This document shows positions 1 through 64,000 of a stretch of 64,000 bases of DNA, in pieces. The notes beneath the pieces were generated by a model, which did not search any database, was not told the DNA's origin, and worked only from the letters and a program-made list of their open reading frames with translations. Source of the stretch: Sulfurimonas sp. (GTDB taxonomy: Bacteria; Campylobacterota; Campylobacteria; Campylobacterales; Sulfurimonadaceae); assembly GCA_016744115.1 (NCBI GenBank), contig JADGEZ010000006.1, positions 1-64,000 of the forward strand, given 5' to 3'. Within the stretch, counting starts at the first letter, position 1. Each line of letters opens with the position of its first letter. Made by a program: the position numbers and the translations under genes.

Positions 1-73
1 ATCTTAAAGTTTATGAAGGTTTGGTTATGGGAGGTTTTGAGTTTTTGTCATTGAGTGCTTAAGCCCCCCCCCT

Positions 74-137
74 GTCATTGGGTGCTTGACACGGAATCTA
101 GTTCTCAGGCTAGATTCTGAATTGAGTTCCCAATGAC
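74..137 (-). repeat. Dispersed palindromic REP/MITE-like intergenic element
   Basis: Reverse complement reads GTCATTGGG...GAATCTAG...CTAGATTC...CCCAATGAC. Same architecture as the element at 14785-14852. Confidence 0.6.
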
Positions 138-225
138 GACACATCAAATTCCAATGACGGTTTTCAAATTTAGAATTTAGTAGCCTAGATTTTCATTAAG
201 TCACTTCTAGTAAAAAGTATTAAAT

Positions 226-1200
226 TTATGTTTTACTTGTCCATTTTATTCTAAAATACAAAAAATTGAATTTTTCAACTAATTGCGGTACATCATTATT
301 TATTGATTCTCCGATAAATATTAAAATAGATGGTTCAAAATATTCCTCTAATTCTTCAAATGAAACATTGCCAAAGGAGTAGTTAATTACAATAGGCTTA
401 GGTACATCTTTTACTCTTACTACACCTTTAACTCTATAAATATTTTTTGGAAGTGTTTTAAGTACTTCATCAAGGTTCTTAAACTCTATATCATCTTTGA
501 GATAAACAACTCTTTGGGTAATTGAGTCTTTGATTGTATGATCTTCATGTTTGTAATCTTTTGCTAATCCAACAATTTCATCAATTTTGTAGATACCCTC
601 AAATAATTCTTTACTCAGTATTCCTTGTTCTGCATGCTTGATAACATAGCTATTAAATACTTTTTTTCCTGTAAGAGTATTTTTAATATCAAACTCTTCT
701 TTAATCTCAATAAGATCTTTTTTGACTACTTCTAACTCAGACTCTGTAACTAAATCTATTTTATTTAAGACGATAATATTTGAACCACCTATTTGATACT
801 TAGCAGTAGAATTTTCTTTATATGAAGATATATTTTTAGAATCTACAACACAGATAACGCCTTCTACTGAAACACCAAGATTTTGTAAGGATAAAAATAT
901 AGGAAAAGGTTCCGATGCACCTGAAGTTTCTACAAAGATTATCTCTGGGTCATACTTATTTATAATTTCGATAATACCGCTTTCAAATTCTTCCGCTAAT
1001 TGGCAACATATGCAACCCTCAGATATTTCTAAAACTTCACTATATACATTACTAAGTATATTGCCATCTATGCCAATGTCTCCAAATTCATTTACTACAA
1101 TAGCGACTTTTTTATCAGAAAAATGTTTTTTAACGGTGTTTACAAGCATAGTTGTTTTACCAACACCTAAAAATCCTGTAATAATAAATGATTGTATCAT
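226..1200 (-). CDS. CobW/P47K-family GTPase
   Basis: Walker A GFLGVGKTT, EISEGCICCQ metal motif (CxCC) and FVETSGASEP. Confidence 0.85.
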   Translation of the reverse strand: MIQSFIITGFLGVGKTTMLVNTVKKHFSDKKVAIVVNEFGDIGIDGNILSNVYSEVLEISEGCICCQLAEEFESGIIEIINKYDPEIIFVETSGASEPFPIFLSLQNLGVSVEGVICVVDSKNISSYKENSTAKYQIGGSNIIVLNKIDLVTESELEVVKKDLIEIKEEFDIKNTLTGKKVFNSYVIKHAEQGILSKELFEGIYKIDEIVGLAKDYKHEDHTIKDSITQRVVYLKDDIEFKNLDEVLKTLPKNIYRVKGVVRVKDVPKPIVINYSFGNVSFEELEEYFEPSILIFIGESINNDVPQLVEKFNFLYFRIKWTSKT

Positions 1201-1354
1201 GCTAATGCCTTATGAATTGATTGTTCTTGATTGGATGTTAATCAATAAATTATTTCGTAATTCTTTAGTAAACTTAAAGATATAGGGAAAGAATTTTAAT
1301 AATGTGCTGGGTTTTATAGCTAGAAGATAACTGCACCAAAGGTACAGTTAAAGG

Positions 1355-2062
1355 TTAAGAATTAGTGCCTTTTGGAGACTCTAACATTTGTTGGAAACCA
1401 ACTTCTTTACACCACTCCTCAGTTAAATCATAAGCTGCAGATGCAGTTTCAAGATTTTTTTGAATGAGTTCTTTTTTCTTTTTGAACTTTTTCTCAATGA
1501 CAGAATCAAGAGTAGCTGTACCACCTGAAGCTGTATATTTTTTAAGAAATCTATCTTTAATACCCTCTTCAATAGCAGGCTTATTAACAGTTCCTAAAGC
1601 ACCAAATAAGGCACCTAACATTGCCATATTTGTTGCAAGTTCAGTTCCTGCTTTATCAATCGCAAATTGCGTAAAGTCTCTTGTTAGAACTTTTACATTT
1701 AAAGCATCCAAAATCTTTTTATCAACATCAGTTAAAAGATCTCTATCACTGTTGATGATAACAAGACCATTTTCTTTGATACCTGCATAAAAAGGCATAG
1801 TATATGATTTACCCATAGTAATAACTTGTGGGTGAAAAATCATAACGATATCAGGATAAATAACTTCCCCCCTATCATAAATAGGCACAGTTCCAATTCT
1901 TGCATAACTCTCAGATGGAGCCATACGCTTTTCAGCACCAAAAAATGGGTTAGATACAGCGTAATAACCTACTGTATCTGCGGCAGTTGCAGCGATATGT
2001 GCTGCAGTAACTGCACCTTGTCCACCAAGCCCTGGCATTCTTATTTTAATTGAATCTTTCAT
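1355..2062 (-). CDS. 2-oxoacid:ferredoxin oxidoreductase, gamma subunit
   Basis: MPGLGGQGAVTAAHI N-terminus typical of POR/KOR gamma subunits; operon context. Confidence 0.8.
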   Translation of the reverse strand: MKDSIKIRMPGLGGQGAVTAAHIAATAADTVGYYAVSNPFFGAEKRMAPSESYARIGTVPIYDRGEVIYPDIVMIFHPQVITMGKSYTMPFYAGIKENGLVIINSDRDLLTDVDKKILDALNVKVLTRDFTQFAIDKAGTELATNMAMLGALFGALGTVNKPAIEEGIKDRFLKKYTASGGTATLDSVIEKKFKKKKELIQKNLETASAAYDLTEEWCKEVGFQQMLESPKGTNS

Positions 2063-2931
2063 TATAAAAGCCCCTCTTCTTTACATTTTTTCAAGTGTGC
2101 TTCTGCTTCTGGTGAAATATATTTGTAAGATGCAAATCTATCTTTATCTTGATCCTTCATCTCTCCTAATCCTTCATTAGCACTTAGACCAATCTCAAGG
2201 ATACAAGGAGTATAAATATTAAGATATGTTGGACCAATTTCTCTAGCAATTAAAATTGCTTCTCTCACTGCTTTTGCAACTGCTTTTGGTGCAGAAGCTG
2301 TCATGTTAATAGAATAATGACAACCAGAAGTTGTAGCAAGTTCCCACATTTTTACTTTTTCAAACTTTTTACCAGTTGGAGCCATTTTGAAAACTTGACC
2401 TTTTGGAGTCATTCCTGATTCTTGACCACCAGTATTTGCATATACTTCATTGTCAAAACAGATAGTTGTAATCTTTTCTTGCCTAAAGAACGATTGAAGT
2501 GTATAGTCAAGACCAATATCAACAGTAGCACCATCACCAGCTAAGACAACAACATCTTTAATTCTATCTGGAAATCTCCAAGTTAGTGATCTTTTGATAC
2601 CAGATGCAACTGCATTTTGGTTACCAAAAAGTGAATGCACTGTATGAAGTGCGATGTGTGGGAACATTAAAGAGGTACAACCAGTTGAATTAACAATGAT
2701 AGTATCTTCAGGCGTAGGAAGTGCTGATAATACATATCTCAGAGCAGCAGCTTCTGGACAACCTGCACATAAAGAGTGTTCTTCTAGTAACTCTTTTGTC
2801 TCTGGAAGTTCTTTAATACCACGAGGTTTATCCATCTTCTCAGCCCATGTAGCATTCTCTTCGAGATCGATGATCTCTTGAGGCATAATGTCTCTGAATT
2901 CAGGATTAATTTTATAAATATCTATTGCCAT
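2062..2931 (-). CDS. 2-oxoacid:ferredoxin oxidoreductase, beta (TPP-binding) subunit
   Basis: CAGCPEAAA, GDGATVDIG TPP motif and NEVYANTGGQESGMTP. Confidence 0.85.
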   Translation of the reverse strand: MAIDIYKINPEFRDIMPQEIIDLEENATWAEKMDKPRGIKELPETKELLEEHSLCAGCPEAAALRYVLSALPTPEDTIIVNSTGCTSLMFPHIALHTVHSLFGNQNAVASGIKRSLTWRFPDRIKDVVVLAGDGATVDIGLDYTLQSFFRQEKITTICFDNEVYANTGGQESGMTPKGQVFKMAPTGKKFEKVKMWELATTSGCHYSINMTASAPKAVAKAVREAILIAREIGPTYLNIYTPCILEIGLSANEGLGEMKDQDKDRFASYKYISPEAEAHLKKCKEEGLL

Positions 2932-2932
2932 C

Positions 2933-4135
2933 TTATGCTCCTTTTCCTGGGTTAAGCACTTCCATTACTTCTTGGATAATTGCTTCTGCTGGTAAACTCA
3001 TACCACCGGCAACTCTGGGTCCACCAATAATGTTTGTATCAGATTTTCCATAAAGTGCAGTTTTAACTTCTTTTTCTAACCAACCAACAACATTAAACTC
3101 AGGTACCCAAGCATGCTTAACACCTTCTAAAGATTTAATAAGTTCTTTTGTTGGGAATGGTCTAATAGTTCTAAGTTTAATAACTTTAGATTTAATTCCA
3201 AGTTTTGCAAGTTCTCTTTGTCCTTCTTTTGCTTGATGAGAAGCAGTACCACAAGTGATGAATGCGATTTCAGCGTCTACATCACCACTTTCATGGAGAA
3301 GACCTTTTAAGAAATGCTCTGCATAAGGGCGTGATCTCTCTACTGCTGATCTCACTTCCCACTGCCAAGAAGCATGTGTAGCATATGAAATATAGTTAGA
3401 TTTCATTACAAATGGATCTCTTAAAAAACGCCCTGGAGGTGTTTCAGAATCAATCGGAGGTAATGGAGACTTATAAGGTTCATAAGGTAAAAGTGCAATG
3501 TCATCATTTGGAAGCATAACTGATTCTCTAGTATGAGATACAAAGAAACCATCAACTACTGTAACGATAGGCACATGCACATCAGGCTTTTCAGCTACAA
3601 TAAATGCTGCAATAGACATATCAAATAGTTCTTGTACATTTTCAGCATACCAAATCATACAACCAGTTTCTAACATGAATGTTACTTCAAGATTATCAGG
3701 TTGAATTGTAAGTGGCGAATTAATACCACGAGCCATTAAGATAAGCTGACAAGGGATTCTTGTACCAGACCATTGAGGAAAGTTTTCCATTGCTCTTAGT
3801 GTACCTGGTCCTGAAGTTGTAGTAATGGTTCTTGAACCTGACATTGCACAACCTGCAACTTCAGACATTACACCAAATTCATTCTCACCTCTAAAATACA
3901 TACCAACATAACCCTCAGCCCATAGTTCACCGATAAGGTGTGCTGCTTCTGATTGTGGTGTAATTGGGTATGATACAGATGCATCTACTGTACATCTTTT
4001 AACCGCTTCTTTTAAAACTTCAGAACCAGTCATAAAATGTTTAGTTCTAGGAGCTTCGAAAAGCATATGGTCTGCTGTAACCATAGTTTGTCCAGACCAG
4101 TTTTTTGTTGCTGTCATATCACTGCGTTTACTCAT
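2933..4135 (-). CDS. 2-oxoacid:ferredoxin oxidoreductase, alpha subunit
   Basis: YPITPQSEAAHLIGELW and TTSGPGTLRAMEN; operon context. Confidence 0.85.
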   Translation of the reverse strand: MSKRSDMTATKNWSGQTMVTADHMLFEAPRTKHFMTGSEVLKEAVKRCTVDASVSYPITPQSEAAHLIGELWAEGYVGMYFRGENEFGVMSEVAGCAMSGSRTITTTSGPGTLRAMENFPQWSGTRIPCQLILMARGINSPLTIQPDNLEVTFMLETGCMIWYAENVQELFDMSIAAFIVAEKPDVHVPIVTVVDGFFVSHTRESVMLPNDDIALLPYEPYKSPLPPIDSETPPGRFLRDPFVMKSNYISYATHASWQWEVRSAVERSRPYAEHFLKGLLHESGDVDAEIAFITCGTASHQAKEGQRELAKLGIKSKVIKLRTIRPFPTKELIKSLEGVKHAWVPEFNVVGWLEKEVKTALYGKSDTNIIGGPRVAGGMSLPAEAIIQEVMEVLNPGKGA

Positions 4136-4150
4136 TTGTTTCTCCTTTTC

Positions 4151-4720
4151 CTATAATTTTAGTTCTGATTTTACTTCTCTAGCTATTTTGATAAATTTCT
4201 CAAGCTCTGAAGAGTGTTGATCCCTTAATGTAGCCATAGCATCTTCATGCCCTGATAGACCACAAATCGCAACTGTATAACAATCTGTTTCAGCTCTTAC
4301 GATTTTTAAAGCAACATTTGCATAATGACAGTGAACACCGATAAATATCGCTGCTTTGATGTTGTTATGCCAAATTGTTAAGTTTGGATGATTTGGATTT
4401 ATTTCAACCTCAGCATCAATTTTTGGATACTTTGGTCTATAGTCATACATTGGAATCATTTTACAATTAAGCACTTCAGCCATCTCTTTGATGAGTTTAG
4501 CTTTTTTCTTTGCTTCTTCATTGTAAGCATATAATACTTGTGGACCAGGGAAAATAGTTGCATTTTCGCTTGTCAACATAACTTTTGCAATTTCTCTCAT
4601 TGCAATCTCTTCATCAACCACATCTTCTAATAAAAGTGCTTTTCCCTCTGGGGGTGTAATTACACCCTCATAAACAGCCGTAGGATACGGTGAATAATAC
4701 GCAGGACCTTGGTTTGCCAT
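4151..4720 (-). CDS. Accessory (epsilon-like) subunit of five-subunit 2-oxoacid:ferredoxin oxidoreductase
   Basis: 189-aa ORF between ferredoxin-like and alpha genes. Resembles the extra subunit of Hydrogenobacter-type Por/For enzymes (from memory). Confidence 0.55.
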   Translation of the reverse strand: MANQGPAYYSPYPTAVYEGVITPPEGKALLLEDVVDEEIAMREIAKVMLTSENATIFPGPQVLYAYNEEAKKKAKLIKEMAEVLNCKMIPMYDYRPKYPKIDAEVEINPNHPNLTIWHNNIKAAIFIGVHCHYANVALKIVRAETDCYTVAICGLSGHEDAMATLRDQHSSELEKFIKIAREVKSELKL

Positions 4721-4774
4721 AAGTTCTCCTATAATTTTTTTTTTACAATAACTTTAAATAAATCTTTTTAAAAT

Positions 4775-5002
4775 TTATCCTTCGCCAACATTAGGCATTT
4801 CCATTGTAATACAGTCTCTATTAAGCATGTCTGTACATACATACACACAAAGTGCACAACCTTTACATCTATCAATATCTACCCAAGATGTATTTCCAGC
4901 CTTATCGAACATTAGCGTATTCGCCTCTGGACAATACAATGTACAAGTGTTACACTTATACTCAGCACACATGTTAGAATCTACTTTTGCTACATAATAC
5001 AT
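4775..5002 (-). CDS. Ferredoxin-like delta subunit of 2-oxoacid:ferredoxin oxidoreductase
   Basis: Cys motifs CKGCALCVYVC and CNTCTLYCPE. Confidence 0.75.
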   Translation of the reverse strand: MYYVAKVDSNMCAEYKCNTCTLYCPEANTLMFDKAGNTSWVDIDRCKGCALCVYVCTDMLNRDCITMEMPNVGEG

Positions 5003-5320
5003 TATTTACTCCTATAGTGACTTAAACATAGTATCAGATTTGATTAAAACGATTAATTTTCAAATCTAATAGTTTTAGGATGTAGCTTATAAATATTATA
5101 GATAAAAATCCTAAGGAACAAGTATTATACTGTTCATTAGAGATTTTTTTCAGCTACATTTTATGTTTTCAGAGAGGATTTTACTTAAATTACCTTTTAT
5201 TTTTCCTTAATTTAAGATGTAAAAATATTTTATAAAATACAGATTAATTCAAAGATATATTAGGTCTAGCGTGCTGTTAATTAGATGCGATAATAATTAA
5301 ACTTATATTTTAACTTTAAG

Positions 5321-5719
5321 TTGCTAGAAGAGGATATAATAAGCAATCAAGGAGATAAAGTGAGTGAACAAGCAAATATACTAGCACAGATGCAAAACTT
5401 AGTGATGAATATTTTAAAAACAGGATCAGCAAGTCAAGAACAAGGTGATAAGATAGAAGAATTAGAGTTTTTATTATTTGAGCAAAATGCCTTTAAAGAG
5501 ATTGAACATCAAGAGTATTCTTGTCAAGGAGAAGAGATTGCCAATCTTTTTTTTACAGGAGATCATGAAAGGGCTATAAGCAAAATGAGTGAGTGTGAAA
5601 TTTCAGCAGAAGATTTTTTTGGTTTTATAGAATATAACTATGATGAAGAACCCTTAACAGAAATGTTTACAGCAAAATTTATTGAAGATATAAATATTGC
5701 CTTAACTCAAAAGTTTTAA
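5321..5719 (+). CDS. Hypothetical protein
   Basis: 132-aa ORF with a non-ATG start as given; an internal GTG at VSEQANI may be the true start. Confidence 0.5.
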   Translation: MLEEDIISNQGDKVSEQANILAQMQNLVMNILKTGSASQEQGDKIEELEFLLFEQNAFKEIEHQEYSCQGEEIANLFFTGDHERAISKMSECEISAEDFFGFIEYNYDEEPLTEMFTAKFIEDINIALTQKF

Positions 5720-5732
5720 AAAGATATATTTA

Positions 5733-7949
5733 TCATATATCTTTTTCTATTACACCCTTAAAGGTGTTGAAATAACTCTCCTTTAAATCGTCCATAGAGA
5801 TAGAAATATCATTTATTTTGACAAGATCTCCTCCGACTGTTCCGATTTTTTCAACTGACATAGATTCTTCTAACATTTCTTCAAAAGCTTCACAGTTTTG
5901 AGCTTTTACTTCGATAATAGCACGACTCATTGATTCTGCAAAAATATCTCTTGAATCCGATGTACTCATCTCTACATCACAGGATAAACCTGAAGTTGCC
6001 GCCATCTTTGCTAAAGCAATAGCTACCCCTCCAGAACTTGCATCTTTTGCAGACTCAAGAAGATGTTTTTTGTTTGCTTGTATCACTAAATCCCAAAGCA
6101 TTAACTCATTTTTGTAGTTAATCTCTCCAAGTATGCCTGCCACAGTACCACAAATCTCTTTCATGTAAAGTGAAGCACCAAACTCTGATTTTGATTCACC
6201 TACTAAGTAAAGTGCGTTGCCTTCTGCTTGAAACGAAGACATTAAGACATTGTTTTGATCATCATTAACACCCACAGTTGCAATAGAAGGAGTTGGAAAT
6301 ACTGAAACGCCATTTGTTTCATTATAAAGTGAAACATTTCCACCGATAACGGGAGTAGTAAGTTCTAAACAGGCTTCTTTTATCCCTAAACAACCTTGAG
6401 CAAACTGCCACATAACTTCGGGATTTTCAGGGTTACCATAGTTGAGACAATCTGTAACAGCTAAAGGTCTTGCCCCACTCATAGCAACATTTCGACCAGC
6501 TTCCATAACCGCAGCAGCTGCTCCACCTTTAGGGTCTATGTAGCAATAACGCACATTACAATCCGCACTCATCGCTAAGGCTTTAGAGTTTTCTTTAACA
6601 CGTACAACCGAAGCATCAAGCATCCCACCATTTTTAATAGTGTTGGTTTGTACCATAGAATCATACTGCGTATATATCCAAGACTTATCTACAACTTCCA
6701 TAGATTTTATAAGTATCTCAAATGCTTCTTGATTAGAAACTTTATCAAAATCATCAATACTAATATCTTTAAGTCCCTCAAGATATTTTGGTTTTGTCAT
6801 AGGACGGTCTAACTCAGGGGCTTCTTCACTTACTGGATTTACTGGAACCTCAGCACATTTCTCCCCTTGCCAAAACAGTTCCATATTTCCAGTATCGGTT
6901 ACTTCGCCGATAACAGCAGCGTCTAAATCCCATTTTTCAAATATATCAATAATCGCTTGTTCTGAACCTTTTTTAGCACACAAAAGCATTCGTTCTTGAG
7001 ATTCACTTAACATAAAGTCATAGGGAGTCATATTTTCTTCACGAGCTGGAACTTTATCAAGGTGCATAATCATACCAGCACCCGAACGCCCTGCCATCTC
7101 AAAAGAAGAAGATGTAAGACCCGCTGCACCCATATCTTGGATACCTACAACATGATCTGTTTTAAAGAGTTCCATACACGCTTCTAAGAGTAGTTTTTCA
7201 GTAAAGGGATCTCCCACTTGAACTGTAGGGCGAAGAGATTTTGATTCCTCTGTAAAACTATCAGAACTCATAACAGCTCCACCGAGACCATCACGACCTG
7301 TTTTTGCACCAACATACATGACAGGATTACCAACACCATCCGCGCGACCATAAAAAATCTCATCTGATTTTGCGATGCCTAGATTAAAGGCGTTTACTAA
7401 GATGTTACCATTATAACATTCATCAAAACTTACCTCACCACCGATGGTAGGCACACCCATACAGTTACCATAAGCACCTATACCCTCAGTTACACCACGC
7501 ACTAAATATCGTTGATGTGAAGCAGTCTTGTCATCATTTAAAACATTCCCAAAACGAAGAGAATTAAGTGAGGCTATAGGTCTTGCACCCATAGTAAATA
7601 CATCACGCATAATCCCACCAACACCAGTAGCAGCCCCTTGAAAAGGTTCTATAAATGAGGGATGATTATGTGACTCCATCTTAAATACAGCCGCATATCC
7701 ATCACCAATATCAATAACACCAGCATTTTCTCCAGGACCTTGAATAACCCAAGGAGCAGAAGTTGGAAAACCTTTTAAATGTACTTTAGAGGATTTATAA
7801 GAACAATGTTCACTCCACATAGCCGAAAATATTCCAAGCTCAACAAGATTTGGTTCACGACCTAAAATCTCTTTAATGTGTATGTAATCATCTGAAGAAA
7901 GTTTATGTTTTACTAATTGGTCTTGGATGTTTTCTAATTCTTGGCTCAT
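5733..7949 (-). CDS. purL: Phosphoribosylformylglycinamidine synthase subunit PurL
   Basis: WSEHCSYKSSK, ESHNHPSFIEPFQGAATGVGG; 738 aa. Confidence 0.95.
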   Translation of the reverse strand: MSQELENIQDQLVKHKLSSDDYIHIKEILGREPNLVELGIFSAMWSEHCSYKSSKVHLKGFPTSAPWVIQGPGENAGVIDIGDGYAAVFKMESHNHPSFIEPFQGAATGVGGIMRDVFTMGARPIASLNSLRFGNVLNDDKTASHQRYLVRGVTEGIGAYGNCMGVPTIGGEVSFDECYNGNILVNAFNLGIAKSDEIFYGRADGVGNPVMYVGAKTGRDGLGGAVMSSDSFTEESKSLRPTVQVGDPFTEKLLLEACMELFKTDHVVGIQDMGAAGLTSSSFEMAGRSGAGMIMHLDKVPAREENMTPYDFMLSESQERMLLCAKKGSEQAIIDIFEKWDLDAAVIGEVTDTGNMELFWQGEKCAEVPVNPVSEEAPELDRPMTKPKYLEGLKDISIDDFDKVSNQEAFEILIKSMEVVDKSWIYTQYDSMVQTNTIKNGGMLDASVVRVKENSKALAMSADCNVRYCYIDPKGGAAAAVMEAGRNVAMSGARPLAVTDCLNYGNPENPEVMWQFAQGCLGIKEACLELTTPVIGGNVSLYNETNGVSVFPTPSIATVGVNDDQNNVLMSSFQAEGNALYLVGESKSEFGASLYMKEICGTVAGILGEINYKNELMLWDLVIQANKKHLLESAKDASSGGVAIALAKMAATSGLSCDVEMSTSDSRDIFAESMSRAIIEVKAQNCEAFEEMLEESMSVEKIGTVGGDLVKINDISISMDDLKESYFNTFKGVIEKDI

Positions 7950-7977
7950 TGTTTTGTGTCCTAAAAGAAATTTTCTT

Positions 7978-8061
7978 AAAAGACTTGTTTTTGTAGCTTT
8001 GGAGGAGGTGTATAGTCTCCCTCTCCTATAATGGTTTATCCATTATCAGCATCAGTCTTTT
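7978..8061 (-). promoter_or_regulatory. Possible structured 5' leader of purL (three-way-junction fold)
   Basis: AAAAGACT (8061-8054) pairs with AGTCTTTT (7985-7978), enclosing ATAATGG-ATAAA-CCATTAT and GGAGAGGG...CCTCCTCC. Confidence 0.3.
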
Positions 8062-8099
8062 TAAAGAGGGATTATATCTAAGAAGTAGTAAAAATTAAT

Positions 8100-8672
8100 T
8101 TAAAATTTAAAAATAATACTTATATAAGTTGTTACAATACTATCATAAGTATATGTAATATCATTTTTTAAATTTGTAGCACTTAACTCTATCAACTTTA
8201 CGCCTAGTTCTAAATCCATTGTTTCATCAAGATGAAAGTTAATACCTAAATCTCCACCAAAATAAGAATCAGATATAGAGCGGACAAAGCCATCCTTATC
8301 AGCATGCTTCATATCCGCCATACCGGTATTTACACCTAAGAAGAAATTTATCTCTTTTGAGATATTGATAAGATACTGCAACTCTACACCTATCATATAA
8401 GCATAATCAAAATTATTTATCTTATTGTAACGAGCAGAGAGAAACAATCTGTAATCTTGCGTTTGAGCACCTATCTTAATCCCTGCATGTGAAAAATTTG
8501 TCTTTTTATCAAAGATCGACGCTCCACTCTTATCCATTGCATATACATCAAAGCTATTATAACCTGCTTCGATTCCAATCAAAGAATAGGATTTTTTATC
8601 AAAAATCTTAGACTCTCCAAACATAGGTGTTAATCCTAGTAGCAACATTAATACTAAACTTTTTATTTTCAT
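8100..8672 (-). CDS. Outer-membrane beta-barrel-like protein
   Basis: Signal peptide, alternating aromatic/polar strands, C-terminal FKF. Confidence 0.55.
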   Translation of the reverse strand: MKIKSLVLMLLLGLTPMFGESKIFDKKSYSLIGIEAGYNSFDVYAMDKSGASIFDKKTNFSHAGIKIGAQTQDYRLFLSARYNKINNFDYAYMIGVELQYLINISKEINFFLGVNTGMADMKHADKDGFVRSISDSYFGGDLGINFHLDETMDLELGVKLIELSATNLKNDITYTYDSIVTTYISIIFKF

Positions 8673-8681
8673 TTTATTTCC

Positions 8682-10478
8682 TTAAAATTCATCTAGAACA
8701 TTTGCTCTATCCATACTAACGGATCCTGCTTCATCTCCACTGTTTGAAACATAAACCATAACATACGCTACATTATCGTTTGTAGTAGAATACACAGTCT
8801 CATCAGAATGTATATGTACATCCTCACTTGTATTAAAAGAAGCTACAAAATTAGCATGTCGATACCATTCTACAGTGTCTTGTATTTTCATATAAAAAAT
8901 ATAAGGTGAATGATCAGCACCTACTCCTACATTTTTCGAGCTTACATTTGGTTTAACTCCATTACCTCGAAGCGTTACTTTACTTGCCTCACCTATTCTA
9001 ACAGTAGTATCATCTTCATGGTTCTTACCAAGCAAGTTCACCCATAGCATCACAGCTTTACCTACTAGATAATAATCATATTCAACACTAATTTTCATAT
9101 TACCAGAACTTGGAATAATGAAATTACCTTCTTCCTCAGGATTGACAGTTCCTGACCATTCAGTGTCTTCATATGTTCTATCTTGTCTATGATTATTTCC
9201 AATAGCAAATCCAAGCCCAGAAGTAGTTTCACCTGTATAATTTTCAACAAGGTCCACTACAGAATCACTATTTTTCTCAATACTCCACTTTCCAGAAGCA
9301 GGATAGGTATAACCTTTCCCAAAAGTCACTAAATAATAATTTTCATAATCTTCAATATCACGAAATACATTAGTCCTTGTTGTAAAATTATTATAGGTTG
9401 AACTTAAAGTAGCATTCGCTTGAGTTGAAGAAAAATATAGAAAATTGCTCTCATTAGTAGCTGTTCGTGAGCTATCTTGTGCATATCCAGCTAACATTCC
9501 CATAGAAACTGATGGATTTGTATTAACACGATTGTTATATCTATCTCTAACACTCAGAACCCATGTTTCAACAAATTTTGCCTCATCTTGTTTTTCTTCA
9601 GATGTTCCTGCATATGATAAACTAATCGTACTAGGTGGACCTGATAAAACTATTATATTAAAGACTGAGCTTATAGTTCTTTCTTGATTTTTTGTATCTT
9701 TAAATTTTGCTTCTACTTTTAGAGGGATAACTCCAGAGATAGTATTTGCTTGTACTTTCATAGAAACAAAGTTCTCTGCATAAACTGTTAAAACACTTCC
9801 TCTATTATCTTGGTTATCTATTAGAGTCCCTAAATGAGGGCTAAGGATTTCTACTTTTAATGACACCATATCACTATCTTCTAGCGAAGAACCTGTATCA
9901 TCATTTAGAAAAAAAGAAAAAAGTTTGTTACTCTCAAGAGGAATAACGAAATCATCAGCACTTTTTATACCTATCTTGTATTCAGTTGGTGTGCCTTGTA
10001 TTTGAGGTGCTGTAATTTTAATGGTATAATTTACAGTCTCGCTGAGATTTTCGCTATGATAAAAGCTAAATATTATATCACTAGTATTTGTAGTAAGATT
10101 TTTAGGTGCTGTATATTTAAATTTTGCATGTCCATTTGTGACCGGAACGGTTGATTCTTCAAATACACCGATATCTCTTCCTTCTCTAATTTCATCAGGA
10201 TATATAATACTTACATTACCATCTTCATAAGGGCTGTTCGAAGAATCAATGACTGTTATGTCTATCTCAATTTCCTCCTGACTTTTTGTTACTATAGCTA
10301 TCTTTTGTACAAAGACTAAACTTACTTTACTACTTCCATCAACTGATTTATTATCATCAACTGATTTATTATCATCAACTTTTTTATCATATGTGTCACT
10401 ATTGTTACTTCCACCACATCCTATTATAAATAAAATTGATATAAACACAAGTATAATTTCTCTTATCTTTAGCAACAC
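8682..10478 (-). CDS. Lipoprotein with Ig-like (invasin/BIG-type) domains
   Basis: Lipobox FIIGC|GG; repeated beta-domain-like sequence; 598 aa. Confidence 0.5.
   Translation of the reverse strand: MLLKIREIILVFISILFIIGCGGSNNSDTYDKKVDDNKSVDDNKSVDGSSKVSLVFVQKIAIVTKSQEEIEIDITVIDSSNSPYEDGNVSIIYPDEIREGRDIGVFEESTVPVTNGHAKFKYTAPKNLTTNTSDIIFSFYHSENLSETVNYTIKITAPQIQGTPTEYKIGIKSADDFVIPLESNKLFSFFLNDDTGSSLEDSDMVSLKVEILSPHLGTLIDNQDNRGSVLTVYAENFVSMKVQANTISGVIPLKVEAKFKDTKNQERTISSVFNIIVLSGPPSTISLSYAGTSEEKQDEAKFVETWVLSVRDRYNNRVNTNPSVSMGMLAGYAQDSSRTATNESNFLYFSSTQANATLSSTYNNFTTRTNVFRDIEDYENYYLVTFGKGYTYPASGKWSIEKNSDSVVDLVENYTGETTSGLGFAIGNNHRQDRTYEDTEWSGTVNPEEEGNFIIPSSGNMKISVEYDYYLVGKAVMLWVNLLGKNHEDDTTVRIGEASKVTLRGNGVKPNVSSKNVGVGADHSPYIFYMKIQDTVEWYRHANFVASFNTSEDVHIHSDETVYSTTNDNVAYVMVYVSNSGDEAGSVSMDRANVLDEF
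10337..10390. repeat. 18-bp tandem repeat (2 perfect copies + 1 degenerate) in the lipoprotein gene
   Basis: CATCAACTGATTTATTAT x2 then CATCAACTTTTTTATCAT; encodes VDDNKSVDDNKSVD. Confidence 0.8.
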
Positions 10479-10556
10479 ACATCCTTTTTCTAATTAATAA
10501 TGGCTAATTGTACACTTCATTTTATATGTTATAACTTAAATTAATGAAATGAACTC

Positions 10557-10889
10557 TTAATCCTTAGTGATAAAGCCGATTATATAATATGTTTCTTTGT
10601 TTTTCAGTTTATTTACACTTACCTTAAACTTATCGCTAAAGTGTTGTACTTTTTCATGAGCTTCTTGTGCTAACTCTTTGCTTGATGCTTCTATCTTTAT
10701 TTTAAAACAGTCTTTAGAATTTGAAAGTGCTACAAAAGAGCCATCTACTTTCAAATGATCGTGTAAATCCATGATGTGTTTTTGTATTTTTTCATAGCCT
10801 GATGTATTTTTTTCTATTTTTCCAAGTTGTTTTACTAGAGCCTCATTTGGTGCATACCCCAATTGTGTTAGCATTGCCTCTCTTTGCAT
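10557..10889 (-). CDS. Hypothetical protein
   Basis: 110-aa ORF with SD-like sequence upstream. Confidence 0.5.
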   Translation of the reverse strand: MQREAMLTQLGYAPNEALVKQLGKIEKNTSGYEKIQKHIMDLHDHLKVDGSFVALSNSKDCFKIKIEASSKELAQEAHEKVQHFSDKFKVSVNKLKNKETYYIIGFITKD

Positions 10890-11016
10890 AATCTATTCTC
10901 CTTTTTTATTTGTGTTTTGAAAAATAATAACACTTTTTTGTAAACATTCAGTAGTTATTAACAAAGATTCACTATAATATTACAAATAACTAAATTCTAC
11001 AATTAAAGAGAGCAAT

Positions 11017-11820
11017 ATGACTGAAGCAATACTAAAAAAAATAAAGCAGCTACCACCACTTCCAGAATCTGCGATGCAAATAGAGGCAGTTTATCAAGAT
11101 CCAGATAGTAGCTTTAGAGATATGGTAAAGATACTAGAAAAAGATCCACTTTTAACTGCTGATATATTAAAAGCTGCTAATTCTCCTCTCTATGGTTTTT
11201 CTCGTGAGATAAATGCAATCAGTCAAGCTGTTGGTTTGTTTGGTATGGGTACTGTTCGGGGATTTGCACTTGCAAGTATAGTGAAAAAAAGTTTTTCACT
11301 TGACTTATCCCCTTATGGGATCAATAATGATATGTTTTCTGCATTATCTAAAAAACAGCATGCTTTAGTTACCTCATGGTGTATAAGAAAAGAAAATAAA
11401 CTTCTTGGTGTCTTGTCTCCGGCAGCATTTCTTGTTGAGATTGGTAAAGTTCTTATTGCCCAACAGATTATTTTTGATAATAAGCAAGAAGAATTTCGTG
11501 ACGCACTTGCTGCACTTGGAAATGTTGAAGAGGCTGAGCGTCAGGTAGTTGGAACTGATACTCCAGAAGTATCTGCTACTATTTTTAAACAGTGGAAATT
11601 TGAAGAAGGTCTGGTTGATGTACTTGCTCATTGTATGGCACCAGATGAGGCTGAAAATCCTGATAATGTTAAACCATCTGCTATTTTAAATGCTGTTCGT
11701 TTAGCTGTTCCTATAAATAGTGTCATTACTGAAGCTAGCATTGAAGAAGCCAAAGAAGTTATAGAGAAGTACGACTTAAATCTTGAAGCTTTTGAAGTAA
11801 GCATTGAACAATTCAAATAA
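11017..11820 (+). CDS. HDOD-domain protein
   Basis: LPPLPESAMQIEAVYQDPDSSFRDMVKILEKDPLLTADILKAANSPLYGF. Confidence 0.85.
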   Translation: MTEAILKKIKQLPPLPESAMQIEAVYQDPDSSFRDMVKILEKDPLLTADILKAANSPLYGFSREINAISQAVGLFGMGTVRGFALASIVKKSFSLDLSPYGINNDMFSALSKKQHALVTSWCIRKENKLLGVLSPAAFLVEIGKVLIAQQIIFDNKQEEFRDALAALGNVEEAERQVVGTDTPEVSATIFKQWKFEEGLVDVLAHCMAPDEAENPDNVKPSAILNAVRLAVPINSVITEASIEEAKEVIEKYDLNLEAFEVSIEQFK

Positions 11821-11829
11821 ACATCTCAC

Positions 11830-13770
11830 TTGAAATCTTTACTTATAAAGCTCACTCTTGGTCTGAGTGAGCAAGACATAACTCCTGATGATGCAATCCT
11901 AATAAACAGCTTTTTACTCAAAAAATACCTTACTCATAAAAATAAAATATACAAATTTAACTCTAAATATAGAGTAGGAACTCTTGGTTTAGTTCAAAAA
12001 GGTACGGCTTACTTAAATGTCATTGGTGAGCTTACTCGTGACTTGTTAATTGGCGAGGGTGATTTACTCCAAGCTACCGAAGGTGACTTAGTTATCTCAC
12101 AAAGACTTCTTGGAAAACGAGGAACACCCTGTGCAAAAATCATAGAAGTCCTTGGTCGTGCTGTGAGTTACAGCGTAGGCTATATCATTGTTAAAGATGG
12201 AATAAATTCTTTAGTAGATTTGAGAAATGATTTTCCAACTGGGGTTGAAATATCTCCTGAGGAATTAAACTCTTACGCTAAAGGCGATGTATTTAAAATA
12301 GATAACTCTAACTATAGCATCATGGAAAAACTAGGCAATATGAGTGAGCCTCAAGTGGATGAAAAAATAGTTTTAGCAAAGTTTAACAAGCATGATGAAT
12401 TTGAAGAAGATGTACTAGCCATTGCCTCTTCTTTTAAAGCAGTTGAGGTATCTAAGTATCCAAAAAGAAAAGACTTACGAAAACTTCCCTTTTGTACTAT
12501 TGATCCTGTAAGTGCTAAGGATTATGATGATGCAATTTATTGGGATGATAAAGAGAGTACTTTATATGTAGCTATCGCTGATGTGAGTGAATATGTAAAA
12601 CCTTTTGGTGCTTTGGATAATGAGGCGATATATAGAAGTTTTTCTATCTACCTCCCTCATCGCTCCATCCCTATGCTTCCTCGTCAGCTTAGTGAAACCT
12701 TATGTTCTTTACAGCCTCATGTAGATAGACTTTCCTTTGTATTTGAGATGAAGCTTGATTTAAACTCCTTAGAAGTTACAGAATCTAATGTATATGAAGC
12801 GATAATCCATTCTGATAGACGATTTAACTATGAAGAGATTGATCTCTTTTTTGAGGGTAAATTAAAGGGTACAAATGAAAAAGAAAGAGAAATATTTGAG
12901 TATATCACTCAACTCAGAGTTCTTACAGATGCCCTTAAATCAAAAAGATTAAAAGTAGGTTATGATTTTCGCTCAAATGAGTTAGAGATGCAAATAGATG
13001 AAAATGCAAGGCTCGCATCTACTTCATACGCACAAGAAACTCCATCCCATGCTCTCGTAGAAGACTGTATGCTTTTAGCAAATAAAGAAGCAGCCAAACA
13101 GTTTGAAAGAGGAATATTTAGAATACATGAGTCTCCATCTCAAATGAAACTCCAAACACTCTATCAAGAACTAGCGGGAATTGGGATGTTTATAGATATT
13201 AAAAATTCTATAAAAGAAACTATTTCAGATATTCAAAAACAAGCCCTAGAGATGGATTTGGTTTCGGAGGTAGATACCCTTATCATCCGATCACAAATGC
13301 AGGCTAAATATGCACCATTAAATTCTGGACATTTTGGACTAGGATTTGAAGAATATACCCACTTTACATCACCTATTCGTAGATATTCAGACCTAATAGT
13401 TCATCGTTTACTTAAAGCCATAAACAACAATGACACAGAGGAAGGTTCTTATGTCTTGCGTAACATCGAAGCCCTAAGTATGACAATAAGTGAAAAAGAG
13501 CGTGAAGCTAGTGGTATAGAAGTTGAGTTTCAACAAAGAAAGTTTGCTCGCTGGGCAGAGGAAAATTTAGAAAAAGAGTTTAAGGCTAGAATAACTTCAA
13601 CAGACCCTGAAGTTAAAGCTCAAGTACACGATACTATAAGCGGAGCAAGACTCAATATTACTTCAGCTGGAGAAAGTGTACTTTTTGAAGATGTAATGGT
13701 GAGGATTGATAAGGTTGATTTAGCAAAGGCGAAAATATACGCATCAGTTATTGGAAAACAAAGTGTATAA
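11830..13770 (+). CDS. rnr: Ribonuclease R family exoribonuclease
   Basis: TIDPVSAKDYDDAIYWD and HFTSPIRRYSDLIVHRLL RNB motifs. Confidence 0.85.
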   Translation: MKSLLIKLTLGLSEQDITPDDAILINSFLLKKYLTHKNKIYKFNSKYRVGTLGLVQKGTAYLNVIGELTRDLLIGEGDLLQATEGDLVISQRLLGKRGTPCAKIIEVLGRAVSYSVGYIIVKDGINSLVDLRNDFPTGVEISPEELNSYAKGDVFKIDNSNYSIMEKLGNMSEPQVDEKIVLAKFNKHDEFEEDVLAIASSFKAVEVSKYPKRKDLRKLPFCTIDPVSAKDYDDAIYWDDKESTLYVAIADVSEYVKPFGALDNEAIYRSFSIYLPHRSIPMLPRQLSETLCSLQPHVDRLSFVFEMKLDLNSLEVTESNVYEAIIHSDRRFNYEEIDLFFEGKLKGTNEKEREIFEYITQLRVLTDALKSKRLKVGYDFRSNELEMQIDENARLASTSYAQETPSHALVEDCMLLANKEAAKQFERGIFRIHESPSQMKLQTLYQELAGIGMFIDIKNSIKETISDIQKQALEMDLVSEVDTLIIRSQMQAKYAPLNSGHFGLGFEEYTHFTSPIRRYSDLIVHRLLKAINNNDTEEGSYVLRNIEALSMTISEKEREASGIEVEFQQRKFARWAEENLEKEFKARITSTDPEVKAQVHDTISGARLNITSAGESVLFEDVMVRIDKVDLAKAKIYASVIGKQSV

Positions 13771-14731
13771 AAATGAGCTTGATACTGCTATAAAAACTGG
13801 GAAAGTTTCTAATAGTTTTGTTTTTTTTGGTGAAAGTAATTTTCTTGTAGATATGTATGCAAAAATGTTAATAAATATAGAACATTCATCTGTTTTATCT
13901 TTTTACCATGATGAATATAACTTTGTAAGTGCAAAAGCTCACTTATCGCAAGCTTCTTTGTTTGGTGATAGAAATATTCTTCTTATCAAAAGTGAAAAAA
14001 AAGTCCCAAAAAAAGAACTTGATTTACTCATAGAACTTTGTGAGAAAAACAAAGATAATATTTTTGTTTACGCTTATTATGGAAGTGATCATAAAACTTA
14101 CAATAATAAAAAAGCATTTGCTAAATTTTCCACTATGAGTGTAAGATTTTTTAACCCCAAGGATTATGAAGCACAAAATATTGTCTTACAAGTGGCACAA
14201 GAAAAAAATGTAAATATAGACAAATATTCTATTTCACATCTCTTAAATATTCACAATGGTGATGTAGCTCTTGCTTGTAATGAGATGGATAAGTTAAGAG
14301 TATATGACAGAGAGATTACAAGTAAAGATATAGAAAGTTTAGTTTTTGGACTTGCAGAAATTAGCATTGATGAATTTATCAAAAAACTACTTCATAAAAA
14401 AGATTTTAGAGATGATTTAGAAAACTTGCTTGAGCATGGAGAAGATGAGATAAGAATCATAACTGCTATAGCGTCTTACATAACACAACTCTATATGTTT
14501 AACATATATATACGAGTAAATGGCGCACCAAATGCACTAGAAATACTAGGCTACCCTGCTCCAAAATTTGTAGTAGAAGAAAAGTCTGCTTTATCACTAC
14601 GCTTTAAACCTAGTGCTTATTATAAACTGAGTGAATTGCTTTTAGAAAGTGAACTAAAAATGAAAAGTTCAAGTGTCGATAAGTCTGCTATTTTGCTTTC
14701 TTCTTTAATAAGAGTGCAAAAACTGTGCTAA
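13751..14731 (+). CDS. holA: DNA polymerase III delta subunit
   Basis: HolA-like architecture (FGESNFLVDMYAK, NHNGDVALACNEMDKL-like region); 326 aa; overlaps the upstream gene. Confidence 0.65.
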   Translation: MENKVYKNELDTAIKTGKVSNSFVFFGESNFLVDMYAKMLINIEHSSVLSFYHDEYNFVSAKAHLSQASLFGDRNILLIKSEKKVPKKELDLLIELCEKNKDNIFVYAYYGSDHKTYNNKKAFAKFSTMSVRFFNPKDYEAQNIVLQVAQEKNVNIDKYSISHLLNIHNGDVALACNEMDKLRVYDREITSKDIESLVFGLAEISIDEFIKKLLHKKDFRDDLENLLEHGEDEIRIITAIASYITQLYMFNIYIRVNGAPNALEILGYPAPKFVVEEKSALSLRFKPSAYYKLSELLLESELKMKSSSVDKSAILLSSLIRVQKLC

Positions 14732-14784
14732 TGAAGCACAGAGATTATAAAAGAACTCCAAAAAGTCATTCTGAACTCAAAAAA

Positions 14785-14852
14785 GTCATTCTGAACTTGA
14801 TTCAGAATCTAATATTTAAGGCTTTTAGATTCCGTGTCAAGCACGGAATGAC
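14785..14852 (+). repeat. Dispersed palindromic REP/MITE-like intergenic element
   Basis: GTCATTCTGAACTTGATTCAGAATCTA...TAGATTCCGTGTCAAGCACGGAATGAC with nested inverted repeats. Confidence 0.75.
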
Positions 14853-14891
14853 TATTGCTTCACAAGTTAAAGAGTTTAAAAGTTGTGTACA

Positions 14892-16016
<1,125 letters not shown>

Positions 16017-16037
16017 CTAATCTACTCAGCGAAACTT

Positions 16038-16769
16038 ATGAGTAAACAAAAAGTATCCATCGAGTATAGATATAGAGGTTCAGTAGAACTTCCAGACAAC
16101 AGAGATGCTAAAGATGTGTTTTTTCGTACAAAACAAGCGTATGCAAACCGTGAAGAGATGAGTATCAATCTTGTTTTTACAAAAAATAAACTCTCAAAAC
16201 TTAGAACATATCAAAAAGGTGGTTCAGAAAATGAGTTAAATAATCTCAATCTTTACATAGAACTCGGCGAAATTTTAAGCTTTGATACAATTGATGCAAG
16301 AAAACTTAAAAACTCTATAGAAATTACAAATGATACTGCACATAGTAAGTTTAACATTACAAAGCGATTGAAACTCATTAACAAAAGACAAAAATCTCAC
16401 GCTACTCAAAACTATCTTTTTTGGGATATAGAAAATTTTTCTGGTATTTCTTCAATATTTAGCCAAATCATAGAGCCTTACCATATAGATGATACAAATA
16501 TTTTTATGGCAGCAAACCCTGACTCACTCTATCTAAAACGTGCCCAATGGGAGGCAAATTTATATGATTATGGCAAAACACTCAACTCTTTTAACTTTAT
16601 AAAATGTGGACATGGAAAAGATGTGGCTGATACTCTTTTACTAGAAAATTTTACGGATTTAAATCTCAAAAATGCAAATGTATTTATGCTTACTTTTGAT
16701 AGAGATTTAAAAGAAAGATTTACAGCATCAACACACAATAGCAATAACCTTTTTATAATGGATTATTAG
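16038..16769 (+). CDS. NYN/PIN-like domain protein
   Basis: FWDIENFSGI, GKDVADTLLL and LTFDRDLKERF resemble NYN acidic motifs. Confidence 0.55.
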   Translation: MSKQKVSIEYRYRGSVELPDNRDAKDVFFRTKQAYANREEMSINLVFTKNKLSKLRTYQKGGSENELNNLNLYIELGEILSFDTIDARKLKNSIEITNDTAHSKFNITKRLKLINKRQKSHATQNYLFWDIENFSGISSIFSQIIEPYHIDDTNIFMAANPDSLYLKRAQWEANLYDYGKTLNSFNFIKCGHGKDVADTLLLENFTDLNLKNANVFMLTFDRDLKERFTASTHNSNNLFIMDY

Positions 16770-16793
16770 CTTATGTAAACTTAATTATCTACT

Positions 16794-17582
16794 TTACTCT
16801 AAACAGTCGCTTATAGAGTAGAGTCCAATTTCTTTATCTACTAACCACGAAGCAGCTCGTATTGCACCTTTTGAAAATGTATTTCTCGAAGTTGCTGTAT
16901 GGTTTAACTCAATAAATTCCCCATCATTATAAAATCCAACAGTGTGACGACCAACTATATCACCACCACGAAGAGCCATAACAGCTATCTCATCTTTTGT
17001 TCTTTGACCGATGTTTCCATCTCTTCCACTTACTCGAACTTTATTTATATCTAAACCACGACCATGTGCAGCGGACTCACTCAGAGTTAGGGCAGTGCCA
17101 CTAGGAGCATCTTTTTTATGCTTATGGTGCATCTCTACTATTTCAATATCAAAACCCTCCAAAGCAGAGGATGCTTGATACACAAGCTTGTTTAAAAGAG
17201 CAATACCTAAAGACATATTGGTAGCATATAAAATAGGCATAACAGTACTTGCATCTTGGAGTAGGTTGAGCTGATAAGTATTTAATCCAGTCGTACCTAT
17301 GACTAAAGGCTTTGGAGTCTCTATAGCCGTTTCTAGTAAAGTTTCACAAGCATCAGGTAGTGAGAAATCCACAACAACATCACAAGCATTTAAAAATGAT
17401 TTCATATCTATCGTAATTAAAATAGAAGGATCAATAGAAAAATCAAGTTTATTTCTTACATATACAGTACTTACACTCATATCAGGAGTTTCTTTTAAAT
17501 CTTCTAAAAGTAATTTCCCAACTCTACCACTCGCACCAAATACACCAACTTTTATCATCTTTATAGCCTTAATTTTTTTCAT
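16794..17582 (-). CDS. dapB: 4-hydroxy-tetrahydrodipicolinate reductase
   Basis: [29 protein letters not shown]. Confidence 0.95.
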
Positions 17583-17647
17583 ATATTATATTTATAGCAC
17601 AAATATACATAGTGCAAGCTAAAACAAACAACTATTTCATACAGCCT

Positions 17648-17693
17648 GTCATTCTGAATTGGTATGTTCTTTGGGTGTCAAGTTAAGAGTGAC
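17648..17693 (+). repeat. Degenerate copy of the dispersed palindromic repeat
   Basis: GTCATTCTGAATTGG...GTGTCAAG...GTGAC. Confidence 0.4.
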
Positions 17694-17827
17694 ATAATTA
17701 AGAGAGTAAAACTTAAACTTAAGATAACCTAAATTTAAGCTTTTATTAAGCATGAAAAGATATACTTCCAACACTCAAATAGCTCTTGAATGAGAGGTAT
17801 TTAAATTAAAATAATAAAGGTTCAAGA

Positions 17828-18250
17828 ATGAAATTTACAAAAATTGCAACTTCTGAACAGATTGACCAAAAATGGGTTCTTATCGACGCTGAGGGTAAAA
17901 CTTTTGGTCGTATGATGACTGAAGTAGCTACTCTTCTTCGTGGTAAGAGAAAAGTTTGTTGGACTCCAAATATTGACTGTGGTGACTATGTGGTTATCAT
18001 TAACGCTTCTAAGGCTAAATTTAATGGTATTGGAAAGATTAAAAACAAAGAGTATTTCTTTCATTCTGGTTACTTCGGTTCAACGAGAAGTGTTAAAATG
18101 ACTGAGCTTTTAGAAAAAAATCCTGAGAAGTTATTTAAACTAGCTGCTCGTGGTATGCTTCCTAAAACTAAGCTTGGTGCTAAGATGATTAAAAAATTAA
18201 AAATTTATGCAGGTGCACAACATCCACACTCTGCACAACTAGCTAAGTAA
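17828..18250 (+). CDS. rplM: 50S ribosomal protein L13
   Basis: Typical L13 sequence (WVLIDAEGKTFGRMMTEVATLLRGK); adjacent to rpsI. Confidence 0.97.
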   Translation: MKFTKIATSEQIDQKWVLIDAEGKTFGRMMTEVATLLRGKRKVCWTPNIDCGDYVVIINASKAKFNGIGKIKNKEYFFHSGYFGSTRSVKMTELLEKNPEKLFKLAARGMLPKTKLGAKMIKKLKIYAGAQHPHSAQLAK

Positions 18251-18262
18251 GGATTACACCAG

Positions 18263-18655
18263 ATGGCAATAAGAATATATGCAACAGGTAAGCGTAAAGC
18301 TTCTATCGCAAAAGTATGGTTAACTCCAGGTACAGGTAACATCACTATCAATGGTCTTTCTTTAGACGCATGGTTAGGTGGACTTGAAGCAAAAAAACTT
18401 CGCGTGAAACAACCATTGGTTCTTTCTAAACAAGATACTTCGGTTGATATCGTAGCTGCTACTTTAGGTGGTGGTTTTGGTGGTCAAGCGGATGCACTTC
18501 GTCATGGTATCTCTAAAGCTCTTGTTGAGTTTGATCCTTCTATTAAAGCTATCCTCAAACCAGAGGGTATGATGACTCGTGATTCGCGTGTTGTTGAGCG
18601 TAAGAAACCAGGTAAGCGTAAAGCTCGTCGTTCTCGTCAGTTTTCTAAGCGTTAA
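18263..18655 (+). CDS. rpsI: 30S ribosomal protein S9
   Basis: [14 protein letters not shown]...[14 protein letters not shown]. Confidence 0.98.
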
Positions 18656-18785
18656 GAGTTCTTTTACTACAATTTTTATCAAGGCTTTTTGTCTTGGTGA
18701 AATCTTTTTTACTTTCTTTTTTTTAACAATCACTTTCTAACAAACTTTTATATATAATGTCTCAATTAATTTAGGATACCTTTAT

Positions 18786-19928
18786 ATGAAAAAAACTGCA
18801 ATATTTATTTTTATACTTCTCTGCGTTAGTGCCGCCTTACCGATAATTGGTAATCAGATTATAGAAGAAACCTTAGAGAAAAAGATTACTAAGTTAGAAT
18901 CTAAAGGGATGAACATTCTCAAAAAAGAGAGAAAGTCAGGATATTTTAATACCTCAAGACATTATGAAATTTTGCTTGATGAAACTAAATACGGTATAGA
19001 TTTAAAATACTCAAACATCCCTTTTACTGAAGCAGTCTCTTTAGATTTATATCCATTGTCTGTGCCTTTAAATATTTTAAACGATTTAGAAAAAAAAGAT
19101 AAAGGTTTTGCAAATTTTATTAAAGGGTTTGTTGCAGGTAAAGGGATTTTGTATCACATAAACTATAACCTTATGGATGCTAATTTTGATGGTTTTATTA
19201 AAGATATAGATGAGATTTATACTATGAAAAATAATTCAATTTTCAAGATAAGATTTTTAGGAGCTAGTTTTAAAGGAAATAGTGATGCAGGCTCTCCATT
19301 TCGTATTGAGACATTTGTAAAAAAAATACACTTACTTGTTGAAGATCGTAAAGATTTAATAGCATTAGATATAGCTAATATAGAGCTAAATGCTAGTGTA
19401 TATAGCATAAATGAAAAAGTTCAATTGGATTCTCAGGTATATTTTGAGAACATGTATTTGATCTCAAATAATAAAGATTTAAATATCAGTTCATTTGACT
19501 ATGATGCAAATTTCTCAAACATAGACATGAAAGCTTACAAAGAGTTTCTTGGCTCAAAACAATCTAAAAAAAACTTAGTAAAGCTGCTCTCACAAGGTGT
19601 GGATATAAACATCGCTAAATTATCTTTAAAAAATATAAATAGATATGGTAAAGATTTAAAGGGCTTTACACTAAGTTCTGATATGCACATCAAAGCAGAC
19701 AAAAACTTAGCTTTTAAGGTGCGAATTTCACCTCTTCTAGCCTTATCTAACTTAGAGATTGATTTTAAGTCAAAAATTTCTAAAAAGATTATTGATGAGA
19801 TTGTTAAAGATTCGTTTATACCAAAGAAGTTTATGAAATATCGTACTTCATCAGGTGATGATGTTGTTTTTGATTTTTCTTATGAGAGCGGTGTTTTAAT
19901 AGTAAATGGTAAAACTATTTTAGGCTAA
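18786..19928 (+). CDS. DUF945-like protein
   Basis: N-terminal membrane segment; 380 aa; DUF945-like pattern (from memory). Confidence 0.45.
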   Translation: MKKTAIFIFILLCVSAALPIIGNQIIEETLEKKITKLESKGMNILKKERKSGYFNTSRHYEILLDETKYGIDLKYSNIPFTEAVSLDLYPLSVPLNILNDLEKKDKGFANFIKGFVAGKGILYHINYNLMDANFDGFIKDIDEIYTMKNNSIFKIRFLGASFKGNSDAGSPFRIETFVKKIHLLVEDRKDLIALDIANIELNASVYSINEKVQLDSQVYFENMYLISNNKDLNISSFDYDANFSNIDMKAYKEFLGSKQSKKNLVKLLSQGVDINIAKLSLKNINRYGKDLKGFTLSSDMHIKADKNLAFKVRISPLLALSNLEIDFKSKISKKIIDEIVKDSFIPKKFMKYRTSSGDDVVFDFSYESGVLIVNGKTILG

Positions 19929-21442
19929 TGATGAAGACAATATTTTTAAGTATCATCCTTTTTACAGAGATATTAGCATCAACCTTGCATCTCGCTACAT
20001 CAGCAAATCCCTCAAGGTTAAACCCTATCTTAGCAACTGATTCATCTTCCTCAGTTATTGCAGGGTTTATATTTAATGGACTTGTAAAATACGATAAAGA
20101 CTCTTCAACTATCATAGGCGATTTAGCAAGTTCATTTTATTATGAAAATAATACAACTCTAATTTTTGAGTTAAATAAAAAAGTATTATGGCATGATGGC
20201 GAAGCTTTTAGTGCAAAGGATGTTGTTTTCACATACAAAACTCTCATCTCAGATAAAATATCTTCCCCCTATAGTGCTAACTTTAGATTTGTAAAAGATG
20301 TAGAGATTATTAACAATCACAAGATAAGAGTGACATATACAAAACCATATTTTAAAGCCTTAGAAACATGGATGATGGGGATAATCCCTCAACATCTCTT
20401 AAAAGATACAAAGAACCTAATGAGTGCAAAGTTTAACACAAAACCTATAGGAACAGGAGCGTATAAACTTCATACTTTAGAGCATTCAAAAAATATTGTT
20501 TTATCCGCTAATGAAGAATACTTTTTAACAAAACCAAAAATAGATAAGATTTCTTTTCATGTCATCGCTGATCCAATGACAAGATTTTTAATGTTAAAAG
20601 CATCTTCTTTAGATGTAGGAGCTATAGAGCCCATACAGTATGAGAGGCAACTAAACGATTCGTTTTTTGAAAACTTCAACATATACGAAGAGATAAGTCA
20701 TTCATACACATACCTAGGCTTTAATCTTAGACGAGAGAAGTTTCAAAATCCTAAAGTAAGACAAGCCTTGTCTTTAGCTATTGATAGAGATGAACTTGTT
20801 AAAATTTTATTTTTTAAACATGCAAAAGTTTGTACTGGTCCTTTTTTACCAGCTACAGCAGCCTTTAATACAGATGTAAAAGCACCCACTCGTGACATAA
20901 AAAAAGCGAAAAGACTTTTAAATGAAGCTGGGTATGATGCTAACAATCCCTTTGAATTTGAGATTGTCACTTCAAACTCAAGCAGTATTAGACCTTATGC
21001 TGCTCAAATATTGCAACACCAGTTAAAGCAGATTGGAGTTATTGTTAAGCTTAGGGTGATGGAGTGGCAAGCATTTTTAAACATGGTTGTATTTCCCCAT
21101 AAATTTGATGCTGTACTTTTAGGATGGGGTTTATCATCCACTCCTGACCCTTACCTATTTTGGCATACAGATTCTGATAAAAAAGGTGGCTTTAATTTAG
21201 TGGGCTATAATAATCCTAAAATTGATAAGATGATTGATGCTTCTCAAAGTATGATAGATAGAGATAAACTAGCTCTTATATGGAAAGATATGTTTAAAAT
21301 AATAGTAGAAGATAACCCCTATCTTTTTTTATACATTCCAAATTCTATTACCGCCGTAGATAAAAATATTAAAAATATACAACCAAGTTTAAGTGGTATT
21401 TGGCACAATCAAATTTTATGGGAGAAAGATATTCACAAGTAG
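19928..21442 (+). CDS. Peptide ABC transporter substrate-binding protein (SBP family 5)
   Basis: LHLATSANPSRLNPILATDSSS, KVLWHDGEAFSAKDVVFTYKT, VRQALSLAIDRDELV. The 3' end contains the att repeat. Confidence 0.85.
   Translation: MMKTIFLSIILFTEILASTLHLATSANPSRLNPILATDSSSSVIAGFIFNGLVKYDKDSSTIIGDLASSFYYENNTTLIFELNKKVLWHDGEAFSAKDVVFTYKTLISDKISSPYSANFRFVKDVEIINNHKIRVTYTKPYFKALETWMMGIIPQHLLKDTKNLMSAKFNTKPIGTGAYKLHTLEHSKNIVLSANEEYFLTKPKIDKISFHVIADPMTRFLMLKASSLDVGAIEPIQYERQLNDSFFENFNIYEEISHSYTYLGFNLRREKFQNPKVRQALSLAIDRDELVKILFFKHAKVCTGPFLPATAAFNTDVKAPTRDIKKAKRLLNEAGYDANNPFEFEIVTSNSSSIRPYAAQILQHQLKQIGVIVKLRVMEWQAFLNMVVFPHKFDAVLLGWGLSSTPDPYLFWHTDSDKKGGFNLVGYNNPKIDKMIDASQSMIDRDKLALIWKDMFKIIVEDNPYLFLYIPNSITAVDKNIKNIQPSLSGIWHNQILWEKDIHK
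21403..21419 (+). repeat. Left attachment-site repeat
   Basis: GCACAATCAAATTTTAT, identical to 29435-29451. Confidence 0.8.
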
Positions 21443-21532
21443 TCACAACTCCCTATACAAGCCCCTTAACAGCGATACTTTAAGAATAGATTAAACTACA
21501 AATAGCTACAATAACGCATAAAATGTTACAAA

Positions 21533-21576
21533 AAAGTACACCTTAAAGTACACCTTTTTGTTTTCAAAAGTACACC
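21533..21576 (+). promoter_or_regulatory. Putative integrase arm-type sites (left)
   Basis: AAAGTACACC at 21533, 21545 and 21567. Confidence 0.55.
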
Positions 21577-21597
21577 CTAGCAATTTAAAGGATTTTA

Positions 21598-22800
21598 ATG
21601 AGTGAATACATAAGCATAAATATACAAAATAAGGACTGCAAAGGGATGTTTCTTTTTGCTAAAAGTGAGAGTAAAGAAATACTAAATGTTAGTGAGGCAA
21701 ATAAACTTATAGGTAAAGTATTTAAAATTCAGTTAAGAACTAGAGTAGATGGAGTGAGAGGAAAAAAAACATTTTCTTTTGAAAAGCATAAAACTACTTT
21801 TTTAAAAGCTATTGAGTTTGTGGCAAGTAAAAGAACTGGAGCGAGACAAAAACTAAAAGAGGAGGGAACACTTAGAAAAAAGGTAATTAAAAAAGTGATA
21901 GACGCAAAGAGATTATTTGTAGATGAGATAGACCCATTCTTAGACACCAAGTCAATCGTAGTGAGAGACAATACTATAAGTGTTTATAAAACCGCCCTAA
22001 AAACTCACGCTAAACCATTGCATAAGATATTTATAGAAGATATTCAAATCAAAGATATACAAGATATTGTATCTAAGCTATCAAAGAGTAAAGCCCCTGC
22101 AACAGTCCAACTCTTTGAGCGTTCATTAAGAGTATTTTTAAAAGAGTTAAAAGTACCTATCGCCTCAGCGTGGAATGAACTCAAACTACCAATAGTAGAT
22201 AATGTTAAAAAATATACACTCAAACTTGAAGATACAAAAAGGATAATTTCTTGCATGAGAAACTACAGCGGTACTACAGTAGATGGAGAAACCTTTTATG
22301 TATTTGAAGAGGTTAGAAATATGTTCACATTCTTACTTACAGGTCGCAGAGTAAATGAAGTGATAGGATTAAAATACAGTGATATAGATTTAGAGAACAA
22401 AACTTTTACAATACCACCTGCAAGAGCTAAGGGCAAGGTAGAGTTAAAATTTAACATTGATGATAATCTATTACAAGCCATTCAAAGCCAAGCACGGATA
22501 AATAACATAGACCTAAGCAAAGAACTACAAGACAAAATCTTATTTGACTACTGCCGAGAAACACCACGCTATCACTTCCAAAAACTCTTAGTATCTATGG
22601 GCTTACCAAAGTTAAGGCTACACGACATAAGGCACATGTTAGCAAGTACACTTATACAAAATGAGGTAGCTATAGCAGATGTATCAGTAATGCTAGGACA
22701 TTCAAGTATAAAGACAACCGAAAAGAGATATGCGAACAAATCGCCAGACCAAGCAAGTCGAGCTACTAATGCTTTGAACAATATTATAGGGGGTGTGTGA
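21598..22800 (+). CDS. Tyrosine recombinase/integrase
   Basis: LLTGRRVNEVIGLKYSDID, LRLHDIRHMLASTLIQN, MLGHSSIKTTEKRYANKS. Confidence 0.92.
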   Translation: MSEYISINIQNKDCKGMFLFAKSESKEILNVSEANKLIGKVFKIQLRTRVDGVRGKKTFSFEKHKTTFLKAIEFVASKRTGARQKLKEEGTLRKKVIKKVIDAKRLFVDEIDPFLDTKSIVVRDNTISVYKTALKTHAKPLHKIFIEDIQIKDIQDIVSKLSKSKAPATVQLFERSLRVFLKELKVPIASAWNELKLPIVDNVKKYTLKLEDTKRIISCMRNYSGTTVDGETFYVFEEVRNMFTFLLTGRRVNEVIGLKYSDIDLENKTFTIPPARAKGKVELKFNIDDNLLQAIQSQARINNIDLSKELQDKILFDYCRETPRYHFQKLLVSMGLPKLRLHDIRHMLASTLIQNEVAIADVSVMLGHSSIKTTEKRYANKSPDQASRATNALNNIIGGV

Positions 22801-23357
22801 TGAATACTAATAAAAAATTAAGTGTAGGTGAAAATCCAAAGGAGCTTTTAGAAGTAATAAAACAAATACACGGTATAGATTTAATTCGAGATTTTATTAA
22901 AAGTAGTAATAAACTAGCAAGAAGAAAGAATAAAAGTGTTAATAGTTATGTAAAGATTGCTATATATGTGTATGAGTTAGTACATCATGAGGGTTATTGT
23001 AAAACTAGGGCAATTGAAAAGGTGGCTGATATATATAGTCTTAAAGATAATACAGTTAGAAACCATTGTGCATAATTTGATAAAGAGGCTAAAGAATATG
23101 ATTTTTATTCTTTTGGTGTGTTCATTGATTTTTTACAACAAGGAGCTATTTCTCAGGGGTATCAAAATAATTCTACATATGAAATAATAAGACTTGCTTC
23201 AAGTCACAATGATATAAGTGAAAAAATAGGAAATACTTACTACTATAAATATAAGAATTTAACAGCTAATAAAAAAAAGAAAATGACTACTAGTAATATA
23301 TATAAATTTGTAAATCCATTAACTGAACAACAATATACTAAAGATGAACCATTTTGA
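22797..23357 (+). pseudogene. Hypothetical element protein interrupted by one in-frame TAA (ORFs 22797-23075 and 23118-23357)
   Basis: Both ORFs are in the same frame; a single TAA at 23073-23075 separates ...VRNHCA from FDKEAKEYDFYSFGVFIDFLQQ.... Confidence 0.55.
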
Positions 23358-23513
23358 TACTAAAGTTATACTAAATACATACTAATAATGTACTACTAAA
23401 CTATCAAGCCGATACCAATGCAATACCACTAGAAAAGCCCTATTTCGTGGTATTTACTTAGTGTTAAAAATATGCAATAATTCCCTATAAATAACAATAT
23501 AGGAGCTTATCAC

Positions 23514-23723
23514 ATGATAACAAACTACGACAACTTAATCCCCCAAGGTGTACTCTTCAATCTTAGACAAATAGAAGATATGAACTTAATTAAAATGGAT
23601 ATGGCTAAAAAGCTTATCTCTAATAATGCACTAGAAACAGTACGCATAGGTACAAAACTTCATATCTCAAGAACCGAGCTGATAAGATACCTCAACGATA
23701 ACACAAGCCAAATATCAGCATAA
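23514..23723 (+). CDS. AlpA/excisionase-like helix-turn-helix protein
   Basis: 69 aa; MDMAKKLISNNALETVRIGTKLHISRTELIRYL resembles an HTH_17/excisionase fold. Confidence 0.55.
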   Translation: MITNYDNLIPQGVLFNLRQIEDMNLIKMDMAKKLISNNALETVRIGTKLHISRTELIRYLNDNTSQISA

Positions 23724-23848
23724 GGCGGTGGCAACAGCTACCGCTTAGACTTCATACAAAACTAACTTATGAAGTCTTAGGGCTAGCTTCCCATACCCAT
23801 TTAGAGGGTAGATACAAATATTTGTAAATTTATTACAAAGTAAGAATA

Positions 23849-24628
23849 ATGCAAAATTTTAAAATAGACACCATCAACGGAAAAGATGTAGTTATAGATA
23901 TTACAAAACTGATTAGTGATGAGGTGCTTTATATAAATGCTACTAAGATAGCTAAACAATTTGGAAAAGATAAATATAATTTAAGAGATTATTTTAAGTC
24001 TACTGCTTTTTTAGAGTATGAAAATGCTATTTCTAAAGTGAGAAAAAACCACCACTTTAAAACAGAAGAAAAAGGCTTAAGATATTCTATAAAAGGAAAA
24101 TACGGAGGTACTTATCTTCATAGTGATTTAGTCATAGTATTTTTAAGATGGTTAAATGTAGATTTTGCCGTTCAATGCGATATGTACATCAAGAACACCA
24201 TCCAAGAGATACACAATGATAAAATAATTTCTAATGCAACAGCTCAAGCAAACAAAGAAAATACAGACTGGATACAAGCAAGAGAAAAAGCAACAGATAC
24301 ACGCAATAAGCTTACCGATGTGATTAAAGAGTTTTGCCAATACGCCCAACAACAAAGAGGCTCATTTTATAAAGATGGTAAATGCCCCTACTATGCAAAA
24401 CTTACAAGCCTGGTATATAAAGCCTTGAAAATTAAGAAGCCTAAAGGTACAAAGACTATAAGAGATGTATTTAATGGTGCGGTGGTTCAAAAGATAGAGA
24501 ACCTAGAAGAGATGCTAATAGAACTTTTAAAAAGCTACATACAGCAAGAAACAGAATATCACGAAGCTTTTAAAATCACTCAAGAGATAATCAAGTACGA
24601 AGTAAGCCTATTGGATGAGGTAGCTTAA
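23849..24628 (+). CDS. KilA-N domain protein
   Basis: YINATKIAKQFGKDKYNLRDYFKS...GGTYLHSDLVIVFLRWLNVDFAVQCDMYI. Confidence 0.85.
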   Translation: MQNFKIDTINGKDVVIDITKLISDEVLYINATKIAKQFGKDKYNLRDYFKSTAFLEYENAISKVRKNHHFKTEEKGLRYSIKGKYGGTYLHSDLVIVFLRWLNVDFAVQCDMYIKNTIQEIHNDKIISNATAQANKENTDWIQAREKATDTRNKLTDVIKEFCQYAQQQRGSFYKDGKCPYYAKLTSLVYKALKIKKPKGTKTIRDVFNGAVVQKIENLEEMLIELLKSYIQQETEYHEAFKITQEIIKYEVSLLDEVA

Positions 24629-24952
24629 ATGAAAAAGCCTAATTATGTATCACACTATCTAGTGCTTAGTGATTTACTAGCAAACATTGATGTGAGAAAA
24701 CATAGCGATATTGTGTTCTATCTTACTTCACGAATAGAAAATATAAAAAGTGATTTAGTAAAAAGCGGTATTGAGTTTATCGAAGATGTTTCAAGGGAAA
24801 GTAGATACTCTCACTACAAGCCTTATATCTTACAGCCTACAACTGATAACCTCAACAAAGCAAAAGAATTGCTTAAAAAATATACAACTGATGAGGTGCT
24901 ATCTTTTTTAGAAGATAAGCCTTACTCAGATGAAAGTAAAAGGGGTTATTGA
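24629..24952 (+). CDS. Hypothetical element protein
   Basis: 107-aa ORF tightly packed between neighbours. Confidence 0.55.
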   Translation: MKKPNYVSHYLVLSDLLANIDVRKHSDIVFYLTSRIENIKSDLVKSGIEFIEDVSRESRYSHYKPYILQPTTDNLNKAKELLKKYTTDEVLSFLEDKPYSDESKRGY

Positions 24953-25604
24953 TTCCCTAAACTTTAGTAGCGGTAACTTAGAAGCGTTATTTAAAAATGA
25001 AGAAAATTATAGCATAGAAGCAGTTAAAAGTATAGGGGTATTTGAACCTAAGCTATGGAAAGAAATCTTTAACAAACCATTAACAAAAAACATAGTAGAA
25101 GCTAAAATACTCCACACTACAACAGGTTTAACCTTGCCTATCAAACGCTTTTCAGTAAGCCAAACGAAACAGACGATAGAGTTTGCAGGGCTTCACGGTT
25201 ACAATGATAAATCTAAACACCTAAGTGAGCTACTTAAAGAGATATGGGAACATATACAAGACGAAAGAATAACTAGGTTAGATGTAGCGATAGACTTTAA
25301 AGGAATGATACCTCTAAGGGTTATTAAAAAGCTTTGTAAGGATAGAGAACCTTTTAGGTTTTGGAATACAACATACTACAAAACTAAAAAAGAAAAAAGA
25401 ACAAATACTCGTTTGAATATTAAGACTTACAATAAGAGTAGAAGAATTAATAATTTAACAGAGGAGGTAGAAAGATTAGAGTTTAGTTTTACAAGTCAAT
25501 ATTTACAGAATATTACTATTAAAAACTTAGATAAAGCGTTTCAAAAAATGGAGAAAACTATCAAGCGAATTAGTGACTTAGATGTAGAAATATTGTACCT
25601 CTAA
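24930..25604 (+). CDS. Rep_trans-like replication initiator
   Basis: RITRLDVAIDF, RLNIKTYNKSR and EVERLEFSF in the order seen in rolling-circle Rep_trans/RstA-like proteins (from memory). Confidence 0.5.
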   Translation: MKVKGVIDSLNFSSGNLEALFKNEENYSIEAVKSIGVFEPKLWKEIFNKPLTKNIVEAKILHTTTGLTLPIKRFSVSQTKQTIEFAGLHGYNDKSKHLSELLKEIWEHIQDERITRLDVAIDFKGMIPLRVIKKLCKDREPFRFWNTTYYKTKKEKRTNTRLNIKTYNKSRRINNLTEEVERLEFSFTSQYLQNITIKNLDKAFQKMEKTIKRISDLDVEILYL

Positions 25605-25783
25605 GTTATTAACCGTACTTTTTCATCCAAAACCCCAACAAAGCCCAAAATATAGGGCTTAAAGAGGGGTGAAAAAGTGAACGCTAAAAACAGCCCTAAA
25701 ATGAGCTTACAAAAGATAAGATAAACAAATATAATGAGTAAGAAAAAATCAATTAAAAACACAAAAGAATAAGTGAGGAATAA

Positions 25784-26056
25784 ATGAATAAAAATAGACT
25801 TAAAAAGCTAGAGGATTTATCAGGTGCAGAGGAAACAGAACCAACAAAGACTATTACATTTTCTTGTGACGATACAGATGGAATTTGGAGCAGAGAGGAT
25901 AATAGTATTATTACAGAAGAAGAAGTAGCAGTTTATACAACTGATGATACATATTTCGTAATACTAATAACCTGGACAAGTAATATTAAACTTACTGATG
26001 AGGTATCTCGTAGTCTTGAAGTAGCAGAGAAAAAGTATCTTAATAAAAAAGGATGA
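25784..26056 (+). CDS. Hypothetical element protein
   Basis: 90-aa ORF; stop overlaps the next gene. Confidence 0.55.
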   Translation: MNKNRLKKLEDLSGAEETEPTKTITFSCDDTDGIWSREDNSIITEEEVAVYTTDDTYFVILITWTSNIKLTDEVSRSLEVAEKKYLNKKG

Positions 26057-26514
26057 ATATGGCACGAACAACAATAACAGATAAGATAATCACTCAATGC
26101 AAAGATTTATCCTCACAAGGCTTTAGTAACATTATGATTAGTAAATCTTTGAACATTGCAATAGCAACATTATCAAAGAATAGGAAATTAGTACAATCTA
26201 TTCAAGAGGGTAAGCAAGATTTAGCAACAAGAGTAACAAAAAGTATCTTAGATAGCCTAGACGAAAGCCAAGATAGGTTATTTATTGCTAAAAGATTAAA
26301 CCTCTTTAACCCTCAGATTAATATCAAAAAACCATCCAATGCAAAAGAAGCACTTAACAATTTATCAACAGCCATTAAGCAATATGCAGATGGAGAGATT
26401 AACGAGAGCCAACTAAGGACTATCGAGGCGGTTACAAATAGTTATGTTAAAGCTTATGAAGCTACAGAACTAGAGGAGCGAATACAAGCACTAGAAAAGT
26501 TAAAAGAAACCTAA
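26053..26514 (+). CDS. HTH protein resembling phage terminase small subunit
   Basis: N-terminal HTH (GFSNIMISKSLNIAIATLSKN) followed by a helical region; 153 aa. Confidence 0.4.
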   Translation: MNMARTTITDKIITQCKDLSSQGFSNIMISKSLNIAIATLSKNRKLVQSIQEGKQDLATRVTKSILDSLDESQDRLFIAKRLNLFNPQINIKKPSNAKEALNNLSTAIKQYADGEINESQLRTIEAVTNSYVKAYEATELEERIQALEKLKET

Positions 26515-26551
26515 GAGGTGGCTATCACTCAAAAATGAGTAATGAGAAAAA

Positions 26552-26572
26552 GAGGGGGTAACGAATCCCCTC
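26552..26572 (-). terminator. Second terminator-like hairpin of unit A
   Basis: Minus strand GAGGGG-N8/9-CCCCTC followed by TTTTTCTC; equivalents at 26865-26885 and 27166-27185. Confidence 0.55.
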
Positions 26573-26696
26573 AAAAAGCTAATACAGTTCTACAAGGTAG
26601 CCGAGTATTAACAACAAGTTAATTGTTTTTAGAAACAAAAAAGTTTCCTTTATTGCAATCTAACCCCATAACCCACCATCTACAAAAGTATAGACC

Positions 26697-26781
26697 AAAA
26701 AAAAGCCCTCATACTAATTAAAGTACAAGGGCTTAATTGCAATAAAGAGGTAGTTATCCTCAAAACTATTAACTTGTTTCA
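26697..26781 (-). ncRNA. Putative small RNA, copy A
   Basis: Extended -10 TGATATACTT upstream on minus; hairpin GAGG-ATAACTA-CCTC; terminator AAGCCCTTGTAC...GTATGAGGGCTT + T8. Confidence 0.55.
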
Positions 26782-27008
26782 GTAGAAGTATATCAAAATA
26801 TCATTTAATAGTCTAACGTGTACCGATGTGATACAGCTTGTAAAGAGATTAGTAATGAGAATAAGAGGGGTTTATGAATCCCCTCAAAAAGCTAATACAG
26901 TTCTACAAGGTAGCCGAGTATTAGCAACAATAAGAAAACTCGATACAAGAAGTAACCCCCTTATATTACACTCTAACCCCATAACCCACCATCTACAAAA
27001 GTATAGAC

Positions 27009-27091
27009 CAAAAAAAAAGCCCTCACATTAATTAAAATGCAAGGGCTTAAGCGTATGAGGTAATAAGCCTCCGAGTTTTCTTTTTGTACAA
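27009..27091 (-). ncRNA. Putative small RNA, copy B
   Basis: AGATATACTT -10-like box; hairpin GAGG-CTTATTA-CCTC; terminator AAGCCCTTGCAT...ATGTGAGGGCTT + T run. Confidence 0.55.
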
Positions 27092-27302
27092 GCAAAAGTA
27101 TATCTGAATATTATTTAATAGTCTAATCTAATACAGTTTGTAAGTAAAGATTAATAATGAGAAAAGAGGGGCGATTAACCCCCTCTCCTTACTAAAATAG
27201 CTTAGTTAAGTAACCAAGTATTAGCAATGTGATTATAACCTTTTCCAAGGTTTCAGCCTTTAAAATAGCACTCCCACCCAACACTACCCACTTTTACAAG
27301 CT

Positions 27303-27385
27303 AAAAAAAAAGCCCAACTACCCATAAAAAGTAGTTGAGCTTTGCAGTACTATAAGGTAATCAACCTTAGATTATAATCATCACG
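27303..27385 (-). ncRNA. Putative small RNA, copy C
   Basis: TGATATACTT box; hairpin AAGG-TTGATTA-CCTT; terminator AAGCTCAACTAC...GTAGTTGGGCTT + T9. Confidence 0.55.
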
Positions 27386-27422
27386 ATAAAAGTATATCAA
27401 AATATCGTTTAATAGTCCGAAA

Positions 27423-27586
27423 TTAACCCTCAAACTCTTTTTTAACCAATACAGCAATAATCTTACTCATTGTAATACCTCTTTTTCAGAAAGTATTTTA
27501 AGTCTCCTATGCGTTTCTTCGCTCACTCTCATATTTTTAACACTATTTAGTTTATTAATTCTTTTCAAAAAATCCCCTACTTGCAT
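27423..27586 (-). pseudogene. Ribbon-helix-helix protein gene with an apparent 1-nt frameshift
   Basis: MQVGDFLKRINKLNSVKNMRVSEETHRRLKILSEKE continues as ITMSKIIAVLVKKEFEG only after a frame change. Confidence 0.5.
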
Positions 27587-27795
27587 ATACCGCTATCTTT
27601 AAGCATACTTTTTAACTCTTTACAGTCTTTGTTTTCTATGTAGAGTTTAAGCCATGATGAGACCCAATACGGATAACCTCTATCATTTGTACCCCATCCA
27701 TTAACAGCATTATAAGAAGTATCAAGTATTTCAGCAAAAGATTTTTTAGTTAAGTTTGCCTTTTTTAATAATTCTTTAAATTTATCTCTATCCAT
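27577..27795 (-). CDS. Small HTH repressor-like protein
   Basis: 72 aa; LLKKANLTKKSFAEILDTSYNAVNGWG resembles an XRE-type HTH. Confidence 0.55.
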   Translation of the reverse strand: MDRDKFKELLKKANLTKKSFAEILDTSYNAVNGWGTNDRGYPYWVSSWLKLYIENKDCKELKSMLKDSGICK

Positions 27796-27821
27796 TTATA
27801 ACCTCTATTTTTATATTTAAC

Positions 27822-27931
27822 ATACAAAAGTATATCATATTATATAAAAAAGATACAAATGTATTTATATTAAGTTCTATTTAAAATACATTAGTATATA
27901 CTTCTTGCATATAAAAAGTACATAAGTACTT
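27822..27931. promoter_or_regulatory. Cluster of four putative operators (TAC-N4-GTA palindromes)
   Basis: ATACAAAAGTAT 27822-27833; ATACAAATGTAT 27853-27864; ATACATTAGTAT 27886-27897; AAGTACATAAGTACTT 27916-27931. Confidence 0.6.
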
Positions 27932-28237
27932 AATAGGACAAAAACAATGAACAACAAAACCCAACCAACATAAAAAGAAACCTCAAAAGAAGTATCTAAT
28001 CCATCTTATAAAAGCATAGCTACATAAGAAAGACGATAGCAAGGCTAGAAGCGATTAAAAACAAAAGAGGGGGAAACAATGGAGCAAGTAATAAAAACAG
28101 CAAAGAAACCACCTTAGGTATGTTTTTTGTGTATATCGTATGATTAACTGATGAACACCTACAGCCGAGGTAACTTAAACTCAAAGTTTACCCTTAGCTA
28201 GGTACAGAAGAACCAAACCCAAATAAAAGAGGACACT

Positions 28238-28351
28238 ATGAAGATAAAAGTATTTACAACAAGCAACAGCTACAAAATAGTCAATGTATCAAATGAAGAT
28301 GATATTAAAAAGATAGCAGATAAATTTAACAGATGGGAGTATGTACTATGA
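28238..28351 (+). CDS. Hypothetical small protein (37 aa)
   Basis: MKIKVFTTSNSYKIVNVSNEDDIKKIADKFNRWEYVL; upstream AGAGGA; ATGA overlap with the next gene. Confidence 0.5.
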   Translation: MKIKVFTTSNSYKIVNVSNEDDIKKIADKFNRWEYVL

Positions 28352-28704
28352 GTAAACAAACAAAACTAAAAAGGATGTACACCATGAACCAGTACTACAA
28401 GTATAAATACTTAGACTTAGAGATAAGAGCAGTAGAGGGTATTAATATCGTTGTAAATGAAGCAATAGATAACCTCTTAATTGATATTGAAAATATAAAA
28501 GGTAAAAAGGAGCGTATGACTATGATGTTAGATTTTATGCTAACTACAAGGGTACAAATGAATTTACTAGGTCGTGCCATATCTTCACTAGATGGATGCA
28601 ACAATACTTTTAACTTGAATGGGGATAAGTTGCCAAATAAACATATAAAACCTCACTCAGATAATGAGTTTAAGAAGCAGCACATAAAGTTTAGAGTTGG
28701 ATAA
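28348..28704 (+). CDS. Hypothetical element protein
   Basis: The ORF track begins at 28333; ATG at 28348 is coupled to the upstream stop. Confidence 0.5.
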   Translation: MSKQTKLKRMYTMNQYYKYKYLDLEIRAVEGINIVVNEAIDNLLIDIENIKGKKERMTMMLDFMLTTRVQMNLLGRAISSLDGCNNTFNLNGDKLPNKHIKPHSDNEFKKQHIKFRVG

Positions 28705-29135
28705 TACTGATCATCTAGTAGAAAGTAATAGCTACTTCACTTTTATGTAGCTATTAGATGTAAATATCGGATAGACTTCATACAAAAAAATATTCAATAA
28801 CAAAACCCACACACTACAAAATCAAACCATCAATAGAAATCATTTAAGGTACTTTGGAGCTTTTTTTGTGTTGGGAGAGTGGCAAGACGCCCACAAAAAA
28901 ACTATTTATCATCTTTTAAAAGTCACCCCTTTTTATCTTACCGTAGGTACTTTGGGGGGAATTGTTAAAAAAGAGGGGAAATAAGGAAAAATCAACCCTT
29001 GATAATCTATCTCGTAGGTTTTAATAATATGAGCTACAATCTTGAATATTTAAGGAGTTTTAGCAAAAGTTTTTTAAACAGCTAATAAAACTTAATATGC
29101 TACAATCGCATACAAATAGCTATCAAAGGATATTT

Positions 29136-29333
29136 ATGCACACTATAAAATTACAAGTAGATGATACAATATACAATGATATTATAAAAAGCGGTGTAAA
29201 TATACAAGAAGAGTTAAAGAATGCACTCCATAAACTTATATATAAAACAGAGCATAAAATAGCAAGTGATATAAATCAATCCATGCAAGATATAAAGCAA
29301 GGTAAATCTAAGCCAATCTCAGAGCTACTATAG
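29136..29333 (+). CDS. Antitoxin-like small protein
   Basis: MHTIKLQVDDTIYNDIIKSG...SMQDIKQGKSKPISELL resembles type II antitoxins; no partner toxin adjacent. Confidence 0.4.
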   Translation: MHTIKLQVDDTIYNDIIKSGVNIQEELKNALHKLIYKTEHKIASDINQSMQDIKQGKSKPISELL

Positions 29334-29367
29334 TATTAAATGTTATAAAAGATATAAATCCATAAAA

Positions 29368-29389
29368 AAAGGACACCTAAAAGTACACC
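29368..29389 (+). promoter_or_regulatory. Putative integrase arm-type sites (right)
   Basis: AAAGGACACC at 29368 and AAAGTACACC at 29380; same 12-bp phasing as the left pair. Confidence 0.5.
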
Positions 29390-29434
29390 TTTTAAAAACA
29401 CAGCTACTTTAAGCCCCTACAGTAGGCAAACCTT

Positions 29435-29451
29435 GCACAATCAAATTTTAT
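29435..29451 (+). repeat. Right attachment-site repeat
   Basis: GCACAATCAAATTTTAT, identical to 21403-21419. Confidence 0.8.
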
Positions 29452-29452
29452 T

Positions 29453-29491
29453 AAAAAAGAAAGCCCTTAACAAGGAAGAACTTTCTTTTTT
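29453..29491. terminator. Bidirectional terminator downstream of pflA and the right att repeat
   Basis: AAAAAAGAAAG...CTTTCTTTTTT inverted repeat with inner CCTT-AAC-AAGG. Confidence 0.7.
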
Positions 29492-29494
29492 ATC

Positions 29495-31858
29495 TTATAA
29501 ATCTTCCATTGAACTTTTGGCAAGATTTGCCCATGGGGATGAGCTATCGGCGTCTATAGACTTTTGGTAGGCTTCTTTTGCTTCATCGTTCCTCCAAAGT
29601 TTTGATAGTATTGAACCGAGTAAATATTTTTGTCTTGCTCTGTTTGATTTTTTTAGATTGACCTTGTCAAGGGAGAGGATTATATCCAAAGCTTTATCTA
29701 GGTTTTGCATATTTAAGTAAGCCTGATACATCGTAAACTCTACAAAAGGACTTTGAGCAAAAGAAGAAGATGAATTTTGAATTTTAGCAACCTCCTCTCC
29801 ATATTTTATGACAAGATTGTCATCTTTAATATCATTTCCCATACTCATTACTGATACATATCTCTCTATATCTTTATAATCTCTTTTAAATATTTTTTGA
29901 ATATTTACAATTGCTTTTAATAATTTATCATTTTTCTCTAGCCTTTGATAGGTATCAAATATAATTCTATATATATCTTTGTATTTTGAATCCTTTTCAT
30001 CTGCGATTAATAGCATTAACTCCTCTGATGCTTCTATAACATTACTATAATTCCCAGTTGCAAAATCTACTTTGATATACCTGTATAACCATAATTTTCT
30101 CAAATTCAAGTCTTTAGACTTTAAATTTCTAGCTGAAACCTCTTTTGATAAACTATAATTACCCCCCATCATAGAACATTCATATATCCCTTCATCCCAT
30201 TCGTTTGAAAGTGTAATATTATAATCATTTGAGATATTTAAAACCTCTCTACATTCTTTATTTTTTAATGCTAACTTCATAACAGCAATAGCTGAATCAA
30301 CTATAATATCCTCTTTATCTTCGTAAAATTCTGCGTCAAGTTCTATTATAGACTCTTTCATGTCCAATACAAGAGAATATTTTTTATTTTCAAACAGTAA
30401 CTTTGCCTTTTCATATACGGCACGATTTCCTATAGTATCAGTATCATAGACTTCTATGAGATTATCTAACTCTTGTAATTTCACTGAATAGTTTGCATCA
30501 TTAGTATCAAAAAAGAGAGCATCCTTTGCCACCTCTACCATCTCAATAAATAAGCCATCATCATATTGACTAATATAATCATTTAATGCTAAAAGTGCTT
30601 TTTGTTTATCCTCAGTTTTTGATAGCCAAATTGCTGTATCTTTTAATAAGTTCTCATATTCATCATGTTTATTATCCGTAGCATCTACTATTGATTTTGC
30701 GATTGCAGCAGCGGTACTGTACTCTTTTTCATCAGCAAATTTATACATCATATCTAAGGTATTTGCTAAATTTTTCATAAAAAAATCTGATTGAGTATTT
30801 ACAATTTTCATAATATACTCTGATGCCTTTGTTTTATTACTATCATGTATAACTTTATAATTTGCAAGTCTGTATGCAGCACTTAAGGCTATTTCAACCT
30901 CTTTAGTTTCATCTAGTGCTTTTTTATAATAGTACAAAGCTTTAGAAGCTCCACCATCTCTCTCTAGCATCTCTGCTTTGTAGATGTATGCCCATTCAAC
31001 TTGTATCGAATTTTCATGTTCATTAAATAATCTATCAAAAAAATAATCAGCATCACTACTCATACCCACTTCTGCATAAGCTTTAGCAACCAAGGCTAAG
31101 ACCTCTGGTATATTTTCATCTGAAGAGTATTCTCTTAAAAACTCTTTAGACAAAGAAATAACATTATCGTTATCATTTAATTTTGTATATATTTTAATTT
31201 TATAGTAGATAAATTCAGTATTAAAAAGTGAGGAAGGAAACTCTTCAATTGCCTCATCAACTAATTCTAAACATAGTTCATATTTTTCTTCCTTATAGAA
31301 TTTTTTTATTTTTAAATAATCAGTAACATCACCTACTCTTTTAAGATGGACAGGATTACCTTTTATATCTAAACTTCCAACAAAGGGTAGCATATTTGAA
31401 GCTGAATGGTAAGGAAAGTTTATCGCTTTTTGTGATGGATTTTCTTCTTTAATATATGGAAGTATTTCCTTATATCCTACTATCATCCAATGATCTGAAA
31501 TTTTTGCATTTGCTTTATAAACAGTTTCATCTTTTGTCATGTCAAAAACCATAGGATAGAGTTTAATTTTTTTAAAAGGGGTAATTATTAAAAAAAATGT
31601 GTCTTTTTTAATTTTATTTTTAATTTTGAAAAAACTATTTTGTAAATTTTTAATTTTAACTGAGGGTCTTTGATTAAATGCACATACCACTTTTGTAACT
31701 ATATCAAAGTCATCTATTATCTCTTGACAAAGAAAAGACTTAGGATTTTTTAGATGCAAGGTCGAATACTGTTGAAAATCCTCTTTTGCTCCGCTGAGAG
31801 TTATCTCAAGAGAAAAGAGATTCAAAGAGAGTAAAAAGAAGAGTAAATATTTTAACAA
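29495..31858 (-). CDS. pflA: TPR-rich PflA-like flagellar motor protein
   Basis: 787 aa with TPR-like repeats, immediately downstream of nuoN as in Campylobacter (from memory). Confidence 0.7.
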   Translation of the reverse strand: MLKYLLFFLLSLNLFSLEITLSGAKEDFQQYSTLHLKNPKSFLCQEIIDDFDIVTKVVCAFNQRPSVKIKNLQNSFFKIKNKIKKDTFFLIITPFKKIKLYPMVFDMTKDETVYKANAKISDHWMIVGYKEILPYIKEENPSQKAINFPYHSASNMLPFVGSLDIKGNPVHLKRVGDVTDYLKIKKFYKEEKYELCLELVDEAIEEFPSSLFNTEFIYYKIKIYTKLNDNDNVISLSKEFLREYSSDENIPEVLALVAKAYAEVGMSSDADYFFDRLFNEHENSIQVEWAYIYKAEMLERDGGASKALYYYKKALDETKEVEIALSAAYRLANYKVIHDSNKTKASEYIMKIVNTQSDFFMKNLANTLDMMYKFADEKEYSTAAAIAKSIVDATDNKHDEYENLLKDTAIWLSKTEDKQKALLALNDYISQYDDGLFIEMVEVAKDALFFDTNDANYSVKLQELDNLIEVYDTDTIGNRAVYEKAKLLFENKKYSLVLDMKESIIELDAEFYEDKEDIIVDSAIAVMKLALKNKECREVLNISNDYNITLSNEWDEGIYECSMMGGNYSLSKEVSARNLKSKDLNLRKLWLYRYIKVDFATGNYSNVIEASEELMLLIADEKDSKYKDIYRIIFDTYQRLEKNDKLLKAIVNIQKIFKRDYKDIERYVSVMSMGNDIKDDNLVIKYGEEVAKIQNSSSSFAQSPFVEFTMYQAYLNMQNLDKALDIILSLDKVNLKKSNRARQKYLLGSILSKLWRNDEAKEAYQKSIDADSSSPWANLAKSSMEDL

Positions 31859-31884
31859 ATGCCCTTCCTTTTTTAGTTTAGTTT

Positions 31885-33393
31885 TTAGTATCCGCTATTA
31901 TACACAAAAGCAGTGATAAACTCTAAAAGAGGACTTACTGCAAAAATAGCAAAGATAGTTCCTATAGTAGCAAAACCAATAATAGACTTCACAACAAGAG
32001 AAGAATTGCCAACTATAATAGTCCCATCATTTTGCTCTAATGGTTCTTTCATAAACATATAAACTATTAGTTTAATATAATAATATCCTGCAATTGCAGA
32101 GTTAAGTGCCATAACTAAAGCTAAAACAGTATAGCCTGCTGTTACTGCTGAACTAATAAGATAAAGCTTACCCCAAAATAATGCAAAGGGTGGTAAACCT
32201 GCTAAACTTAGCATAAACAGACCCATAATCATAGCAGCAACTGGATTTGTTTGAATCATTCCTGAAAATTTCTCGTAAGAGTGATCACTTGATTGACCTG
32301 CAAGTAACTCTTTTTGACGAGACATCCATAACATTCCAAACGCACCTAAGTTCGTAGCACTAAATAAAATCCAATAAAGAAATAAAGCAGTATTTGACTG
32401 CGTTGTACCTATGAGGATAGCCGCCATTACAAAACCTGCGTGAGAGATAGAACTATACGCTAACATTCGTTTGACATCAGTTTGAACAAGCGCCCACATA
32501 TTTGACATAGTCATAGTAAGAACAACGATGATATAAAGAACAATCTCCAACCAAATAACGCCACTATGAATTAAAAATTCAAATAATCTCATTATAACTA
32601 CAAAAAGAGCAATCTTAGGAACGATTGATAAAAAACCTGCCATTGCAGCTGATGAACCCTCGTAAATATCAGGTGCCCATGTATGAAACGGAACAAGAGC
32701 TACTTTAAATCCAAATGCAGCTAGCATAAAGGCAGTTCCCACTAAAACAAAGCCAATATCAGCATAATTATTAGCAGCAAGAACACTCGCTATTTGGTTA
32801 ATCTCTACTGAACCTGTAAGTGCATAAAACACCATTGAGCCAAATGAATAAAAACCAGCAGCAAGAGCACCCATACTAAAATACTTCACCGCAGCTTCAA
32901 ATGATTTATCACGGTTGTGCATAGCAATGAGAGTATAAATTGCTAAAGAAGAGGTTTCAAGTCCAACAAAGATAAGAATTAAACTATCAGTTGCAACCAT
33001 AAACTGTAGTCCAGCAATCATAAATAAAAATAATGCAAAATACTCAGGCGTAGATGATTCATGAAAACTTTTACCAGATATTACTAATGGTAAAAAGAAG
33101 ACAGAAGCCCCCACGATAATAAGTTGAGCAAGAATAGCTAAACCATCAATGAGCATCATATCAAAAACACCCATAACCGTACCATCAGTTACAAATGTTG
33201 AAGCCGATGATAAAACAGCATTAAAATCAATAAATAAGAAAAGGATACTTAATGCCACGAACAATGTTTTGTCAAGTCCACCTTTAATAATATCTATCAA
33301 GATAATAAGAAGTGCCCCAATAACAGGTACAAGCATTGGAAAAAGAGTTATTAGATTTAACGACTCTAATGAAATATTTATAGGCTCTAACAT
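31885..33393 (-). CDS. nuoN: NADH-quinone oxidoreductase subunit N
   Basis: Polytopic antiporter-like protein; operon position. Confidence 0.93.
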   Translation of the reverse strand: MLEPINISLESLNLITLFPMLVPVIGALLIILIDIIKGGLDKTLFVALSILFLFIDFNAVLSSASTFVTDGTVMGVFDMMLIDGLAILAQLIIVGASVFFLPLVISGKSFHESSTPEYFALFLFMIAGLQFMVATDSLILIFVGLETSSLAIYTLIAMHNRDKSFEAAVKYFSMGALAAGFYSFGSMVFYALTGSVEINQIASVLAANNYADIGFVLVGTAFMLAAFGFKVALVPFHTWAPDIYEGSSAAMAGFLSIVPKIALFVVIMRLFEFLIHSGVIWLEIVLYIIVVLTMTMSNMWALVQTDVKRMLAYSSISHAGFVMAAILIGTTQSNTALFLYWILFSATNLGAFGMLWMSRQKELLAGQSSDHSYEKFSGMIQTNPVAAMIMGLFMLSLAGLPPFALFWGKLYLISSAVTAGYTVLALVMALNSAIAGYYYIKLIVYMFMKEPLEQNDGTIIVGNSSLVVKSIIGFATIGTIFAIFAVSPLLEFITAFVYNSGY

Positions 33394-34943
33394 TATTGTG
33401 CCTCCTTAGAAGTTCTAGTTATCACTATATCTTTTACAAGATTGGGGATTCTACTTTTAGCTTCGTCTGTTATAGATTTATCGTGCATAAGCTGTACTAC
33501 GGATTCTACGGAATTATTAATAGGATCTAAAACTGGTTTAGGATAAATCCCTAGCCATATAGTTATGACAGATAAAGGGATTAAAGCTAAGAGTTCTCTT
33601 TTGCTTAAGTCTGGTAAATTTTTATTTTTCTCATTTGTTACTTCACCAAAAAACATTTTTTTATACGCACTAAGCATATAGATAGCCCCAACAATGATAG
33701 CCATTCCTGCTAAAAGAGTTAAAGTATGTGATTGTTGATAAAATCCGATTAAAGATAAAAACTCACCCACAAAGTTAATCGTTAGAGGCATACCAACGGA
33801 CGCCATTAACATGAGACCAAAGATAGTTGCGTATCTAGGCATCACTGATGCTAATCCACCAAACTCTGACATTTGCTTTGTATGTCGCCTATCATAAATC
33901 ACTCCAACGAGTAAGAACAATGCACCCGAGACAACTCCGTGAGCTATCATCAAAAATATACTTCCAGTAATCCCCTCAACATTTAATGCAAAAATTCCAA
34001 GAATAATAACACCCATGTGTGAAACCGAAGAGTATGCAACAACTTGTTTAATGTCTTCTTGAGCATAAGCAACCATAGCTGTATAGACAATCATAATAAT
34101 CGCAAGTATAGCTATTGGAAACATAAAGAATGTTGCCGCATCTGGAAACAAAGGAAGAGAAAAACGGATAAATGCGTATGTACCCATTTTAAGTAAAATC
34201 GCTGCTAGTATCACCGAACCAATAGTTGGTGCTTGACCGTGTGCGTAAGGTAACCATGTATGAAATGGAAACATAGGTACTTTGACTGCAAAACCAATAA
34301 AAAAAGCAAGAAATAACCAAAGTTGAAAATTTTCAGGCAAGATAAGTCTATGCCAATCAAGAATAGCAAAACTCCAAACACCTGTAGCTTGATAATAAAA
34401 ATACGCCATAAAAAGCATACCTACTAACATCACCAATGAACCTGCAAATGTGTATAAGAAGAACTTAACAGAAGCGTAAATTCTCAAAGGTCCACCCCAT
34501 GCACCGATGATATATAACATCGGAACAAGCGATAATTCCCAAAATACATAAAAAAGAATTGCGTCAAGTGCAACAAAAACACCCACCATTGTCATTTGAA
34601 GCATTAAGAGTGTAATAATCATGTTTTTGACATTTTTAGTATCGCTCAAAGAGGCAATTCCTATCATAGTAAAAAATGCAGCTAAAACAACAATAAAAAG
34701 GGAAATTCCATCTATACCAACGATATAGCTAATTCCAAAAGCTTCTATAAGAGGTACTTGCTCCATAAACTGCATACCAGAAGCATCAGAATCAAAAGAA
34801 AACCATAACCATAAAGATAAGGCAAACTCTATAGTAGCAACAGACACACCATAAGCACGCATACTATCTTTTTGAATCATAAATCCAAAAATCCCAGCTA
34901 CTGCTGGAAAGAAAATTAAAATTGATAAAATATTATCTAACAT
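33393..34943 (-). CDS. nuoM: NADH-quinone oxidoreductase subunit M
   Basis: FYVFWELSLVPMLYIIGAWGG; operon position. Confidence 0.95.
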   Translation of the reverse strand: MLDNILSILIFFPAVAGIFGFMIQKDSMRAYGVSVATIEFALSLWLWFSFDSDASGMQFMEQVPLIEAFGISYIVGIDGISLFIVVLAAFFTMIGIASLSDTKNVKNMIITLLMLQMTMVGVFVALDAILFYVFWELSLVPMLYIIGAWGGPLRIYASVKFFLYTFAGSLVMLVGMLFMAYFYYQATGVWSFAILDWHRLILPENFQLWLFLAFFIGFAVKVPMFPFHTWLPYAHGQAPTIGSVILAAILLKMGTYAFIRFSLPLFPDAATFFMFPIAILAIIMIVYTAMVAYAQEDIKQVVAYSSVSHMGVIILGIFALNVEGITGSIFLMIAHGVVSGALFLLVGVIYDRRHTKQMSEFGGLASVMPRYATIFGLMLMASVGMPLTINFVGEFLSLIGFYQQSHTLTLLAGMAIIVGAIYMLSAYKKMFFGEVTNEKNKNLPDLSKRELLALIPLSVITIWLGIYPKPVLDPINNSVESVVQLMHDKSITDEAKSRIPNLVKDIVITRTSKEAQ

Positions 34944-34946
34944 CTA

Positions 34947-36872
34947 TTAAGCTCCTAAACCAGATAAAATAGCCTGTATTTCATCCAAATATCTTACTGT
35001 AAGCCCAAAAGCCACAGCAAGTGACAATATAGTCACTAAACCTATTACCACCCATCTTAGCATAGTAGATAAGTTACCACTTTGCATTACTCTTGTATTT
35101 TCCCCTGTATTATAAAGAACACCGGCTATCCCATCTACAGTAGCATCAACGATTTTTTGATCTATCTGTTTCCAAAATACAGTTGATAATTCTCTATAAG
35201 ATTTAACTAGATATTCTTCATAAAAGTAAGGGATATAGTATTGGTTAATCAAGAGCTTATAAACAAAACTATTTTCCATTTTACTTGTTCCATCTGGAAC
35301 TTTAATATCACTAGCCATATACTTTTTATAGGCAAAGAAAATAGCTAAAATTACAAAAAGTTGCGTACCAATTGTCATAATCCAGTAAGTAAGAGCTGAG
35401 TGAACATGGTACTCCGTAGCTGGCAAGAGTTGTGTTACCATCTCAAAGAAAGTTCCTTTCATAGTAAAACCAGCGATGATTGCTAAAATCAAAAGAGGAC
35501 TTATTGCAACTAACATGAACTTATACGCTTCGTGAGGATGAAAACCTAAAGAGGTATGTCTATCTTCACCGTGAAAAATAAGTGCAATAATTCTAAAAGA
35601 ATAAAAAGCAGTTAAACCCGCAGTAAAGAGAAGCACCGTATAGATAATAAAGTGATGATCAACAAAGGCAACTTCAAGTATTAAGTCTTTTGAAAAGAAT
35701 CCAGCAAGAGGAAAGATACCTGCTAAAGCTACAGATGCTAATGTCATCATAATCATTGTAGTTTTCATTGTTTTACCAAGTCCACCCATTTTAAAAGGAT
35801 CGAGTTCATTATTCATTGCGTGCATAACATTACCAGCACCAAGAAATAAAAGTGCTTTAAAGAATGCGTGAGCCATAAGATGAAATAATGCAACCCAATA
35901 AGCACCAAGCCCAGCAGCTGCAAACATATAGCCTAACTGCGATAGTGTGGAGTAAGCGATAACTCTTTTTATATCACGATTTACAAGTGCCATAGAAGCC
36001 GCAAAAATTGCAACAAAAGCACCAAGTGAAGCGATAAACAATCCTACATGAGGGATTAAGCTATATAACTCATTTGAACGCACTACTAAGTAAACACCTG
36101 CTGTTACCATAGTCGCTGCATGAATAAGTGCAGAAACAGGAGTTGGACCCTCCATAGCATCTGCTAACCAAGTATGCAAAGGAAACTGTGCAGATTTTCC
36201 CATAGCACCTATAAACAAGAAGATACCCATCCAAGTTAAAGTCTCTTGATCTAAAAATTGCATTGCTGCAAACGCTTCAGCATATTGTAATGTTCCTGTA
36301 TTCCAAAAAACAAGAAAGATACCAATTAACATTCCAAGGTCAGCAATACGGTTCATTATAAAGGCTTCATTTGCAGCCCAAGTAGCACTCTCTTTGTGAT
36401 ACCAAAAACCAATAAGCGCCCATGAACAAAGACCAACACCTTCCCAACCGATAAAAAGACCAGCAAAGTTATCACTCATAACAAGTATCATCATTGAAAA
36501 CACAAAAGCTGACAACCATGCAAAGAAACGGTTAAATGCTTTGTCATGATCCATATAACCAATCGCATAAACATGTACAATTGTAGAGACTAAGGTAACA
36601 ACCATCATCATAGTGACAGAAATTTGATCAACTACAAAACCAAAAGGGATATAAAGATTACCCGTTTGCATCCATGTCATCATCTCAACATGAACCACTT
36701 CCCCACCGCTAAGAATATGGTTTAATAATATACTACTTGCAACAAAAGAAACAAAGAGTAATAAACTAGGGATTATTCCAGCTATGGTAGTTTTTTTACT
36801 TGCCCCTAAGGTAGCAGCAAACATTGAACCTACAAAGGGTGCAAAGAGTGCTATATATAAATATATTTCCAT
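34947..36872 (-). CDS. nuoL: NADH-quinone oxidoreductase subunit L
   Basis: GWEGVGLCSWALIGFWY, DAMEGPTPVSALIHAATMVTAGVY. Confidence 0.97.
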   Translation of the reverse strand: MEIYLYIALFAPFVGSMFAATLGASKKTTIAGIIPSLLLFVSFVASSILLNHILSGGEVVHVEMMTWMQTGNLYIPFGFVVDQISVTMMMVVTLVSTIVHVYAIGYMDHDKAFNRFFAWLSAFVFSMMILVMSDNFAGLFIGWEGVGLCSWALIGFWYHKESATWAANEAFIMNRIADLGMLIGIFLVFWNTGTLQYAEAFAAMQFLDQETLTWMGIFLFIGAMGKSAQFPLHTWLADAMEGPTPVSALIHAATMVTAGVYLVVRSNELYSLIPHVGLFIASLGAFVAIFAASMALVNRDIKRVIAYSTLSQLGYMFAAAGLGAYWVALFHLMAHAFFKALLFLGAGNVMHAMNNELDPFKMGGLGKTMKTTMIMMTLASVALAGIFPLAGFFSKDLILEVAFVDHHFIIYTVLLFTAGLTAFYSFRIIALIFHGEDRHTSLGFHPHEAYKFMLVAISPLLILAIIAGFTMKGTFFEMVTQLLPATEYHVHSALTYWIMTIGTQLFVILAIFFAYKKYMASDIKVPDGTSKMENSFVYKLLINQYYIPYFYEEYLVKSYRELSTVFWKQIDQKIVDATVDGIAGVLYNTGENTRVMQSGNLSTMLRWVVIGLVTILSLAVAFGLTVRYLDEIQAILSGLGA

Positions 36873-36875
36873 CTA

Positions 36876-37184
36876 TTATCCTTTCATTGATGACATTTGA
36901 TCTAGGTCGATATTGCTATGGCGTTTATGCCATACAATCAACAAGCCTAATCCTACTGCAACTTCTGATGCAGCAATAGCGATTACAAAAAATGCAAACA
37001 TTTGTCCAGTTAAATCACCATGATAGTGAGAAATAGCAGCAAAAGCGACATTTACAGAATTGAGTAAAATCTCAGTTGCAAAAAATAGCAAAAGAAGATT
37101 TTTTCTCTTTAATACACCAATCAAGCCTATAGCAAAAAGGATTGTTGATAATACAAGATAATGATTTAATCCTATTTCCATCAT
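36876..37184 (-). CDS. nuoK: NADH-quinone oxidoreductase subunit K
   Basis: ATEILLNSVNVAF, AIAASEVAVGLGLL. Confidence 0.95.
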   Translation of the reverse strand: MMEIGLNHYLVLSTILFAIGLIGVLKRKNLLLLFFATEILLNSVNVAFAAISHYHGDLTGQMFAFFVIAIAASEVAVGLGLLIVWHKRHSNIDLDQMSSMKG

Positions 37185-37750
37185 GAAGTAACTCCTTTTT
37201 TGCTCTCTTGTATCGGCTCATCTTTACTAAGTGTTTGAGATACATCCATCTGCTTACTTGCTAAAACAATACCAGATATCATAGCAACAAGTAACATAAT
37301 TGCCGCAACTTCAAAAGGAACAAGATACTTAGTAAATAAGACCATACCAACTTCTTGAGTATTTCCAACTCCCTCAGTCATAGGATAAAGGGCAGTGATA
37401 TTATCACTTACCATTGGTGCTGCGAATATTAAAACAACTAAAACAGCTGCTAATACGCTTAAACCAAAGATAATGTACTTGTTTCCTTGTTTTTCTTTAA
37501 GTTCTCTTGTTGTGTCAAAAAACATCATACCAAAAGCATATAAAGCCATAACAGCACCAGAATATACAACGATTTGAACCGCACCTAAAAAGTCAGCACC
37601 TAGAATAAAGAAAAATGCTGATATAAATATCATCCCCGCTGCTAATGCAGTTAATGCGTGTAAGGCCTGTGATGTTGTAACCGTGATATAAAACATCGTT
37701 ATTGTCAAAAACGCAAACAGATAAAAAGCTATAGCTTCAAACATTCCCAA
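37181..37750 (-). CDS. nuoJ: NADH-quinone oxidoreductase subunit J
   Basis: DFLGAVQIVVYSGAVMALYAFGMM. Confidence 0.94.
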   Translation of the reverse strand: MGMFEAIAFYLFAFLTITMFYITVTTSQALHALTALAAGMIFISAFFFILGADFLGAVQIVVYSGAVMALYAFGMMFFDTTRELKEKQGNKYIIFGLSVLAAVLVVLIFAAPMVSDNITALYPMTEGVGNTQEVGMVLFTKYLVPFEVAAIMLLVAMISGIVLASKQMDVSQTLSKDEPIQESKKGVTS

Positions 37751-37755
37751 TCTCC

Positions 37756-38382
37756 TTAATATGATAGAGGTGTTTTTTTAACACTCTCATCTTCATGTGG
37801 TGTGATAGCACCAAAACCTTCAAACTCTTTTTGAGTACCATTTGCCATCATCTCTAGTGGAGTTAGCATACCAGTGTAGTCGATAAAATGCTCTCTTTGC
37901 TCCGAACAGTTTTCATACTCGCCACCGTGAGTAATAGCTAACTCAGGACAAACTTCAGCACAATATCCACAGAAGATACATCTCCCTAGGTTAATTGTAT
38001 ATTCGCTTACCTCTTTACGAGAATGCTCATCTATTTTTGTATCCATTTTAATACAATTTGATATACAAATTTTCTCACAAAGTCCACAACCAATACATCT
38101 CTCAGCATCAGACTCCCATAATCTCTTCATCTCATGAACAGCTCGGTATCTAGGACCAATTGGCATTTTTTCTAATGGATATTGAATAGTATGAATATCA
38201 AATTTAAGCATCTCACGCAAAACAACCCAAAGACCTACAAAAAGTTCAGCTCTAAAAGTTCTTCGCACAACTCTTGTAAACTTCGCCCAACCATCAGTAG
38301 GATATTCTGCAATATCTACTTTGAAGTATCCATCACTGCTTACATTTCTATCATTAAATGCTTCGTTTTTCATCTCTACCAC
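37756..38382 (-). CDS. nuoI: NADH-quinone oxidoreductase subunit I
   Basis: Two 4Fe-4S motifs CIGCGLCEKIC and CIFCGYCAEVCP. Confidence 0.95.
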   Translation of the reverse strand: MVEMKNEAFNDRNVSSDGYFKVDIAEYPTDGWAKFTRVVRRTFRAELFVGLWVVLREMLKFDIHTIQYPLEKMPIGPRYRAVHEMKRLWESDAERCIGCGLCEKICISNCIKMDTKIDEHSRKEVSEYTINLGRCIFCGYCAEVCPELAITHGGEYENCSEQREHFIDYTGMLTPLEMMANGTQKEFEGFGAITPHEDESVKKTPLSY

Positions 38383-38383
38383 C

Positions 38384-39376
38384 TTATATCATTATTATTG
38401 CAGCAATGAGTATATTTACTACTGCTATTGGCATCAATACTTTCCAACATAACCACATCAACTGATCTGGTCTTACATCTGGCCATGCGGCTCTTGTCCA
38501 TAAGAAAAAGAAGAAGAAAAATGCAACTTTTCCAAGTAAGGCTAAAGCACCAAGCAAACTTCCATCTCCATATCCACCAAGAAAAAGAAGTGGAATTACA
38601 AAAGAGATAAAGAACATATTCGCATACTCGCCGATAAAGAAAAGACCCCATCTCATACCAGAATACTCCGTACCAAAACCATCAATAATCTCATGATCAT
38701 TTGCGATTAGGTGAAACGGTGTACGCCCAGTTTCAGCAAATGCAGCTATCCAAAATAAAATAAATGCTACAAATCCAACACCATAAAGGTTAAAAACAAT
38801 CCAACCATTTTCGATTTGATAATTGTTAAAATCAATCAAAGACAATGAACCAACCATCATAATCGGAGCAAGAATTGATAAACCAGTTACCACCTCATAC
38901 GAGATAAATACGGCAGCACCGCGAGCCGCTGAGAGTAAAGCGAACTTATTAGCTGACGCCATACCACCCAGAAGCGGACCATAAAGCCCAACTCCCATGA
39001 TACCTAGGATATATAAAATACCTATATTAATATCTGCAACAATAGGATGAACCGTATATCCAAAAATCTCAAATTCAGGTAAAAATGGAATCGCAGCCGC
39101 TGCCATAAACGCAGTTGAAGCTGTAATAACAGGTGCCATCTTAAAGATAGGAGCTACAACATTTGTAGGGATAATATCCTCTTTTGTAAAGAGTTTTATC
39201 CCATCTGCTGCAACTTGTAAAAGCCCAAACGGACCAACATTCATAGGTCCTAAACGACGCTGCATAAATGCAAGGATTTTACGCTCAAAATAAGTCCCTA
39301 TACCTGCTAACGCTGAGAATACAAGTAATATCACAACGACCTTTATAACCGTTTCTATTAAATATGCTACTTCCAT
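38384..39376 (-). CDS. nuoH: NADH-quinone oxidoreductase subunit H
   Basis: RRLGPMNVGPFGLLQVAADGIKLFTKEDIIP. Confidence 0.97.
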   Translation of the reverse strand: MEVAYLIETVIKVVVILLVFSALAGIGTYFERKILAFMQRRLGPMNVGPFGLLQVAADGIKLFTKEDIIPTNVVAPIFKMAPVITASTAFMAAAAIPFLPEFEIFGYTVHPIVADINIGILYILGIMGVGLYGPLLGGMASANKFALLSAARGAAVFISYEVVTGLSILAPIMMVGSLSLIDFNNYQIENGWIVFNLYGVGFVAFILFWIAAFAETGRTPFHLIANDHEIIDGFGTEYSGMRWGLFFIGEYANMFFISFVIPLLFLGGYGDGSLLGALALLGKVAFFFFFFLWTRAAWPDVRPDQLMWLCWKVLMPIAVVNILIAAIIMI

Positions 39377-39379
39377 ATA

Positions 39380-41872
39380 TTACACCTTTTGTATTGAAGC
39401 TCTTGCAAAACGGTAAAAACCGAACAAAGCCTCTGAATTTAATTTAGAATCAAATGAAGGGATAAGAGATATATCGCCTGTTATTTTATTATCACTAATG
39501 ATTGTCGCTGTTACTTCTCCATTTTCACTCTTTACTTTTACACTATCTCCAGCATTAAGCTCTGAATTAGCTAAAAACTCTTCACTCATGTAAATGCCAC
39601 TAAGTTCATCAAGATTTGTAGCTTTATTTGTAAACTCACTAAACTGTCTTACTGGATTTGCAAGATAGATTAAGTTTTCATTCTTCATTGATAAAGCTTC
39701 ATCAATCTTACTCACTTTTTCATCAGCTGAAGCTTTTTTAGCTATATTTTTCAACTCATATCCACGCATCTCTTCCCCTGAGTTGGTATAATAATCAGGT
39801 AAGGAATCAAAACTTTTTTCTAAAAAACCTTTAGAAGTCGGCAACTCAATCGTATAATCTATAGTATTTTCTTGGCTTAAACCAAGAGCATTTGCAATAT
39901 CATTTAAGTTATAGCCTCCATAAGCTATGGCAACATTAGTAGGGTTTACCCTTTTGTTGATAGAAGTAAGCGTTCCTTCTTGTTGATTTATAGCTGGCAT
40001 ATCTAAATCCCCATCTCCTAGGGCTGATAAAGTGAAATCCCCCTGAGTATTGTAAGCGATTGAGTAATCTCCAGCCTTATCGTCTAAGGTATTAATGAGT
40101 GATACACCTAAGGTATTTGTAAGCGTTGGTATCATTACAATTTTAAATGCTGAGTATTTTTCTATTAAGGCTACAAGTCTTGCACAATTTTTAGCATTTG
40201 GATGATTGTATAAATCAGCTCCAAGCACTAAAGAAAAAGTCTCTTTTTTCTTTAAGAATTTTTCTAAGGACTCTGTAAAAGTTTCAGCAGCTCCAAGGAG
40301 TGAAAGAAGTCTGTTATCATCAACTTCAACTTCTTTCCTTACTTTTTTAGGAAGCATTTTAGATTTCTCAACTTCTACTTCTTCCTCTTCGCCTGTTTCT
40401 TCGTTAAGTTTCATCTCTTTAACAATCTCAACTACTTTTTCTTTTATAGTCTCGGTAACTGTTATAGTTTTAGTAGAGTGAAATGAGGCTAAATAATCAA
40501 CTATTTCAGATGGTAGCTTTTCTTTATCTCCAAATAAATCGAGAATCAAATAAAGTGCTATCTCTTCTTGAAGTGGTTTATGCGAAATACTCATAATATT
40601 TTTACTCATAGAATCAACAATAGGATCACTTACTGGGTGAAAATATAAACCTGCACCCTTGTTTACTGTAAGTGAATTATTAAAAGCATACCTTGCATTT
40701 GGATTGTCTGTTTTAAGAGCTGCTCCAATGGAAACAATAAAGTTACTATTTGCCATCTCTTTTAAATCACTGCTATACAAACGAGTACCACTTAAAGTTG
40801 CATAATTTGCTAAAAATGTTTGAAATGATTTTGCTTCATTGTTAATAAGTTTGTATCCAAACTTCTCTTTTAATCTTTGTAAAATCAAGGCTTCTTCATT
40901 TGTGATAGTGGAAGTAAACTTGATTGTATCTGCTTTTTTAAAGGCTTCTATTGCAAGGTTAAATTTAGAGACTTCTTTTGTAACATCTTTATTTTGATAA
41001 TCAAAGCCATATCTACCTGCTCCACAAAGAGAAACATAATTCCATTCGTTCATGACACGGTAGATTTTATCCTCAGGATTTTCAATACTTGTATCTTTAA
41101 TCTCATAAGAGATTTGACAACCAGCGGAACAATGACCACAAGTCGCAGGGATTTGTTTTAACTCCCAAGCATTTGCCTTATACATAAACTCAGTATTTAC
41201 TAAAGCACCAACAGGACAAACAGTTGCACACTCTCCACAAGAGGTACAATCAAGAACATCTGTACCATTTGTAAGCCCAATAACAGACTTATTAAGCTTA
41301 TTCCACATTGCATAAGCATCTTTTGGCATCTCAGCCTTATACTCAGCATTAAGAGCGTCCGCACCACGAGCAATGGTAGTTAAAGAGTTATCCCCTATCA
41401 TATCCTTACAAGCTGTAACACAACGCTCACATACGATACAAAGACCTGGATCATAATGCAAGTGACCCCAATCATGAGAAGGTCTAGCAACATCTTTTAC
41501 AGTATAACTTTGTGAATCAACACCTAGTTCTAGCGTATAGTTTTGAAGTTCACACTCCCCTGATTGATCACAAACACCACATTGAAGAGGATGATTAACA
41601 TCATAAACTTCCATAATAGCACGACGCTCTTTGTCAATATTTTGAGTTGAAGTGGTGATGGACATTCCATCTTTACTTTTTGCATTACAAGCATAGGCTT
41701 GTTTTCCATCCACTTCTACAAGACATATACGACAAGCAAGTGTTGGGCTACACCTTGATAAATAACATATTGCAGGGATATAAATATCATTCGCACGAGC
41801 TGCATTTAAGATAAAAGTACCCTCTTGTGTTTGGATCTCTTTTCCATCAATATTAATTGTAATATTACTCAT
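39380..41872 (-). CDS. nuoG: NADH-quinone oxidoreductase subunit G (paralog 1)
   Basis: N-terminal 2Fe-2S and 4Fe-4S motifs; 830 aa with a charged insertion. Confidence 0.9.
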   Translation of the reverse strand: MSNITINIDGKEIQTQEGTFILNAARANDIYIPAICYLSRCSPTLACRICLVEVDGKQAYACNAKSKDGMSITTSTQNIDKERRAIMEVYDVNHPLQCGVCDQSGECELQNYTLELGVDSQSYTVKDVARPSHDWGHLHYDPGLCIVCERCVTACKDMIGDNSLTTIARGADALNAEYKAEMPKDAYAMWNKLNKSVIGLTNGTDVLDCTSCGECATVCPVGALVNTEFMYKANAWELKQIPATCGHCSAGCQISYEIKDTSIENPEDKIYRVMNEWNYVSLCGAGRYGFDYQNKDVTKEVSKFNLAIEAFKKADTIKFTSTITNEEALILQRLKEKFGYKLINNEAKSFQTFLANYATLSGTRLYSSDLKEMANSNFIVSIGAALKTDNPNARYAFNNSLTVNKGAGLYFHPVSDPIVDSMSKNIMSISHKPLQEEIALYLILDLFGDKEKLPSEIVDYLASFHSTKTITVTETIKEKVVEIVKEMKLNEETGEEEEVEVEKSKMLPKKVRKEVEVDDNRLLSLLGAAETFTESLEKFLKKKETFSLVLGADLYNHPNAKNCARLVALIEKYSAFKIVMIPTLTNTLGVSLINTLDDKAGDYSIAYNTQGDFTLSALGDGDLDMPAINQQEGTLTSINKRVNPTNVAIAYGGYNLNDIANALGLSQENTIDYTIELPTSKGFLEKSFDSLPDYYTNSGEEMRGYELKNIAKKASADEKVSKIDEALSMKNENLIYLANPVRQFSEFTNKATNLDELSGIYMSEEFLANSELNAGDSVKVKSENGEVTATIISDNKITGDISLIPSFDSKLNSEALFGFYRFARASIQKV

Positions 41873-44117
41873 TAGTCACTCTCACTATTTTGGATTTTTC
41901 AAATCTATACTTACTAGAATCTACCGCTATATCAAATGTTGGATTTAAGGCTATTGTTCCTTTTAAATCTTCATCTAATTTAAATGTCCTTTGGATTGTA
42001 GTTGAGCCAAAAGATATTTCTATTGTTTCGCCATCAGAAATTTTTGCAACTTGAGCAAACTGTGCTGAACCTCTTAGAGAGGTGTCACGCTCTAATTGTG
42101 AAGTTTTATTTGTATAAGCATTAAATTGTAATACTGGATTTGAATGATAAATAACCGTACCGTTAAACTCTGCTAAGTCTTCAATGTTTTCTAATTTACC
42201 ATCCATCTTACAATCTACTTCATCAAGAAGATAACCTCTGTTATCATCTCCATGAGCGGATAAAAAGTTTTCTAATTCATCAAAATTTAGTGCTTTAAAA
42301 CCAGATTTTTGGCTTAATAATTTCGTACAGTCAATCGTATTTTTATGTTTGATTGCACATACACTTGCTATATCATTTAATGTATATCCCTCAAAATCTA
42401 AGGCAACATTTGTAGGAAGAACTCTATTGTCAATACTTACAAATGTTCCCTCTTGTTGATTAAGTGAGGGGATAGAAAGATTAGCAAATTCTAAGGATGA
42501 TATAACAAAATTTCCCTTTGCATTATAGCCAACTACATTATCGACCATATCTTCATCAATATCTAAAGAGTTGATTAATGAAACACCTAAAGTGTTTACT
42601 TGTGATGGAACTACTACTACGCTAAAGGCACTATATTTTTCTATCAATGCTACAATTTTTGCAATATTTCTAGCTCGTGGATGTGCCATAATATCAGAAC
42701 CAATAATCAAAACATGATTTTTAGCACGGGAAAAAGATTGTATCATTTGACTAATCTCTTCTTCTCCTATATTACTCTCAGCACCAAGGTAACCTAAATC
42801 AAGGGAATCAAAAAATTCTTTTTCATCCTCATCTAAGTCAGCTTTTTTTACAATACCATTTGCTAAAAGAGCGATAACGCCCTCTTCTGCTCCAGCCTCA
42901 TATTTCATAAGCTGAGAAGCGGTGTTTTTCATTAAAACATCTTCAAGTGGGTGTGCATAAACAATTTTTGCACCATTGTGTTTTGAGGCTGTTGTGAGTG
43001 CGTATCTAAGAGCAGGATTATCAGTTGCAATCCTGCTTCCTATGACAATCGCTGCCTCACAAAGTTTAATAGCGTCAAGAGAACCACTATGATGTTTTTT
43101 ACCACTTATACTACTGTAAGCATCCATAAATGATGCAAAAAGTCGTGCATCTTCATTGAAAAGTTTCATTCCAAATTTTTCTTTAAACTCTTCTAATATA
43201 TACGCTTCTTCATTTGTAATCATAGAAGAAAAACGGATAGCCTTTGCCGATCTGATAGCTTTTATAGCCTTGTTTAAATCAGCTTCATTCTTACTTGCTT
43301 TGTTATCAAAGTCAAAGCCAAAACGACCAGCACCACAAAGGGAAGTGTATTCAAAATTATTTTTTACTCTGTATATAGTTTTATCGCCATAAATTCCAGC
43401 ATCTTTAACTTCATACTCTAAAGAACATCCACCTGAACAATGCACACAAGTAGCAGGAACACGAGAAAGCTCCCAAGCATTTGCCGTGTATTGAAAATCA
43501 GAACTTATCAATGCTCCAACTGGACACACCGCTATACATTCCCCACAGTAAGTACAGTCTAAGGTTTCAGAATTTTTAGGAATGATAGTTGAACTATAAC
43601 CACCAAATTTTATATCAATAGCATCATCACCAATCACCTCATTACAAACATGCACACATTTTTCGCATAAAATACAAAGTGCTGGATCATAATTAATCAT
43701 TCCCCAATTTTCTATCTTACGAGGTATATCTTTTGCTGCGAAACTTTGTTGTCCTACATTAAACTCTAAGGTTTTATTTTGTAAGTCACATTCTCCAGAT
43801 TTATCACAAACACCACACTCAAGAGGATGGTTTACATCATAAAGTTTCATGATATTTGTTCTCTCATGTTCTAAATCATTTGAATTTGTAGTAATCTCTA
43901 TACCCTCAGTTGGAGGAGTGTTACAAGAGAGTACAAAGCCCTCTAAACCTTGAGCTTCAACTACACACATTCTACATGATGCACATGGCGTAGTTTTTGA
44001 GATATAACACATAGTAGGGATATAAATGTCATTTTTGCGAGCAACTTGAAGAATAGTTTCCCCTTTTTGTGCTTCAACAGATACGCCATCAATTGTAAAA
44101 TTAACTATCTTACTCAT
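41865..44117 (-). CDS. nuoG: NADH-quinone oxidoreductase subunit G (paralog 2)
   Basis: Same domain order and cysteine motifs as its neighbour; 750 aa. Confidence 0.88.
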   Translation of the reverse strand: MSKIVNFTIDGVSVEAQKGETILQVARKNDIYIPTMCYISKTTPCASCRMCVVEAQGLEGFVLSCNTPPTEGIEITTNSNDLEHERTNIMKLYDVNHPLECGVCDKSGECDLQNKTLEFNVGQQSFAAKDIPRKIENWGMINYDPALCILCEKCVHVCNEVIGDDAIDIKFGGYSSTIIPKNSETLDCTYCGECIAVCPVGALISSDFQYTANAWELSRVPATCVHCSGGCSLEYEVKDAGIYGDKTIYRVKNNFEYTSLCGAGRFGFDFDNKASKNEADLNKAIKAIRSAKAIRFSSMITNEEAYILEEFKEKFGMKLFNEDARLFASFMDAYSSISGKKHHSGSLDAIKLCEAAIVIGSRIATDNPALRYALTTASKHNGAKIVYAHPLEDVLMKNTASQLMKYEAGAEEGVIALLANGIVKKADLDEDEKEFFDSLDLGYLGAESNIGEEEISQMIQSFSRAKNHVLIIGSDIMAHPRARNIAKIVALIEKYSAFSVVVVPSQVNTLGVSLINSLDIDEDMVDNVVGYNAKGNFVISSLEFANLSIPSLNQQEGTFVSIDNRVLPTNVALDFEGYTLNDIASVCAIKHKNTIDCTKLLSQKSGFKALNFDELENFLSAHGDDNRGYLLDEVDCKMDGKLENIEDLAEFNGTVIYHSNPVLQFNAYTNKTSQLERDTSLRGSAQFAQVAKISDGETIEISFGSTTIQRTFKLDEDLKGTIALNPTFDIAVDSSKYRFEKSKIVRVTNE

Positions 44118-44126
44118 ACCTGCCCC

Positions 44127-46163
44127 CTAAGCCTGAACCATAGCGATGTAGTAACAACGCATACAGCGATCAGCTTCACTCAAAGCTTCATCTTGCGTGA
44201 AACCTAGATTAACCTCTTCATTGTTATGTTTTCTAAAATCTGCATCAATTACAGAAGAATATTCACGAGGAAGTCCAGGTAACCAACCCGTTATTTTTTC
44301 TTTTTTATCATATACTTTAAGCTTGACTAAATGATCTTCCATAACTTCATCATCCGTTAAAGTAATCTCTCCAGTATGGACATATCTACTCATCACCGAA
44401 GCTGCTCGTTTTGCTTGACCAACTGCATTTACAATTGTCATAGGACCGTACTCGCAATCTCCTGAAGCAAAAACTCCCTTACGAGATGTAGTATAATCTT
44501 TTCCATTTGTTTTGATTGTAGCCCATGATGTCATATCAAGATCCCAATCCTCTGGTAAAAAATCTAAATCAGCAGATTGTGATACTGCAGGGATTAAATA
44601 ATCAAACTGTATCGTCTCAGAAGCATCCTCTATTTTCACTAATTGAGCGCGCCCCCCATTTGGATCGGGAACAAGCTCAAATTTATCTATGAGGAGTGAT
44701 TTTAAAACATCATTTTCATCATTCATAGTGTTTACAGCGGAGTAGAACATAAACTCTACACCCTCTTCAACTGATTCATGGTACTCTTCATAAGTAGTGT
44801 TACGAATAATGGTTTTTTCATCACGACGATAAATCATAACAACTCTCTTAGCACCAGCTCTAATAGAACATCTCACAACATCCATAGAGGTAAATCCACC
44901 ACCGACACAAGCAACTGTTTTACCAGTTAAATCAACAAAATCTTTATCAATTGCGTATTCTTTTTTCTCATCTTCTGTGAGTTTAATATCAAATTTTTCA
45001 TATAAGTTCACTTTATCAAGAAAATCAATCGCACCCCAATAACCTTCAATCTCTGGTCTTTCGTTATCACATCTTACTTTTTTAGATATTCTGGTACCTG
45101 AGGCTATCATAATTGCGTCATAATCTTTCTCAAATCTGTTCATATCATCCGCAGACACTCTATGATTTAGGATAAAGTTTACACCCATATCTTTAACGCA
45201 TTCAATATCTTTTAAGTACTTATCCCAAGGCATACGATACTCTGGAACACCTACAGTTACCTCGCCACCAAGAACAGGAAGTTCCTCATAAACATCAACT
45301 TCAATACCATCAGCCGCTAAATAATACGCAGTCGTTAAACCAGCAGGACCAGCTCCAATGACTGCAACTTTTTTGCCATTAGCAGGTTTTTTCTCTAAAG
45401 GATGAAAAAAATCATATCCATGATTAGTTTCCCAATCAGCACCTAATCGTTTAAGTGCCATGATAGAGATAGGATCATCGAGATTTGTACGACGACAAGC
45501 ATCCTCACATGGATGAGGACAAACACGACCACAAACATGAGCGAGTGGCATAGTCTGGCGAGTTGCCACAAGAGAATCATCAAAACGCAAATCTCTTACA
45601 CCCTCAATATAAGCAGGAATATCAACATGAGCAGGACAAGCATCCGTACATGGTGCAGTTATCTTAGCAATATATCCAATAGTTTCATCATAATGCTTTG
45701 ATGCTTTTTGATTGTTAATACAATCCATAAATTCATCTTCAAAATGCTCCATTAAATCAAGTATTGGATTTGGAACTGTTTTTCCAATCTCACACTTTGA
45801 AGTAATTTGCATACTTTTACCAATCTCTTTTAAGTGATCTAAATCAGTTACAGCACCCTCTCCACGAGCAATTTTATCTAGTGTGTCATATAAAATCTGT
45901 CCACCCCATCTCCCAGGTGCACATCTCCCACACGCCTCAGAATAAACCTGATACTGTGCAGCGTACTCCATCGCTAAACGGATAACATCCACATTTTCAT
46001 CAAATAAAGCAACACCGTCCCAACCAATAAAGGCTTTGGAATCTCTATGATCGTCATATTGTGCTGGTAAATTATATGCTGATTCTTCCCATTCTTGTTC
46101 TAATTTACCGACATTGTTTACCAGTTCACCATTCCAAGTAGAAAAATAGACTTTAGCCATCAA
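44127..46163 (-). CDS. GltD-like FAD/NAD(P) oxidoreductase with N-terminal NuoF-like Fe-S domain
   Basis: SEACGRCAPGRWGG and ITSKCEIGKTVPNPILDLMEHFEDEF precede GltD-like VAVIGAGPAGLTTAYYLA; sits in the nuoE/F position. Confidence 0.75.
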   Translation of the reverse strand: MMAKVYFSTWNGELVNNVGKLEQEWEESAYNLPAQYDDHRDSKAFIGWDGVALFDENVDVIRLAMEYAAQYQVYSEACGRCAPGRWGGQILYDTLDKIARGEGAVTDLDHLKEIGKSMQITSKCEIGKTVPNPILDLMEHFEDEFMDCINNQKASKHYDETIGYIAKITAPCTDACPAHVDIPAYIEGVRDLRFDDSLVATRQTMPLAHVCGRVCPHPCEDACRRTNLDDPISIMALKRLGADWETNHGYDFFHPLEKKPANGKKVAVIGAGPAGLTTAYYLAADGIEVDVYEELPVLGGEVTVGVPEYRMPWDKYLKDIECVKDMGVNFILNHRVSADDMNRFEKDYDAIMIASGTRISKKVRCDNERPEIEGYWGAIDFLDKVNLYEKFDIKLTEDEKKEYAIDKDFVDLTGKTVACVGGGFTSMDVVRCSIRAGAKRVVMIYRRDEKTIIRNTTYEEYHESVEEGVEFMFYSAVNTMNDENDVLKSLLIDKFELVPDPNGGRAQLVKIEDASETIQFDYLIPAVSQSADLDFLPEDWDLDMTSWATIKTNGKDYTTSRKGVFASGDCEYGPMTIVNAVGQAKRAASVMSRYVHTGEITLTDDEVMEDHLVKLKVYDKKEKITGWLPGLPREYSSVIDADFRKHNNEEVNLGFTQDEALSEADRCMRCYYIAMVQA

Positions 46164-46169
46164 ATAATC

Positions 46170-46394
46170 CTATTTCTTTACTACGATAGTCCAATCGACT
46201 TCGTTAAATTTTAGTGAATTATAAAGTTCATATTCACACTCTTTTACTAAATCTGCACTACTTTGTATTCCAGAAAAATCGCCAATTTCAAAAATAAAAA
46301 TAAGCGTTTCATTATCTGCGTGAGTTTCTTTAAGAATCTCTTTCATTCTTCCTAAAAAATCTGTTTTTAAATGTCTTAAATCATATCGTTTCAT
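46170..46394 (-). CDS. Small NuoE-like protein of Campylobacterota complex I
   Basis: 74 aa, located between nuoD and the oxidoreductase. Confidence 0.6.
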
Positions 46395-47632
46395 CTATCC
46401 ACTTCCCCAAAAACTATGTTAGTTGTTCCAATAATAGAAACAACATCTGGAATATAATGACCAGGTATAAGGTCTGTTAGTATCCCTGTATGCCAAAATG
46501 ATGGAGCTCGAAGTTTTAATCTATATGGGTATGGTCCGCCTTGAGAGTTGATGTAAAAACCTAATTCACCTTTTGGTGATTCAGTCGCTACATACACTTC
46601 ACCAACGGGCGGTCTCATCCCTTGTGTTACTAAAACAAAGTGTTGCATTAAAGAATAGTTTTGAGTCATAATATCAAGCTTTGGAGCTGAAATATACTTT
46701 GGAGAGTGAGCCATTAAGTCCGTTTGTCCCTCTTTGACACATCTCTCATACATCTCTATAGTTTGATAAAGAATCTTCGCAGATTCTCTCATCTCTTGCA
46801 TATAGATGCGGTAACGAGCAAAGTTATCTCCCTTATCAGACCAAGGCACATTAAACTCTACTTCATCATATAATTCGTATGGCTCTTCTTTACGAATATC
46901 CCACTTAAATCCAGATGCTCTTAACATTGGACCGCTGCAACCCCATGAAAGTGCCATATCTTTAGAGATAGTTCCAACCTCTTCCATTCTCATAAGCCAA
47001 ATACGGTTGGTATCGAGTAAATCTTCATAATCTTTAATATTTTGAGGTAATTTATTTAAAAATGAACGCAACTGATGGATAAAACCATCTTGAATATCTA
47101 AAGGAACACCACCAATGCGAATAGCTGCATGAGTAAGTCTAGCTCCACAATATCCCTCTATAATATCCATCAAATATTCTCTTTCTCTAAAAGCGAAAAG
47201 AAAAACCGTCATAGCACCAATGTCAAGTGCAGTTGTCGCTAACCAAAAAAGATGAGACATTAAGCGGTTAATCTCTAAAAGCATCATACGGATTACTTTA
47301 GCACGACGAGGAACTTCTAAACCTATAAGTTTCTCAACTGCTAAGGCAAATCCATAATTGTTTGAAGAAGAAGCAATATAGTCCATTCTATCAGTTGTTG
47401 GCATGAATTCATTATAAATCATGTTTTCAGCCATTTTTTCCATACCACGATGTAAATAACCAACATCTGGATGTGCTTTTACAATCTGTTCTTGTTGTAA
47501 GTGAAGCATTAAGCGCAACTGACCGTGAGCAGATGGATGCTGAGGACCGAAGTTTAGTACTAATTCGTTATCTTCTCTATCAAAAGTGATATTTTCAAAG
47601 AAGGGTGTTAATCTATTTTTTATCTGTGCCAT
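46391..47632 (-). CDS. nuoD: NADH-quinone oxidoreductase subunit D
   Basis: [33 protein letters not shown]. Confidence 0.97.
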
Positions 47633-47643
47633 ATTTTACCACC

Positions 47644-48450
47644 TTACCTTTGTGGATCATCAACAATAACTGATGTCTTTTTATCAAATTTTGAAACTAG
47701 AAATACTCCACCATCTTCTTGATAGTTTTGTTCATTTTTTGCTTCATTACCTGTAATGTTCGTCCCCTTAGGTACTTCAAAACCTAAACGAGCAAAACGC
47801 TGTGAATCATAACGATCAACTCTCGCAGTATCACGAATTTCAGGGCCTATTGTCTCTCTTGCTTCTTTACCATAAATCTTATCTACCTCATACCAAGAAG
47901 CAAACTCATCACCTTCAAGTGGGTAAGTTTTAAGAAGTGGATGTCCTTGCCAATCATAAGGCATTAGAATTCTTTTCATAAAGGGATGATTATTTGCTTG
48001 TATTCCAAACATATCAAACATCTCTCTCTCACTCCAATCAGCACAGCGGAAAAGTTTTTCTACAGAATCAACCGCTTGTCCATTGTCTATGAAATATTTA
48101 ATGCGAATACGCTTGCGTTTATTCATGCTTAGCATTTGATAAAAAATCTCAAAAGTATTATCTTTAGCTAACCAATCAATCGCTGACATCTCTGAGAGTT
48201 GCGTATATTCTAAGCTATCTCTCATAAGCTCTAAAACACCGTAAATATCTTTAGCATTGATATAAACAACCATTTGCCCAACTTGAATAAAAGACTCTTT
48301 TACTTCAAATTTAGCAGAAATACTGGCTAAATCGGAGCTAAATACAGCGTCGGTATCTACCTCTTGCTTAGGGACTTGAGGAGATACATAAAATCTATCT
48401 GTATAATACGCTTTTGCTTGTACATCATCTTTAGCTTTATAGGCTCTCAT
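47644..48450 (-). CDS. nuoC: NADH-quinone oxidoreductase subunit C
   Basis: WSEREMFDMFGIQANNHPFMKRILMPYDWQGHPLLKTYPL. Confidence 0.95.
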   Translation of the reverse strand: MRAYKAKDDVQAKAYYTDRFYVSPQVPKQEVDTDAVFSSDLASISAKFEVKESFIQVGQMVVYINAKDIYGVLELMRDSLEYTQLSEMSAIDWLAKDNTFEIFYQMLSMNKRKRIRIKYFIDNGQAVDSVEKLFRCADWSEREMFDMFGIQANNHPFMKRILMPYDWQGHPLLKTYPLEGDEFASWYEVDKIYGKEARETIGPEIRDTARVDRYDSQRFARLGFEVPKGTNITGNEAKNEQNYQEDGGVFLVSKFDKKTSVIVDDPQR

Positions 48451-48980
48451 TACATTAACCTTTTTGGTTTTTGTGATTTATTGGCAGAATTTGCACGAAT
48501 TTTTTTCTGTAATAGCATTACACCATATTGGAGTGTTTCAGGACGAGGAGCACAACCAGGGAGGTATAAATCAACAGGGATAACTCTATCTACACCTTGA
48601 ACTGTTGCATAAGTGTTAAACATTCCACCAGTATTTGCACATGAACCCATAGAGATAACCCACTTAGGTTCAGTCATCTGGTCGTAAAGTCTTTTGATAA
48701 ACTCTGAGTGTTTTTTAGTCAGTGTTCCTGCGACTATCATTACATCTGATTGTCTTGGAGAGGCTCTAAATATTGTACCAAAACGGTCAAAATCATATCT
48801 TGAAGCCCCTGCTGCCATCATCTCAATACCACAACATGCAAGACCATAAGTCATAGCCCATAGTGAGTTTGAACGACCCCAATTTACTATCTTATCTATA
48901 CTTGTAAGTGCAACGGGGAGTCCACCATCTTGTGTATAATTTACTTTATGTTGTGCCATTCTAACGCTCCTTTTTTCCAC
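48450..48980 (-). CDS. nuoB: NADH-quinone oxidoreductase subunit B
   Basis: [27 protein letters not shown]-like [12 protein letters not shown]. Confidence 0.97.
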
Positions 48981-49330
48981 GCATATACAAAACCAATTGT
49001 TAATAGAAGAATAAACATTAACATCTCAGCAAAACCAAACCATCCTAGAAGTTTAAAATCAACAGCCCATGGGAACATGAAAATGATTTCAACATCAAAG
49101 AGTAAAAATAAAAGTGCAAATAGATAAAACTGTGGAGAGATTCTATTTGGCTGTTTTGTTATTTCTGGTCCACATTCGTAAACCGATAATTTAATTTTTT
49201 CGCTATCTTTGCGTGCTAATGCACGAGAAGCTAAACGAGCGATTATTGTTGTCGCTGTAAATGCACCAAATGTAACTACAAATAGTACAAATACGCCAAA
49301 ATACGGATTTGCTGTAGCAATATGCTCCAT
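48941..49330 (-). CDS. nuoA: NADH-quinone oxidoreductase subunit A
   Basis: [21 protein letters not shown]. Confidence 0.96.
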
Positions 49331-49569
49331 ATAATCTACCTTTTTTAGAGAAACTAAAGCTCTTGAAGTTTAGTTCTTTTTATATTTGTTTCCTTGATGT
49401 TTTACAAACACTACAATGAGGTAGCCTTTGCCTAAGCGTATGCCAAGGAAAAACAGTTGCTTGAACTATAACTAAAAGAGTATTAAAAATAAGTTAGAGG
49501 AAATAGAAATAGCCTTAATGTGTCACTAATCGCAACACTAATTTTTTTAAGAGAAAATTGATGTGAAAA

Positions 49570-51306
49570 CTATTTTTTTAAAAATCCCATAGATTTTTCA
49601 GCATCAAAATTTGCATTTTTTTCTCTTGAAATTTCTTCAATAAAGTCTTTTTGTGAAAATATTACTTTTTCTTTTACTGCTACCTTATAGGCAGTATTTT
49701 TTATAATAAGATTTATTTGTCCACCTGTCAACGAGTATTTTGCTAACTCGCTTAAATCAATATCATTTGCGTAAGGTGCGGTAGCTGGAAGCATTAGTTC
49801 CCATAATTTAAATCTTTGTTTTTCATCTGGTTTTTTAAATTCTATCTTATAATTAAATCTTCTTGAAAAAGCCTTATCAATATTTTCTAATAAATTAGTT
49901 GTAGCTATGAGCATACCTTTAAAGTTTTCAATCTGTTCTAAAAATATATTTTGCATTTGATTGTGCATCTGATCTGAACCTGTAATGTTGCCACTTGACC
50001 TTGCACCTAAAAATTGGTCTGCTTCATTTAGTAACAGTATTGGTTCTGATTTTGTTTTTTCACACAAGTCATAAAAAGTATCAAAAATTTTGCGTACATT
50101 TTTCTCACTTTCCCCTACATACATAGAAAGAATTTTTGAACAATCAAAGGCTAATACCTGTCTTTTTAATGATTTTGCAAGTGAATAAGCAGTCATTGTC
50201 TTACCAGTTCCAGCTGACCCATAAAAAATTATTCTAGCATCTATCCCACTTTTTTTATCTTTGATTCCCCACTCAACAAGACGCAAGACTACTTCTTTAT
50301 CAACCTGTCTCATTAAATTTTCTAGTGTTTCTTGCGTTTTTTCGTGCAAGACTACATCTTCTAGTGAAGTTCTAGGCTCTATCAACTCAAATATATCTTG
50401 TTCTTCAATCAAGACATTAAGTTTTATTCGTCTTACTTTTTTATTTTTTTGTGGATGAATGATACTTTGAAGCACCTCATCAACTATAAAAAATGCACGA
50501 GATATTCCACCAAAAGGGTTTAACATCTCCTCATAGTCAATAATCCCTTCATTGATAAGATTAGAACCATCTTCAAGTAAAGAGCGATTTTTAATTCTCT
50601 CATATTCATCTAAAGATATAAGTTCTATAAGTGCATTCATCTCACGCAAAGAAGCATCTGTGGCACTATATTCTTCACGCAAAAGAGCGATAAAAATAAC
50701 CTGTTCTTTTATTTGCATCTTTTTTTGTTTAAAAAATTTGTCTAGTACTAGTTTTTCTGCCGTTTGAGACACTCTCTCTTCTATCCGTTTTTCAAGTAAG
50801 TTCAGCTTTGTTTTAACTCTATCAATTCCTAGAGAATGTTCATGAACATTTTGACGAATTTGACTCATTTTTTGATATAACTCTATTCTGAAAAATTGGT
50901 CTTGCAGATATTCTAAATGATCCCCGTAAGGTTTAATATCTGGTAAATCTGATTCTAGCGTTCCATACTGTAGAAGTTTTAAAAATGATGGAGATAAACC
51001 AATAGAAGAGTTTAAAAGTTCCAGTGGCGTTACCTCGGATATTTTTATAGGAGTAAAACTCTGTTGAAGTAACCATCCTAGTTCTAGTAAACTTTTTATA
51101 CGCTCCAAATACTGTAAAAATTGATACGCATCATCACCATATAAGTCTTGTAAAAGATTTAACACTAAAGTATCATCATCACCTTTTATATAATTTTTGG
51201 CTAAATGTTGCAATATCTTTGCTTCAATTACATTACATTTTAGATGTTCAAAGATACTTGATTTTTCAATATTTTTCGCTTTTAAAAAATTGACTAAACT
51301 TTGCAT
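49570..51306 (-). CDS. AAA+ ATPase
   Basis: Walker A GSAGTGKTM, ILLLNEADQFLGARSS, YVGESEKNVRKIF. Confidence 0.85.
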   Translation of the reverse strand: MQSLVNFLKAKNIEKSSIFEHLKCNVIEAKILQHLAKNYIKGDDDTLVLNLLQDLYGDDAYQFLQYLERIKSLLELGWLLQQSFTPIKISEVTPLELLNSSIGLSPSFLKLLQYGTLESDLPDIKPYGDHLEYLQDQFFRIELYQKMSQIRQNVHEHSLGIDRVKTKLNLLEKRIEERVSQTAEKLVLDKFFKQKKMQIKEQVIFIALLREEYSATDASLREMNALIELISLDEYERIKNRSLLEDGSNLINEGIIDYEEMLNPFGGISRAFFIVDEVLQSIIHPQKNKKVRRIKLNVLIEEQDIFELIEPRTSLEDVVLHEKTQETLENLMRQVDKEVVLRLVEWGIKDKKSGIDARIIFYGSAGTGKTMTAYSLAKSLKRQVLAFDCSKILSMYVGESEKNVRKIFDTFYDLCEKTKSEPILLLNEADQFLGARSSGNITGSDQMHNQMQNIFLEQIENFKGMLIATTNLLENIDKAFSRRFNYKIEFKKPDEKQRFKLWELMLPATAPYANDIDLSELAKYSLTGGQINLIIKNTAYKVAVKEKVIFSQKDFIEEISREKNANFDAEKSMGFLKK

Positions 51307-51316
51307 TTAAAACCTT

Positions 51317-52201
51317 TTATTTTATAAATGAATACAATAATTCTATCTCTTGTTTCCAAATAGTTTCATCAATAGTTTCTAAAACAAGTGGAATATCATC
51401 CATTCTTGAATCATTCATAATAAATCTAAACGCATCAAGTCCTATCTCGCCACATCCAAGTGAATGATGTCTATCTACCCTACTTCCAAGTGGCGGTTTA
51501 GAATCATTTATATGCATCCCCATTAAATACTTTGAACCTACTATAGCATCAAAATTTTCCCAAGTTTTATCATAAGTTTCACGAGTTCTTATGTCGTAAC
51601 CTGCTGTAAACATATGGCAAGTATCTATACAAACACCTACACGAGATTTATCTTCAATCTTGTCTATTATATATGCTAAATGCTCAAACTTATATCCTAG
51701 GTTTGTTCCTTGACCTGCCGTATTTTCTATAACTGCTTTTACATTACTTGTTTTATCAAGTGCAAAATTTATAGATTCTGCTATTAAGTCAAGGCATTCA
51801 TTTTCTGTTTTTTCTACAAACTCAGTATCTTTTTTCTGGGCGGCTTTAAATTTAACTAAATGACTTCCTGGGTGAAAGTTAAGCCTATCTAGTCCTAATA
51901 TCTCACATCTTTGAAGCTCATCTATAAAGGCTACTCTACTTTTTTCCAACTTCTCCGTGTCAGGATTCCCCAAGTTTATGAGGTAAGAATCATGAGGAAG
52001 AATATGCTTAGGCAGTATCCCACTCTTTTCTAAGTTCTCAAACCAAGTATCTATAGTCTTAGTATCCAAAGGTTTGGCATCCCATCTTTTTTGATTTTTA
52101 GTAAAAAGAGCAAAAGCTTTTGCTCCAATTTCCTCCGCATTTTTAACTGCATTAAAAACTCCACCACTCGCACTCGTATGTGCTCCTACAAATTTATTCA
52201 C
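51317..52201 (-). CDS. nfo: Endonuclease IV
   Basis: [39 protein letters not shown]. Confidence 0.95.
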
Positions 52202-52665
52202 TTTATATCCTTGATTTTAAATATTATTTTGTTTTTTACATCTTTAAAGAAAATCTCTTTTGGATTAACTCTATACATTATGTCTACTGATTTTGTACTT
52301 ATTTTTTGTGTAAAACCATCTTCTGTTATAATCTTATTTTTAGCATCATATATCTCATTACCTAACAGTATATTTTGAAGTATATCATCGGGATAAGAAG
52401 ACGAAAGGTAGTCACTATTAAATCCACTTTTACTCATGCAGCCTTCGCTTGTACAAATCAAATGATTAATAGTAAATTTTTCTATTGGCTTGCCAGCTAC
52501 AAACAACTCTAACTCAATCGCCTTATCAGAACTACGAATATATCCAACATCCGCAAACTTCATCTTTAAAGATTTGATGATAATAATTTTAGTCTGCGTA
52601 ATTTCATAGTTTTTAATACTACATCCACTTATAAATAGCGTTAAAATCAATAGTATATGTTTCAT
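52198..52665 (-). CDS. Putative lipoprotein
   Basis: N-terminal LFISGCSIK lipobox. Confidence 0.6.
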
Positions 52666-52726
52666 ATATGAATTGTATCGAGATTTTATAAAATATTTTT
52701 TATGCTATACTGTTGTTTTAAATCAA

Positions 52727-53101
52727 GGGGACGATTTGGCTTCGACTGGAGTTGGTGGTCTATGATTGCATGTCGGACTGAGCATCTCCGTTATACGGCT
52801 CATAATTGCTTAAACGCAAACAATACAAATTACCGCCCAGCTTACGCAGTAGCATAAGTTTTACCCCCTCTTAGAGGACGGGCTGCTTCACCTATGGACT
52901 CTAGATAAATAGGACTCGAAGTATAACCCTTATGTAGATATATACAGAGTGTGTCTCGCCTTTGTATGAATTTAGAGGCTCGTTTTGTGTAGCTTTGCAA
53001 GTTGTGTGAAGCAAAATTAAATTTTAACAACTTCTCTAAACATGTAGATGTCACAGAAACCCAACTTTAGGACTGCGGTTCGATCCCGCACGTCTCCACC
53101 A
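52727..53101 (+). ncRNA. ssrA: Transfer-messenger RNA
   Basis: 5' GGGGACGATTTGGCTTCGAC; tag ORF 52816-52857 ANNTNYRPAYAVA*; 3' GGTTCGATCCCGCACGTCTCCACCA pairs with the 5' end. Confidence 0.97.
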
Positions 53102-53358
53102 TGACTCAATCTAAAATACTCCAAATCAATCTAACAAACCCTTAAATAACAGACTTTTTATGAAAAATCACTCTAATGTAATCTAAGTTATACTATAGTA
53201 AACTAATCTTTTTAGGGATAGATTTAGGGATTCATTATAATTTACTTTAAGCCACATTTTTGATATAGTTGATATAATTTTAGACATAAGTTGAATCTCT
53301 TTTTTGTGAATATTATTTCAACTACTTAAACAATTGAATTCATTATTTTTTTGTAAAT

Positions 53359-53931
53359 TTGCAAGTGGCTCTCATAATGAATAACATAATTTTAAAAAAC
53401 TATTTACTTCTAACAGAAGATGAAAATAAAAATATTTTAGAAATAAGAAATTCTAAAAACATTAGATTAGCATCACTAAATGAAGATATAATTACCTTTG
53501 AAAATCATTTAAAATGGATAGAAAATAATAAAAAAGACAATGCAAATAGATACTATGCAGTATTTGAGGGAAATGATATAGTCGGAGCAATTTACATAAC
53601 TGGAATTAATACCATTAGAAATACTTGTTCTTGGGGTTTGTATTTTAAAAAAAATATTAATATCTTTACTTCATCAATTTGCACCTATTTGATTATACAA
53701 AAGATATTTTATGAATTAAAAATAAATACACTTCATTTAAAAGTAAAAAAAGACAACATTGCTGCATATAAATTTGACACAAGTTTTGGTTTTAAAAAGT
53801 ATGATGAACGAAATGAACAATATTTCATGTATATGAATAAAATAATGTGGAATGATAAAAAAAACACTTCTTCGTTTACTATATTACTAAAGAAAATAGA
53901 AAAAATACACTATAAATTTATAGAGGGATAA
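53359..53931 (+). CDS. GNAT acetyltransferase (PseH-like)
   Basis: GNAT-type layout: HLKWIENNKKDNANRYYAVFEGNDIVGAIYI; translation may start at an internal ATG. Confidence 0.6.
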   Translation: MQVALIMNNIILKNYLLLTEDENKNILEIRNSKNIRLASLNEDIITFENHLKWIENNKKDNANRYYAVFEGNDIVGAIYITGINTIRNTCSWGLYFKKNINIFTSSICTYLIIQKIFYELKINTLHLKVKKDNIAAYKFDTSFGFKKYDERNEQYFMYMNKIMWNDKKNTSSFTILLKKIEKIHYKFIEG

Positions 53932-53934
53932 TAA

Positions 53935-54192
53935 ATGAACATAGAAAAAACAATAGAAAAAATATTTTTTGAGGTCTTAGAACAAACAGATAGTAAGTTA
54001 CTTGTTGATACACTTCATGATGATGTACTATTGCTTGAGAGTGGTCTTGATTCTTTAGGATTTGCGATTTTAGTCGCTACATTAGAAGATGAATTGGATT
54101 ATGACCCTTTTTCTATGATGAAAAATGCAATTTATCCTTCAACTTATGGAGAATTTGTAAGAATTTATAAAGAGATGTATCCAAAGAAATGA
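53935..54192 (+). CDS. Acyl carrier protein
   Basis: ESGLDSLGFAILVATLEDELDYDPF phosphopantetheine-site context. Confidence 0.85.
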   Translation: MNIEKTIEKIFFEVLEQTDSKLLVDTLHDDVLLLESGLDSLGFAILVATLEDELDYDPFSMMKNAIYPSTYGEFVRIYKEMYPKK

Positions 54193-55523
54193 TAACAAAG
54201 AAGTCTATTTTAACTGAAATATTAACTATTCCTAAAAATAGATTAGCTTTAGTTTCAAAAACTAGAGAAATTTCTTATAAAGATATAGTAACAATTTATG
54301 AGAAAAATAAAGAATTAATTTCTTCTTTAGAAAATAAATGTATCGCTATACATTCATCAAAAAGAGAAGATTTAGCCCTTTTATTAGCGATTTTGGATGG
54401 AAATACTAAAAGAATAGTATTTATACCAGAAGATATACAAAAAAAGTATTTAGAAAAATATTATACGCAGGCTCATGTTCATTATGAAGTAAGCTTAGAT
54501 AATGATATTTTAAAATTAAAAATCATTCTTAATACTGATATAAAATTATTAAATGAAAATACTGAGTGGATAATTCCTACATCAGGAACAACAAGTTCTC
54601 CAAAATTAATATCTCATACTTTTGATAGTTTAACCACAACAGTAAAGAAAAATATCCAAGAAGGAGATTCTTTTATATGGGGATTAACATTTGATATATA
54701 TAGATTTTCAGGAATTCAGGTATTTTTACAATCAATATTAAGTGGTTCAAGGTTAATCATCAGTGAGAGTAATTTTTCAATAGATGAAACTATTAATCTT
54801 TTTGCAAATAATTCCTGTAATATAATCTCTGCAACACCATCTTTTTGGCGTAAAGTTCTTATGTCCCCAGCATCCTCAAACTTATGTATTTCAAATATTA
54901 CCTTAGGTGGAGAGATTTCAGATCAGACTATATTGGATGCATTAATCAGAAGATTTCCCGAGGCTAAAATAGTACATATTTATGCTTCTACTGAAGTAGG
55001 TGTTGGCTTTTGCGTCAATGACAAAAAAGGAGGCTTTCCTTTAGCGTATGTAATAAAGGGGATCAAAGAGGTACAAATAAAGATTATAGATAACTTACTA
55101 TTTATTAAATCCAATAAAAAAATACAATATTATTTATCTAAGGATAACATGTATAATGATCAAGGTTTTATAAATACAGGCGATCTAGTAGAAATTAGAA
55201 ATGATAGAGTTTATTTTAAAGGGAGAGAATCTGGTTCTATTAATGTGGGAGGCAACAAAGTGCATCCTGAAGAAGTGGAATTTCTTATATTGAAATCTGG
55301 CTTAGTCAATGAAGTAAAAGTATATGCAAAAAAGAACTCAATGATGGGTAATTTAGTTTATGCAGATATAGTGTTATCTAATCAAAAGCAAGATGAAAAA
55401 GTAATAAAAAAGCTTTTGTTTAAATACTGTAATAATAATCTTGATAGTTTTAAAGTACCCGCAATGATTAAAATCTTAAAATCTATAGATATCACTAACA
55501 GTGGTAAAATAAAAAGGAATTAA
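54189..55523 (+). CDS. AMP-dependent acyl ligase
   Basis: PTSGTTSSPKLISHT, YASTEVG, GRESGSINVGGNKVHPEEVE. Confidence 0.85.
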   Translation: MITKKSILTEILTIPKNRLALVSKTREISYKDIVTIYEKNKELISSLENKCIAIHSSKREDLALLLAILDGNTKRIVFIPEDIQKKYLEKYYTQAHVHYEVSLDNDILKLKIILNTDIKLLNENTEWIIPTSGTTSSPKLISHTFDSLTTTVKKNIQEGDSFIWGLTFDIYRFSGIQVFLQSILSGSRLIISESNFSIDETINLFANNSCNIISATPSFWRKVLMSPASSNLCISNITLGGEISDQTILDALIRRFPEAKIVHIYASTEVGVGFCVNDKKGGFPLAYVIKGIKEVQIKIIDNLLFIKSNKKIQYYLSKDNMYNDQGFINTGDLVEIRNDRVYFKGRESGSINVGGNKVHPEEVEFLILKSGLVNEVKVYAKKNSMMGNLVYADIVLSNQKQDEKVIKKLLFKYCNNNLDSFKVPAMIKILKSIDITNSGKIKRN

Positions 55524-55524
55524 T

Positions 55525-56247
55525 ATGAACCTTGTAATAGTAACTGGGGCTTCAAAAGGATTAGGTCTCTCAATTTGTAAGAACCTTTTAAAAAATAATT
55601 ATAAAATAATTGCTATTTCAAGAACTAAAAGTAAACAATTTATAGAACTAATGGAAAAATATAATGAGCAACTATTTTTTAAAGAATATGACTTTAATGA
55701 TATAGAAAATATCAAACATTTAGTAAAAGATATTAAAAAAGAGTTTGGTACTATTTATGGACTCATTAATAATGCAGCGGTAGGTTTTGATGGTGTACTA
55801 GGAACTATGCATGAAAGCGATATTTCCCAACTCATTAGAGTTAATACAGAAGCCCCCATTATATTGACTAAATATATATCAAGAGCAATGTTAGTCAAAC
55901 AAAAAGGCAGAATTATAAATATAAGTTCAATTATCGCATCAACAGGTTTTAATGGTTTATCAGTTTATGCGGCAACAAAAGCTGCATTAAGTGGTTTTAC
56001 AAAATCACTTTGTAGAGAATTAGGAAAAGCAAATATCACTGTAAATACTATATCCCCTGGTTATATGAGTACAGATATGACAAGTTCTTTACAAGGGGAT
56101 AAATTAGAAACTATAAAAAGAAGAAGTCCTTTGGGAGATTTAGCACAAGTTGAAGATGTTGCATCAATGGTAAATTATATACTAAGCCCTGATGCTAAAA
56201 ATATAACTGGAGCTAATTTTACAATCGATGCGGGAAGTACGGCTTAA
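55525..56247 (+). CDS. SDR oxidoreductase, 3-oxoacyl-ACP reductase-like
   Basis: TGASKGLG, NISSIIASTG...YAATKAALSGFTK. Confidence 0.85.
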   Translation: MNLVIVTGASKGLGLSICKNLLKNNYKIIAISRTKSKQFIELMEKYNEQLFFKEYDFNDIENIKHLVKDIKKEFGTIYGLINNAAVGFDGVLGTMHESDISQLIRVNTEAPIILTKYISRAMLVKQKGRIINISSIIASTGFNGLSVYAATKAALSGFTKSLCRELGKANITVNTISPGYMSTDMTSSLQGDKLETIKRRSPLGDLAQVEDVASMVNYILSPDAKNITGANFTIDAGSTA

Positions 56248-56284
56248 TGTTTGAAATAAAAATAAGTGATGGAGGAGTAATTAT

Positions 56285-57361
56285 ATGGTAAATATCACAA
56301 AAACATATCTACCAAATAAAAAAAAATATAAAGAATATGTGGATGAGATATATAATAGTGGCTGGATAACAAATAATGGTCCCTTAGTACAAAGACTTGA
56401 AAAAAGACTTGAAAAATATCTCGGTGTTAAAAACATAATCTTGGTTTCAAATGGTACTTCAGCTTTAGAAATTGCATATAGAACACTTGATATAAGGGAT
56501 TCCGCACTCACGACACCGTTTTCATTTGTAGCGACTACAAGCTCATTGGTTACAAATGGTATCAAAGCAATTTTTGTAGACATAGATGAAAAAACACTTA
56601 ATCTTGATAGTGAAAAAATAGAGAGATTTATAACTAAACACACAAGTGCAATAGTTCCTGTACATGTATTTGGAAACCCTTGTGATGTAGAACAAATCGC
56701 AAAAATCGCAAATAAATATAATCTAAAAGTAGTCTATGACGCGGCTCATGCTTTTGATGTAAAATATAAAGGTCAATCTATATTAAACTACGGAGATATA
56801 TCTACTCTTAGTTTTCATGCAACGAAACTTTTTCATACTATAGAAGGTGGTGCTTTGGTTATCAATGATGATAAATTAGCACAGAAGGCTAGGTATCTTA
56901 TAAACTTTGGAATAGAAAACCCTGAGTCTATTCCTTATCTAGGAACAAATGCAAAGATGAATGAGTTTGAAGCGGCTATGGGCTTGTGTATACTCGATGA
57001 TATAGCAGAAATAAAATCAAAAAGAAAAGATGTTGTACTTTACTATAAAAAAGAATTAGATGGTATCCTTAGGTTTCAAGAACAAAATAAAAACTCAAAT
57101 CAAAATTATAGTTATTTTCCAGTAATCTTTAAGAATGAAGAAGAGCTTAAAAGAGTACAAAAAGCTTTAAACGATGAGTTAATCTTTCCAAGAAGATATT
57201 TTTATCCATCACTTGATTCTTTAGATTATATAGAACCAAAACAAAATATGCCAATATCAAGGGATATATCAAAAAGAATCCTTGCTTTGCCTCTATACCC
57301 TGATTTAGAAAAAGAGATACAAGAACTTATAATAAAAACTATAAAAGAAAATATACAATGA
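56285..57361 (+). CDS. DegT/DnrJ/EryC1 aminotransferase
   Basis: YDAAHAFD, LSFHATKLFHTIEGGALV, GTNAKMNEFEAAMGL. Confidence 0.92.
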   Translation: MVNITKTYLPNKKKYKEYVDEIYNSGWITNNGPLVQRLEKRLEKYLGVKNIILVSNGTSALEIAYRTLDIRDSALTTPFSFVATTSSLVTNGIKAIFVDIDEKTLNLDSEKIERFITKHTSAIVPVHVFGNPCDVEQIAKIANKYNLKVVYDAAHAFDVKYKGQSILNYGDISTLSFHATKLFHTIEGGALVINDDKLAQKARYLINFGIENPESIPYLGTNAKMNEFEAAMGLCILDDIAEIKSKRKDVVLYYKKELDGILRFQEQNKNSNQNYSYFPVIFKNEEELKRVQKALNDELIFPRRYFYPSLDSLDYIEPKQNMPISRDISKRILALPLYPDLEKEIQELIIKTIKENIQ

Positions 57362-58059
57362 CCATCGCAATTATGCAACCATATTTATTCCCCTATATAG
57401 GATATTGGCAACTGATAAATGCTGTTGATACTTTTGTTTTATATGATAATATTGAATTTTCTAAAAAAGGATGGTTTCATAGAAACAATATCTTATTAAA
57501 TAAGCAAAAAACTCTATTTTCAATCCCTTTAAAAAAAGATTCTGATAGTTTGGATGTAAGGAATAGATTTATTTCAAATGAAGCAGACAAACAGATTACT
57601 AAGATTCTAGCACAAATAGAAAATAGTTATAAAAAAGCACCCTATTTTAATGATATATTTCCCTTGATTAAAACTATTTTCATGTATAATGAAAAGAATT
57701 TATTTCAATATATTTATAACTCAATAATTTTACTATGTGAATATCTTGATATAAAAACAACTATAGTTATCTCTTCAACTATTGATATTAATCATAATCT
57801 AAAATCGCAAGAAAAAGTCATAGCTATAAATATAGCCCTAAATTCCACTCAATATATAAATCCAATAGGTGGAAGAGAACTATATGATAATCAAGTATTT
57901 CAAAAAGAAAATATACAGTTAAACTTTTTAGAATCAGATGTTCCAGTATATAAGCAATTTGATAATGACTTTATGCCATACCTTTGTATTATTGATATTT
58001 TGATGTTTAATAGCATAGAAGATGTTAAGAAGATGTTATCAGAATATGAGATGAAATAG
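57358..58059 (+). CDS. WbqC family protein
   Basis: MTIAIMQPYLFPYIGYWQLINAVDTFVLYDN. Confidence 0.9.
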   Translation: MTIAIMQPYLFPYIGYWQLINAVDTFVLYDNIEFSKKGWFHRNNILLNKQKTLFSIPLKKDSDSLDVRNRFISNEADKQITKILAQIENSYKKAPYFNDIFPLIKTIFMYNEKNLFQYIYNSIILLCEYLDIKTTIVISSTIDINHNLKSQEKVIAINIALNSTQYINPIGGRELYDNQVFQKENIQLNFLESDVPVYKQFDNDFMPYLCIIDILMFNSIEDVKKMLSEYEMK

Positions 58060-58067
58060 GATTAAAA

Positions 58068-58784
58068 ATGCATAAACACTTAGATAAACATTTAAAAGCA
58101 TATACAGGAGATAATTTATACGATTTTGATAATACGATTCTGTTAAATTGGTATTCAAAAAGAATAGTAGAACTATCTAATTCTAATGAATCACTATTGG
58201 AATTAGGTTTGGGACATGGTTTTACTGCATTAAACTTTTCAATTTATTTTGAAAAGCATCTTATTTTAGATGGTTCAAAAGATATTATTGAAAATTTTAA
58301 AGCTAAATATCCAAGCTTTAAATCTAATATATGTGAAACATACTTTGAAGCTTTTCAAACAAAAGAGAGATTTGATTTGATTGTTATGGGCTTTATTTTA
58401 GAGCATGTTGATGAACCAGTTAAAATTATGAAATACTATAAACAATTTTTAAATCCTAAGGGTAGAATGTTTTTATCAGTTCCAAATGCTGAAGTTATGA
58501 ATAGAAAACTAGGTGAACTATCAGGACTGTTAGAAGATATTACTGAATTATCAGAAAACGATATTTTACTTGGACATAAAAGATATTATACGAAAAAAAC
58601 ATTTATAGATGATATTCATTTGGCTGAACTAGAAGTTATAAGTATAGAGGGGATATATCTTAAACCATTCACTACAAAACAGATGATAAGTTTAGATTTA
58701 AAGGAAAATATAATTGACTCATTGTGTAAACTAGGAGTTCAATATCCAGAATTATCTTGCGGAATTTTGGTGGAAGTAAAATGA
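58068..58784 (+). CDS. Class I SAM-dependent methyltransferase
   Basis: LLELGLGHGFTALNF, GFILEHVDEPVKIM. Confidence 0.8.
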   Translation: MHKHLDKHLKAYTGDNLYDFDNTILLNWYSKRIVELSNSNESLLELGLGHGFTALNFSIYFEKHLILDGSKDIIENFKAKYPSFKSNICETYFEAFQTKERFDLIVMGFILEHVDEPVKIMKYYKQFLNPKGRMFLSVPNAEVMNRKLGELSGLLEDITELSENDILLGHKRYYTKKTFIDDIHLAELEVISIEGIYLKPFTTKQMISLDLKENIIDSLCKLGVQYPELSCGILVEVK

Positions 58785-59623
58785 AAATACTAATTATAGG
58801 TGGAACTTCAGCCTTGTCTATCTCTTTGATAAAAGTTTTGAAAAAAGAGCATACTTTAATAACAGCTGGAAGAAAAAACTGTGACCTATATCTTGATTTA
58901 AATAAAGATATTGATATTCGGAATTTTCCAAAAGATATTAATGCTGTCATACATGTTGCAGCCTCATTTGGAGGACAAACATATCTAAATTTTAAAGATG
59001 CAATTAGTGCTAATGTACTGGGTACTTTAAGAATATGTCAAATAACTAAAGAATTGAATATAAAACATTTAACTCTTATTTCTAGTATGTCTGTCTGTCT
59101 GTCTGTCTCTTCTCCTTATTACACACAATATGCTTTAACTAAAAAACAATCAGAAGAAATCGCAATATTATTTAGTAAAGAAAATAATATTAACTTGACT
59201 ATATTAAGACCATCTCAAATATATGGCAATGATAAAAGTTTTGCTAGAAATCAACCTTTCTTTTATCATATGCTAGAAAAAGCAAAGAATGGCGAAGATA
59301 TTTACATATATGGTAATCATGATGCATTAAGAAATTATATCTATGTTGAAGATTTGAATGAAATAATTGTACGAGTTATAAATAAAAAAATACTTGGTAT
59401 ATTTTATTGTGGAACAATGAAAGATGTGAGTTATTCGCAAATTGGAAAATCTGCCCATATTATTTATGGAAATGGTGGAGAAATTAAATTTTTAAGAGAT
59501 AAGGATGATATACCAGATAATATTTTTAATAAAGATAATGATTTATATGAAAAAATTAACTACTATCCAAATACAAGTATTGAAAAAGGTATTAAAAATA
59601 TACTTACGCAAGGGAAAATATGA
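58781..59623 (+). CDS. NAD-dependent epimerase/dehydratase
   Basis: MKILIIGGTSALS, ALTKKQSEE, LRPSQIYG; ATG at 58781 overlaps the upstream stop. Confidence 0.8.
   Translation: MKILIIGGTSALSISLIKVLKKEHTLITAGRKNCDLYLDLNKDIDIRNFPKDINAVIHVAASFGGQTYLNFKDAISANVLGTLRICQITKELNIKHLTLISSMSVCLSVSSPYYTQYALTKKQSEEIAILFSKENNINLTILRPSQIYGNDKSFARNQPFFYHMLEKAKNGEDIYIYGNHDALRNYIYVEDLNEIIVRVINKKILGIFYCGTMKDVSYSQIGKSAHIIYGNGGEIKFLRDKDDIPDNIFNKDNDLYEKINYYPNTSIEKGIKNILTQGKI
59089..59108. repeat. Tetranucleotide tract (GTCT)5 in CDS
   Basis: Five consecutive GTCT units inside the epimerase ORF. Confidence 0.9.
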
Positions 59624-60585
59624 AAAATATTCTTGTTTCAGGGGCTAGTGGAATTGTAGGCTACGGTATTTTAAAGTCATTAAGAATGAGTAAAGAAAAA
59701 TATCACCTTATTGGAACTTCTATATATGAAGATTCAATAGCAGAAGCATTTTGTGATTTATTTATAAAAACTATACCCACAAGTGATGATAATTATATAA
59801 ATTGGCTTATTTCTACTATAGAAAAAAATAAAATTGATTTAATAATTCCTGGTATTGAAATAGATATGAAAGTTTGGAATAAAAATAGAGAAACGATTCA
59901 ACAAACAGGTGTTGAACTTTTACTAAATAAAAGTTCTTTGATTGAATTGTGTACCGATAAATGGAAATTTTATGAATATATGGAAGAACATACTATTTCA
60001 TATTCTATTAAAAGTTCTCTAGTATGTGATTATGAAAATCTAGTCAAAAATTTAGGAAAAACTTTATTAGTTAAACCTCGGTGTGGGTTTGGTTCACAAG
60101 GAATAGTTAAAATAGAAGATGAAAAAACTTTTAATTTATCTCAAAAAGATATTGGTACAAACTTAATGGTTCAAGAATATGTAGGATCGGATGATGAAGA
60201 ATACTCTTGTTCTGCATTTTGTGACGGAGAAGGTTCTTTTATAAGTTTAATGATATTAAAAAGAAAACTATCTAAAGATGGTTTTACTGAAAAAGCATTA
60301 GTTGTTGAAGACAATTCAATTTACCTTGCAATATCTGATTTATGTAAACATTTTAAACCATTAGGACCAACAAATTTTCAGTTTAGAAAATGTTCAAATA
60401 ATGAACTCAAATTATTAGAAATAAATCCTAGAATATCTTCATCGACCTCAATAAGAAGTGCTTTTGGTTTTAATGAGTCGATTATGTCTGTTGAATTTTT
60501 TCTTGATAAGAGGAAACTAAAAAAACAAATAACTAAAAAAGGTAGAGCAATTCGCTATACAGAGGATTTTATATTTTATGAATAA
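59620..60585 (+). CDS. ATP-grasp protein
   Basis: LLVKPRCGFGSQGIVKI, LKLLEINPRISSS. Confidence 0.8.
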   Translation: MKNILVSGASGIVGYGILKSLRMSKEKYHLIGTSIYEDSIAEAFCDLFIKTIPTSDDNYINWLISTIEKNKIDLIIPGIEIDMKVWNKNRETIQQTGVELLLNKSSLIELCTDKWKFYEYMEEHTISYSIKSSLVCDYENLVKNLGKTLLVKPRCGFGSQGIVKIEDEKTFNLSQKDIGTNLMVQEYVGSDDEEYSCSAFCDGEGSFISLMILKRKLSKDGFTEKALVVEDNSIYLAISDLCKHFKPLGPTNFQFRKCSNNELKLLEINPRISSSTSIRSAFGFNESIMSVEFFLDKRKLKKQITKKGRAIRYTEDFIFYE

Positions 60586-61270
60586 AATAGCATTTATATC
60601 AGATATACATGGTAACTATGAAGCCTTAAAAGAGGTTTTAAAAAAAATAGATAGTATGCAAATTAAAGAGATATATTGTTTAGGAGATGTAACAGGTTAC
60701 TACTCTCAAGTAAACGAATGTTGTGATGAATTAAGAAAACGAGATATTCCTGTACTTATGGGAAATCATGATTGGTATTTAGCTGGAGGTGGCTTTTGTC
60801 CAAGATCACAAAGCGTCAATGATTGTTTAGTGTATCAAAGAAAAGTTCTTTCTAATGAAAATCTTGATTGGATAAAAACTTTTTCTATTCAAATTGAAAT
60901 AGAAAATATAAAAATGGTACATGGTGGATGGGCTGATCCAATTGATGAATATTTATTAAAACCAACACAAGAATATTTTGAAAAAGTGCAAGGGAAATAT
61001 TTTCTCTCTGGTCATACTCATTTACCAAGGGTTGATGATTTTGGAGATAAAATTTATTGTAATCCTGGTTCTGTAGGGCAACCAAGGGATGGTGATGCTA
61101 GAGCTTCATTTGCTGTTTTTGATGAAAAATTTGAGATATATAGAGTTGAATATGATATACAAAAAGTTTGCCAATTAATGAATGTCGCTGGATTCAATGA
61201 TTATTATTATGGTTGTTTGGAAACAGGTGCAAGAAATTTATGTAAGCCAAAAAGGAGCAAGAATGTTTAA
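60578..61270 (+). CDS. Metallophosphoesterase (YfcE-like)
   Basis: FISDIHGNYEALKEVL, LGDVTGYY, GNHDW, SGHTHLPR, NPGSVGQPRDGD. Confidence 0.92.
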   Translation: MNKIAFISDIHGNYEALKEVLKKIDSMQIKEIYCLGDVTGYYSQVNECCDELRKRDIPVLMGNHDWYLAGGGFCPRSQSVNDCLVYQRKVLSNENLDWIKTFSIQIEIENIKMVHGGWADPIDEYLLKPTQEYFEKVQGKYFLSGHTHLPRVDDFGDKIYCNPGSVGQPRDGDARASFAVFDEKFEIYRVEYDIQKVCQLMNVAGFNDYYYGCLETGARNLCKPKRSKNV

Positions 61271-62225
61271 GTGGAAAAAGTTAGGAAAAATTTTTGACCC
61301 TTTAGAACAAAAAAATAAAAATTGGATGGAAATATATGCACAGTCTCCCAATGCGATAATTTTTGATGATTATATTAGAGTTTATTTTTCTTCTAGAGCA
61401 AAAGCGGATGAAAATGAACAATTTATAAGTAGACTAGGGTATATAGATTTAGATAAAAACAATCTTTTTAATATTCTTAATATTTGTAATAATCCAATAT
61501 TACCTTTGGGAGCATGTGGCACTTTTGATGAGTTCGGAACTTATCCAGTATCCGTTATAAAGGACAATAACCAAATTAAAGCTTATTATGCTGGGTGGAC
61601 TCGTTGTGAATCAGTACCTTTTAATGCAGCAATTGGATTAGCTTATAGTAATGATAATGGAGATACTTTTCAAAAAATTGGTCAAGGACCCGTACTGTCA
61701 TATACTCCTAATGAACCATTTGTTTTGGGAAGTCCTAGAATAAATAAGTTTAATGATATATATTATTTATGGTATTCAGCGGGAAGAGAATGGATAGAAA
61801 CAGATAGTATTCCTCAGCCTGTTTACAAAATAAGACTTGCTACATCCTCTGATGGATTAAATTGGACTAAAGAAGGCAAAGATTTAATAGCAAATGTTTT
61901 AGAAGAAAATGAGTGTCAAGCAAGTGCAGAAGTTTTTTATTATGAAAATAAATATCATATGTTTTTTTCTTATAGATATAATTTAGGATATAACGAAAAA
62001 AATCGTGGTTATAAAATAGGCTATGCATATTCAAGAGATTTAAAAAATTGGACTAGAGATGATTCTCAAGTAGGAATTGACATATCTGATGAAGGATGGG
62101 ATAATGAATCTATTAGTTATCCTAGTATTTTTGAGTTGAATAATAAAATATATATGTTCTTTCAGGGTAACGGTATTGGTAAAAATGGATTTGGAATAGC
62201 AGAACTAGAAAGTTATACAGGATAA
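61263..62225 (+). CDS. Beta-propeller glycosidase/phosphorylase-like protein 1
   Basis: GH43/32-like propeller repeats (AIGLAYSNDNGDTFQKIG, RLATSSDGLNWTKEG); start at 61263. Confidence 0.65.
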   Translation: MFKWKKLGKIFDPLEQKNKNWMEIYAQSPNAIIFDDYIRVYFSSRAKADENEQFISRLGYIDLDKNNLFNILNICNNPILPLGACGTFDEFGTYPVSVIKDNNQIKAYYAGWTRCESVPFNAAIGLAYSNDNGDTFQKIGQGPVLSYTPNEPFVLGSPRINKFNDIYYLWYSAGREWIETDSIPQPVYKIRLATSSDGLNWTKEGKDLIANVLEENECQASAEVFYYENKYHMFFSYRYNLGYNEKNRGYKIGYAYSRDLKNWTRDDSQVGIDISDEGWDNESISYPSIFELNNKIYMFFQGNGIGKNGFGIAELESYTG

Positions 62226-62227
62226 AT

Positions 62228-63181
62228 ATGAAGTGGAAAAAATTAGGAAAAATATTTGACCCTAGAGATCATAACTTAGCATCAAATTGTTTTGCATTTG
62301 CAAAATCTCCACAAGCAATTATTTTTGATGATTTTGTAAGGATATATTTTTCAGCAGCACAAAGAGATGAGAAAAACAAGTTATTAAGTCATGTAATGTA
62401 TGTTGATTTTGATAAAGAATTTAAAAATATTTTAAAAATTTCAGATAAGGAAGTTATACCATTGGGGGAAATGGGATGTTTTGACGAACATGGTATTTTC
62501 CCTTTAAATGTATATAAAGAAAATAATAGAATCTTAGCATACTCAACAGGGTGGAATAGAAAAGTCTCGGTATCAGCTGATGCATCAATCGGTTTTGCAC
62601 AAAGTTTTGATAATGGTGAAACATTTGAGAAATATGGGAATGGTCCCATTGTTACTTCTTCATTGAATGAACCATTTTTAGTTGGAGATGCTTTTGTGAG
62701 TAAATTTAATGATACATACCATATGTGGTATATATATGGACTAAGATGGATTAATGATGCTGATACAAATAACTCGGAGAGAGTCTATAAAATTACTTAT
62801 GCTGATTCAAAAGATGGTATTAATTGGAATAGAAATAGTAAATGTATCATTTCAGATGTCATAGATGAGAATGAATGCCAAGCATTACCTACTGTTATTT
62901 TTTATGAAAATAAGTATCATATGTTTTTTTCATATAGAGATGCTATTGGATTTAGAACTAATAAAAATAATGGATATAGAACAGGTTATGCATATTCAAA
63001 AGATTTGAAAAATTGGACGAGAGATGACTCAAAAGTTGGCATAGAATTATCAAAAGAAGGTTGGGATTCAGAAATGATGTGTTACCCATTTGTATTTCAT
63101 TGTGATGAAAAAGTGTATATGCTTTATAACGGTAATGAATTTGGTAAGAATGGATTTGGATTAGCTTTATTAGAGAATTAA
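62228..63181 (+). CDS. Beta-propeller glycosidase/phosphorylase-like protein 2
   Basis: Tandem paralog of the previous CDS (MKWKKLGKIFDP vs MFKWKKLGKIFDP). Confidence 0.65.
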   Translation: MKWKKLGKIFDPRDHNLASNCFAFAKSPQAIIFDDFVRIYFSAAQRDEKNKLLSHVMYVDFDKEFKNILKISDKEVIPLGEMGCFDEHGIFPLNVYKENNRILAYSTGWNRKVSVSADASIGFAQSFDNGETFEKYGNGPIVTSSLNEPFLVGDAFVSKFNDTYHMWYIYGLRWINDADTNNSERVYKITYADSKDGINWNRNSKCIISDVIDENECQALPTVIFYENKYHMFFSYRDAIGFRTNKNNGYRTGYAYSKDLKNWTRDDSKVGIELSKEGWDSEMMCYPFVFHCDEKVYMLYNGNEFGKNGFGLALLEN

Positions 63182-63201
63182 ATTAATAAAAGGAAGATAA
63201 A

Positions 63202-63942
63202 ATGAAACGAGATTATAATAAAGAGATAGTTGATAATGAAAGAAAGTATGGCTATAGTTTTGATTATGATGTTATGCATCCATTTATGATTAAATCATTT
63301 AAACCATTTTTTAATACTAAAGGGTCTTTACTAGAACTTGGTTGTTTTAAAGGAGACTTTACAAAAAAATTTATTGAATATTTTGATGATATCACATGTG
63401 TTGAAGCATCCAGTGAAGCCATAGAAGAAGCAAAACAAAAAGTACCTTCAAATGTCAAGTTTATAAATAACTTATTTGAAAATGTAGAACTACCGAAAAA
63501 ATATGATAATATTATTTTAACACATGTCTTAGAACACTTGGATGACCCAGTACAAGTCTTAAAAAGAATAAATGACGAATGGCTAAATGATGGTGGTAGA
63601 TTGTTTTTAGTAACTCCAAATGCAATGGCAGCATCAAGACAAATAGCTGTTAAGATGGGACTTATCACTCATAACTGTGCCGTAACCCTAGCAGAGAAAG
63701 AACATGGACATAGAATTACATATACCTTAGATACATTAGAAAGAGATGCAAAAGAAGCAGGACTAAATGTAATTCATAGATCTGGTATATTTTTCAAAGC
63801 ATTGGCAAATTTTCAATGGGATAGATTACTTCAAACAGATATTATTTCAAAAGAGTATTTAGATGGTTGCTATGATTTAGGACAACAGTATCCAGAGCTT
63901 TGTTCTAGTGTCTTTTTGATGTGCGAAAAAGGTAAACAATGA
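63202..63942 (+). CDS. Class I SAM-dependent methyltransferase
   Basis: LLELGCFKGDFTKKF, THVLEHLDDPVQVL. Confidence 0.85.
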   Translation: MKRDYNKEIVDNERKYGYSFDYDVMHPFMIKSFKPFFNTKGSLLELGCFKGDFTKKFIEYFDDITCVEASSEAIEEAKQKVPSNVKFINNLFENVELPKKYDNIILTHVLEHLDDPVQVLKRINDEWLNDGGRLFLVTPNAMAASRQIAVKMGLITHNCAVTLAEKEHGHRITYTLDTLERDAKEAGLNVIHRSGIFFKALANFQWDRLLQTDIISKEYLDGCYDLGQQYPELCSSVFLMCEKGKQ

Positions 63943-64000
63943 AACAACTTGCACCAATAGGAATTGGTACATATAGTAGACTATCACATCTTAAAAAAAC
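63939..64000 (+). CDS. Start of a glycosyltransferase-like gene, truncated by window end
   Basis: MKQLAPIGIGTYSRLSHLKK; ATGA overlap with the previous gene. Confidence 0.45.
   Translation, partial: MKQLAPIGIGTYSRLSHLKK

What the first reader, a model, noticed from the sequence alone, without database searches (positions are those of the whole stretch)
21403..29451. Compact satellite-like mobile element with Rep-like, KilA-N, AlpA-like and TerS-like genes
Seen directly: exact 17-bp flanking repeats, an integrase at one end and about ten small packed ORFs. No capsid or tail genes and no conjugation genes are visible. Established knowledge: phage-inducible chromosomal islands combine int, an AlpA-type regulator, a replication gene and sometimes a small terminase. 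The combination here is consistent with a small phage satellite or integrated ssDNA-phage-like element in Campylobacterota.
Basis: partly seen in the sequence, partly recalled or inferred. Interest (0 to 1): 0.7.

Follow-up and report, generated by a model that had tools for sequence, protein, structure and literature searches.

The report
Rolling-circle phage satellite with toxin-like modules
An 8-kb mobile island in a Campylobacterota genome is most likely a small phage satellite that copies itself with a plasmid-type rolling-circle initiator and carries three copies of what looks like a previously undescribed family of tiny RNA-controlled toxin genes.

Summary
21403-29451 is bounded by an exact 17-bp repeat found nowhere else in the genome. 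It carries an intact tyrosine integrase, an AlpA-like gene, a KilA-N gene, a Rep and a TerS-like gene; no capsid, tail or conjugation gene was recognised. The Rep call is confirmed (confident model; best solved match RepDE-type rolling-circle initiators). The TerS call is supported through homologues (5 of 6 family members match a TerS family).

The same int-AlpA-Rep core occurs sporadically across Campylobacterales at different tRNA, tmRNA and rpsU sites. In several islands packaging genes follow it: TerS, HNH+TerS, TerS+TerL, and in one viral contig a full capsid set (capsid-forming-PICI layout). The best reading is a PICI/PICMI-like satellite with a Rep_trans-type initiator in place of the usual primase. 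Phage dependence is inferred, and no empty site was found.

They belong to a Campylobacterales-wide, type I toxin-antitoxin-like family with no Rfam match. Peptide conservation and locus-specific RNA pairing are shown; toxicity is not.

The parts
21403..21419 (+). left 17-bp repeat (attL core), inside the 3' end of the substrate-binding-protein gene 19928-21442
   Evidence: exact repeat, unique to the two ends in the genome
21530..21576 (+). GTACACC repeats, putative integrase arm-binding sites; matching copy at 29365-29393
21598..22800 (+). tyrosine integrase, 400 aa, open
   Evidence: PF00589 5e-22, phrog_1 9e-41
22797..23357 (+). int-overlapping gene (position of PICMI iolg), broken by an in-frame TAA at 23073-23075
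   Evidence: ORFs 22797-23075 and 23118-23357 lie in one frame; iolg is needed for excision in PICMI115 (PMC10803314); no sequence homology to iolg shown
23514..23723 (+). AlpA-like HTH gene, probable excisionase/activator
   Evidence: HTH_17 weak (E 0.022); 58% and 53% identical to genes in L140 and L144
23849..24628 (+). KilA-N domain protein
   Evidence: PF04383 5e-15
24629..24952 (+). o107, small gene just before Rep
   Evidence: 66% identical homologue at the same place in L136
24930..25604 (+). Rep, rolling-circle initiator with RepDE-like fold
   Evidence: pLDDT 91.6; PDB 4cij/4cwc/4cwe E 5.7e-7 to 1.1e-6
25784..26056 (+). o90, unknown
26053..26514 (+). TerS-like packaging protein, 153 aa
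   Evidence: homologues match phrog_309 TerS up to 9.2e-13 and annotated phage TerS; window protein itself not significant
26579..26792 (-). module C: -10 TATACT 26792-26787, RNA1 about 26780-26703 with terminator 26734-26703, micro-ORF 26638-26579 MFLKTINLLLILGYLVELY
26892..27102 (-). module B: -10 27102-27097, RNA1 about 27090-27017, micro-ORF 26948-26892 MYRVFLLLLILGYLVELY
27192..27396 (-). module A: -10 27396-27391, RNA1 about 27384-27309, micro-ORF 27248-27192 MEKVIITLLILGYLTKLF
27577..27795 (-). cI-like repressor, 72 aa
   Evidence: phrog_8898 1.7e-18; homologue beside the same module in a Mu-like prophage (L064)
27822..27929 (.). four RTACNNNNGTAY palindromes spaced 31-33 bp: putative cI operators
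   Evidence: 4 of the 6 matches in 64 kb fall in 108 bp; about 2.7 expected in the whole window
28238..28704 (+). o37 and o123, small genes facing away from cI
29097..29333 (+). o78, unknown
29435..29451 (+). right 17-bp repeat (attR core)

Best explanation
The element is an integrated phage satellite of a Campylobacterales-wide lineage, possibly impaired in excision. A CI-like repressor on clustered operators keeps it silent (inferred). On infection by, or induction of, a helper phage (inferred), AlpA plus integrase excise it at the 17-bp cores. The RepDE-like Rep then nicks its origin and replicates it by rolling circle into concatemers (fold shown, activity inferred), and its own TerS steers that DNA into helper capsids (homology shown, function inferred). 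Three same-strand antisense-RNA/micropeptide modules beside cI probably act as a type I toxin-antitoxin-like addiction or abortive-infection cassette: short RNA1 pairs with the ribosome-binding and start region of the downstream 18-19-aa hydrophobic peptide mRNA and keeps it off until RNA1 decays (pairing potential and peptide conservation shown, toxicity inferred).
For: Ends: unique 17-bp repeat and arm-like repeats. Rep fold. TerS. Island family: Rep in 5 of 60 near relatives and 16 of 399 order genomes in 9 genera, with int and an AlpA-like gene at tRNA-Leu, tRNA-Arg, tRNA-Ser, tmRNA and rpsU sites. The TerS-like gene is found with int, an AlpA-like gene and an RCR-type Rep in G228, G217, G157, G206 and G108. 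Packaging genes follow Rep elsewhere: Terminase_4+HNH (L007), Terminase_2 and Terminase_2+Terminase_3 (L010, L009), and connector, head completion, capsid, HNH, TerS, TerL, portal and protease in viral contig L190, whose Rep is 65% identical. Modules: 13 copies, cognate RNA1-target duplex -29.3 versus -16.2 kcal/mol non-cognate, 0 of 20000 permutations; 10 further copies not used to build the model, -38.2 versus -25.0, 0 of 20000; micro-ORF codon changes 68% synonymous versus 25% expected; -10-like box upstream of RNA1 in nearly all copies; survey.
Against: No helper phage identified, and no DNA evidence of excision, replication or packaging. The window's own TerS-like protein has no significant family hit by itself and its fold model (pLDDT 73) has no significant structural match. 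No empty site found: the flanking genes are not neighbours in relatives. The int-overlapping gene is broken, so the copy may not excise. Toxicity of the micropeptide is untested.
Confidence: 0.74

Rival explanations
1. An integrative mobilisable element or integrated rolling-circle plasmid that spreads by conjugation of a helper ICE or plasmid; Rep serves as origin nickase/relaxase (as MobT-like Rep_trans proteins do) and phages are not involved.
For: Rep has the plasmid RepDE fold; Rep_trans proteins are known as relaxases of integrative elements (general knowledge).
Against: No plasmid record (PLSDB) matches the Rep homologue tested; no mobilisation gene; the recurrent partners of this Rep are TerS, HNH, TerL and in one case capsid genes.
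Confidence: 0.14
2. A remnant of an ordinary temperate phage reduced by deletion.
For: Phage-like cI/operator region, KilA-N, TerS; one broken gene.
Against: The compact int-AlpA-Rep plan recurs in islands of 4-7 kb with matched ends, e.g. 4.06 kb bounded by a 32-bp tRNA-Leu repeat in G228; the Reps tested have no match in INPHARED phages.
Confidence: 0.07
3. An integrated ssDNA (inovirus-like) phage.
For: Rolling-circle Rep; one Rep homologue touches the G2P family Phage_CRI at E 0.005.
Against: No Zot, coat, adsorption or assembly genes; a terminase gene implies dsDNA packaging.
Confidence: 0.02
4. For the RNA/micropeptide modules: not a toxin-antitoxin but a C4/CI-like antisense switch or leader peptide controlling something downstream.
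For: Topology (short RNA upstream on the same strand, two-arm complementarity to the start region, possible shared promoter) is that of P1 C4 (recalled knowledge).
Against: No gene follows within the window units, which end in a terminator-like hairpin; peptide under strong purifying selection; modules occur in unrelated chromosomal contexts; no Rfam family matched.
Confidence: 0.2

Closest known systems
PICMI (phage-inducible chromosomal minimalist islands, Vibrionaceae; PMC10803314)
   Same: Order int, int-overlapping gene, alpA, small gene, replication gene; no capsid genes; small size; rolling-circle/concatemer strategy
   Different: Rep_trans-fold initiator instead of the DUF3987/DUF5906 primase; carries a TerS-like gene, which PICMIs lack; own cI region; not in fis
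Gram-negative PICIs (PMC6092414) and capsid-forming PICIs (general knowledge)
   Same: int, AlpA, replication, packaging slot; relative L190 has a cf-PICI-type capsid cluster
   Different: No pri-rep; the window element has only a TerS-like gene and a phage-type cI
RepDE/pT181-type (Rep_trans) rolling-circle initiators
   Same: Fold (4cij, 4cwc, 4cwe); invariant R116-x-D118, Y167-x-K169 and R182-x-E184 are candidate catalytic residues (not checked against the solved structures)
   Different: About 14% identity, 224 aa, in integrated islands; no Pfam family recognises it
Type I toxin-antitoxin systems (Ibs/Sib, TisB/IstR, ZorO/OrzO, AapA/IsoA) and P1 C4 antisense RNA
   Same: Small hydrophobic peptide under an antisense RNA that covers its translation start
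   Different: Antisense RNA lies upstream on the same strand with its own terminator; different peptide family; no Rfam match

Membership tests
Phage satellite (PICI-like) | integrase with matched attachment repeats, no structural genes of its own | tested here: met
Phage satellite (PICI-like) | AlpA-type regulator | tested here: met
   weak HTH_17 but close homologues in AlpA position
Phage satellite (PICI-like) | phage-dependent induction and packaging | not testable with these tools
   needs a helper phage and bench work
Gram-negative PICI | primase/replication gene pri-rep | tested here: not met
   no such gene among ORFs scanned with Pfam/PHROGs; Rep_trans-fold protein instead
PICMI | integrase, AlpA, DUF3987/DUF5906 primase, fis site | tested here: not met
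   no primase hit and not at fis; works like one, not filed as one
Capsid-forming PICI | capsid, portal, TerL gene cluster | tested here: not met
   absent from the window element; present in relative L190
Rep_trans-type rolling-circle initiators | RepDE fold | tested here: met
Rep_trans-type rolling-circle initiators | significant sequence-family match | tested here: not met
   no significant match
Terminase small subunit | match to a TerS family | tested here: met
   phrog_309 for 5 of 6 family members, best 9.2e-13, not for the window protein alone; annotated TerS of Roseobacter phages for the L136 homologue
Type I toxin-antitoxin | small hydrophobic peptide ORF under selection | tested here: met
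Type I toxin-antitoxin | antisense RNA complementary to the toxin mRNA, locus-specific | tested here: met
   predicted pairing; transcripts not observed
Type I toxin-antitoxin | peptide is toxic and RNA rescues | not testable with these tools
   needs expression assays
C4 antisense RNA (Rfam) | covariance-model match | tested here: not met
   no hit with E up to 1; none at gathering

The most novel reading that the evidence does not exclude
Campylobacterota host an undescribed satellite lineage (down to about 4 kb: int-AlpA-Rep-TerS) built on a plasmid-type rolling-circle initiator. This one carries a triplicated array of a new Campylobacterales-wide type I toxin-antitoxin-like family with a same-strand, C4-like antitoxin RNA whose pairing arms have diverged between copies, so that the units are largely orthogonal.
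Probability: 0.5. Interest if true: 0.78.

Novelty: new variant of a known kind. Interest (0 to 1): 0.62.

Why it matters
It would extend phage satellites to a phylum where the literature searched here shows none, and show satellites swapping a primase for a plasmid-type rolling-circle initiator, with versions carrying TerS only, TerS+TerL or a full capsid set sharing one core. The micropeptide/antisense family is simple, widespread and easy to test, and could be a tractable model of how cognate antisense-target pairs diverge.

Tried and rejected
Empty site by comparison: SBP genes of relatives end in ..GIWHN...WEK and in many of them a HAD-hydrolase gene follows; the right-flank TPR gene lies far from SBP in relatives with single-contig genomes, and in this genome the HAD gene is on another contig, so flanking order is rearranged and no empty junction exists to compare. 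Rfam, viral-contig scans for the module, phage and plasmid tblastn for Rep and phage tblastn for the window TerS: nothing. PDB sequence search for Rep and fold searches for o153: nothing significant. Defence genes (PADLOC): only a KilA-N candidate family. Papers on type I systems in Sulfurimonas or in phage satellites: none.
Full report
OBSERVATION. The element spans 21403-29451 (8049 bp). The 17-bp repeat is exact, at 21403 and 29435, and occurs only there in the 2.05-Mb genome even with one mismatch. A second repeat near both ends (29 nt, 93%) with clustered GTACACC motifs looks like integrase arm sites. Pfam and PHROGs find integrase and KilA-N clearly, a weak HTH_17 at the AlpA-like gene and a cI-like protein (phrog_8898, 1.7e-18); no capsid, tail or conjugation family was found.

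REP. The 224-aa protein has no significant Pfam, PHROGs or PDB sequence match. From an alignment of 14 homologues (A5) the model has mean pLDDT 91.6, and its six best PDB matches are rolling-circle initiators (4cij, 4cwc, 4cwe; E 5.7e-7 to 1.1e-6). Invariant Y167-x-K169, R116-x-D118 and R182-x-E184 are candidate catalytic residues (inference).

TERS. The 153-aa protein has no significant hit alone. Its homologues do: phrog_309 terminase small subunit in 5 of 6 members, best 9.2e-13; the L136 homologue also matches annotated TerS of two Roseobacter phages (E 1e-8 and 5e-7). The o153 fold model (pLDDT 73, N-terminal HTH) gave no significant structural match, so TerS rests on homology and position.

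A FAMILY OF ISLANDS. Rep homologues occur in 5 of 60 close relatives, the window's own genome included, and in 16 of 399 genomes of the order, in 9 genera. Their neighbourhoods mostly repeat one plan: integrase, often a gene overlapping or abutting it, an AlpA-like gene, usually a small gene, Rep, then a variable part. They sit beside tRNA-Leu, tRNA-Arg, tRNA-Ser, tmRNA or rpsU (and the rpsU gene read), several with repeats at both ends, e.g. 32 bp of tRNA-Leu 4.06 kb apart in G228, 18 bp in G012 (rpsU) and 15 bp in G011 (tRNA-Arg). The variable part is often packaging: HNH + Terminase_4 TerS (L007), Terminase_2 TerS (L010), Terminase_2 + Terminase_3 TerL (L009), or the window's TerS family (G228, G217, G157 with this Rep; G206 and G108 with another Rep). 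A 9.3-kb IMG/VR contig (L190) with a 65% identical Rep carries connector, head-completion, Phage_capsid, HNH, TerS, TerL, portal and protease genes, the gene set of a capsid-forming PICI (general knowledge). This makes a satellite much likelier than a plasmid-like element.

COMPARISON WITH PICMI. PICMI115 has int, a gene overlapping int by 4 nt (iolg, needed for excision), alpA, up1, prim and up2, replicates by rolling circle and lacks packaging genes (PMC10803314). The window element has the same layout but a different replication protein and a TerS-like gene. Its int-overlapping gene is one frame with an internal TAA at 23073-23075; if this gene matters for excision as in PICMI, this copy may be impaired (inference).

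REGULATION. The cI-like gene (minus strand) is separated from the rightward genes by RTACNNNNGTAY palindromes: four lie within 108 bp, spaced 31-33 bp, while the whole 64-kb window has six and about 2.7 are expected. A phage-type lysogenic switch is the likely reading.

THE ARRAY. 26579-27396 looked empty. On the minus strand it is three units, each with a -10 box, a short RNA ending in an intrinsic terminator, a conserved leader, and a TTG-started 18-19-codon ORF with an upstream purine stretch: MEKVIITLLILGYLTKLF, MYRVFLLLLILGYLVELY, MFLKTINLLLILGYLVELY. DNA similarity led to matches in 22 relatives, not all of them complete copies. A covariance model from 13 copies finds it in 59 of 135 genus genomes (by my count of the list, 53 hits in 33 genomes at E below 1e-8; weaker hits may be chance) and in 10 of 81 genera of the order (the weaker of these may also be chance). 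Two independent tests support the design. First, the 5' part of RNA1 pairs with its own downstream start region far better than with other copies' (-29.3 versus -16.2 kcal/mol, 13 copies; -38.2 versus -25.0 in 10 copies not used for the model; 0 of 20000 permutations each). Second, single-base codon differences among 28 micro-ORFs are 68% synonymous against 25% expected, with entropy highest at third positions (pairs share ancestry, so the count is not a probability). One copy stands beside a homologue of the same cI in a Mu-like prophage (L064). No Rfam family matched, and no paper in the library links type I systems with Sulfurimonas or phage satellites. Toxin action is inferred from size, hydrophobicity and control layout only. 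Whether the mRNA has its own promoter or arises by read-through of RNA1 is open.

ATTACHMENT SITE. The left core lies in the codons HNQIL near the end of the SBP gene, whose C-terminus (WEK..) is intact as in relatives; the right core is followed directly by the terminator of the TPR gene. SBP and TPR are not neighbours in relatives and the HAD gene that follows SBP in many of them is on another contig here. The element therefore sits at a rearrangement junction, and empty-site evidence could not be obtained.

VERDICT. The additions are the Rep_trans-fold replication class, the wider island family including a capsid-forming relative, and the micropeptide/antisense array.

Noticed in passing
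L134 8703-12790: A 4.06-kb island between exact 32-bp tRNA-Leu repeats (integrase, short ORF, likely AlpA, small gene, Rep, TerS-like gene, small gene), among the smallest satellite-like elements seen here.
   Followed up: partly
L190 1-9340: Viral contig with cf-PICI gene set (capsid, portal, TerL, protease) and a Rep 65% identical to the window's.
   Followed up: yes
L138 9871-14481, L139 10214-11489, L141 3613-5943: Variant islands of the same Rep lineage carry very large uncharacterised proteins (776 and 1048 aa where complete) after Rep in place of TerS.
   Followed up: no
L008 11379-14147: dnaG next to the rpsU-integrated island appears to contain an intein (insert after CFGC, resuming at ..GNCGAGGD; 922 aa).
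   Followed up: no
L068 320-600: A micropeptide module of the HTVGYLL type looks interrupted by a palindromic insertion of about 250 bp between leader and ORF; other copies are orphan or degenerate (L069, L075, L076, L077).
   Followed up: partly
L079 2382-11397: Several group II intron matches (three D1D4-6, two Intron_gpII) on an 11-kb contig that also bears a micropeptide module.
   Followed up: no
window 16794-31858: dapB, rplM-rpsI, SBP and TPR are arranged differently from relatives (TPR is usually next to dapB), so chromosome rearrangement breakpoints coincide with the element.
   Followed up: partly

Follow-up and report, generated by a model that had tools for sequence, protein, structure and literature searches.

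What do the three tandem, structured repeats carried by an integrated element of Sulfurimonas sp. encode: free RNAs, or something that extends beyond them? In the window, by which we mean the whole 64,000-nt stretch of DNA analysed, a first-pass annotation had described three minus-strand units at about 26535–27420, spaced 293–314 bp apart, as copies of a free-standing RNA gene of ~80 nt that was proper to an ~8-kb element and possibly aimed at its replication, at immunity or at host or helper-phage genes. Repeat analysis bears out the three related units and their spacing. The -10-like boxes, the hairpins (GAGG-ATAACTA-CCTC, GAGG-CTTATTA-CCTC and AAGG-TTGATTA-CCTT) and the terminators, each a hairpin followed by U8 or U9, are present exactly as they had been read; the upstream promoter block common to the units occurs three times against 0.00 expected, and terminator-like sites number seven against 0.8 expected. 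What the earlier reading missed were a small ORF, a second terminator and the pairing of distant arms across the unit. Here we argue that each unit is, on balance, likely to be a toxin–antitoxin-like module with one promoter, one strand and a silencing leader, probably serving in the window to stabilise the element.

Each unit extends for ~240 nt from promoter to second terminator, in the order leader, U-run, G-rich block, Shine–Dalgarno (SD) site, hydrophobic ORF of 18–19 aa, and terminator (Table 1), and the ~80-nt RNA corresponds to the leader part alone. The sequence gives good grounds for a leader of ~82–85 nt with its end at the U-run, whereas a free-standing RNA gene of that size is disfavoured. 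The unit continues for ~150 nt beyond the supposed terminator into the small ORF and a second terminator. Fold z-scores of the full units (-6.84, -6.57 and -5.02 for c1, c2 and c3) are more striking than those of the ~80-nt RNAs (-3.4 to -4.8), whose folding energies are -23.6, -22.5 and -25.1 kcal/mol on the minus strand vs -19.1, -20.8 and -18.4 kcal/mol on the plus strand. In each copy, inverted arms of 12–20 nt flank the mid-transcript hairpin (T1), and their sequence differs from copy to copy (inverted repeats I2, I4 and I11); the earlier impression of a structured-RNA family in which sequence changes while pairing is kept stands. In primary sequence, no part of the family is more conserved than the G-rich block (c3 copy at 27273–27291, minus strand, GTGGGTAGTGTTGGGTGGG). 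We considered a G-quadruplex role for this block but abandoned the idea, there being only three G3 tracts.

Table 1. Coordinates of the units, of the element that carries them and of plasmid relatives. Positions are those of the window except in the last row. HP1, kissing hairpin of the leader; T1, mid-transcript hairpin; T2, 3' terminator hairpin; a1, leader arm.
Feature	Position	Strand	Details
Integrated element, ~8.03 kb, with the three units	21403..29451		17-bp perfect direct repeats GCACAATCAAATTTTAT (D11; 21403-21419 and 29435-29451) and integrase
c1 promoter block	26787..26814	-	AGACTATTAAATGATATTTTGATATACT; -10 TATACT at 26787-26792
c1 predicted leader RNA, ~85 nt	26697..26781	-	a1, HP1, T1 and U8; 5' end inferred via -10 box, 3' end via U-run
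c1 arm a1	26759..26778	-	complement of ORF start; inverted repeat I2, 90%
c1 HP1	26747..26761	-	loop ATAACTA; TAAC/GTTA complementarity to 3' terminator loop
c1 T1	26705..26732	-	then U8 at 26697-26704
c1 small ORF	26579..26638	-	TTG start; MFLKTINLLLILGYLVELY; homologous ORFs in 61 units
c1 T2	26552..26572	-	GAGGGG[ATTCGTTAC]CCCCTC
c2 promoter block	27097..27124	-	-10 TATACT at 27097-27102
c2 predicted leader RNA, ~82 nt	27010..27091	-	fold prediction
c2 arm a1	27072..27087	-	partner 26927-26942; inverted repeat I4, 94%
c2 HP1	27057..27071	-	loop CTTATTA; TTAT/ATAA with c2 T2 loop
c2 T1	27019..27046	-	then U9 at 27010-27018
c2 small ORF	26892..26948	-	TTG start; MYRVFLLLLILGYLVELY
c2 T2	26865..26885	-	GAGGGG[ATTCATAAA]CCCCTC
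c3 promoter block	27391..27418	-	-10 TATACT at 27391-27396
c3 predicted leader RNA, ~83 nt	27303..27385	-	fold prediction
c3 arm a1	27369..27380	-	partner 27230-27241; inverted repeat I11
c3 HP1	27353..27369	-	loop TTGATTA; GATTA/TAATC with c3 T2 loop
c3 T1	27312..27340	-	then U9 at 27303-27311
c3 small ORF	27192..27248	-	TTG start; MEKVIITLLILGYLTKLF
c3 T2	27166..27185	-	loop GTTAATCG
Plasmid relatives, C. coli and C. fetus, transfer gene block	L177 2607-2921; L178 3001-3093; L179 356-439		ORF unannotated

The integrated element itself, as previously proposed, is confirmed by an integrase and by perfect direct repeats at its ends. Its genes include a tyrosine integrase, a KilA-N protein and a helix–turn–helix (HTH) protein, and no capsid or portal gene was recognised among the ten element proteins scanned. 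An imperfect 29-nt repeat lies inside both ends (21530–21558 and 29365–29393), where it could represent integrase arm sites. Upstream of the HTH gene (27577–27795), a stretch at 27808–27843 on the minus strand shares the promoter-like sequence GATATACTTTT with the three units, and this gene may be co-regulated with them inside the element. The window also contains a tmRNA gene (52727–53101), with the tag ANNTNYRPAYAVA.

How far the family extends beyond this element was judged at several levels. DNA BLAST (E <=0.01, weak matches included) found relatives in 64 of the 229 genomes of Sulfurimonadaceae, and a model built from 34 units matched 80 of the same 229, with up to seven matches per genome; at the level of the order it matched 30 of 400 genomes and 15 of 87 genera. 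This model (R1) mainly captures sequence, since the automatic consensus structure, drawn from a mixed alignment, had three pairs only. When 85,488 species were scanned for the pattern, 45 stretches were returned, all from Campylobacterota save three; these, from Bacteroidales, Spirirestis and Beijerinckiaceae, lacked the unit layout and were treated as chance. A fourth copy in the host genome, of peptide class V (see below), lies on another contig, and several homologs sit directly behind ordinary-looking chromosomal genes; thus the family is not confined to the element. DNA BLAST of the window units against phages and plasmids gave no match, and neither the promoter-block pattern nor the core pattern occurred in viral contigs. 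Rfam covariance models, run at gathering and at relaxed thresholds, gave only sub-threshold matches over the units, in keeping with the earlier remark that no described family was recognised, and we found no description of the family in the open-access literature, the part of the literature that was searched. The units and their dozens of relatives in the order, some of them on Campylobacter plasmids, suggest a toxin–antitoxin family that seems not to have been described.

For statistics we assembled 61 diverse, non-redundant units with an ORF, mostly from Sulfurimonas, out of BLAST loci, pattern loci and the window. We omitted the three chance hits, L054, L078 (truncated), one near-duplicate, four loci without a qualifying ORF (L044, L034, L057 and L056), and two whose called ORF fell short of a full member peptide (L060 and L047). 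Five of these loci (L034, L044, L047, L056 and L057) still have the leader with its U-run, but their small ORF has been deleted, replaced or interrupted.

The small ORFs encode hydrophobic peptides of 18–27 aa across the 61 homologs. They fall mainly into group L (..LLLILGYLTKLF, 18–19 aa), group H (..HTVGYLLIATIYIVFAFKQ, mostly 24–27 aa) and group V (MYNKLVLITLILMFLFTVRLY, about 21 aa), beside a form in Arcobacter (MFFKLAVLLLIFLIFAIKLY). Entropies at the three codon positions are 1.15, 0.53 and 1.39 bits in class L and 1.01, 0.59 and 1.34 bits in class H, and stops close frame 1 in all homologs and frame 2 in most. The small ORF is conserved as protein, and the entropy pattern is that of a conserved membrane peptide. 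Five representative longer peptides had no match in NCBIfam and, in Pfam, one weak match under the cut-off (Sarcolipin, E 0.017); neither database placed them in Fst/Ldr, and the 18–19 aa window peptides are too short for such a scan. The size and hydrophobicity of the peptide suggest that it is a toxin.

The most specific complementarity of the leader is to its own ORF start and its own terminator loop. When the leader front (43 nt) was paired with the translation-initiation region in the 61 units, cognate duplexes averaged -27.2 kcal/mol vs -14.9 kcal/mol for mismatched ones, a preference reached in none of 20,000 permutations (made without a tree model) and retained after thinning to 56, 46 and 36 sequences. 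In a four-by-four matrix of the host genome, every ORF start is best paired by its own leader. The sister units c1 and c2 are alike over the 3' half of the ORF (100% identity), from the U-run to the SD site (87%) and in the 3' UTR (85%), and differ in the pairing arms (43% in a1, 60% in a2). Joint divergence of the arms with the surroundings kept would be expected if sister modules must not silence one another, and is the best hint that the leader acts in trans; recombination could be an alternative source of it.

A second complementarity links the loop of HP1, a hairpin picked by position and energy and blind to the other loop, with that of the 3' terminator T2. At least four Watson–Crick pairs join the HP1 loop to its own T2 loop in 92% of cognate vs 25% of non-cognate combinations, and none of 20,000 permutations, again without a tree model, equalled this match, either overall or within peptide classes. 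The complementary loops take many forms: TGATTA/TAATCA, TGGTC/GACCA, GTGGTT/AACCAC, TTGGC/GCCAA, GTAGC/GCTAC, TAAC/GTTA and TTAT/ATAA, and there is one self-complementary version, AGCT. Comparison of the whole 5' leader with the whole 3' UTR gave a weak signal, so that a loop-only test was needed to reveal this relationship.

A -10 box lies on the sense strand in 60 of the 61 units, and all 61 carry T1 followed by U7 or more between leader and ORF. The U-run was used to locate units, so that its presence is partly a matter of selection, but the strength of the hairpin was not selected: T1 averages -20.0 kcal/mol with U8.8, and T2 is weaker (-10.8 kcal/mol, U3.0). A strong terminator-like hairpin with such a U-run in every homolog makes it likely that the leader also exists as an RNA of its own. 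In structure predictions, arm a1 is unpaired to 52% in the leader alone vs 16% in the full RNA, and the openness of the translation start is 0.28 in the full-length vs 0.40 in the leaderless form, being lower with the leader in 45 of the 61 units (Wilcoxon p 2e-6). The predicted starts of c1 and c2 gain nothing from loss of the leader (0.36 vs 0.35 and 0.23 vs 0.23), and removal of the leader may thus not suffice to switch these two on.

From the layout, the constraint on the ORF, the private pairing and the loop complementarity, all of which can be read in the sequences, we propose the following course of events. Most transcripts would stop at T1 and yield a leader sRNA of ~82–95 nt. Those that read through would fold on themselves, the leader pairing with the ORF start and one loop with the other, and make no peptide. 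The leader sRNA would act in trans to silence mRNAs that had escaped folding, e.g. after processing; released by premature termination, the leader would probably also be the antitoxin. The peptide would be a membrane toxin of the Ibs/TisB/AapA kind and, given that the units are located inside the element, the modules of the window would most likely stabilise it. Among the points against this explanation are the very conserved G-rich block, to which it gives no role, and the TTG starts of all three window ORFs.

The complementarities would equally serve a fold acting purely in cis, and every one that we tested falls inside a single transcript. The main rival is a self-silenced mRNA whose leader folds back on its own ORF, with T1 merely lowering read-through, activation by processing or melting, and no trans antitoxin. 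There is precedent in the aapA mRNA of Helicobacter pylori and in hok, which are silenced by long-range folding, aapA being activated by processing of its 3' end (PMC6733600). We consider this unlikely, though a serious contender, as the terminator-like hairpin and U-run shared by all homologs point to a separate leader RNA, the arms of c1 and c2 have diverged jointly as though discrimination between paralogs mattered, and L034, L047 and L056 retain a leader without the ORF, although these loci may be decaying. That the ORF-lacking alleles exist, together with predicted sequestration of the start, multiple copies per genome and a location on conjugative plasmids (below), is typical of toxin modules and speaks against a membrane peptide made deliberately at low level for signalling or regulation; in favour of such a peptide, which we rate as improbable, the case for toxicity comes from size and hydrophobicity.

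A separate cis-antisense antitoxin transcribed off the opposite strand is how the nearest known type I family, aapA/IsoA, works in the same bacterial group (PMC6733600, PMC8322730), and would make the units classical type I loci. From the SD site to 40 nt past the ORF, however, antisense -10 boxes show no excess (43 found vs 52.1 expected; a promoter unlike TATAAT would be missed), none of the 61 leaders contains an antisense terminator, and the complement of the G-rich block, sought in the host genome as a trans-encoded antitoxin, occurs there only as unit c3's own copy. An opposite-strand antitoxin is thus unsupported, and we rate it as distinctly improbable. Least credible of all is a free ~80-nt regulator of replication, immunity or host and helper mRNAs beside an accidental ORF: its leader–terminator part is real, but the ORF is conserved in 61 homologs and privately paired with the leader, and the family is far wider than the element. 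We retain the one-promoter module with a silencing leader as the preferred reading.

Relatives that share this layout are spread over several families of Campylobacterales. One more distant form encodes a peptide of 28–31 aa (MDYLNFSIAVIAVIITLFREEIREVLFKLGK and kin) and has its parts in the order seen in the window family: promoter, hairpin, T1 with U9, G-rich stretch, ORF and terminator. Duplexes of its leader with the SD region range from -14.8 to -24.7 kcal/mol, and in seven of eight cases the two loops are complementary at four or more positions. A tblastn search with this peptide matched 21 plasmid records, all from Campylobacter (C. jejuni included) and 19 of them typed as conjugative. 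In the four regions examined, the unit sits within the transfer gene block, e.g. between the VirB8/TrbF and trbL genes, and the ORF is unannotated in all four, one record having a hypothetical protein there on the opposite strand.

Taken to its full extent, the proposal is that a complete toxin–antitoxin pair can reside in a single transcription unit, in which the 5' leader, cut short by premature termination, is the antitoxin, antisense to the toxin start and docking by a kiss between the 5' loop and the 3' terminator loop, and that such units form an order-wide superfamily of Campylobacterales, in which peptides are interchangeable and pairing codes private, on chromosomes, integrated elements and conjugative plasmids. 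We advance this tentatively, giving it a little less than an even chance. If it is true, a type I toxin–antitoxin pair would not require two genes, each with its own promoter, and one promoter with a leaky terminator could yield the two partners at a built-in ratio, an arrangement hitherto associated with type III systems. It would also bring into view, across an entire order, a class of modules that has gone unannotated, including conjugative Campylobacter plasmids, where plasmid maintenance matters practically, and the natural pairing codes would offer a test bed for the evolution of antisense specificity after duplication.

Among known systems, aapA/IsoA of H. pylori resembles the units in its occurrence in Campylobacterota, its multiple copies, its hydrophobic toxin of ~30 aa and its mRNA silenced by a 5'–3' interaction (PMC6733600, PMC8322730). 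It differs in that its antitoxin is a cis-antisense RNA of the opposite strand, of which no conserved trace is seen here, and in that its anti-SD lies at the 3' end rather than in the leader; neither a mid-leader terminator nor loop–loop pairing was seen in the parts of its description that were consulted. Ibs/Sib of E. coli is similar in peptide size, IbsC having 19 aa and remaining toxic at 15 aa with at least ten hydrophobic residues (PMC8309996), although its antitoxin, SibC, is an RNA of its own instead of a leader on the toxin mRNA. Type III systems (ToxIN) share the DNA order of promoter, antitoxin RNA, terminator hairpin and toxin ORF (PMC8860590), and the intervening terminator is present throughout our homologs, with the U-run part of the selection. 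Their antitoxin RNA, however, consists of tandem repeats and binds a ribonuclease protein, whereas in our units the RNA is complementary to an mRNA that encodes a tiny peptide, and in the 61 homologs no ToxN-like ribonuclease ORF but one of 18–27 aa follows it. The par locus of pAD1 (Fst/RNA I–RNA II; Fst/Ldr family) differs in having a convergent antitoxin RNA that shares a bidirectional terminator, while our units have the two parts on the same strand after a single promoter, antisense -10 boxes are not in excess, and the five representative longer peptides showed no similarity to par/Fst peptides in Pfam or NCBIfam. In par, a YUNR U-turn in the terminator loop helps to start contact between toxin and antitoxin RNAs, and a second site masks the toxin start (PMC7472228). 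It is in these two separate pairing sites that the likeness lies, as the T2 loop carries YUNR in 49 of the 61 units and a leader arm is predicted to lie over the start.
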